Positions 1-33,174 of a stretch of 33,174 nt of DNA are shown one piece after another. The notes beneath the pieces are model-generated. The model was not told the DNA's origin, ran no database searches, and saw only the letters and a list, made by a program, of their open reading frames with translations. Positions within the stretch are counted from its first letter, which is position 1, and each line of letters begins with the position of its first letter. Origin of the DNA: a virus. The DNA lies in the IMG/VR virus record IMGVR_UViG_3300030060_004558, positions 1 to 33,174 of that record; one strand, written 5' to 3'. Made by a program: the position numbers and the translations under genes.

Positions 1-742
1 TAGTCTGGGCAACATCATCTACATAGGCTTTTATTGATTGTTGTGTGGCTAAATGTGTAGCTGAATTAGAAGACATATTATCTTCATCTTTGATTGCAGT
101 TCCAGATACACCTGTATTTAAGACTGGACTTGTTAGTGTTTTGTTAGTGAGAGTTTCTGTAAGACTTGAAGTATCGACCACCGCATCAATCGTGCCATCG
201 CCATCCTGGTAAGTAATCGTGATTCCTGTTTCAGTATTACCACTGAACATTGCACCAACTTTATCCTGGATAGCTTCGTCAGTTAAACCGGCAGCACTTG
301 AGGCAGCCGAAGTCGCGCTTGAAGCTGCTGCTGACTGAGATGAACTTGCTGCTGATGCACTCGAAGCTGCTGCTGTTGCTGAATTGGATGCATTGGTAGC
401 TGAAGTTGAGGCTTCATTGGCTTTGGTAGTAGCAGTTGCACTACTTGTGGCTGCTGCATCTTTATATGTGTTAGCTAAATCTCTGGCTGCTTCACTGGCA
501 GTCTTGGCAGTTTCGGCAGCAGTTTTTGCAGTAGTTGCTGATGAACTGGAACTACTGGCCGAGGATGCACTTGAAGTTGCACTTGATGCCGAGGAAGCTG
601 CTGATGTAGCACTGGCAGCAGCATTGGTTTCTGATGTGGCTGCTGCTGTTTGACTGGCTGCTGCTGCATTGACACTACTCTCGATAGCATCAGTTTCAGT
701 ATTGGTAGGACCAGTGCTTGAAAAGAATGAGGTTGTTGCCAT
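1..742 (-). CDS. Tail fibre protein, N-terminal part (cut by window edge)
   Basis: The reading frame is open from the ATG at 742 to the window edge without a stop, giving about 247 visible residues. Residues from about 20 to 150 are almost entirely Ala, Ser and Thr, with a short charged stretch, as in the extended coiled or fibrous shaft of phage tail fibres. After this come the phrases LTDEAIQDKVGAMFSGNTE, TYQDGDGTIDAVVD, TLTNKTLTSP and TQQSIKAYVDD, which recur in tail fibre and baseplate-spike proteins of many aquatic phages. It should form part of the host-recognition fibres. The start is set by a TTAGGAG ribosome-binding site. It follows the head-tail adaptor gene by 9 bases. The receptor-binding C-terminus lies outside the window. 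Confidence 0.8.
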   Translation of the reverse strand, partial: MATTSFFSSTGPTNTETDAIESSVNAAAASQTAAATSETNAAASATSAASSASSATSSASSASSSSSSATTAKTAAETAKTASEAARDLANTYKDAAATSSATATTKANEASTSATNASNSATAAASSASAASSSQSAAASSATSAASSAAGLTDEAIQDKVGAMFSGNTETGITITYQDGDGTIDAVVDTSSLTETLTNKTLTSPVLNTGVSGTAIKDEDNMSSNSATHLATQQSIKAYVDDVAQT

Positions 743-751
743 TAACGACTC

Positions 752-1363
752 CTAAAATTGGCCATATTCGGTTGCAGGACGGATTGCTATTAAAGTTCCA
801 CTTAGTTCTTGATCGTTGGCTTGCTCTTGGACCTCAGTTAAGAATGTTAAGAATTTATCTTCGTATAACGGTGCTCTTTCATCCAGGAAGTAATCTGCTG
901 CATAACCCAGGGCACCATAGATTATGAGATCACTTGCTACCTGGGCCAGAATGTTTTCATCGGAATCAGAAGACATCGCTGTAAATTGTGCATAGTAATT
1001 GAGTTTGACTGTCCCGGATGTGGGTTCCGGGAATATGAGAAAGTCTGAACCTTCCCTGGTGAAGAAATGAGGACTACCAGTATAGGTATTATCTTTGTAA
1101 TCCTGCATATCTCTGAATGTGATACGACTTAAGGAATGATCATCAGCATAAAGATCAATAGGCTCCAGGAAGTCATTCGGTATAGTCAGACTTCCAGTTT
1201 GTGCACTGATGGTGTAGGTGTGAGTTTTTTCCATTGAAGGTATACGTAACTGTCTCTGTATACGTGCAATACTTTGGTCAATGAATGTATCAGCCAGGCT
1301 ATTGGTGATATCACTTCGGTTCAGTAGTGCTATAAAGTGTGATCTTAAGTTTCCTAAGTTCAT
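752..1363 (-). CDS. Head-tail adaptor / tail tubular protein A-like
   Basis: A 203-residue protein of the size and position of the T7 gp11-type adaptor that docks under the portal and carries the tail nozzle. The N-terminus (MNLGNLRSHFIALLNR) is followed by a helical segment with FIDQSIARIQRQLR, then a beta-rich region with TGSLTIPNDFLEPIDLY and VKLNYYAQF, then a C-terminal helix containing YGALGYAADYFLDERA. This layout fits small podovirus adaptors that read 'helix, beta sandwich, helix'. It sits after the capsid gene and before a tail fibre, as expected for a connector component. The family call rests on pattern and context, not on a diagnostic catalytic motif. Confidence 0.65.
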   Translation of the reverse strand: MNLGNLRSHFIALLNRSDITNSLADTFIDQSIARIQRQLRIPSMEKTHTYTISAQTGSLTIPNDFLEPIDLYADDHSLSRITFRDMQDYKDNTYTGSPHFFTREGSDFLIFPEPTSGTVKLNYYAQFTAMSSDSDENILAQVASDLIIYGALGYAADYFLDERAPLYEDKFLTFLTEVQEQANDQELSGTLIAIRPATEYGQF

Positions 1364-1368
1364 TTAGA

Positions 1369-1758
1369 TTAGACCTGTTTTTTAGTTGTTATAAATGCGT
1401 GTAAATCCTGGTCTTGTAACCGCTTTACAATGTCTCTTGCACTCTCTTTAAACATATCAAAACCTTCACGTAACCATTGCTCATGTACTGCTACTGGCAC
1501 ACTGGCAACTCTCATGTGATCACCTTCTTTTGCATTGAGTGAACCTAATCTTTCTTTCTTTAGATCACTCAAGATATTTTGAGGTATGTGCTGTTCTTGT
1601 TTAATTAGAAATCCATCAGTGTGGATATCATCATGAACGGAGGTTGCTAAATCGTGCATTGCGTTCTTACGCATCTTGTCGTGTTTAGTTTTGATATCTT
1701 CTTTTGTTTGTTCAGGATTTTCTGTGGGTCCTGGACCCTCAATATCTTTATCAGACAT
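1369..1758 (-). CDS. Hypothetical virion-region protein, 129 aa
   Basis: I do not recognise the family. The protein is hydrophilic and highly charged, with an acidic Pro/Glu-rich start (DKDIEGPGPTENPEQTKED) followed by a Lys- and His-rich helical stretch. The middle contains IPQNILSDLKKERLGSLNAKEGDHMRVASVPVAV as two adjoining segments, the second looking like a short beta region. There is no signal peptide or membrane segment. It lies between the capsid terminator and the adaptor gene, 5 bases from the latter, with a good AAGGAAG ribosome-binding site. The position suggests a head completion, decoration or assembly role, but this is inference from context only. Confidence 0.7.
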   Translation of the reverse strand: MSDKDIEGPGPTENPEQTKEDIKTKHDKMRKNAMHDLATSVHDDIHTDGFLIKQEQHIPQNILSDLKKERLGSLNAKEGDHMRVASVPVAVHEQWLREGFDMFKESARDIVKRLQDQDLHAFITTKKQV

Positions 1759-1783
1759 ATTGCTTCCTTAAAGTTAATAAAAG

Positions 1784-1840
1784 AAAGGTAAGGCCGAAGT
1801 AAGCCAAGGAGAGCAAAAACTTATCCTCGGCCAAACCTTT
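1784..1840 (-). terminator. Strong intrinsic terminator after the capsid gene
   Basis: The arms 1784-1799 and 1825-1840 pair almost completely (AAAGGT.GGCCGA type, with two mismatched bases). An inner TAAG/CTTA pair at 1800-1803 and 1820-1823 extends the stem. On the minus strand the stem is followed by a T-rich run, TTTCTTTTATT. It lies 20 bases beyond the capsid stop codon, the same place as the T-phi terminator after gene 10 in T7. It would set capsid mRNA levels above those of the adaptor and fibre genes. Confidence 0.85.
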
Positions 1841-1859
1841 CAATTAGTTAATTAACGAT

Positions 1860-3279
1860 CTATGAAAGACCAGTAATCATGCCACTGTCAGCAAACGATA
1901 GGTGTTTGTTTGACAGTTCAGCAGTTACAAGGTGCTTCTGAGAATCACCTGTGACCGCCATAGCAGTCCTAGTGTAAGGACGTAACACAGCGTTTCTGAA
2001 CATGGAAGGATCCATGAGATACGCGTGTGTCGATAGGTTAGCTTGCTGCCTATTTAGTACGACCTTGGTTTCAAAGAAAGGAGTAATCAATACATCAATC
2101 GTGTTGATCAATGTTTTATTATCGATTTCTCTGTTTCTTCCTGTCGCTGTAGCGAACGCAGCAACCAGGGTACTGTCAGCAGGTTTGATGCTAAGAACTG
2201 AGCACTCACTGCCGTTACTGAAGCAAGTTGATGACAGAGTCAAGAGCTTGGCTTCTGTTAAAGCATCTGTGCTATTACTTCCTGCATCAAGCGAAGTTGA
2301 GATTTGCTGATCCATCGAAGCCATTTTTCTGGCAGCCGATGCTGATCCGGCAACTACAGCTTGGCTAACACCACATAATGCTCTTTCATAATCTAGCTTG
2401 AGAGCCTTAAGTGTTTTCAGTTATGTTATCGTGAGTATGTTTATTACCCACTTCTATATATTTCTATATAGCTCAGACTATATCTTCATCCTATAAGGAT
2501 GTTCCGCGCTCTTGGAGTTAGTATTCTTTTAGTTAGTCAAACTCTAGTCGTTGAAGTTTCTACCTACTTTTACACTATTCGGTAGCTTACCTGCTGATTG
2601 CCCTCACCTTAATGTGTTAGGGTTTCCCAGCAATTCACGGAATTTCAATACATTATTACTAATGTACGTGCCAATTTTGTTTAGCAAGTTGGAAAGCCGT
2701 CTCTTTTGCACGTCCATAAGTTCGTACTGTCTCGGCAGTATTTGAGACCTGGAATGCTTCAGAAAATATCTGAGTAGTATTACTGCGCATTGTAGTTGGC
2801 GCAACAGTAATATAGCTTGCATCTGCTCCTTCAACAGCAGCGTTTACTGCTGATGCTCTTATCAGTTATGTTATCGTAGATAGGTTTATTATCTACTTCT
2901 ATATATTTCTATATAGCTCGGACTATATCTTCATCCCATAGGGATGTTGGGCACTCGTGGAAAAGATTATTCTTTGGTTAGTCACTTTTCTAGTCTCTGA
3001 ACCTTCTAACTACTTTTATACCTTTCGTTAGCTTGGCTGCTGATTGCCTTCACCATTACGTGTTAAGGTTTCCCAGTCAATTCACCCAATCTGGATACAC
3101 TATTACTAGTGTAACTGCCATTTTTGTTTAGCATCTTCCTGATACTCGAATGTTCTTGCGTGAACTTTGTCAGTTTTGAACATACTCTGCATAGGAGTTG
3201 AAGTTGGAGAGATATTTGCTATTACGTCAGACACATCTTCGGCCATTCCGATTTGTTGATATGTTTGATAAGTAGCCAT
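1860..3279 (-). CDS. Major capsid protein (DUF5309/SU10 type), three exons
   Basis: The gene is join(3279..3130, 2862..2683, 2417..1860) on the minus strand: 50 + 60 + 185 codons, giving 295 residues. Both introns fall between codons. Exon 1 starts MATYQTYQQIGMAEDVSDVI and carries the family signature ISPTSTPM..FKTDK near residues 24-40. The exon 1-2 joint reads FEYQEDA|IRASAVNAAVEGADA, matching the 'WQ.D.L..A..NA..EG.D' pattern of this capsid family. Exon 2 contains NTTQIF and ETVRTYGRAKE. The exon 2-3 joint reads FQLA|KTLKALKLDYERALC, the usual 'ElkrdlE.al' helix. The rest is the HK97-like body, ending with KVVLNRQQANLSTHAYLMDP. Unspliced RNA would stop at a TAG eight codons into either intron. 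The start has an AGAGGT ribosome-binding site and follows the scaffold gene. Splice sites are inferred, not observed. Confidence 0.88.
2418..2682 (-). ncRNA. Group I intron 2 of the capsid gene, 265 nt
   Basis: The 5' splice site follows the exon U in CTTGCT|AAACAAAAT. P1 pairs exon UGCU with the internal guide UGGCA and contains the required U.G pair. The intron ends CGATAACATAACTG with the terminal G. Core elements are readable: AATTGCTGGGAAACCC (P), GGCAATCAGCAGGTAAGC (Q), AACGACTAG (R) and AAGATATAGTC (S). GACTA of R pairs with TAGTC of S to make P7. Stem P2 is 2649-2655 with 2660-2666, closed by a GUAA tetraloop. P8 is 2487-2492 with 2496-2501. A 3' hairpin is 2431-2437 with 2445-2451. 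There is no room for a homing endonuclease and none is seen. It is about three quarters identical by eye to intron 1. Confidence 0.92.
2863..3129 (-). ncRNA. Group I intron 1 of the capsid gene, 267 nt
   Basis: The 5' splice site follows GATGCT|AAACAAAAA. P1 again pairs exon UGCU with the guide UGGCA. The intron ends CGATAACATAACTG. Core elements are GACTGGGAAACC (P), GGCAATCAGCAGCCAAGC (Q), GTTCAGAGACTAG (R) and AAGATATAGTCC (S), the classic group I consensus set. P7 pairs 2991-2995 with 2921-2925. Stems P2 (3096-3102 with 3107-3113), P8 (2932-2937 with 2941-2946) and a 3' hairpin (2876-2882 with 2890-2896) each differ from intron 2 by paired changes that keep the helix. No internal open frame of useful size was seen, so it lacks its own homing enzyme. 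Confidence 0.92.
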
Positions 3280-3311
3280 TTCTGGTTTACCTCTTATAGT
3301 TTAAATGATAA

Positions 3312-4364
3312 TTACGCTTCCCATCGTGCAAGGAGTGCTTCAGCTACATCATCCAGATCATTACCGCGACTCGTGCTATTAGCTAATTTATCAACAGCAG
3401 CTTTTCTTTTTGCTGCTTGTTTATCAGCTTTGCTTGGAGGTGCTTTTTTGCTTCTCAACACCTTAGTAGGTGTTTTAGCCCTTTTCTTAGTGGCTACCTT
3501 TTTGGACTTATCGAACAGCATAGCTTTGTGCAACAGCTTAATGACTGTTGGATCAGCTATCTGATTGACTTGTTCTGCTGGTAGACCAGAATCAACACTG
3601 TATTCCCGGATATCGTTATACAAAGATGTGCTCCAATCTGGAATATCAGCTTTTAGGACTTCTACAGCTTTAGCAGCTTGTTCTTGCCTTTCTTTCTCTG
3701 CTTGTTGTTGTAGTTGACCATAAAACTGGTTTGATTCCTCTTTTAAGAACTTGAGGTCGGACTCTGCTGCTTTAGCTTCTGCACGAAGTAGCTTAAAATC
3801 TTCTGGAGACATTTGCCTACTAGCTAGGTAAAAATCTACATCTTCATAAGGCTTCCATCGTTCTTCAGCACGTTTCAGCATTGCCTGTAATGTTGCATCT
3901 GTTTTCTGTATCTGCTCTTCAGCTTGCTTACGTTGAGTTGCAGTTTCTTGAGACTTTTTGGTGAGCGATGCTTCCTGGCCATAGAGTCGTTTCAATTCTT
4001 TGACGGATGCCTGTTTAGTTTCACCATCAACTTTGATCTCGATAACAGCATCTTCTGATATAGGAAGTTGTTCTACTTCTTCGTCTTCTTCAGACTCTTC
4101 TTCCTCTTCTTCAGTAGCTTCATCTTGATCATCGTCCTGGTTATCTTCTTCAGGGTCCTCATTGTCTTGATCTTCTTCTACAGTTTCTTCATCTATCTCT
4201 TCTACCTCTTCTGTAGTCTCACCAGATTTAGTAGTTGCCTCTTGATCATCATTTTCAGGTAGCTCTTGCGCCTTCCAATTGTTCAAAATGGCTTCTGCAC
4301 TACTGTCAATATCATTATTTTCAGTTGGCAGACCAGGGGTATTGTTTGACGTGTCTTCTGACAT
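3312..4364 (-). CDS. Capsid scaffolding protein
   Basis: A 350-residue protein immediately before the capsid gene, the usual place for scaffold. Residues about 45-105 are extremely acidic, with long runs of Glu and Asp. Residues about 130-240 are a charged coiled-coil region with TQRKQAEEQIQKTDATLQ and LKFLKEESNQFYGQLQQQAE. The last 60 residues are very basic (KKVATKKRAKTPTKVL, KADKQAAKRKAAVDK), fitting a capsid-binding tail. This acidic-coil-basic layout is typical of podovirus scaffolds. A short motif is repeated at the two ends: SAEAILNNWKA at 22-32 and VAEALLARWEA at 340-350. The function is assigned from composition and context, because scaffolds diverge too fast for motif recognition. 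Confidence 0.8.
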   Translation of the reverse strand: MSEDTSNNTPGLPTENNDIDSSAEAILNNWKAQELPENDDQEATTKSGETTEEVEEIDEETVEEDQDNEDPEEDNQDDDQDEATEEEEEESEEDEEVEQLPISEDAVIEIKVDGETKQASVKELKRLYGQEASLTKKSQETATQRKQAEEQIQKTDATLQAMLKRAEERWKPYEDVDFYLASRQMSPEDFKLLRAEAKAAESDLKFLKEESNQFYGQLQQQAEKERQEQAAKAVEVLKADIPDWSTSLYNDIREYSVDSGLPAEQVNQIADPTVIKLLHKAMLFDKSKKVATKKRAKTPTKVLRSKKAPPSKADKQAAKRKAAVDKLANSTSRGNDLDDVAEALLARWEA

Positions 4365-4369
4365 AGTCT

Positions 4370-4678
4370 TTACTCCTTATTGCTATTGTCGCTTTGGTTT
4401 TTAGAGTCAATCTCGTCACGTACTGAGACTCGTTGTTTAAGTGTATTCACTATGTCAACAAGTGCTCGATAATGGTGGTAACTTGACTCGCGTTCTGTTG
4501 AATTTTCAGGCTTCGAGTTTACAAAAGACTGAAAGGTTGCTTCTACCAGGCTATTAATCGTTTGATTAAAGACCGGTGTATTTAGTAACACTTCGGCATC
4601 ATTGCCTAACATTACTAATTGCTCTTCTTGGGATGCACCTTGTTCTGGCGCAGGTGTTGCACTGTCGTTTTTAGACAT
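4370..4678 (-). CDS. Small hypothetical protein between portal and scaffold
   Basis: A 102-residue hydrophilic protein of no recognised family. The N-terminal 20 residues are Pro-, Ala- and Gln-rich and probably disordered. The middle (NDAEVLLNTPVFNQTINSLVEA) and the YHHYRALVDIVNTLKQRV segment look helical. The tail is Asn-, Ser- and Lys-rich. The start has an AAGGAGACAATT ribosome-binding site. It ends 5 bases before the scaffold start, so the two are probably translated together. Small genes at this spot in related podoviruses are virion-assembly proteins of unknown role; no function is claimed here. Confidence 0.75.
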   Translation of the reverse strand: MSKNDSATPAPEQGASQEEQLVMLGNDAEVLLNTPVFNQTINSLVEATFQSFVNSKPENSTERESSYHHYRALVDIVNTLKQRVSVRDEIDSKNQSDNSNKE

Positions 4679-4705
4679 AATTGTCTCCTTGGTTTTTGAA
4701 ACTTA

Positions 4706-6742
4706 TTATCCGGTTGGACTTGCTATCGCTCTGAGATCATCGGCACTTCTAGCTAATTCTAGTTCTGCCTGGTCAATACGTTTCTTATGAGCAAGTTGTG
4801 CTTCTTTAAGGTCCATATTGTCAGATTGTATAGCGTGTTGGTTCTCTGCTTTAAGTGTCTCAAGTTCAATCTTGAGGTTATTAAGTTGTGCTTCCATGTT
4901 TGCTTTCATTTCAGCTACAGCAGTATTGCGTTCTTGTATCTCTAATTGTTTCTGAGCCATTTGCATTTGCATTTCTTGCATTGGATCAGGTTGTGGAGGT
5001 GGTAATTGATCTGGAGGTGTTAGGTATTCACTTGCATTCTTAATACCAGTTAAATCCATAATCTTAGATACCAGGGCATATTGATTCTCAGGTTGATACA
5101 TTGCAGCTAAATTAGGATCCTGGGAGAAATTCTGATGCATACCTAAGTATTTCTGTGCTTCTGCATCTTGCTCACCATATCCTAGGTGCAATGAGATTGA
5201 GACATCTCTTTTGTCGGCCCAGGTAGCCGGATCAATAGCTACATATTCACCAGCTAACTCTATGACTTTTTGTTCATCTTCGTTTTCAATTACCAGGGCA
5301 TAAATCTCTTGATATAAAGGCTTCAAGAATTGGGTAGCGAAATTCCTTGCGATAATCTTTTGTCGTTGTTGGCTCATGGTAGCCAACTGCTCGATCATGG
5401 CAGCACTGTTTTGTTTACTAACAGCATCTTTATTTGTGCCCTGGCTAATTCTGGATACACCAGTCGTATCTTCCATGTTTTCATCAAGCATTTTGATTGT
5501 TTGGAAGACGAATGGGTTAAGTTGTGACTGCTGCATTGGTGCAATTGCATCTGGCCGACTGACATTGACGATGCCACCGACTCTATTATCAATGAGTTCT
5601 CTTGGATTCGTTAAGCCACCTTTGACTACAGTGTAACGTGGGTTATTTGTAATCATGGCATGATCAAGAATAGACCTAGTTAAAACAGTCGTGGCTGCTT
5701 GAGTTGGAACTACTTTGTCACCAAAGTTAGCACCAAAGAACGAATGAGGAATCGGAAGTGGCGAGAACGAAATGAAGGGTATTCTGGAGGTTTTTCTTTT
5801 ATCAAGAATGCTATTCCCAGCTTTTATGATTTTATACAGTTCTGCCACTCCAGATGCATCAATATCTAACATAATGTAGGCTTCAATTACCTGGACACTT
5901 CTTACCTGGTCCTGGTAGCCATCAGCATTAAATCCACGATCACTAGAAACAGAATCGTGCCTAGCTAATACTTCAGGATCGGTTTCTCTATCTACATCGG
6001 AGTGATCACCAATCTCATTTATTAAATCTTCATCGTATCCTTCCATACGGAGTTCACTGATGGTCTTACGTGTTCTGTGAGCACAAAAGTTGACTGTGTC
6101 TAAACTCATGGCTTGAGGTTCTATGAGAAATTCTTCTGGTGCTATGGCTTCAATACATACTTTTGATGTATCTCGATAGACATTAATAGAACCTGTAATT
6201 AAATTTGTTTTTTCATCTTTAATTTGCTCAACAATCTCAACAGTGTCATCAGCAATCAATAGATCAAATTCATCTTGTGTTAAATTCTCAAAGTATTCGG
6301 TAGTAAAACTTGTCATTGGTGCCCAAAATACTTTGGCAATACCATTACGTGCTACTAAGCCATCATGTATTACTGTTTGCATTACTGAATAGAGATCATT
6401 TTGTCTGAATGCTACATAGTCTGCATACGCAGTGCACACTGCTGCATTTTGTATGTCGTTTTCATCTTCAGGATCAAACTTAACGATTTTATTACCGGCA
6501 CTGAAGGTTTCTAATAAGGCAGCTTTCATTGACTCTACCTGGTTAAAAACACTTTGTGAGACATATCTTGAATTACCGTCATGCTGTGGTTTCGGTAAGG
6601 TAGAATTGTAGTAGTCGTAGACTCTAGTTCTTTCTACGGATATTTCTGAGTCGTAATACCCTACAGATTTACTAACATTACTATCTATGAGAGTAACAAT
6701 TTGATCATCTTCGAGTTTCTTATACTCTTCTATTTTCGCCAT
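4706..6742 (-). CDS. Portal protein
   Basis: A 678-residue protein following the large terminase by one base (TAA then ATG) and preceding scaffold and capsid. It forms the dodecameric ring through which DNA is packaged and ejected. The N-terminal third is of the type 'VSKSVGYYDSEISVERTRVYDYY', with QSVFNQVESMKAALLETFS and TYADYVAFRQ-like helices. Residues about 330-420 contain ISFSPLPIPHSFFG, KVVPTQAATTVLTRSILDH and DTTGVSRISQGTNKDAVSK, patterns common in long podovirus portals of the BPP-1 / epsilon15 kind. The C-terminal about 110 residues are a Gln/Met/Glu-rich coiled coil, suiting the barrel that projects into the capsid. It is longer than T7 gp8 (536 aa), which supports a non-T7 head module. 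Confidence 0.88.
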   Translation of the reverse strand: MAKIEEYKKLEDDQIVTLIDSNVSKSVGYYDSEISVERTRVYDYYNSTLPKPQHDGNSRYVSQSVFNQVESMKAALLETFSAGNKIVKFDPEDENDIQNAAVCTAYADYVAFRQNDLYSVMQTVIHDGLVARNGIAKVFWAPMTSFTTEYFENLTQDEFDLLIADDTVEIVEQIKDEKTNLITGSINVYRDTSKVCIEAIAPEEFLIEPQAMSLDTVNFCAHRTRKTISELRMEGYDEDLINEIGDHSDVDRETDPEVLARHDSVSSDRGFNADGYQDQVRSVQVIEAYIMLDIDASGVAELYKIIKAGNSILDKRKTSRIPFISFSPLPIPHSFFGANFGDKVVPTQAATTVLTRSILDHAMITNNPRYTVVKGGLTNPRELIDNRVGGIVNVSRPDAIAPMQQSQLNPFVFQTIKMLDENMEDTTGVSRISQGTNKDAVSKQNSAAMIEQLATMSQQRQKIIARNFATQFLKPLYQEIYALVIENEDEQKVIELAGEYVAIDPATWADKRDVSISLHLGYGEQDAEAQKYLGMHQNFSQDPNLAAMYQPENQYALVSKIMDLTGIKNASEYLTPPDQLPPPQPDPMQEMQMQMAQKQLEIQERNTAVAEMKANMEAQLNNLKIELETLKAENQHAIQSDNMDLKEAQLAHKKRIDQAELELARSADDLRAIASPTG

Positions 6743-8314
6743 TTATATCATCTCTATGTAAAAATTATCTGTGCTTTCTATTGGTTCCCAGGCACCTTGG
6801 TGAACATGGTTTGCTAGGGATAAAGACATAACACAATCATCAAAACACCCACTGTCTGCTTGCATTGCACCACTTTCGGTAACAATGTAAGTGAGCATTT
6901 CTCTTATTGTGTTTTTATTGTTTAGTTCTAGTTCTTCTTTACGCATTGATGCTCTGAGTTGATCAATGATTAAAGGTTTTGTCCGAGTCGTAGTTGTAAA
7001 ACCAAGTTTTACTGTTTCTCTATCGGTTAATTTATCGTGCACTACTTCAGTGTAAAAATTAGGATAATGCATATCTTTAGCTAACCTGGTACAAGTTAAA
7101 ATACCATGTGAGTTATTCTCTACACATATGAATGCTTCGTTGTAATATTCACCCAGGGCATACAATACTTTTGCAAAGAAATCTGGATGGACATGACCTC
7201 TCCAGGTAGCCACTTGTCTTCTTTTACTATCCAATACCTGGGCAACGGAATAGTCACCACCTCTTACACCCATAGCCACATCAGCACCAATAACATAATG
7301 CTCACCTGGATCGTGTTTATAGTAGGTAGTTAATTCACCTCTGACATTGTGTAACCACTCGCTGCCTTCTAGTGCCAATCGTTCTTTGACATCTTTAGTA
7401 TCAGACAAACATTTCTGGAGTTGCTCTGGATTGAACACTGGCCTACCAGTTGTTAAGAATGCTTCTTCTGGTTCTGCCGGGTATTCTTGTCTAAATAGAT
7501 CAATACCATTTTGAGCAATCTTACGTCTTCTGAACATAAGCTGCTCGTCATCAAGATCATACTCTTCTACTAAATCGTCTTCTTCAGGAGATCGTTCAAA
7601 ATTCTCTGGAACAGATTCCCGATACTCAGGATTAACATACCAAGGTATAAATACAGGAACGTAACCGTTATTACCATCCACTGCACCACGCCACAAATCA
7701 TAAAAAATACCGTTAACACCATTTGCAGTGCTTTCAACAAATATTGCACTGCCTTTGGTCGCTGGCACTGCTTGTGTAAGTGCATTCCAGTTATCAAGGG
7801 CAGTAGACTTGGCCCAGAATGCCAATTCACTGGCATGGACATGAGTGAGTGTTTCACCTCTTGCAATCGCACTACCACCTGCTGTTGCCACCACGAATGA
7901 AGAGTCGAGTACGTCAAAACTGATCTCCTTTCTTGATGAATATTTAGTGTGTGGTTTTAGTATCTCTGGGCAGTTCTCATGATATCGTTTTGTCATATCA
8001 AATAATGCCCTGGTGCTGTCTGCATGGTGAGTAACCACGAGTGCTTTACAAGCTGGCTTTTGACTAACACTAAAGTATAAGTAACCACCTGTGTAAGTAG
8101 ACAATCCTTGTTGCCTGGCTTTCAGTATAATTACTCGTATCTTACCTTCAGTTTTTAATTGGTTTTCTACAGCTTCATGCAGTATCTCTTGTGCTTTATT
8201 TAGTTTTAAAGGTGCAATCTCACCTTCTTTGGTTCTGATCTTAAGTGCTGCTTTTGCATAATACTTAAAGTCATTAAGTAGTTTCTTCCTTACTTCCTTG
8301 AGTTTCTTCTTCAT
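6743..8314 (-). CDS. Terminase large subunit (ATPase and nuclease)
   Basis: A 523-residue DNA-packaging motor subunit. The ATPase domain shows the Walker A variant KARQQGLST at residues 65-73, Walker B with catalytic glutamate in THVHASELAFW (E163), and the coupling motif ESTANG near 194. The C-terminal RNase H-like nuclease shows its acidic triad region: ADVAMGVRGGD (D345), ICVENNSHG (E399) and CFDDCVMSLSLA (D492/D493). The protein would cut concatemers and pump DNA through the portal. Its start overlaps the small terminase gene by 41 bases and has a GAGG ribosome-binding site. It looks intact. Confidence 0.95.
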   Translation of the reverse strand: MKKKLKEVRKKLLNDFKYYAKAALKIRTKEGEIAPLKLNKAQEILHEAVENQLKTEGKIRVIILKARQQGLSTYTGGYLYFSVSQKPACKALVVTHHADSTRALFDMTKRYHENCPEILKPHTKYSSRKEISFDVLDSSFVVATAGGSAIARGETLTHVHASELAFWAKSTALDNWNALTQAVPATKGSAIFVESTANGVNGIFYDLWRGAVDGNNGYVPVFIPWYVNPEYRESVPENFERSPEEDDLVEEYDLDDEQLMFRRRKIAQNGIDLFRQEYPAEPEEAFLTTGRPVFNPEQLQKCLSDTKDVKERLALEGSEWLHNVRGELTTYYKHDPGEHYVIGADVAMGVRGGDYSVAQVLDSKRRQVATWRGHVHPDFFAKVLYALGEYYNEAFICVENNSHGILTCTRLAKDMHYPNFYTEVVHDKLTDRETVKLGFTTTTRTKPLIIDQLRASMRKEELELNNKNTIREMLTYIVTESGAMQADSGCFDDCVMSLSLANHVHQGAWEPIESTDNFYIEMI

Positions 8315-8774
8315 TCTCGCCCTCTTCTTCTTTCATCAGGTCAACTAAGAAATCTTCTGCTTTCGATATTGAGACATCGGATTTAGTAGCAGGTTTTGAC
8401 TTAGTAAAGTCCAGGACAAGTCTTGCAGCACTGAGTCTTTCTCTAGTCTCTCCGGGAGTGCGTATTATTTCTACTGCACATTGGAGTGCTTCTTTGGCTG
8501 CATCATCTTCTGGTATATCAAATTTCTTTGTCATAATTTCTACTGCCTTTTTTGCTTCTTCTTTCGCTTGTTTTCGTAATGGCGCAATGGTTTCTTTAGT
8601 GTGGCCATCGGGAACACCTTTTGGTCTACCAGGGTTCTTTCTTTTCTTAGTAGACCATTCTTTTCTTAATGCTCTACCTTCTGGAGTAGACATTAATGTT
8701 GCGAAGTAGTTATTTTTAGGTGCTTTTTGTGGATGTATAGATTTCTTAGGTGCTTTTGCTCTAGTTTTTCTCAT
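8274..8774 (-). CDS. Terminase small subunit (putative)
   Basis: A 166-residue protein directly upstream of, and overlapping, the large terminase. The N-terminal 60 residues are strongly basic (KTRAKAPKKSIHPQKAPK, KKRKNPGRPKGVPDGH) and suit DNA binding. The middle is helical, with DDAAKEALQCAVEIIRTP and RERLSAARLVLDFTKSKPA, the last phrase being common in phage small terminases. The C-terminal 25 residues are acidic. The role would be recognition of the packaging site and control of the large subunit. No helix-turn-helix can be defined with certainty, so the call leans on context. Confidence 0.7.
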   Translation of the reverse strand: MRKTRAKAPKKSIHPQKAPKNNYFATLMSTPEGRALRKEWSTKKRKNPGRPKGVPDGHTKETIAPLRKQAKEEAKKAVEIMTKKFDIPEDDAAKEALQCAVEIIRTPGETRERLSAARLVLDFTKSKPATKSDVSISKAEDFLVDLMKEEEGENEEETQGSKEETT

Positions 8775-8783
8775 AGAGTGCTC

Positions 8784-11567
8784 CTATTGTGTTTTATTAC
8801 TTATTTTTAAATCAATAAACATTTGTATTTCAGGGGAATTTTTTACTGCTTTCCATTCAATATTTGGATAGAAAGAGTCAATCTTTAGTTTTTCATAGTT
8901 ATTTATTTCTACCCCATCATATCCAGCTGCTAATGCTTTTTTTGGATTCTTGTCTAACGATTCCCATATTTTTTTTCCTTCATCAGTTTTTATATCCAGA
9001 ATTGTAAAAGAACCATCAATTTCATATACGTTACCTTCAGGTAAATTACCTAACTCGCCTTTTGTAAATGATTTAGCTAGTAACGGATCAGTAGTTACAG
9101 AAATATGCGGCATGAATGTTCGTTTACTTGAAGAAATAGAAACTTCAGTTAAATTTCTATTTGGAGATCCATGATAAAGTTTTGTATATTTTTTTGCGCC
9201 TTTTGGCATACGAAGTTCTGTTTGATCTAGGTTTTTTAATTCTACTTCATTTTGTTTAGGAGTTACCTCGTTTTTTTTTACAGGTTCTATACTCGGTATA
9301 GGTTTTATTGTGGGATTATTAGCTTGTTGTGTGACAACACGATCAATATAAGGATCAACGAAAGTTACTATCAACTCTTCGTCAACATTGGCATCTGCTA
9401 AATCTTGTCTGATAGTAGATACTCTAGCTAATGGATCAATTCCTAAGTTTTCACCTAATTTATCAAGTGCACCTAATAATTTAACTTTTGCAATTGGAGG
9501 TATATCTTCTGTATTGACTGCTTCTTTTAGTGAATCTAAAAATTCTCTATTTTCTTGGATACCTCTTTGTATGTTTGCTTCAGCACCAGATACTTCTGCT
9601 GTAACACCTTTAGCAGCTAATGTTTTCTTGTCTCTAGCATTAGGATCTAGGTTAAATTGTTGCATTAAATCTGGTCTTTGGACATCTAAGAAGTTTCTTA
9701 AGTTGGGTATGATTGCATAACTGGCTATTCCATAACCATCGCCCATCATCAATGCGTTGAGTTCGTTGATAATAAATTTAGTACCATCCCCAACATTAGG
9801 ACTATCTAATGCTTCTTGAAGTATTACTTTAAATGCCTGAACATCTTCTACACCAAGTCCATCTTGAACAATAAATTGTGGATCATCTGGATTCGACATT
9901 TGTATGTTGTTGTCGTAGCTTTCTCTACGTGCTGCTTTTCTCGCTGCATCTCTTTCAGCTTTCTTTTTAGCTTGTGCTGCTTTCAGTATGTCTGCTTCAT
10001 CTGATTCTCTTTTAGCCTTGGCACGTAAAGATGGTGCAGTAGATTCCATCAATGTAGGTTTATTTTTGTTTTGCTCTACGTATCGTTTAACAATTGATCT
10101 ACGTCCAGTAAGAGCATCTACTGCTCTACCAGTACCTTGGACAGCAGCCATACCAACAGGAATCATTGGGTTGATGGAGCCTAAACCTATGGCACTTGTT
10201 GGTCTAACAACACTTTCTAAACCAGACATAATTGGGTTGTAGTTACCACTGTTACCAATAATACCAAAACGATCTGTGTATTGAGACAATCCACCTTTCA
10301 AGCCAGTATTAAAAATACCGGTTAACTCATTTAGTTCTAACATGATCTGCCTGGCTCTTTGGCCTTCAAAAGTATCTCCAGCAAGTTCTTCAAGTGCGGA
10401 AAACTCCTCGGAACCTACCATGCTTTTTACTTTGTTTTTACCTTGCCTAAATGCAGTGTCGGCTAAAACTTTATTCATAAGATTTTCATAACCATCTTTG
10501 TCGGTTACTTTGATCTTAGGTTTTAAATCATTTTTTATTTCTTTTAACTCACCTGTCAGTTGTTCATGTGCTACTTCAAGTGCTTGTTTGGCACCTTTTT
10601 TAGAATTTGGATTTACATTCTTGAGGTTGAAGTTATTGGCATTGGCGACTCTAGTTAATGTATTGGCAAAACTTGCTCTTGCTTGTGCATCTTCATTATT
10701 GGCTTCTTCTGGAGTTTGATTACGGACACCAGGTATCAAAGATGTTGTAGCAGTAACACCACCAGCAGCAGTACCACCAATAATACCTTCAGCTAATGCT
10801 TCTCTTTCGTCAATTTGTAGACCAACATTAGTTTGTGCTGTTGTCCCGGCTTGCTCGATAACACTTTGAGTTCCTTCAGTAAGTGTTTCTAGTATAGTTC
10901 TTCTTAAAATACCTGATGAACCTGGTGCAATTGTATTTAGAATACCGGAGCCAGTAGACGTGCCCATAGACCATTGCCAATCGTCCATGTTTGGCTCTTG
11001 TCGGCCCTGGTTCATGGCACGTTCTTTAGCTACTGGACCAAGTAATTGCATAGCTTCAAATATTGCTGGTCCAGCTAAACCACCTACAACAGCACCACCT
11101 GGTCCAGCTACCAAACCACCTGCTGTCGCACCTGCTGCACGACTTGCTAATGCACCGGCAAATTGTGGTGCTACTTCAACAGCAGCTTTAGGTAAATATC
11201 TCCAGGCAAAACTCCCATCTGGATCACCTTGGGTAAATTGTTGTGCTGCACTGACATAGTTTTCTGGTGATTGCATTGCACCTTGCAGTGCTTGTCCTGT
11301 ATCTTCTGCACCTAACATAGTTGCAGTAGTTCCAAGTCTTTCTAATGCAGTGTCAGCACCATATTGTAATGCACCAGTGAAGTTCTCGAATGGGCCACTA
11401 CCTTCTGGTAGAACTTCTTGTTGTTGTGGTTGGACTGCTGTGGGTCCTGGACCCATTTGTGATTCAGCTTTGAAGTATAATGCTTTTAGTTTTTTAGCTT
11501 TTTCTATATCTCCGGCTCTTTGTGCATCTACTGCTGCTTTTTTAATATCAGAAAGTGCTAATGCCAT
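8784..11567 (-). CDS. Large internal virion/ejection protein with C-terminal ADP-ribosyltransferase-like domain
   Basis: A 927-residue protein between the other virion genes and terminase. The N-terminus holds a coiled segment, then a Gly/Ala-rich hydrophobic stretch (residues about 130-185, including ATAGGLVAGPGGAVVGGLAG) suited to crossing a membrane. The middle is long, helical and charged, as in podovirus internal core proteins that are ejected with DNA. Residues about 795-905 resemble ADP-ribosyltransferases fused to phage ejected proteins: LYHGSPN (H799), SVTTDPLLAKSF, GNVYEIDGSFTILDI, AAGYDGVEINNYEKL (E887) and DSFYPN. This is the H...(Y/T)...E style layout, although the middle residue is uncertain. 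If active, it would modify host proteins from the first minute of infection. Activity is inferred. The ribosome-binding site is weak. Confidence 0.7.
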   Translation of the reverse strand: MALALSDIKKAAVDAQRAGDIEKAKKLKALYFKAESQMGPGPTAVQPQQQEVLPEGSGPFENFTGALQYGADTALERLGTTATMLGAEDTGQALQGAMQSPENYVSAAQQFTQGDPDGSFAWRYLPKAAVEVAPQFAGALASRAAGATAGGLVAGPGGAVVGGLAGPAIFEAMQLLGPVAKERAMNQGRQEPNMDDWQWSMGTSTGSGILNTIAPGSSGILRRTILETLTEGTQSVIEQAGTTAQTNVGLQIDEREALAEGIIGGTAAGGVTATTSLIPGVRNQTPEEANNEDAQARASFANTLTRVANANNFNLKNVNPNSKKGAKQALEVAHEQLTGELKEIKNDLKPKIKVTDKDGYENLMNKVLADTAFRQGKNKVKSMVGSEEFSALEELAGDTFEGQRARQIMLELNELTGIFNTGLKGGLSQYTDRFGIIGNSGNYNPIMSGLESVVRPTSAIGLGSINPMIPVGMAAVQGTGRAVDALTGRRSIVKRYVEQNKNKPTLMESTAPSLRAKAKRESDEADILKAAQAKKKAERDAARKAARRESYDNNIQMSNPDDPQFIVQDGLGVEDVQAFKVILQEALDSPNVGDGTKFIINELNALMMGDGYGIASYAIIPNLRNFLDVQRPDLMQQFNLDPNARDKKTLAAKGVTAEVSGAEANIQRGIQENREFLDSLKEAVNTEDIPPIAKVKLLGALDKLGENLGIDPLARVSTIRQDLADANVDEELIVTFVDPYIDRVVTQQANNPTIKPIPSIEPVKKNEVTPKQNEVELKNLDQTELRMPKGAKKYTKLYHGSPNRNLTEVSISSSKRTFMPHISVTTDPLLAKSFTKGELGNLPEGNVYEIDGSFTILDIKTDEGKKIWESLDKNPKKALAAGYDGVEINNYEKLKIDSFYPNIEWKAVKNSPEIQMFIDLKISNKTQ

Positions 11568-11582
11568 AAATGTTTTTACCAG

Positions 11583-12929
11583 TTAGTCGAGGATTATGTT
11601 ATTAAAATCTGCTTCAATATCTGCGGAGACATTGTTGTTTTGCATTGTATTGGTTGTAGGTGCTATTTCTTGTCCGTCAGCAGAATATTCAATACCAGTT
11701 TTAGGATCAACTCTGATATTGTTCTTCAATCGATAAACGATTCTACGTAAAACCTCACGTCTTCTTGTTATAAAGTCTATCCACACACCTTCTTGCATAT
11801 CCATAGTTGGAGAGTCTTCAGCGAATAAAGCCATTTCTTTATCTGAGATAGCACCTTTTGTATTTTTAGTGTTTTCTAGAATATTAGACACTCTCAATCT
11901 TTTTAGCTGTAGACGAATTGTTGCTCTGGCTCTGGCTTTATCATCATCAGTTCGTGGATCCCAAAAATTCTTCCAAGTTCCAGCAATTGGTCCAGTGATA
12001 TCTGTTGCACCTTCAAGACCAGTCAATGCAGTGTCCATCATTCTGATTTGATCTTCGTAACCACCTAGTTCAATGTTAAGGTCTGCTTGCTGCTGACCAG
12101 TTAGTAATCCTGACTTAGTCTGTCTATCAAGTTCATTTTGAATTTGCCGTTGCTCTTGTGCTCTCTCGTAATCTTGAATGCCACCATAAGCCTTTCCAGC
12201 AGCTTCCATTGCAGCTAAAGCACCTTGATCGGCTGCACCAACAATGGCACCACCAGTTCTAATCATCTTTTCTGCTGGTGTTAGCATTCCTGGATCAGCC
12301 TGGTTCATTCGAGACAACAACATTTCACCAAAAGACGTTCTATCTCTTTTTCTATCGGTATCGGCAGCTTCTTTCATACCAGGATCAATTTGGTTGTAAG
12401 CATTCATACCACGTGTCATTGCATCTTGTGCTTGCTGTTGTTGCATAGCCAAATAGTCTGCATGAGTAGCACCCGGATGAACGGTTCCATCAGGCATAGT
12501 ATGGGTAGGCATAGTAGACATTTGTTCAGTAGCCATTGCTGCATAATCTGGTGTTGCTTGTGCTTGTTTAGCTAATGCTGCTAAGTCTGCTGCTGAAATA
12601 CCGTTAGCACCCGGCATTTGGTTATTTGATGGGTTTTCTAACTGGTTTAATCGATTAACAACACTCGTAGGTAAAGGAGCACCACTATGACCTGTTCTAG
12701 TTCTCATATCTGGAACTCTTCGACCATCTGGACCTGTAGTAAATCGACCAGTAGGTGAGGTAATCATCGGTGTTGTAGTTATAACATTGTTAGGATCCAG
12801 GGCTGGCATTGAATTAATATCAAGTGGTGCTACTTGCCTGGCTCTTTCTTCGGCTATTCTCTCAGCTTCTAGCTGTGCTAGTGTTTTCATACCAAAGGGA
12901 TTTGCACCAAAGTTCATTATCATTGCCAT
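11583..12929 (-). CDS. Putative internal virion / ejection protein, 448 aa
   Basis: Function is not recognised from catalytic motifs. The first 200 residues are low in complexity, rich in Met, Ala, Gln, Pro and Thr, and probably disordered. A short Gly/Ala region (GGAIVGAADQGALAAMEAAG) lies near residue 225. The C-terminal half is helical and charged and contains TKGAISDKEMALFAEDSP followed by VWIDFITRRREVLRRIVYRL. Similar phrases occur in large podovirus virion proteins thought to enter the cell with the DNA. It sits between two other putative ejection proteins and overlaps its upstream neighbour by one base (TAATG), so the three form a set resembling T7 gp14-gp15-gp16 by position only. Confidence 0.65.
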   Translation of the reverse strand: MAMIMNFGANPFGMKTLAQLEAERIAEERARQVAPLDINSMPALDPNNVITTTPMITSPTGRFTTGPDGRRVPDMRTRTGHSGAPLPTSVVNRLNQLENPSNNQMPGANGISAADLAALAKQAQATPDYAAMATEQMSTMPTHTMPDGTVHPGATHADYLAMQQQQAQDAMTRGMNAYNQIDPGMKEAADTDRKRDRTSFGEMLLSRMNQADPGMLTPAEKMIRTGGAIVGAADQGALAAMEAAGKAYGGIQDYERAQEQRQIQNELDRQTKSGLLTGQQQADLNIELGGYEDQIRMMDTALTGLEGATDITGPIAGTWKNFWDPRTDDDKARARATIRLQLKRLRVSNILENTKNTKGAISDKEMALFAEDSPTMDMQEGVWIDFITRRREVLRRIVYRLKNNIRVDPKTGIEYSADGQEIAPTTNTMQNNNVSADIEADFNNIILD

Positions 12930-13969
12930 TAGCTGTACCCCAAATCTGAAATCTGACGTTCTATATCTGATATTCCTGGCTTACGCTGTGCACTACCAAA
13001 TAAATCTCCGTATTTACCATACATATCAGCAAATGCACCAAAGCCTTGCATAGCACCACCCAATGTAGCTGCACCAGTTGATACTGTTGGTGGTGTTATC
13101 GAAGGTGATGTGTAATCTGCCTGGCCCAATATGCCTTTTTGGAAATCTATCTGATTCCTAAGTCGCATATCACGATCTTCAGCATATCTTCTAGCTGAAT
13201 CATCGAGTAACGATTGGTCATAACTGCGATACATGTCACCTGGAGTGCCAATTAGTCGGCCCATGCTTCCAATAGCATCAATACCAGTCGCGTAACTGGC
13301 ACCAAGTCCTCTATTGGCAGCCAATGCTGTATCCATTGATTGTTGGTTCTGAGTTAAATATTGATTTCTAAGTTGGTCTTCAACTAATGCAGTAGTATCG
13401 GCTAATCGATCACCATAACCACGTTTAGCTAATGCTTCGGCAACACCGGCTCGTGAACTATTTACATTACCACTGGCACTGGCACCTAAATTGATACCAG
13501 GTAAGGTGCTTTCGGTTAGTCTTCTGGCACTGTCTCTCATGGCACGATCAATAAGTGGTTGTGAGTTACTGGCAGCAAAGTTTTGGGCATCCATAATTGG
13601 ATTACCAGACATACTCCTACCATAAATGTCAGCAAAGTTCTGAGCATAAGGTTGACTGGCACCCATAATATCTAATGCACCTTGTCTCCCGGCTAACCCG
13701 GCTTGGCCCAGGTAGTTCGCACCAAGTATTTGGTATGGATCTAACGGTGCAACAGTTTGTCCTGGATAGACACCTTGTTGATTTGCATACGCTAATGCAT
13801 CTTCTGCCTGGTCGTATGATCTTTGTATATAAGGTTTAGAAAAACGAAATGATTCGGCTGCTGTATCGGCTGCATACTTTTGTGCTGCTGCCTGTTTTTT
13901 GGCTGCATTCCTGGCAGTTATACCGCCTACTACTGCTGAACCAAGTGCAGCTACTACTGGCCATACCAT
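12929..13969 (-). CDS. Putative DNA ejection protein, 346 aa
   Basis: The first 17 residues are a hydrophobic helix (MVWPVVAALGSAVVGGI), followed by an Ala/Lys helix (ARNAAKKQAAAQKYAADTAA). This pattern is common in small podovirus ejection proteins with T7 gp14-like behaviour. The phrase YPGQTVAPLDPYQILGANYL and the Gly/Ala-rich centre with many short helices also recur in such proteins. The C-terminus has a Gly/Phe/Tyr-rich segment (AMQGFGAFADMYGKYGDLFG). It probably sits inside the virion and helps to extend the tail across the outer membrane. The start is well marked by AGGAG before ATACTATG. The family assignment is by pattern and context. Confidence 0.65.
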   Translation of the reverse strand: MVWPVVAALGSAVVGGITARNAAKKQAAAQKYAADTAAESFRFSKPYIQRSYDQAEDALAYANQQGVYPGQTVAPLDPYQILGANYLGQAGLAGRQGALDIMGASQPYAQNFADIYGRSMSGNPIMDAQNFAASNSQPLIDRAMRDSARRLTESTLPGINLGASASGNVNSSRAGVAEALAKRGYGDRLADTTALVEDQLRNQYLTQNQQSMDTALAANRGLGASYATGIDAIGSMGRLIGTPGDMYRSYDQSLLDDSARRYAEDRDMRLRNQIDFQKGILGQADYTSPSITPPTVSTGAATLGGAMQGFGAFADMYGKYGDLFGSAQRKPGISDIERQISDLGYS

Positions 13970-14018
13970 AGTATTACTCCTACTATTGTGATTGTTTAGT
14001 GATTAAGGTTCGCTCTTC

Positions 14019-14069
14019 TTACTTTTTCTTTTTCTTGGATTTACTTCTTTTTTTCTTACTGTAATGCAT
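14019..14069 (-). CDS. Lysine-rich micropeptide, 16 aa (tentative)
   Basis: An ATG at 14069 opens a 17-codon frame ending in TAA and encoding MHYSKKKRSKSKKKKK, with 10 Lys and one Arg in 16 residues. An AGGAAC ribosome-binding site lies about 10 bases upstream, inside the end of the preceding gene, whose stop codon is one base before this ATG. It fills an otherwise empty 100-base gap. A peptide this basic could bind DNA or RNA, or act as an internal counter-ion. It may also be chance in an A-rich stretch, since Lys codons are all A-rich. Confidence 0.4.
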   Translation of the reverse strand: MHYSKKKRSKSKKKKK

Positions 14070-14070
14070 T

Positions 14071-14364
14071 CTAATCAGTTCCTATTGGTTGATCTTCAGG
14101 TTGTCCGTCAGAATTTAAGTCTGTAATTTTTCTTTGATCATCAATGAAGTTATTTGGTTTAGTCCATTGGTCAGGAGATATAGAGTCATCAACAAATTGA
14201 ATAGGAAACCTGGCTTCAAAAGTTTCTGAAAAGATCATATCCAATAAATTCTGGTAAATGATCCTAAACTGGCTTTGAGTAGCCATCGGTATACCTAGTT
14301 TCATATGCTCTATACGATAACTGTCGTATGCGTGTTTCAATTGCTCTTCTGTATATAAAATCAT
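14071..14364 (-). CDS. Hypothetical tail-region protein, 97 aa
   Basis: The family is not recognised. I prefer the ATG at 14364 because it overlaps the stop codon of the upstream gene as ATGA; an earlier in-frame ATG at 14376 would add four residues (MGSS). The protein begins MILYTEEQLKHAYDSY. The N-terminal half looks helical, with TQSQFRIIYQNLLDMIF, and the C-terminal third is acidic and probably disordered (DLNSDGQPEDQPIGTD). There is no membrane segment. It lies within the nozzle and ejection gene cluster, so it is likely to be a virion or assembly protein. Confidence 0.7.
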   Translation of the reverse strand: MILYTEEQLKHAYDSYRIEHMKLGIPMATQSQFRIIYQNLLDMIFSETFEARFPIQFVDDSISPDQWTKPNNFIDDQRKITDLNSDGQPEDQPIGTD

Positions 14365-14639
14365 ACTGCTACCCATGCAGTTCCGTTATAAACTACAAGT
14401 CCTTGACTGTTATTACTGAGTGGATTCCAAGGTAAGACATTAAATCTAACCATGCCTCTTCTGGGATTGCTTGGTGCCTGGTCCGTAGCTTCAATATGGG
14501 CATCGGACATAGCAGTTAATATGTTTTCTAACCGTTGGAACTCACCTTCTAAGAATGATTTAAGACTCTCTTCTAACTGTGGAAATTGTCTCCGGGTATA
14601 TTTAGGTGTAACCAGGTCAGTTTTTTCAGATATAGCCAT
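14361..14639 (-). CDS. Small structural protein, 92 aa
   Basis: An N-terminal amphipathic helix (PQLEESLKSFLEGEFQRLEN) is followed by a beta-rich C-terminus, PRRGMVRFNVLPWNPL then QGLVVYNGTAWVAV. The closing 'GLVVYNGTAW' style is typical of small phage tail or fibre proteins with a beta-prism-like end. It starts 2 bases past the stop of the nozzle-like protein and overlaps the next gene by four bases. It is probably a minor tail component. No defined family is claimed. Confidence 0.7.
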   Translation of the reverse strand: MAISEKTDLVTPKYTRRQFPQLEESLKSFLEGEFQRLENILTAMSDAHIEATDQAPSNPRRGMVRFNVLPWNPLSNNSQGLVVYNGTAWVAV

Positions 14640-14640
14640 A

Positions 14641-16257
14641 TCATCTTCTTCCTGTAGTCATTAAATCTAAATCAAACCCTGTAAAAGCAAAATCTTTGTT
14701 GTCTGAGGTAGTCAATTTGTAAGACAAATATCTACCGGCTGCCCTAGAGTCCATTTTGTGATCTGATGAAGCATTAAAAGTTACGTTACTCTCATAGTTA
14801 GGCGAGTTGGCAATCAAATCGGCTGCACCGAAGTTAAACACAAAGTTTTTATCCTGGTTAGGTGTAGTCACTTGCGGATATATCTTACTGATAATTTTGT
14901 AGCCACTTACTGGCACAAGTTCATCCATGTCTATCCCGGTTCTCTCTGCAAATGGTGCTTTAGTAGCCTCAGTATCTATAGCAAACGATAGTGAACCCTG
15001 GTCAGCAGAATCTAATCCATAAAGTTTATCTGAGGTAATTCCATCGCTACTGTTGTTCTCACCGGCAAACAATGTGTGTCTATCGAAGTTGGCTTGTTGT
15101 GAGAAATACGAACCACCAATAACATTGTATGCAGTAGACGTATTGGCATAGGTGCCACTTGAGTTGACATTGGCAATCGTGCCACAAGTAACATTAGGTA
15201 AATCCATGAAGGACCAGGTGTTATTCTTATAGTTAAATACTGCTGCTCTATTGCAGCGATCACTGTCACTGAATGCCACCATATCGTCACCACTGGGGTA
15301 ACAAAAGTAAACCTCTTCTAAATCTGGAGACCAATGCACAAAACAACGGTCTATCTTTGAGTTGTCCAGACCACCAAAGATGTAATCTTTTGTTCTTTGA
15401 TCACATATTGATTCTCTGGAAGTGCCATCGTGAACATAGATATCATCATTACCAAATACATAATGTTTACTGTCTATTTCTACAACACAATTCTGATTGA
15501 TAATACCAATGTCACTAAAGACTTTACGGAAGTTAAATATCAATGCACCACCTACAAATTCCATTAGGTAAACATCAGTCTTAGAATAAAGAATAAAGAC
15601 AGTCCCCAATACTGCACCATCAATTAATGGAGTTTTAATCTGAATGAGATCATTGAACCCGGCACTTTTGGTTGCATCGGTAGCATCCCAGGATCCTGGT
15701 ATGGCATTTGCAGTCGTTATGTCTGACCATCTAACCCTGGAAGAATAATTGGTAGAACTCTCTGTCATATTTATGCCTAACAAAAAGTCACCGTATGACC
15801 TAAGAGACTTTGATCTCCAATTGGAATCCCAATTAGTCAAAGCTGCAAAGTTGGTTCCACCATTGGCTCTATAGGAAGGCACTTTGTCTTCTCTATTGAT
15901 ATAAATAATGTCTGCCAAAGTAGTAGACGTAAAAGGTAGGTCACTGGCACTCGTGGCACTTATGGAACCAGATCGATCTGTAAGGGAACCTGAAGAATAC
16001 TCATTGATGACGTAGGTATCACTGGCCACTATAACGGTGCTATGTCCTGACACTGGTTCTACACCATGCAGTAATCTTGGGTTTAAACTGAGTGAACCTA
16101 ATACGGTTCTAAAGATAGGAGATCGAGTGATACTCCCTTCATCGAATCTAACATTCTTAGCTCGACTGTATGCATTCGTTGGTAACGCACTAGGATCAAT
16201 GTCCGTTATAACACCAATGTCACCGAGTCCTCGGACCGGAAGTGTTTGTAGGGCCAT
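14641..16257 (-). CDS. Tail nozzle-like virion protein, 538 aa
   Basis: The protein is largely beta-strand in character, with repeated hydrophobic-polar alternation. The N-terminus (LPVRGLGDIGVITDIDPSAL, then AYSRAKNVRFDEGSITRSP) is the opening found in many podovirus structural proteins that describe 'Nvr...G.i.kR.g', analogous to the start of T7 gp12 nozzle. Phrases such as STVIVASDTYVINEY, LADIIYINREDKVPSY and HYVFGNDDIYVHDGTS suggest beta-propeller blades. It probably forms the lower tail tube below the adaptor. The evidence is the N-terminal pattern, size and neighbours. It could instead be another large tail protein. Confidence 0.6.
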   Translation of the reverse strand: MALQTLPVRGLGDIGVITDIDPSALPTNAYSRAKNVRFDEGSITRSPIFRTVLGSLSLNPRLLHGVEPVSGHSTVIVASDTYVINEYSSGSLTDRSGSISATSASDLPFTSTTLADIIYINREDKVPSYRANGGTNFAALTNWDSNWRSKSLRSYGDFLLGINMTESSTNYSSRVRWSDITTANAIPGSWDATDATKSAGFNDLIQIKTPLIDGAVLGTVFILYSKTDVYLMEFVGGALIFNFRKVFSDIGIINQNCVVEIDSKHYVFGNDDIYVHDGTSRESICDQRTKDYIFGGLDNSKIDRCFVHWSPDLEEVYFCYPSGDDMVAFSDSDRCNRAAVFNYKNNTWSFMDLPNVTCGTIANVNSSGTYANTSTAYNVIGGSYFSQQANFDRHTLFAGENNSSDGITSDKLYGLDSADQGSLSFAIDTEATKAPFAERTGIDMDELVPVSGYKIISKIYPQVTTPNQDKNFVFNFGAADLIANSPNYESNVTFNASSDHKMDSRAAGRYLSYKLTTSDNKDFAFTGFDLDLMTTGRR

Positions 16258-16259
16258 CG

Positions 16260-16853
16260 TTAGATGCTACCTGATGCAGTAATGTCACCAACAGTTGTCA
16301 TTACACCTGCTGATGTTAACTTAAATTTCGCAGTGCCATCGTATAAAAATCTTAGGTCAGTCCCTACTTGGTCAATAGTCCAGTTGCCTAAATCTAAGAC
16401 ACCAACATCTAATGTGCCATCCACATCGCCATTACCTGAGATGTCTAAAGTGGCTGCGTCTATTTCACCTGTAATCGTAATGTTACGACCACCAGTAATA
16501 TCTTTGTTGCTATCGGCTACTATTGCTTTTGAGGCAACTACAGTTCCGGCTGTTGATCCATCCAACAGGTTTAATTCGGAAGCGTTACTGGTGACTCCAT
16601 CAAGTATATTGAGTTCCGCAGCAGTAGACGTAACACCGTCCAGGATATTGAGTTCTGCTGTTGTAGACGTAACGCCATCCAACAAATTCAACTCTGTGTG
16701 AGTCGATGTGATTGCACCAGATACATTAGGGAACGTGGCTTTTACTGTGGACTTGATTAGACGTAAGTGATCGTCAGCTTGTGAGAGTGCATCGGTGGCT
16801 GCTGGGTTGGAAGCATTTAAGCTATCTATAAAACTGCCTGTCTCTAAGGCCAT
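16260..16853 (-). CDS. Tail fibre-like protein with LN(I/L)LDG repeats
   Basis: A 197-residue protein. Its N-terminus, with NPAATDALSQADDHLRLIKS then TVKATFPN, is the standard opening of many phage tail fibre and tail-assembly proteins. Residues 50-101 are four 13-residue repeats of the type STxAELNILDGVT. A beta-rich region follows, with repeated 'TLDISGNGDVDGTLDVGVLDLGNWTI' style turns, ending at VGDITASGSI. It lies two bases before the nozzle-like gene and follows the 54-residue gene. The whole is short for a receptor-binding fibre and has no evident C-terminal tip, so it may be a fibre base, a trimeric spacer or a remnant. Confidence 0.72.
   Translation of the reverse strand: MALETGSFIDSLNASNPAATDALSQADDHLRLIKSTVKATFPNVSGAITSTHTELNLLDGVTSTTAELNILDGVTSTAAELNILDGVTSNASELNLLDGSTAGTVVASKAIVADSNKDITGGRNITITGEIDAATLDISGNGDVDGTLDVGVLDLGNWTIDQVGTDLRFLYDGTAKFKLTSAGVMTTVGDITASGSI
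16551..16706 (-). repeat. Four tandem 39-nt coding repeats
   Basis: Each unit encodes 13 residues of the form S-(T/N)-x-x-E-L-N-(I/L)-L-D-G-(V/S)-T. Units 2 and 3 are closest at protein level; the DNA has drifted mostly at third positions, showing selection on the peptide. Such repeats are known to vary in number among related fibres. Confidence 0.85.
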
Positions 16854-16871
16854 TGTGTTACCTCGTAATGA

Positions 16872-17036
16872 TTATTTGGTGAACTCAAACCATAGGTTCC
16901 AGATTAACCAGGATAGTCTTATGGTATGGAGTTTGTTTTTGTTTTTGCCGAATCTGGAGATACCGATTTCTAACTCTGGGGTTACGTGGAAGTAACCATT
17001 GTCGAAGAAATCTTCTTCAAGTGTGATTTTGGGCAT
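16872..17036 (-). CDS. Small conserved-looking protein, 54 aa, first late gene
   Basis: An ATG at 17036 follows a strong CCAAGGAG ribosome-binding site by six bases and opens a 55-codon frame. The product begins MPKITLEEDFFDNGYFHVTP and continues with ELEIGISRF and a basic GKNKNKLHT segment. It ends in an aromatic-rich IRLSWLIWNLWFEFTK that could be amphipathic or membrane-touching. It lies 18 bases upstream of the fibre-like gene and is the first gene after the late promoter and long leader. No function is recognised. The acidic-then-Trp-rich design could suit a small membrane-active or virion protein, but this is speculation. Confidence 0.7.
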   Translation of the reverse strand: MPKITLEEDFFDNGYFHVTPELEIGISRFGKNKNKLHTIRLSWLIWNLWFEFTK

Positions 17037-17150
17037 AAGTGGCTCCTTGGGAAATTTTGGACTCTCTTTGACTGGATCACAACAACAACAACAAGCAAAA
17101 ACTCTTTAACTCTTTTTTGAAGTCAGCAAAGTGATTTGACCAGGTAGGCT

Positions 17151-17179
17151 ACTTTTTCTGGGAAGGAGTCCCAAAAAGT
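17151..17179. other. Long hairpin in the late leader
   Basis: ACTTTTT at 17151-17157 pairs with AAAAAGT at 17173-17179, and GGGA at 17160-17163 pairs with TCCC at 17169-17172. A two-base bulge and a five-base loop complete it. No T-run follows the stem on either strand, so it is not a standard terminator. It may be an RNA-processing or stability element, or a weak two-way terminator using the internal T/A tract. Confidence 0.55.
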
Positions 17180-17335
17180 ATGTCGATCCTCTGGAATACC
17201 AGTGTTTAAGCCAAAGTGTGTCAAAACGGATTCAATATCCGTTGCGGAAAAAGGAAATAAAAGGTGACTTCTGAGACATTAGTGTTTTTATGCTGCTTTG
17301 TGAAATTTATTGGCCTCAGAGGTCATCTTTTAAGT

Positions 17336-17359
17336 AAAAAAAGGGACTAAACATAGTCC
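17336..17359 (-). terminator. Intrinsic terminator inside the late leader
   Basis: On the minus strand GGACTA, loop TGTT, TAGTCC is followed by C and seven T residues (forward A run 17336-17342). This is a textbook rho-independent terminator. It lies about 300 nt downstream of the putative late promoter and before any late gene. It may stop read-through from the replication genes or release a short leader RNA. Confidence 0.8.
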
Positions 17360-17640
17360 TTAGAGCCACCACAGTCGCCATAGGAAGACGAACAATCCTA
17401 TAGCTATCATGTGACTCAAGACTACTAATGAGAAACCCTCAGTGATCTATGTTGTTGGAGGAACTAAGGTCTAGGTTATGTGACTAAAGTATCAACATAC
17501 TTAAGTAGACAATAAACAACTATAGTTAGGAGATTAGGGAGTAATAGTTGTAGGTATAAACTAAAGTCAACTCATGTCACTCATGTTTACCAATGTGTGA
17601 GTTGGTCACTGGTCGAGTGAGATCACCAGAGGAATATCTC
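17336..17640 (-). ncRNA. Candidate small phage RNA, about 305 nt
   Basis: The interval runs from the putative phage promoter start to the intrinsic terminator and has no supported coding content. If both signals work, a discrete RNA of about 305 nt is made. It begins with a GAGAU/AUCUC hairpin and ends in the terminator stem. Only the bounding signals are seen; the RNA itself is inferred. Confidence 0.4.
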
Positions 17641-17658
17641 TATAGGGCGTACACAAAA
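17640..17658 (-). promoter_or_regulatory. Putative phage RNA polymerase promoter (late)
   Basis: On the minus strand it reads TTTTGTGTACGCCCTATAG with +1 at the final G. It differs at only two of 19 positions from the site in front of the RNA polymerase gene, and its CCCTATAG end resembles the CACTATAG end shared by T7, SP6 and K11 promoters. It lies just after the last replication-block gene and before the virion block, the right place for a late promoter. Confidence 0.75.
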
Positions 17659-17666
17659 CATTTGAC

Positions 17667-17939
17667 TTAAGTTTCTTCTGTATCCTCTTGATTAGCCATG
17701 ATGTTTCCATAGGCCTCATTTTGTATCTCCAATAGATACTCAGGATTATCATAGGTCTTAAATCCAGGGCATATCATGAGTATCCGTTCTACAAACCTAT
17801 TCCTTTTAAATATAGGTTTCTCTGTTGTTACTTGGTTCTCATAGTTGATCTTATCTCTCATGTATCTAGCGACATGAGCATCTCTAGCCAATGTAAACAT
17901 ATGGCAGCTTACTACTATGGTAAATATTGTAGTGTCCAT
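17667..17939 (-). CDS. Hypothetical protein, 90 aa
   Basis: No family is recognised. The N-terminal 17 residues (MDTTIFTIVVSCHMFTL) are hydrophobic and could be a short helix or membrane anchor, although an Asp at position 2 and a Cys/His pair make a signal peptide unlikely. The middle is basic (KPIFKRNRFVERIL), and the C-terminus is acidic (NQEDTEET). It overlaps the previous gene as TAATG, with AGAGAG as ribosome-binding site, so it belongs to the same operon. It is the last gene before the late promoter. Confidence 0.7.
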   Translation of the reverse strand: MDTTIFTIVVSCHMFTLARDAHVARYMRDKINYENQVTTEKPIFKRNRFVERILMICPGFKTYDNPEYLLEIQNEAYGNIMANQEDTEET

Positions 17940-18208
17940 TAGATTCTCTCTTTGTTGTGATAGTGTTCTTCGGTTACACGTATGTATGTAGCTACAGTTC
18001 TTATGACTGCTTCGTGTGCTTGGGCAATGTCTTTGGTTGCTAATCCATAGCCTTCATTGCCTACTGCTGGATCAATTAATTTACTTAGATAGATGAAGAG
18101 TGAACCAGCTAACAATGAGTCATCTATCTTTATGTGTGTCCTTCGTAATCCATATTTGTTTTGCCTGGTTTTCTTGGCACCACCAATTCTTTCCAGATTC
18201 TTTATCAT
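17939..18208 (-). CDS. Hypothetical protein, 89 aa
   Basis: No family is recognised. The N-terminal 28 residues are basic (GGAKKTRQNKYGLRRTHIKI). The rest is predicted helical, with LLAGSLFIYLSKLIDP and IAQAHEAVIRTVATYIRVTEE. It overlaps the DUF3310 gene by ATGA and the next gene by TAATG, so it is translated as part of a tightly coupled series. No membrane segment or metal site is evident. Confidence 0.7.
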   Translation of the reverse strand: MIKNLERIGGAKKTRQNKYGLRRTHIKIDDSLLAGSLFIYLSKLIDPAVGNEGYGLATKDIAQAHEAVIRTVATYIRVTEEHYHNKERI

Positions 18209-18564
18209 GATGAGTTATCTCTAGGATCACGACCAAGGGCAAACTCAAGCATCCATATAGCTTTCTCAATGTTGTCATTGCGTGGTCCTTTCTTATGCAT
18301 TCTCCAGATATACTTGAATGCATTTACCTCGGCCCACTTGACGACTTGTTCTCGACCAAATGCACTCACCATTGCATCAACAGCTTCTATTCCACCTGAC
18401 TTGTAATGGGTTGGATTGATGTTGTTAGATACATTGAGTATGTTTTGATCCCACTCTTCTTTACTTGGTAATGCTGAGTGTTCTTTTTGTAGCTTGGTCC
18501 ATTTGTTTTCCTTAGTCTTCGCAGATAGCGCAGTAGACTGGAGGTTGCTGCTCTTCTTGGTCAT
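18205..18564 (-). CDS. DUF3310 protein, possible nucleotide kinase-like
   Basis: A 119-residue protein whose C-terminal half, residues 50-110, matches the DUF3310 pattern: NPTHYKSGGIEAVDAM, a central segment ending NAFKYIWRMHKKG (the usual 'KYlwR...K' core), then NDNIEKAIWMLEFAL. The same domain is found in T7 gp1.7, a phage nucleotide kinase that acts on dTMP and dGMP. Here the N-terminal 50 residues are low in complexity and basic, so only the DUF3310 part is shared. A role in nucleotide metabolism is inferred. The start ATG lies 53 bases inside the previous gene, with AAGGAA upstream; a later start is possible. Confidence 0.8.
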   Translation of the reverse strand: MTKKSSNLQSTALSAKTKENKWTKLQKEHSALPSKEEWDQNILNVSNNINPTHYKSGGIEAVDAMVSAFGREQVVKWAEVNAFKYIWRMHKKGPRNDNIEKAIWMLEFALGRDPRDNSS

Positions 18565-18766
18565 TACTCTGGTTCCTTATTGTTGTGGGTGTAGGTGTTT
18601 CTGCTGAAACTACCTTTATGTTTTTGTAGCCTTGTAAGTGCCACTCATGAGTATCTATAAACTGCTCACACTCGATGATTGAACCAGTGAACATATCCAC
18701 TGATATCCAAGTTTGATCGGGTGTTATCTTTTGCCCGGTAACGGTGCACTGTCTTTCTCTTTTCAT
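18512..18766 (-). CDS. Hypothetical protein with C-terminal CxxC, 84 aa
   Basis: The family is not recognised. It opens MKRERQCTVTGQKITPDQTW, continues with the beta-like ISVDMFTGSIIECEQFID, then a Pro/Thr/Gln-rich linker, and ends PPVYCAICED. The CxxC at the end, with the Cys in RQCTVTG, could form part of a small metal site, but a full zinc ligand set is not clear. It overlaps the upstream gene by ATGA. The frame extends into the next gene by 53 bases, which is unusual but free of stops in both frames. Confidence 0.65.
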   Translation of the reverse strand: MKRERQCTVTGQKITPDQTWISVDMFTGSIIECEQFIDTHEWHLQGYKNIKVVSAETPTPTTIRNQSNDQEEQQPPVYCAICED

Positions 18767-18957
18767 TTGTCGAATTGTCTCTGCTGCAATTTCTTTTGAC
18801 TGACTAAACGTAGTTCTATTGCATAGTCAGAATCTTTCTTTGGTTTCTTTGTGAACTTATCCAGGACCATCAATCTTGCTACTCTTAAATTAGGTGCCTT
18901 GATAAGCATTTCTTCTGGTTGTTTTTGTGTGAGTTTGAATAGGTATCTAGGCATCAT
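18763..18957 (-). CDS. Hypothetical basic protein, 64 aa
   Basis: The family is not recognised. The product starts MMPRYLFKLTQKQPEEMLIK, then APNLRVARLMVLDKFTKKPK and a helical, basic end (SQKKLQQRQFDK). It is small and strongly positive. The start overlaps the exonuclease stop codon (ATGA), and the end overlaps the next gene in the same manner, so it belongs to a continuous translational cascade with the replication genes. Confidence 0.7.
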   Translation of the reverse strand: MMPRYLFKLTQKQPEEMLIKAPNLRVARLMVLDKFTKKPKKDSDYAIELRLVSQKKLQQRQFDK

Positions 18958-19718
18958 GGACTCCAGGGAATAACTTTTTCATTAGTGAAATCCCAATCGG
19001 AGTAGCGACATATCCTGGCACATCTTGCCTGGGCCAATAGGTCTTCTAATGTATAACCAGCTTTTAAATAGGCATTACGAACTAGCATCCAGTCTGGACG
19101 TTCTCCCAGGATCCTTTTTGCTTTCACTGGTCCAACACCAACTAAACCTGGGTATCCATCAGTGGTATCGCCAGTCAGTGTTTGTATGTAGAAGTTTTCA
19201 TCAGCTTCTTTTGCATGGATGGTAAACAGTTCGTCTTCACCTGGGCGATACAATTGCCCTGGTATGGTTTTCATATCTTTATCATCAGATACAATGATGC
19301 GTTTACCTTTAGCATCCGGATCAGTGGCCAGGATACCCATGATATCGTCAGCTTCTAATGTGTCTTGAGTAATCGTGTTGTATGCATCGTGGCACCAGTC
19401 GATAAGTGCTTTGTGCCCTACTGGTTTACGTGTTTTCTTACGACCACTTTTGTATGGCTCGTATAGGGTTTTTCTGTAGTTATTCCTGGAAGATAAACAC
19501 ATATACATTGTGTCTACATTCAGTTTTTCTTGGAACTCAGTTACCTGATTGGTAAAGATTTCTTTTGCAGTCTTTAGGTCTGTAGACAGACTCCAGATAT
19601 CGTCACCCCAATCAGTTTCATCTTCAGCAGCACTGGCTGCACGATAGAGGTATAAGTCAGCATCAATGAATAGTATCGGTGCTTTCGTATTCTCCACAAT
19701 GTTCTTCAAGTAAGTCAT
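18954..19718 (-). CDS. T7 gp6-like 5'-3' exonuclease (FEN family)
   Basis: A 254-residue nuclease. The acidic metal-binding residues appear in order: FIDADLYLYRAA (D19, D21), DTLEADDIMGIL (E122, D124, D125) and IIVSDDKDMKTI (D145, D146, D148). The helix-three-turn-helix DNA-binding segment follows at 182-200, TGDTTDGYPGLVGVGPVKA. This is the arrangement of T7 gp6 and the pol I 5' nuclease. It would remove RNA primers and degrade host DNA during replication. It has an AAAGGAG ribosome-binding site before ATG 19718 and overlaps its upstream neighbour by 56 bases. It looks intact. Confidence 0.93.
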   Translation of the reverse strand: MTYLKNIVENTKAPILFIDADLYLYRAASAAEDETDWGDDIWSLSTDLKTAKEIFTNQVTEFQEKLNVDTMYMCLSSRNNYRKTLYEPYKSGRKKTRKPVGHKALIDWCHDAYNTITQDTLEADDIMGILATDPDAKGKRIIVSDDKDMKTIPGQLYRPGEDELFTIHAKEADENFYIQTLTGDTTDGYPGLVGVGPVKAKRILGERPDWMLVRNAYLKAGYTLEDLLAQARCARICRYSDWDFTNEKVIPWSP

Positions 19719-19914
19719 ACAATTTCTCCTTTAGGGATATCCCTTCTGGTGTTATGGACCACTTGTTCGTCCATACCACGTCATCTACTTTTACTGTTAT
19801 TAATCCTTCACTGGCACATATGGCTACGTGCAGTGCACCTTCTCTGGCGAATCTACCTTTAATACGAAATGGGTTTCTTTGTGCTCTATCTAAGACAATG
19901 TAAAATGCCAACAT
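19663..19914 (-). CDS. Hypothetical protein between DNA polymerase and exonuclease
   Basis: The frame is open from 20100, but the part above 19943 lies within the DNA polymerase gene and is probably a shadow. The ATG at 19914 (MLAFYIVLDRAQRNPFRIKG) gives 83 residues and is my choice, although it has no good ribosome-binding site; an AAGGT lies 20 bases upstream. The C-terminal part, with SEGLITVKVDDVVWTNKW then SITPEGISLKEKLYDLL, has the strand-turn-strand 'iTpeG' look of a winged helix, so DNA binding is possible but unproven. It ends 56 bases inside the exonuclease gene. Confidence 0.5.
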   Translation of the reverse strand: MLAFYIVLDRAQRNPFRIKGRFAREGALHVAICASEGLITVKVDDVVWTNKWSITPEGISLKEKLYDLLEEHCGEYESTDTIH

Positions 19915-19942
19915 GGTTTCAAAGCCATCGTAGTCTTTACCT

Positions 19943-21715
19943 TCAGTGCGTTTGATGCCAAGTTGATCCCAGGGAATACTCGCTTTCGAGGGGGATTTGC
20001 AAGTTGTAAGTATTTCCTGCCAGTAATCCCATTTCTTTGCTGATTTGTCCGACACGTTCTGCGACTCCTTCCGATTTACAAGCAATCTGGATTTCGTCAT
20101 GAATCCATCCGACTATGTATGCATCGTTATTAAGTTGTTGTTTGATTTGTTTATAGACCAGGTATAGCCATTGCTTACATAAGACTGCACCGGCACTCTG
20201 TAATAGTTGTGAGAGTGCTTTGTGTTCTGATCTTATATAAAGTTTTCTTCGGTCTAATCCAAAGATGTAACCACGTTTAGCAGCACGTCTTACTTCTTCT
20301 CTTAGACGTTTAAATGCCGGTACGTTTTGATCGTATTGTTTCTTTAGCCTGGATCCATCTTTAGCTGAACCACCTACGATCTCACCAATGATCTTATTGC
20401 CACCACCATACATCGTGGCATAAAGCCAAGTCTTAGCCTGGCTACGTTCAATACCCAAAGCATTGGCATTGTAAGTATGGATATCACCTTCAAGTATCTG
20501 CTTGGCATATTCACCGTTATCATAATGGTGTAAGAAGTGAGCAAGTAACCTAACTTCAAGACCACTCAAGTCACTGCCCAAGAGTGTCCATCCGGTTGGC
20601 ACTGTAAACAACTCACGACATTCCTTGCCATAAGGCAGCCTTGCAGAAGTCACCTGGGATAAATTTGGACTACGATGCGATGCGCGACCTGACACACATC
20701 CATTAGGAATAATCGTGTGTCTTAACTTGCCATCGTTATCGCATAGTTTTAACCAGGCACTTCGACCTTCAGCTAACATGGCGATACGTTTTTGTATCAT
20801 GAATGACTCGGCCAGTTTTTTAGCTTCAGGGTATGGAAGTTTCTCTAATGTAGATTCATCAAGTTTAGGATCACCTGATGGACTAAATTGTGTTGGCTTC
20901 CAGTTGTATTTCTTTACCAGGCAATAGTGAATGTGTTTTCTACTGTTGGGATTAAACTCAACTACTTTTACTTTAGTAAATGGTTCGCCTTTAACATAGC
21001 CAAGTGTTTTGTTATTTACCTTGGGTATAAACTCAGTGTGTATTTCCCAAGGTTCAAACAGTTCACTCAATTCTTTATTTAGGTCTGCTCTTCGTTGTGA
21101 CAATTTGCCATACAACTCACCAGCTTTTACTAAATCGAATGTCCATCCATTGTTACCAACTTCATGACATACAGCAGCTAAGTTATGCTCCAGTTCAATG
21201 GAAGTTTCACTAAAGTCTTCTTTAGATAAATGTTTGTATAAGTCTGCTGTAAGTTGTGCATCCTGGTTACAATATGTGCCCATAGCATCGCTATATTTTT
21301 CCCATCCACCATCGTAATCATCTTTGAGATTAGACAGTCTCATACCCCAGGCTTTCAATGAGTGTGAGCCATAGTATCTCTTAAGAAAATCATCAGGTAA
21401 TGACTGGTTTTTAAAGTCATCGTTGAATAGGTCTGCTTTGATTAACCTGGATAAAACCAGGGTATCTCTTACCTGGCCTGTTGGTTTAAATTCTGGATAA
21501 ACTTTTTGTATAGCCGGAATGTCAAAACAAATGATGTTATGACCAATAATAGTTTTAGCTTCTTGTAGAAGTTGGAGTGCGTGTTCTATTTCTCTTGGTT
21601 CATGGTATAGAGTTGCTTTAGATTCTTCTGCATCTAAGTCAACAATAGATAGGCAATGTATCTTTGTTAGTTTATCTAATAGTCCATCACTTTCGAGATC
21701 GAATACGAGAGTCAC
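19943..21715 (-). CDS. Family A DNA polymerase, T7 gp5-like
   Basis: A 590-residue replicative polymerase. The 3'-5' exonuclease domain has FDLESDG (D6, E8), GHNIICFD (N60, D65) and YCNQDAQ (Y148, D152). The polymerase domain has motif A GSDLSGLEVR (D382), motif B RSQAKTWLYATMYGG (R424, K428, Y432, Y436) and motif C GWIHDEIQI (H539-D540-E541). The C-terminus resembles the T7 end. It is shorter than T7 polymerase (704 aa). The segment that carries the thioredoxin-binding loop in T7 is replaced here by a short stretch around residues 222-255, so processivity probably does not depend on thioredoxin. It starts with GTG, overlapping the stop of the 53-aa gene as GTGA. Confidence 0.96.
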   Translation of the reverse strand: MTLVFDLESDGLLDKLTKIHCLSIVDLDAEESKATLYHEPREIEHALQLLQEAKTIIGHNIICFDIPAIQKVYPEFKPTGQVRDTLVLSRLIKADLFNDDFKNQSLPDDFLKRYYGSHSLKAWGMRLSNLKDDYDGGWEKYSDAMGTYCNQDAQLTADLYKHLSKEDFSETSIELEHNLAAVCHEVGNNGWTFDLVKAGELYGKLSQRRADLNKELSELFEPWEIHTEFIPKVNNKTLGYVKGEPFTKVKVVEFNPNSRKHIHYCLVKKYNWKPTQFSPSGDPKLDESTLEKLPYPEAKKLAESFMIQKRIAMLAEGRSAWLKLCDNDGKLRHTIIPNGCVSGRASHRSPNLSQVTSARLPYGKECRELFTVPTGWTLLGSDLSGLEVRLLAHFLHHYDNGEYAKQILEGDIHTYNANALGIERSQAKTWLYATMYGGGNKIIGEIVGGSAKDGSRLKKQYDQNVPAFKRLREEVRRAAKRGYIFGLDRRKLYIRSEHKALSQLLQSAGAVLCKQWLYLVYKQIKQQLNNDAYIVGWIHDEIQIACKSEGVAERVGQISKEMGLLAGNTYNLQIPLESEYSLGSTWHQTH

Positions 21716-21873
21716 TCCTCAGTCTCTTCGACTACTGGTGAACCGTTAGCATCGTAACCAACAATGGGTTCGGCTTCTTTCTTTTTCTTTTTGTCACCAA
21801 AGATACGATCCCACTCTGATTCAAATTTCTCTTTGTCCTGGACAGGACGAAAGTTATCACCTTTTCCTACCAT
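21712..21873 (-). CDS. Small conserved-type phage protein, 53 aa
   Basis: An ATG at 21873 follows AAGGAG by seven bases. The product has MVGKGDNFRPV then DKEKFESEWDRIFGD, a run of Lys, and an acidic end VVEETEE. The pattern 'KG...RP....F...W.RIFG' is familiar from tiny phage proteins of unknown role that sit near replication genes. The stop overlaps the polymerase GTG start, so it is likely to be translationally coupled to the polymerase. It is too short for most gene callers. Confidence 0.75.
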   Translation of the reverse strand: MVGKGDNFRPVQDKEKFESEWDRIFGDKKKKKEAEPIVGYDANGSPVVEETEE

Positions 21874-21900
21874 GATGTTTCTCCTTGTTGTATTTGTGGT

Positions 21901-22923
21901 TTATTCGTGAAATAAATCAGTTTGTGGTGGATTTACTCTTTTCTTTGCCAGTGCAATATATTCTTCGTTTAATTCAATCAAGACTGCATTGCGATTGTGC
22001 TGTTGTGCTACCAATCCTGTCGTGCCAGCACCACCAAAAGGATCTAAAACTGTACCGGGTTTAGTTTCATTGGTTTCGCATTGGCATTGTTTTTGCATAC
22101 CTAAATCTATTGGTGGATTTTCTCTATTATATTTATCCCATACACCACCAATCTTTCTGTCATTTGTACCACTTCTTTTGTTTCTTTCCACCTCTAATGG
22201 CTTTGGTTTTTGTATAATTCGTTTATAAGGTTTTTCACAATCAGCACACACCTTCTCTGGACAACCAGCTAAAACACATGGCTCAATCAGATCAGGCGGG
22301 AAGGTTGCAAAGTGAGCACCTTTGAATGGTTTGGTGGTAATTCTCCAGACCGAGCGTTTGTTTCTTTTCCCATCATAAATTTTATATTCAGGTGGTCGAG
22401 CATTTACGCCTTTTTGGTTTTGTCTTTCTTCGCTGCCTTTAGCACCCTTAGTTCCAGCCTTGATAACACCATCTTCCTTAATCGCTCCATGATCAAAGTA
22501 ATACTTCTTGTTCTTACTCAACAAGAAAATATATTCATGTGCCTTTGTGCAACGATCTTTGACACTCTCAACCATTGGGTTAGGTTTATGCCAGATGATG
22601 TCTTGTCTTAAAATCCATGAATCTTTTTGTAAAGCTAGTGCAACTCTAAATGGAATACATCCTAATTGTTTGTTAGGTAAAAAACTATCGCCCAAGTTAA
22701 GCCAAACTGTGCCATCATCTCGCAACACTCGCTTTACTTCTCTGAATACATTAACCAAGTTCTCTACAAATTCTTCTGGTGTATCTTCTAAACCTAATTG
22801 TTCTTCTTCATCTTGATAATTTCTAAGGCCAAAATAGGGTGGCGAAGTAATACAAGTGTTAATGGATTGCTCTGGCAATTCTTTGAGTTTGTCTAGGCAA
22901 TTACCATGAAGAAAAGTAATCAT
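21901..22923 (-). CDS. DNA methyltransferase, beta-class amino type (N4-C or N6-A)
   Basis: A 340-residue enzyme that transfers a methyl group from AdoMet to an exocyclic base nitrogen. Catalytic motif IV is CITSPPYFGLRNY (residues 24-36), and the AdoMet motif I LDPFGGAGTTG lies near residue 293. This order, IV before I, defines the beta class. SPPY is most common in N4-cytosine enzymes but is also found in N6-adenine ones, so base choice is left open. A Cys cluster, GCPEKVCADC with CQCE further on, is probably a structural zinc site in the target-recognition part. No matching restriction gene is present, so it is a lone phage methylase, probably protecting the DNA or altering regulation. It starts within TAATG after the C5 enzyme. 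Confidence 0.9.
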   Translation of the reverse strand: MITFLHGNCLDKLKELPEQSINTCITSPPYFGLRNYQDEEEQLGLEDTPEEFVENLVNVFREVKRVLRDDGTVWLNLGDSFLPNKQLGCIPFRVALALQKDSWILRQDIIWHKPNPMVESVKDRCTKAHEYIFLLSKNKKYYFDHGAIKEDGVIKAGTKGAKGSEERQNQKGVNARPPEYKIYDGKRNKRSVWRITTKPFKGAHFATFPPDLIEPCVLAGCPEKVCADCEKPYKRIIQKPKPLEVERNKRSGTNDRKIGGVWDKYNRENPPIDLGMQKQCQCETNETKPGTVLDPFGGAGTTGLVAQQHNRNAVLIELNEEYIALAKKRVNPPQTDLFHE

Positions 22924-24330
22924 TACTTATTCTCCTTGTTGTAGTCAGCTAATATGGCATTGCCAATATGAAACATTATTTGTGGCACAATTGAATTGCC
23001 TAAACACTTCAAGCGATTCACTCGATGTTCTTTTCTGGTGGTTACTCTGGGTATGTCTGGTTCACTTTCAAAACCTAAATGATCTTCTAACTGCATTGGC
23101 TCGGTATACTCAGGATCGGTATAGCCTGTTGCATATCCCATTAGCCATTCCACCCAATCAGGATTAAGTGCACCTTTCTCCATCTTCTCAACTTGTGCAT
23201 CTAACCTTGCGCCATACTTAGTGCCAGTTGTATTAGAAACCCGATAGTATTTACCATCTTCTTCTACAATCGTTCCATGACCACCCTTGTAATCTCTGGT
23301 GCTTGGAGTTGGCCAAGTTTCTTGTGCAATCTTTTCTTCTAAATTACCTTTATCCCTTCCTCTACGTTTAACATTATCAATACTCTCAGACATTGCTGCT
23401 GATGCTCTTGGAGTTGGCCATAGTTTTTCTTCTTCATAGCCAACAGCATCTTTTAGTTTGACTCCGAATCTGACACCTTTTTTATTGACTCTGGAATATG
23501 AGTCATTCTTCTTTTCAACATTCTTAACAACACCACCCTCAGTATCGGATACTCTTGGAGTTGGCCACATATTCACTTGATCGGCTAAATTTAAACTATG
23601 GCTGCTCTTGCCATCTTTAGATTTTCTTCTGCCAGTATCAGTAAGTTCAGCATTAGGATGTTCAATCTCTTGTGTGGTTGGAGTTGGCCACATTTCTGGA
23701 TGTACAACTTGCTCTCTGAGATTTCCACTTCTTGATCTACCCTGTCTATTCTTTTGATTTTTACTGCAATCTTCTGCTGATCTTGCTGGTAAGCCATCCA
23801 TAGTGTTAGGAGTTGCCCAAGTATCACTCTTGGATTTTTTTCCCGATGATCCAGACTCGATCCCTTCGGTGGGGAGCTTTGACGGATAAAGCTGGAATAA
23901 TAAACGCCGCCGTAGCGTAGCCTTCGGCTTCCAAGTCATTTGATACGAGGTCGGCCCCTCCCAGGGTGACGAAACCATTAACGTTTTCGACAACAACATA
24001 AGTGGGTCCTTTGCCTTTAACAATTTTAAACATTGCCGGCCAGAGGTGGCGGTCATCTTCTGTGCCTTTTTGTTTACCGGCGGCACTCCAACTTTGACAT
24101 GGCACTCCTCCACAGATGAGGTCGTGGTCGGGAACAGTTCTGATTGTTTCTTCATCTTTAGCTAGATCCTTTAAGTCATTAAAAATTGGTGTATTAGGGA
24201 AATTCTTTTTCAGTATCTTTTGGCAATATTCATCGAACTCACAAAATCCAACAGTTTCAAAACCACCTGTTGCGTGTAATGCAAGACTAAAACCACCAAT
24301 GCCTGAACAAATGTCAAACACTCTTAACAT
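22923..24330 (-). pseudogene. C5-cytosine DNA methyltransferase split by a frameshift
   Basis: Two frames together make one enzyme. The first part (24330 to about 23840) has motif I FDICSGIGGFSLAL, motif IV with the catalytic cysteine GVPCQSWSAAG (C78), motif VI VVVENV and motif VIII APHRRDRVWIIGKK. It then runs into a TGA at 23824. The second part, in the next frame, continues with SKSDTWATPN, five W(P/A)TP-type segments forming the target-recognition region, and motif X NRLKCLGNSIVPQ, ending at 22923. The frames meet at a run of seven A (23835-23841). Dropping one A gives an unbroken 468-residue protein with all motifs. The break may be a real mutation, programmed slippage or a sequencing error. 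The ribosome-binding site is CAAGGAG. Confidence 0.85.
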
Positions 24331-24345
24331 GGTTGCTCCTTGTAA

Positions 24346-25968
24346 TTAAAAAGGTATGTCACACTCAGGGTTATCGGCATCCATGAGTCTGCCTGTGTGA
24401 CGGTTATATTTGACTGTTGAAGCCATGCCGACCTGTCCTGTGTAGCGATTTTTCAATAAAACAATCTGTCGTATGTCTGCTGTAGGATCATCAGCATCGA
24501 CCTGGAGTCCAATACACATATCGGCTAGTTGGGCTAGTGAGTGTGAACCACGTAATTCTGAGAGTCTGACTTTTGATCCGGCTTCGTGACCTCCACCGTT
24601 GGCAGGTCGTTTTAAGTGACTGACTAAAATTAAACCTATGTTTAATTCTTGGACTAACTTTCTGAGTGTAGTCATGATGTCATCGATCAATCTTCTTTCA
24701 TCGGCTACTTTGCCTGTCAGTCCACTCACTAAAATACTGATGTGGTCCAGGAACACATGAGTGCATCCCATACCTCTCACCATGTATTGAATACGATTGA
24801 CGATTATGTCCAAGGCAGTTGATCCGAAGTGATCAAATAAATAGATAGGTTTATCGCCAAACAATGCATCGAAGCCACCTTCGATTTCTTCTTTAGTCGC
24901 TGCTTCTGGATCAATCGTTATGTTCTTACGTAACTCAAGTCCAACTAAACCTTGTAATGTTCTTTTGTTGGATTCCTCTAACATAAGTAAACCAACAGTC
25001 GATCCGTTCTTATGTAAGTGGTATGCCAGTTCTCTTATCATGGTGCTTTTACCTACACCACTTCCGGCACATAAAGTTACAAGTTCACCTGGCCTAATGC
25101 CTCTTGTGAGGTCATTCAGTTTGGACCAGGGATACGTTATGGTTGATGCAACATCGTGTTCACTTATGATCGATCTAAGATCATTGGAAGACACAATGCC
25201 ATCTGGTCTATATTCTTTTGCTTGCCATATTGCATTGATAATTGCTTGTGGTTGATTGGCCACTAATGCTTCATTGGCATCTTTGTATGACAACTTAGCA
25301 ATCTTAGCTTTACCAATGGGTAATGCTTCGGCACATTCTTTTGCTGCTTGTTGCCCGGCTTCATCCTGGTCAAAAAACAGAATGATCTCTTCAAACTGTT
25401 GTAGATAATCCCAGGCTTTTACTAATGACTTCTTACCACTTTGGCAGCCATTGGGAAGACTGACTGTTGCCCACTTGTGATTCTGCACCTGGCTCACACT
25501 CATGGCATCAATCTCACCTTCGCAGACAACTAACTTCTTTCCACTGTTCCATAAGTGTTGGCCATACAGTGTCATCTTTTTGGCATCGCCTAAGATACTG
25601 AAGTTCTTATCTGCATCACGTATCTTTTGTGCCACTATCGAACCGTTGGTATCACGATAGTTGGCTACCTGGACAGGTGACTTTTTATACTTACTGATTC
25701 TGTAATCAAACTTACGACAAGTTTCTTCTGTTAATGCTCTGACTGGTAGTGCACTGTAGTGGCCATCAATCAAAGTCTTGGGTAATTCTGGTGCATCCAT
25801 AATTTTATGTTGTGTAGCATCGCCTGGTGTATGTGTCTTACATCCGAAGCAATAGGTATGATCTGTATATAAAGCTGCATTGTCTTTTGATCCACAATGC
25901 TCGCAAGGTATGTGTGATATGAATTGACTCCCTGAACCGTCATCAGTTGGTTTCTCTACTGCTGCCAC
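24346..25968 (-). CDS. Primase-helicase, T7 gp4-like
   Basis: A 540-residue bifunctional replication protein. The N-terminal zinc module has C22-x2-C25 and C40-x2-C43 (PCEHCG, YCFGC). The TOPRIM primase part shows VVCEGEIDAMS (E150) and LFFDQDEAGQQAA (D200, D202). The RecA-like helicase has Walker A LCAGSGVGKST (301-309), LMLEES with the catalytic Glu near 331, Walker B THVFLDHISIL, a SHLKRP motif, and LSELRGSHSLAQLAD. Length and order match T7 gp4 (566 aa). It would unwind DNA and make primers for the polymerase. It starts at a GTG with GGAGATAATC in front and lies directly after an intrinsic terminator. Confidence 0.96.
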   Translation of the reverse strand: MAAVEKPTDDGSGSQFISHIPCEHCGSKDNAALYTDHTYCFGCKTHTPGDATQHKIMDAPELPKTLIDGHYSALPVRALTEETCRKFDYRISKYKKSPVQVANYRDTNGSIVAQKIRDADKNFSILGDAKKMTLYGQHLWNSGKKLVVCEGEIDAMSVSQVQNHKWATVSLPNGCQSGKKSLVKAWDYLQQFEEIILFFDQDEAGQQAAKECAEALPIGKAKIAKLSYKDANEALVANQPQAIINAIWQAKEYRPDGIVSSNDLRSIISEHDVASTITYPWSKLNDLTRGIRPGELVTLCAGSGVGKSTMIRELAYHLHKNGSTVGLLMLEESNKRTLQGLVGLELRKNITIDPEAATKEEIEGGFDALFGDKPIYLFDHFGSTALDIIVNRIQYMVRGMGCTHVFLDHISILVSGLTGKVADERRLIDDIMTTLRKLVQELNIGLILVSHLKRPANGGGHEAGSKVRLSELRGSHSLAQLADMCIGLQVDADDPTADIRQIVLLKNRYTGQVGMASTVKYNRHTGRLMDADNPECDIPF

Positions 25969-25982
25969 GATTATCTCCTTGT

Positions 25983-26015
25983 AAAAAAGACACTCCTACC
26001 GGGGGAATAGGAGTG
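25983..26015 (-). terminator. Intrinsic terminator/attenuator before the primase-helicase gene
   Basis: CACTCCTA at 25991-25998 pairs with TAGGAGTG at 26008-26015. On the minus strand the stem is followed by TCTTTTTTA. It separates endonuclease I from primase-helicase, which otherwise would be one operon, and has no promoter of the phage type behind it. It probably lowers expression of the downstream replication and methylase genes. Confidence 0.8.
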
Positions 26016-26027
26016 CCTTTGCTCGCC

Positions 26028-26483
26028 TTAACTAATACATTCAGCTAACCATTCATCGGGTATCCATTTGTGTGCGAACTGGAAACCGTTCTTACAACAC
26101 CAAGATGCATAAGTTGTTTTGCTGCCCTTATACAATTTGTTGTTTTGATTACTGAATACGAATCGGATATCAATATCAGGATGTTGTTTTTTAATAAGAC
26201 AATGTCGTTGTCTATCGGCAACAGAGAATAAACCTTTCGTTTCTATGTAGAGAATCCCACCATCAGATTTTGTTAACTTAAAATCAGGTTTGTATTTGGA
26301 TTGTCTCGAAGGTATCTCGTATGCAATCCAATCTGTCTCATAGATGACCGGTAACTTTTTACTTTTGAGTTGAGTTGCTATTTGTTTCTCAAGTCCTGAC
26401 CTGTATCCATATCGAACACCACGTTCAGAAGCGGTCCGCTTCTTCCTCGTGTCCTTGTGCCACTTTCTCAGTTGGAACGTCAT
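26028..26483 (-). CDS. Endonuclease I, Holliday-junction resolvase (T7 gp3-like)
   Basis: A 151-residue nuclease. The catalytic set of T7 endonuclease I is present: RSGLEKQI (E32), YKPDFKL (D67) and YIETKGL (E81, K83). Later segments HPDIDIRFVFS, NKLYKGSKTTYASWC and KWIPDEWL match T7 gp3 closely. It would resolve branched replication intermediates and help break down host DNA. The ATG at 26483 has AGAGGA eight bases upstream, inside the ssb gene, so the two genes overlap by 59 bases. The N-terminus is about 15 residues longer and more basic than in T7. Confidence 0.93.
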   Translation of the reverse strand: MTFQLRKWHKDTRKKRTASERGVRYGYRSGLEKQIATQLKSKKLPVIYETDWIAYEIPSRQSKYKPDFKLTKSDGGILYIETKGLFSVADRQRHCLIKKQHPDIDIRFVFSNQNNKLYKGSKTTYASWCCKNGFQFAHKWIPDEWLAECIS

Positions 26484-26970
26484 CGAAGCTATCCTCTTCA
26501 GTTGCTACAAAACCACCTTCGACAGTATCGAAGCCTGAATCATCACCAGAAGTTACTGGCTCAATGATTTGCACTTTAGTTAGTTGTAGGGATATGCCCT
26601 TCTGACCTGACACTTGATAAGTAGTAATAAAACCACCTACTTTCATAATTGATCCACCCCATAAGTTGGGCACCTGGTTACCAGTCAATATCTGGCCAGT
26701 TGAATCATAGAACTTAGGTTGATACTTGCTTTTTACTTTTATGAAAGTTTCACCAGTTTCTTCATCAGTATCGAATGGAAGTTTGGTTTTTGCTTTTGGT
26801 CCAAATTCTTCTTTAGCAATATCTTGTATCTGCTTAATGAATGCTTTGGAATCCTCAAGAATAAGTGACGTTTTGAAAACACCTTCAGGGTTAAACTGAG
26901 TGTCTGGTTTGTTTAACCAGGGATACTTGGCTCGACCTTGTGGTGATACAAATTTAACTTTTTGTGCCAC
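26425..26970 (-). CDS. Single-stranded DNA-binding protein (T7 gp2.5-like)
   Basis: A 181-residue protein with a beta-rich OB-fold-like body (KVKFVSPQGRAKYPWLNKPD, GVFKTSLILED, WGGSIMKVGGFITTYQVS, GISLQLTKVQIIEP). It has an acidic tail (EEDSFDDVPTEKV, GHEEEADRF) ending in phenylalanine, the hallmark of gp2.5, whose tail contacts the polymerase and helicase. It starts at a GTG preceded by GAGGAG and overlaps the 56-aa gene by 17 bases. It coats single-stranded DNA and coordinates the replisome. Confidence 0.88.
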   Translation of the reverse strand: MAQKVKFVSPQGRAKYPWLNKPDTQFNPEGVFKTSLILEDSKAFIKQIQDIAKEEFGPKAKTKLPFDTDEETGETFIKVKSKYQPKFYDSTGQILTGNQVPNLWGGSIMKVGGFITTYQVSGQKGISLQLTKVQIIEPVTSGDDSGFDTVEGGFVATEEDSFDDVPTEKVAQGHEEEADRF

Positions 26971-27124
26971 TGTCTGTCTCCTCTTTAGTTTGCTTGTTTA
27001 AATTCCTACCTTCCGGTAGACGTATTCCTAATCGTTTAGCTGCAACGATCAGTGGTTTTGGAATGGGTTCACCCTTTCGTAATGAGAGTTCACACAACTC
27101 CAACACCTTTTCTCTGTGATACAT
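26954..27124 (-). CDS. Small basic protein between RNA polymerase and ssb, 56 aa
   Basis: An ATG at 27124 opens a 57-codon frame with product MYHREKVLELCELSLRKGEP, then IPKPLIVAAKRLGIRLPEGR and a Lys/Glu-rich end. It fills the only gap between the RNA polymerase and ssb and overlaps the ssb start by 17 bases. The upstream AGTAGGT is a modest ribosome-binding site. Helical segments at residues 4-15 and 24-33 suggest a small folded domain. No family is recognised. Confidence 0.6.
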   Translation of the reverse strand: MYHREKVLELCELSLRKGEPIPKPLIVAAKRLGIRLPEGRNLNKQTKEETDSGTKS

Positions 27125-27160
27125 AATTTACCTACTCTGGACAATTTGTCGTGTTGTTAG

Positions 27161-29662
27161 TCATGAAAAACAATAGTCAGACTCCATGATGCTCTCCAAA
27201 TCTAAGTTACCCTTCTTGGGTATATCTTTGATATTTGGATCACTTGGGTTCTTCATTTGTTGTTTAGTTTGAAATAAGAAGTCTTCATACATACACCAGT
27301 CTTTATACATCTCAATAAAACTTCTTCTGATGCAATGGAATAGCATCCAGGTATCGCATGGCAAAGTAGCAAAAGAATCGTGTATGACACAAAAGTCTTT
27401 TATGCCATTGTCTTTGCCAGTAATAATTGTTTTAAGTAAATGAGCAGCATCCATACTGTGAATCACATTAGGACTGATAGCTGCTTTATTCTTTCTCTTG
27501 TTTACCCGGTATTCATCCTTCTCTCGAATCGATACTTGTGATCTTTTGTAGACATTGGCAGCACGATCATAAAGGAACGGTCTGATCTTCTTTGACTTCC
27601 ATTGGCAATACTTTTGAACTACAGGAAATCCTACTGGTGTAGTCCAGGAAATCTCTTTACCCTGGTCTGCAAGTATTCCGGCAATAGCCTGGAAAAACTG
27701 CATACCACCTTCAGCACTCTTAATTAAATCTTTAATTACCTTGTAGTTGATGTTGGCCAGGTAAGTTGCTGCCTGACTTTGTTCTTTGGAATCACCAAAA
27801 GGATGAGCCTTGAGTATCTTTCTATCAACATCTTTTTGCAATGGTTTCATCAAGTCTTCAACGAGTTGGTTCTTCATGCCGAATGCTTTAGAAGAGTATG
27901 AGTAAGTCATGGTATTTCGTTTTACTTCAGAACGACCAACACCATACTTCAACCAGGTTTTAGCTAATGGATTGTCTTTGTCTTCATTAAGAGTCTTATT
28001 GACGTTATCGGCTACACGTTGATAAATGTCTTGTGGTGATTCTGTTGGGACCAGGTTAACCATGTATCCTTCTTTAGCATCCAGACTGGCAGCAGCATAA
28101 TGTTGTGTGCCACTGTTGGTTGCATCTAAAGATATTGGTAAACCAGTTTCATAATTAGGGTTAATGGTTGCCAAGAAATACTCACGACAAGCTGCTAAAA
28201 ACTGGAACGGTTTGTCGGCTTGTGACCACCAGTCAAAACTCTTCTCATAGTCTTGGCCAACATCCAATATCTTTTCTTCGTTATCTAATACCCACTTCAC
28301 TCTTTCACTAAAGGGTTGCTTCGATATCTTATCGTAATCACCTACGTTAGCTATGTGTATTGCTAACCAATACTTTGCATCTTCATCCAGTTTGCAAGTA
28401 TTCTTAAACATGAACATAGCTTTGACGTGATCATCCCGATGGTAGCAAAAGTGTGTTACCGGGTAGACTCTACCTCTGAAATCAAAATTCCAGGGCATAT
28501 AGAAATCATCATATTGTGCCAAGTCTTCAGCACATTTTAGATCCTGGGCCATCACTGCCCTGGCACCATCAATCTCTCGGTTCTTCTCACGAATGTTCCT
28601 AGCATCAATGGTCCATCCTTTTTTATCAAATTGAGACATATCATCCCAATTGTCTGGACGTTTTAAGTTCGGTAAGTATTCTTTGATTGGAAACTTGCCT
28701 AAGTGTTTATTGTTTTCCCAACACCAGGTAATTGCTTCTACCACGTGCTCATTGATAACCAACTTTGTGCTTTGCAACATATTCAATGCTTCAATGTATT
28801 CTGGTAATTCTTTCTCATTTTTAATTTGATGTATGACAGTTTTATTTTGATTCTTCCATGCAATGGTGTTCGATGGGTTTTTCCTAATCAATGGGACATG
28901 ACTGGCAGTCACTTCATCGTAATAACATCCAGTAGACGTAGAATCCCAATCTTTGGGAGGAATGATCATGGGTTGCAACATGGGTTCTGCCCAGGAATCT
29001 TCGTATTCCAATTTGGCTAACAAGGTAGATGCTTCAGTAGTCAATCCGACCTTCTTAACTGTGTTGTTACTTTTTGTTCTTTGTAACCAGGTATCAAATA
29101 CTTTGGAATGTTCCATGATTGCATTGATTACTGGTGAACCAGCTTTAACCTTACGTTCATCGGTCCACTTCTCTTGAACATAACCTTCTTTGAATGCAAT
29201 GATCCTTGCTGCTTTAATTCGATAGCGTTCACTTGAGTGACTCTTGATTACCTGGCTTTCAATTCTTTTAGCCAATGCCTTATCTTTATCTCGAAGTCCA
29301 TTGGCCCAAACTTCAAGTTCTATCCTAAGTCCTATCTTGGTAATACAAGTGGTAAAACTCTGGTTCATTGCTACTGCATCCATACAACAGTTCAAACCTA
29401 TAAAACCTAAGATATCAGTATCTATAGTTTTAATATCTTCTATCCACGAATACCTTCTACCTGAAGATTTATTCAATTCGTCACTTATGAATACCTTTAG
29501 TGCTTTAGATACTTTAGGTAATGCTTTAGATATTATGTTGTGAGGGTGTTTTTGAGTTGAAGTAGTTTTGTTCTTCTCTACTCTGTCTTTATACCTTTGG
29601 TTTCCTTCTGAGAACATCTTTTGTTCTCTAGTAATCTCTTCAATAAGATTCATGTCTTTCAT
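27161..29662 (-). CDS. Single-subunit DNA-dependent RNA polymerase (T7 type)
   Basis: An 833-residue phage polymerase (T7: 883). Landmarks in order: PMIIPPKDW (231), NFDFRGRVYPV (392), motif A ISLDATNSGTQH with D513, motif B VKRNTMTYSYSSKAFG with K581 and Y589 corresponding to T7 K631 and Y639, motif C NVIHSMDAAHL with D738, then CVIHDSFATLP (759), and a C-terminus MESDYCFS like the T7 ESDFAFA end. It would transcribe the lytic genes from its own promoters. The promoter-recognition loop (about 695-725) is unlike that of T7, fitting the different promoter proposed here. It is preceded by AAAGGAG and by a phage-type promoter 28 bases upstream. All core residues are present. Confidence 0.97.
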   Translation of the reverse strand: MKDMNLIEEITREQKMFSEGNQRYKDRVEKNKTTSTQKHPHNIISKALPKVSKALKVFISDELNKSSGRRYSWIEDIKTIDTDILGFIGLNCCMDAVAMNQSFTTCITKIGLRIELEVWANGLRDKDKALAKRIESQVIKSHSSERYRIKAARIIAFKEGYVQEKWTDERKVKAGSPVINAIMEHSKVFDTWLQRTKSNNTVKKVGLTTEASTLLAKLEYEDSWAEPMLQPMIIPPKDWDSTSTGCYYDEVTASHVPLIRKNPSNTIAWKNQNKTVIHQIKNEKELPEYIEALNMLQSTKLVINEHVVEAITWCWENNKHLGKFPIKEYLPNLKRPDNWDDMSQFDKKGWTIDARNIREKNREIDGARAVMAQDLKCAEDLAQYDDFYMPWNFDFRGRVYPVTHFCYHRDDHVKAMFMFKNTCKLDEDAKYWLAIHIANVGDYDKISKQPFSERVKWVLDNEEKILDVGQDYEKSFDWWSQADKPFQFLAACREYFLATINPNYETGLPISLDATNSGTQHYAAASLDAKEGYMVNLVPTESPQDIYQRVADNVNKTLNEDKDNPLAKTWLKYGVGRSEVKRNTMTYSYSSKAFGMKNQLVEDLMKPLQKDVDRKILKAHPFGDSKEQSQAATYLANINYKVIKDLIKSAEGGMQFFQAIAGILADQGKEISWTTPVGFPVVQKYCQWKSKKIRPFLYDRAANVYKRSQVSIREKDEYRVNKRKNKAAISPNVIHSMDAAHLLKTIITGKDNGIKDFCVIHDSFATLPCDTWMLFHCIRRSFIEMYKDWCMYEDFLFQTKQQMKNPSDPNIKDIPKKGNLDLESIMESDYCFS

Positions 29663-29689
29663 ACCTATGTCTCCTTTACTTGGGATTAC

Positions 29690-29708
29690 CTATAGGGTGT
29701 AAACAAAA
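29690..29708 (-). promoter_or_regulatory. Putative phage RNA polymerase promoter before its own gene
   Basis: On the minus strand it reads TTTTGTTTACACCCTATAG with +1 at 29690, leaving a 28-base leader containing the AAAGGAG ribosome-binding site. The 17-of-19 match to the site at 17640-17658 in a different intergenic gap argues strongly that it is a recognition sequence. It would give positive feedback on the polymerase gene. Confidence 0.75.
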
Positions 29709-29792
29709 GTCTTGTTTGACTCCAATTTGTCCAGTCTATAGGCATAGAAATACCCAACACCTAGTGTTACTAAGTGTCAGGTTTTTAGTGTT

Positions 29793-30470
29793 CTACAATT
29801 GTTTCTTTACGATTTCTGCGATACTTACTTGACGATCTTCTAAAGTAACATTGTTGTTGTAGTTACCGTAGTCTTGTTCACCATTGTAAACTTTGTATTC
29901 AATGTTGTTCTGTTGATCTTGTATGTCACCAAATAATAAAGTAATTCTTTCGTTCACACTATTCAAAACAGCACTGTCTGACGAAAAGTAGACATTCTCT
30001 TCTGTCTTTATATCAAAATAACATTTAAGTTTTGGATAACAAGTAGCATCCATAAAACGACCTGCACATTTTGCCCAATGTATTACTGGCCTGTTCAGGT
30101 CTGCTGGGACAACATCATAAAGTGCATCTTCTTGTAATATTAAATAGAAATGGACTGTGCCTACTTCTTGCCAAACGAACCAGTTTATTAATTTAGTTCC
30201 AGGGTTCTTAGCTTTAGGATTATAGTTTTTCCTAGTTTTCATCCACTCCATTACTGCAATACTCAAGCTACTGCGACACATCTTTTCCAAGTAAGGTTTC
30301 GGCTCAGATTGATATGCTACTTCAACTCTCTGTATTGCTCTTGGTGTCATGTAGATGTCTCTACCTCGGTTTTCGATTATAGGCTCAGACTCCAATCCTA
30401 TGAACTCAGAAACCAATTTATCAAAATAAGCCATTGCATCAGCAACGTGTTTTTTATTTTTAATCTCCAT
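29793..30470 (-). CDS. Hypothetical protein, 225 aa, next to the repressor
   Basis: The family is not recognised. I choose the ATG at 30470, nine bases after AAAGGAG, rather than an in-frame ATG at 30500 with no good ribosome-binding site. The N-terminus is helical (ADAMAYFDKLVSEFIGL); the middle contains IYMTPRAIQRVEVAY, INWFVWQEVGTVHFYLIL and HWAKCAGRFMDATCYPKL; and the end is a charged, beta-like tail. The last segment (NNVTLEDRQVSIAEIVKKQL) looks like a short interaction helix. It overlaps the repressor stop by 11 bases, so it is coupled to it and may act in the lysis-lysogeny switch, but that is inference only. Confidence 0.7.
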   Translation of the reverse strand: MEIKNKKHVADAMAYFDKLVSEFIGLESEPIIENRGRDIYMTPRAIQRVEVAYQSEPKPYLEKMCRSSLSIAVMEWMKTRKNYNPKAKNPGTKLINWFVWQEVGTVHFYLILQEDALYDVVPADLNRPVIHWAKCAGRFMDATCYPKLKCYFDIKTEENVYFSSDSAVLNSVNERITLLFGDIQDQQNNIEYKVYNGEQDYGNYNNNVTLEDRQVSIAEIVKKQL

Positions 30471-30861
30471 TAATGCATTCTCCTTTGCATTCTTCTCCAT
30501 TTTTTTCTTGCTTTTGTTTTGAAAGCAAAACTTTAGTGAAGGCTAATACTGCTTTTTGATTTTCAGTAGTAAGGTCCTCAAATGCCAACTTAGCATCAAC
30601 AGCGAGTGTTTCCGATACAGCAGAACCTTCCTTTAAGACTGGCGCATCACTGTCGATGCCATAGATTAACCAAGCTGGTTCTACGTTGAAATAATCGCAT
30701 ATCTTCTTTAGGTTTCTTCTCGAAGGCACACGATTGCCATTACACCATTTAGCAACGATAGACTCACCAACTCCAAGAATTTCACCTAGCTTCCTACAAG
30801 TAAGATGCTGACGTTCTCTGAGCATTTGTAATCGTTTATGTAGATTGTGTTTGTATTGCAT
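30460..30861 (-). CDS. XRE/CI-type helix-turn-helix regulator
   Basis: A 133-residue protein. Residues 9-65 are a classic lambda-repressor-like DNA-binding domain: LQMLRERQHLTCRKLGEILG, then GESIVAKWCNGNRVPSRRNL and KKICDYFNVEPAWLIYG. The rest has no LexA/CI protease (S24) residues, only a helical end (LTTENQKAVLAFTKVLLSK) that may dimerise. It is therefore a short repressor, of the type that is not cleaved in the SOS response, or a Cro-like protein. It lies near the integrase and in front of the RNA polymerase block, so it may control entry to lytic growth. No divergent partner gene is visible. Confidence 0.85.
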   Translation of the reverse strand: MQYKHNLHKRLQMLRERQHLTCRKLGEILGVGESIVAKWCNGNRVPSRRNLKKICDYFNVEPAWLIYGIDSDAPVLKEGSAVSETLAVDAKLAFEDLTTENQKAVLAFTKVLLSKQKQEKNGEECKGECINGD

Positions 30862-30875
30862 TGTTACTCCCCTTT

Positions 30876-31160
30876 TTATTTCGCAAATTCAACAAGTTCA
30901 TCTGTTTGTATTAGTTCTTCGTCATAACCGAGTCCGAATCTCATACCAAATTGTTTGTTCATGTAGGCTATATCTCCATGACTAAAGTGTTCAAATCGTT
31001 CAGTCATGTGCCAGCCACACCAATCGCCATTTGTTCCTTTTTCTTGATTATATTCTAAAACTGGCTTTGTCCACTTGCCCTCAATTTTGTATTTAACCAA
31101 TCTGTAATCACAACAGTTAGTTCCATTGGTAATGGGTTTTGTTAGTATTTTTTCCTCCAC
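30876..31160 (-). CDS. Hypothetical protein, 94 aa
   Basis: The family is not recognised. The start is a GTG at 31160 with AAGGAG seven bases upstream. The product begins MEEKILTKPITNGTNCCDYR and contains WCGWHMTERFEHFSHGDIAY, a stretch rich in aromatic residues, His and Cys, and ends acidic (DEELIQTDELVEFAK). The two Cys near residue 16 and the WCGWH segment could bind metal, but no standard motif is complete. It lies between the integrase block and the repressor. Confidence 0.7.
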   Translation of the reverse strand: MEEKILTKPITNGTNCCDYRLVKYKIEGKWTKPVLEYNQEKGTNGDWCGWHMTERFEHFSHGDIAYMNKQFGMRFGLGYDEELIQTDELVEFAK

Positions 31161-31227
31161 AAGAAATCTCCTTTTTTTTATTATTTCTTCTCTGTGTAAA
31201 ATGTTCTCCGAATGTAAGTGGGATCAT
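31117..31227 (-). CDS. Possible 36-aa peptide or leader (tentative)
   Basis: An ATG at 31227 has a very strong ACGAGGAGG ribosome-binding site seven bases upstream and opens a 37-codon frame: MIPLTFGEHFTQRRNNKKKE, then ISCGGKNTNKTHYQWN. It ends 44 bases inside the next gene in another frame. The ribosome-binding site is better than that of many neighbours, which argues for real translation. The product itself looks unremarkable, so it may serve mainly to deliver ribosomes to the GTG start downstream. Confidence 0.4.
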   Translation of the reverse strand: MIPLTFGEHFTQRRNNKKKEISCGGKNTNKTHYQWN

Positions 31228-31248
31228 AATTGTCCTCCTCGTGTCAAT

Positions 31249-31521
31249 TTAGTCCACTTGTATATTTATACTACTGTTAATTCTTTTGTTCAAATCTTCG
31301 AGTGCATCGGCTACTTCTCGAAGACGAATTGCAGAATGTTTGAGTCGGTTGTCATGCATCAGAAGTTCTTTACCATAGGTCTCGTGGTGCAATATTGGAA
31401 CTAAATCACTCATTACATCATCAAGTTTGGCCAAAGATAGTTCTACTGAATCTTGCGCAGTTTTACGGACCAGGATATCAACACCATCGAATGTTGGTAG
31501 GTTAGGAATACGAAAAGTCAT
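31249..31521 (-). CDS. Hypothetical protein, 90 aa, after the integrase
   Basis: The family is not recognised. It starts MTFRIPNLPTFDGVDILVRK and becomes helical and charged (QDSVELSLAKLDDVMSDLVP, HSAIRLREVADALEDLNKRI), suggesting a small coiled-coil protein. The start overlaps the integrase stop by one base, so the pair is co-translated. Small genes next to phage integrases sometimes encode excisionases, but no winged-helix or basic DNA-binding motif is apparent, so this is not claimed. Confidence 0.65.
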   Translation of the reverse strand: MTFRIPNLPTFDGVDILVRKTAQDSVELSLAKLDDVMSDLVPILHHETYGKELLMHDNRLKHSAIRLREVADALEDLNKRINSSINIQVD

Positions 31522-32450
31522 TATGCCACCTCCGCTTGTCTTGTTGTTTTCTTACTAGAAAAACATAGATTATGGAGTGCTTTAGACTCTTCTCTTCTTA
31601 CATCGATATCACCTTCTACATGAACATACTTTGCAGTCGTGTTTATGGATGTATGACCAAGTTTCTTTTGCACTTTAATCGTGGGTAGATTCATGGTGTT
31701 TATCATTATTGAGGCAGCAGTATGTCGTGCTACATGGAAGACAAAGTTTTTAAGTTTGATTTTGTCCTCACCACAAATCTCTTTTGCTACTTCTCGCCAT
31801 GTTGTGTAGAAACCATGATCAGTGTAAAAGGATCCTGGTACAAACTTTAGGTTTTTAATATTGTGCCAACAAGCAGACATATCAACTTCACGATTACTAC
31901 CATTTTTCGTTCTGTATAGCATCACAGTTTTCTTTTTGTGATTTACAACACCATAAGTAGTATCTCTGTCTATGGTTTCTGGATCACGACCAATAGACAT
32001 AATCTCACCTCTTCTCATACCAGTTGCTATTGCAATCTCAAAGTAATCTGCCATCCAAGGATTCTTTGGGTGGTTTGCCAGTTTCTCATTGATCAATGCA
32101 ATTTCCTCAAAACTAAAATAATGAGGTCTAGATTCTGGTGGTGCTTTTTTCCATTTGATAGATGGCTTGTCATACTTTTGTATGACTTTTTCATCAACAG
32201 CGAATACAAAGGTGCTACTAATTGCAGATGCATAACGATTGATCGTTGAGTCAGATAATCCTGATTCTCTTAGACTATGGAAAAAATCTTTGATGTCAGA
32301 TGCTTTGTATGAATCCATAGGTTTCGTATTGAAGTCTGAGAACTCAGAAAACCTTTGCATCTTCTTCACTGAATCAATCCAATGTTTTTTTGTGCCTTCA
32401 CTCCAAATGTATTTGCCATATTCGTGAACGAAATCAATTACTGTATACAT
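31521..32450 (-). CDS. Tyrosine recombinase / phage integrase
   Basis: A 309-residue site-specific recombinase. The N-terminal SAM-like core-binding domain (residues about 20-90) includes MDSYKASDIKDFFHSLRESG and STINRYASAISSTF. The catalytic domain shows ATGMRRGEIM (R146), a Lys at TKNGSNR (K182), FHVARHTAAS (H239, R242), LGHTSINTTAKYVHVEG (H266) and the nucleophile Y275. The full R-K-H-R-H-Y set is present, so it should be active. It would insert the phage genome at a host att site, often a tRNA gene in related phages. No att core or tRNA piece was recognised nearby. Confidence 0.95.
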   Translation of the reverse strand: MYTVIDFVHEYGKYIWSEGTKKHWIDSVKKMQRFSEFSDFNTKPMDSYKASDIKDFFHSLRESGLSDSTINRYASAISSTFVFAVDEKVIQKYDKPSIKWKKAPPESRPHYFSFEEIALINEKLANHPKNPWMADYFEIAIATGMRRGEIMSIGRDPETIDRDTTYGVVNHKKKTVMLYRTKNGSNREVDMSACWHNIKNLKFVPGSFYTDHGFYTTWREVAKEICGEDKIKLKNFVFHVARHTAASIMINTMNLPTIKVQKKLGHTSINTTAKYVHVEGDIDVRREESKALHNLCFSSKKTTRQAEVA

Positions 32451-32815
32451 TATTCGCCCTCCATATCTTTACAGCACCAATTAGGGGTAAGTGTAAACTC
32501 ACACGCTTTATCCAAATCTTCCTTATATTGTTTTATAGCGTAGTGCAAGTTTTCAGCATGATTGAGATATTTAAGATAAATTCTTTTATTGTGTTGCAAT
32601 TCTTCACCATACGATTGAGTTATTCTGTCGCTATATTCACTCACCGCCATGCCGATTAATTTGTGCATAGTTTTAGTGTTGAACTCATTTCTACAATGAC
32701 TAAACCTTGATTTATTATGCTCACATTGAGAATCATTTATATCATCTATCAAGTCACAAATGATATCCTTCAACTCCTGTACTGTACTTTTCCTTAATTT
32801 ATAGTTTTTCAACAT
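32450..32815 (-). CDS. Hypothetical protein, 121 aa
   Basis: The family is not recognised. It is highly helical and charged: STVQELKDIICDLIDDINDS, HKLIGMAVSEYSDRITQ and LKYLNHAENLHYAIKQYKED. Six Cys residues are scattered (including CEHNKSRFSHC and WCC), possibly metal-binding, but without a standard spacing. The start overlaps the upstream stop by one base and the end overlaps the integrase start, so it shares an operon with the integrase. Confidence 0.65.
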   Translation of the reverse strand: MLKNYKLRKSTVQELKDIICDLIDDINDSQCEHNKSRFSHCRNEFNTKTMHKLIGMAVSEYSDRITQSYGEELQHNKRIYLKYLNHAENLHYAIKQYKEDLDKACEFTLTPNWCCKDMEGE

Positions 32816-33081
32816 TATTCGCTCTCCTTAGTGATTTTAATATCCCATCCAAAAGGTGAGTAAACTGTATGAGTCTCTCCAACTTTTAGTTTTTTAAGAT
32901 TCTCAATAGTGAAACCCAAATCAGTATCTTCACCATCTTCCTCAATATTCCAATTACCACCAATACCATCATCTACAAATTCTGACATTGTTACTATTCT
33001 TGGTTTCGTATCTGAATATTCCTCTTCGTTCCAAGTTACTAAGAATTTAACTTCTGGTTTTTTATTTTTATTATCTGACAT
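32815..33081 (-). CDS. Hypothetical acidic protein, 88 aa
   Basis: The family is not recognised. It starts with a basic MSDNKNKKPEVKFLV, then becomes acidic with an Asp/Glu/Gly-rich centre (FVDDGIGGNWNIEEDGEDTD) and ends in beta-like strands (KVGETHTVYSPFGWDIKITK). It is small, soluble and has no membrane or metal site. The start overlaps the preceding gene as TAATG. Small acidic proteins in early phage regions sometimes mimic DNA or bind host enzymes, but nothing specific supports that here. Confidence 0.65.
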   Translation of the reverse strand: MSDNKNKKPEVKFLVTWNEEEYSDTKPRIVTMSEFVDDGIGGNWNIEEDGEDTDLGFTIENLKKLKVGETHTVYSPFGWDIKITKESE

Positions 33082-33174
33082 TAGATTGCCCTCCCATCAA
33101 TGTTGTTTAACTCACGACCTCTATTGATGAACTCATTGCAAGTCTCAGGATCAATATTGTGTTTATCACACAAC
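33081..33174 (-). CDS. C-terminal end of a gene cut by the window edge
   Basis: The frame is open from the window edge to a TAA at 33081-33083, which overlaps the next ATG as TAATG. The visible 30 residues end CNEFINRGRELNNIDGRAI. The overlap style and the absence of any other use of this DNA support a real gene. Its identity cannot be judged. Confidence 0.5.
   Translation of the reverse strand, partial: LCDKHNIDPETCNEFINRGRELNNIDGRAI

Follow-up and report, generated by a model that had tools for sequence, protein, structure and literature searches.

The window analysed here, a 33,174 nt stretch of viral DNA from IMG/VR record IMGVR_UViG_3300030060_004558 (positions 1 to 33,174), contains a capsid gene with two inserts on the reverse complement of positions 1860-3279. 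The features at this locus and those of the neighbouring structural genes are as follows.

752..1363, minus strand: SU10 adaptor protein (PF24175), which supports an SU10-type structural module
1860..2417, minus strand: exon 3 of the major capsid gene, 185 codons plus stop
2418..2682, minus strand: group I intron 2, 265 nt, between codons 110 and 111; internal guide sequence (IGS) as in intron 1; RF00028 score 102.8 bits
2683..2862, minus strand: exon 2 of the major capsid gene, 180 nt, 60 codons
2863..3129, minus strand: group I intron 1, 267 nt, between codons 50 and 51; IGS GGCA, pairing with exon UGCU; RF00028 score 91.9 bits
3130..3279, minus strand: exon 1 of the major capsid gene, 50 codons, 3' end GAU GCU
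4706..6742, minus strand: portal protein (phrog_1216)

The splice sites (3129/2863 and 2682/2418) were chosen by reading frame, a U at the end of the exon and a terminal G of the intron. Joining the exons at these positions gives 50+60+185 codons, a capsid protein of 295 residues that matches PF17236 (SU10_MCP) over residues 6-294 (E=5.2e-64, 217 bits against a cut-off of 24.1) and also matches phrog_1328, a major head protein. A reading made earlier from the sequence alone had placed two introns in a major capsid gene at 2418-3129 with the same 50+60+185-codon product; its coordinates proved exact, on the minus strand, the PF17236 match bears out the identity of the gene, and the joints are those seen in intronless alleles (below). 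At the DNA level, therefore, these alleles and the full-length family match agree that the joining is exact at both introns.

The window also encodes a T7-type RNA polymerase, a helicase-primase, a DNA polymerase, endonuclease I and an integrase, which makes this a podovirus-like, possibly temperate phage; no related prophage turned up when bacterial genomes were searched. Among the 20 window proteins that were scanned, Pfam recognised no homing endonuclease. Elsewhere in the window, a 168-aa ORF with a C5 DNA methylase domain (23824-24330) overlaps, in another frame, a 410-aa ORF that has no Pfam match, and the region 22923-24330 may represent a frameshift or a split gene.

An Rfam scan of the whole window returned two matches above threshold, both to RF00028 on the minus strand, at 2692-2454 and 3151-2899 (E-values 8e-26 and 1.4e-22; gathering score 50; model positions 1-253). 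A search with this covariance model had been proposed as a check on the group I reading, and both introns match it. Over 262 aligned bases the two introns share 84% identity, and neither contains an ORF. Both have the P1 with a U.G pair, the terminal G and the common 3' end that had been noticed earlier, and the paired changes reported between them (P2 C-G to U-A, P8 C-G to U-A and two A-U to G-C changes in a 3' hairpin) are present; it can be seen that there are more, with G-C to C-G twice in P3 and further paired changes in P5, P6 and P6a.

A group I structure was built by hand (P2, P3, P4, P5, P6, P6a, P7, P7.1, P8 and two 3' hairpins) and counted on three sequences, namely introns 1 and 2 and a related third intron from the relative L017. 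Across these three, pairing holds in 95.3% of 172 cells and both sides have changed in 20 of the 58 pairs; none of 500 shuffles reached any of five structure measures, and pairing falls to 32-44% when partners are slid by one to three columns. Among the core helices P3, P6 and P8 covary, whereas P4 and P7 are invariant and hence neutral. Folded as single sequences, both introns beat all of 200 shuffles (z of -3.5 and -3.7). P7 is separated from the 3' strand of P3 by a 30-40 nt insert with a hairpin, at the place where subgroup IA has its P7.1/P7.2 insert; the pairs of this hairpin hold in 75% of cells. The window introns probably belong to subgroup IA. A tandem duplication of one intron is an unlikely origin for the pair, as the copies lie 180 nt apart and their flanks are unrelated.

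Empty sites are found in close relatives. Two IMG/VR contigs, L003 and L004, encode capsid proteins 95-96% identical to the joined product in a single uninterrupted frame, and their DNA joins exactly at the intron sites; a third intronless allele (L005) has 86% protein identity. A further relative, L017 (IMGVR 3300030104_003597, from a separate metagenome), lacks intron 1, carries an intron 2 that differs by 1 base, and bears another group I intron, its third site, inside codon 220. Close relatives are therefore polymorphic for the presence of introns. Intron 1, whose joint agrees with the empty alleles, was found in one contig only, that of the window. A DNA pattern specific to the 5' ends of the two introns hit 32 IMG/VR contigs, 31 of which are coding sequence without an intron core, leaving only L017 as real.

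Taken together, the covariance model, structural covariation, splice joints and empty-site alleles sustain the group I reading, and we are confident that the inserts are sister self-splicing introns in an SU10-type major capsid gene, and that related introns sit at 12 positions of this gene in related phages. That splicing takes place we infer from these observations. In the transcript each intron would fold, the folded intron would dock the terminal UGCU of the 5' exon on its guide GGCA, and each would then excise itself with GTP, the exons joining into the 295-residue protein.

We addressed how common such introns are by sampling relatives of the window. Sampling anchored on the capsid gene itself was biased towards uninterrupted genes (introns in 0 of 50 records) and was discarded; the portal gene (4706..6742) was used as anchor instead, so that capsid genes were sampled without bias for or against introns. 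Introns were present in 18 of the 46 complete capsid genes obtained in this way (one in 12 genes, two in 4 and three in 2), a fraction that is rough since some of the contigs are near-duplicates. A scan of 159 records with RF00028 gave 41 matches in 28 records, all within the capsid gene as checked with capsid proteins; many of the records are fragments around head genes, which favours a capsid-only result, and several of the intron-bearing ones span 19-41 kb. Capsid introns are therefore common, not odd, within this group of uncultured phages. In cultured phages with the same capsid family the gene is in one piece among the matches listed from the phage collection.

In all, 36 introns of 244-286 nt were mapped in 25 capsid genes, and the 24 genes uncut by a contig end encode 291-297 residues after joining. 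None of the 36 has a supported endonuclease ORF, the longest stop-free frame being 90 aa. The capsid frames of L131 and L136 (start at 8479) apparently open with ATC (ATC GCT TTA TTT TCC), with no ATG, GTG or TTG seen at the usual start place. A generic intron-core pattern also picked up many uncultured phages (L213-L292) in which the flanks resemble capsid, tail sheath, psbA and polymerase genes. Similar introns thus sit in a wide range of phage genes besides this one, among them psbA, polymerase and further virion genes, and the core was rejected as a group-specific marker; virion-gene introns may be common in uncultured phages.

The 36 introns occupy 12 sites in the one gene, ten beyond the two of the window: residues 6.33, 18.67, 25, 50, 55.33, 55.67, 106.33, 110, 219.67, 221.67, 224 and 224.33, where the fraction gives the codon phase and numbering follows each gene itself or its nearest reference. 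The sites do not lie at especially conserved capsid positions (p=0.29). In each of the 31 distinct exon-intron pairs, those of the window among them, the first four exon-IGS pairs are standard, the U at the exon end pairs with a G of the guide and the intron closes with a G; for most relatives the mapping script demanded the U and G. Pair 4 of P1 occurs in five types (A-U, G-C, U-A, C-G and G.U), and exon and guide covary both between L016 (GGACAU/GUGUCC) and L161 (GGGCAU/GUGCCC) and between L107 (ACCGCGU/GCGCGG) and L121 (ACUGCGU/GCGCAG). The mean P1 is 5.5, compared with 3.8 when exons are permuted among introns (sd 0.2, maximum 4.6); choosing P1 as the best match in a stretch of 50 nt in itself favours pairing, and the permutation control puts the level reached by this alone at about 3.8. 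Of the indirect evidence that the introns act on these exons, this natural covariation is the strongest.

At site 50 the nearest empty alleles have GCA rather than GCU, a target that would not pair at the splice site, and the target must therefore have changed before or after insertion. Between L017 and the window GCA ATT CGT becomes GCT ATA AGA, so that four synonymous differences lie no more than 6 nt from the junction, compared with two in the 188 nt around it (p=1e-4); the cluster could stem from a short conversion tract or from later adaptation. At window positions 2851-2863 exon 2 opens with ATAAGA, the counterpart in relatives being ATTCGT; UCGUG, from the older sequence, could base-pair with CACGA within intron 1, and the recoding may avoid a misfold. 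A general recoding of exon ends to the guide was considered and rejected, being significant at site 50 (p=1e-4) but not at site 220, and it is further undercut by L117, as intronless relatives already have a ready target there.

We next considered the relationships among introns at different sites. In a tree built on 258 columns, in which many forks are weak, site labels change 12 times against a minimum of 11, indicating that introns mostly stayed at their site and rarely founded new ones. Both window introns and both introns of L017 form one clade (support 100/99) that spans sites 50, 110 and 220, in keeping with the earlier description of the window pair as sister copies, and the intron at site 55.67 of L010 pairs with that at site 224.33 of L124, again at 100/99. 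At each site related introns have been passed down or acquired again, and they have also moved to other places in the capsid gene. For ten related cross-site pairs, exon bases -4..-1 are alike in 95% of cases and -8..-5 in 38%, with 22-23% elsewhere, which is background; the 3' exon side is not shared above background. For all cross-site pairs, 62% of bases -4..-1 are alike. Sharing of four exon bases is as expected for P1-guided reverse splicing and fits it without proving it; the requirement for P1 in splicing would also select shared exon bases.

Intron RNA would, on this model, reverse splice into capsid mRNA, steered by a P1 match of 4-7 bases, and the product would then undergo reverse transcription and recombination. 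We regard this sequence of events as the most likely way of moving, at roughly even odds of being correct. Somewhat more tentative is the fuller proposal that an endonuclease-free intron lineage colonises new positions of the capsid gene by reverse splicing into an abundant mRNA, with exon and guide then co-evolving, which would amount to natural transposition of group I introns at the RNA level in a protein gene.

Spread at the DNA level is the main alternative, and we consider it unlikely, though by no means negligible. Here a homing endonuclease, either free-standing or formerly intron-encoded and since lost, would cut the capsid gene, an intron-bearing copy would repair it, and new sites would arise from relaxed cleavage. 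The high site fidelity (12 label changes for 12 sites) speaks for this reading, and the cluster of differences at the site-50 junction between the window and L017 resembles a short co-converted tract. In three more distant records (L220, L249 and L266) an HNH-like ORF adjoins an intron core directly upstream of an SU10-type capsid gene; these are possible endonuclease-bearing relatives. However, the 36 introns hold no endonuclease ORF, the scanned window genes yielded only the T7-type endonuclease I, and cross-site sister introns have about four exon bases alike, on one side only.

The shared guide raises the possibility that exon 1 is joined to exon 3, which would give a second, in-frame capsid variant of 235 residues. 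Both introns do have IGS GGCA and exon end UGCU, and skipping between group I introns is known in Twort orf142 and the SIOphi polymerase gene, as these are described in PMC10136302 and PMC11878797; but the product would lack 60 conserved residues of the family fold, and the arrangement is not conserved, many related genes having one intron or differing guides, so that we think it improbable. That the inserts are an artefact of assembly, or are dead and lie in a gene that is itself damaged, is scarcely credible: intron 1 is known from a single contig, but the 16% difference between the two introns includes compensatory changes, intron 2 and its flanks recur in another metagenome, the exons are undamaged and share 95-96% identity with intronless alleles, and the same pattern is found in 27 other records.

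Group I introns of phages have usually been described in genes for polymerases, nucleotide metabolism and terminase and in a few others; a recent survey has asked why only such genes are occupied (PMC11878797). Here the host is a virion gene made in great amounts, interrupted in about four in ten of the genes sampled, and the intron of the window group resembles a mobile RNA whose spread has been, for the most part, inside a single gene. Reverse splicing is a proposed route of spread without direct experimental proof (reviewed in PMC3984707); with both filled and empty sites among close relatives, introns that are short and more than one or two sister pairs, this group offers a natural system for testing it. 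Split capsid genes of uncultured phages can also be missed or mis-annotated.

The kind of arrangement seen here is already known: introns in capsid genes, and sister introns within a single virion gene, have been described before (PMC3706429, PMC7886860, PMC10136302). Staphylococcus phage Twort orf142 has three group I introns (Landthaler and Shub, 1999; PMC10136302, PMC11878797), and as presented in these accounts it resembles the window gene in coding for a virion protein, here that of the tail tube, and in holding several introns of which two are very alike; Twort's are of subgroup IA2. Unlike the window, it is a gene of one phage, with a 23-nt exon between the sisters, and not a capsid gene; no series of sites across a phage group, such as the window's relatives display, is described there. 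The sequence-only reading had called a small, ORF-less sister pair in a capsid gene unusual, which is too strong: Twort orf142 is a precedent in a virion gene, and in this group of uncultured phages capsid introns are common. DNA identity between intron 2 and introns of the Staphylococcus and Bacillus phages PMBT8, CF5 and SP-15, which are unrelated phages, is 71-77% over partial matches.

The major capsid gene of mycobacteriophage LittleE likewise contains a probable group I intron, with splicing established by RT-PCR and protein sequencing; the LittleE intron is single, 819 bp long, bears a LAGLIDADG-like endonuclease ORF and lies in a different capsid family (PMC3706429). In uncultured crAss-like phages of the Zeta group the capsid gene is in five pieces with several group I introns, but these were recognised by encoded endonuclease domains and occur in many genes, whereas those of the window group are ORF-less and in the capsid gene only (PMC7886860). 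Fungal rDNA introns, which sit in nuclear rRNA genes rather than a phage protein gene, similarly have kin at different sites where only the guide-pairing exon bases are alike, and such sharing is the criterion by which spread through reverse splicing was inferred there (PMC1299323). No description of ORF-less introns that fill a dozen sites in a single capsid gene across a group of phages was found in the open-access literature, and the spread of such introns largely within one capsid gene appears to be new.
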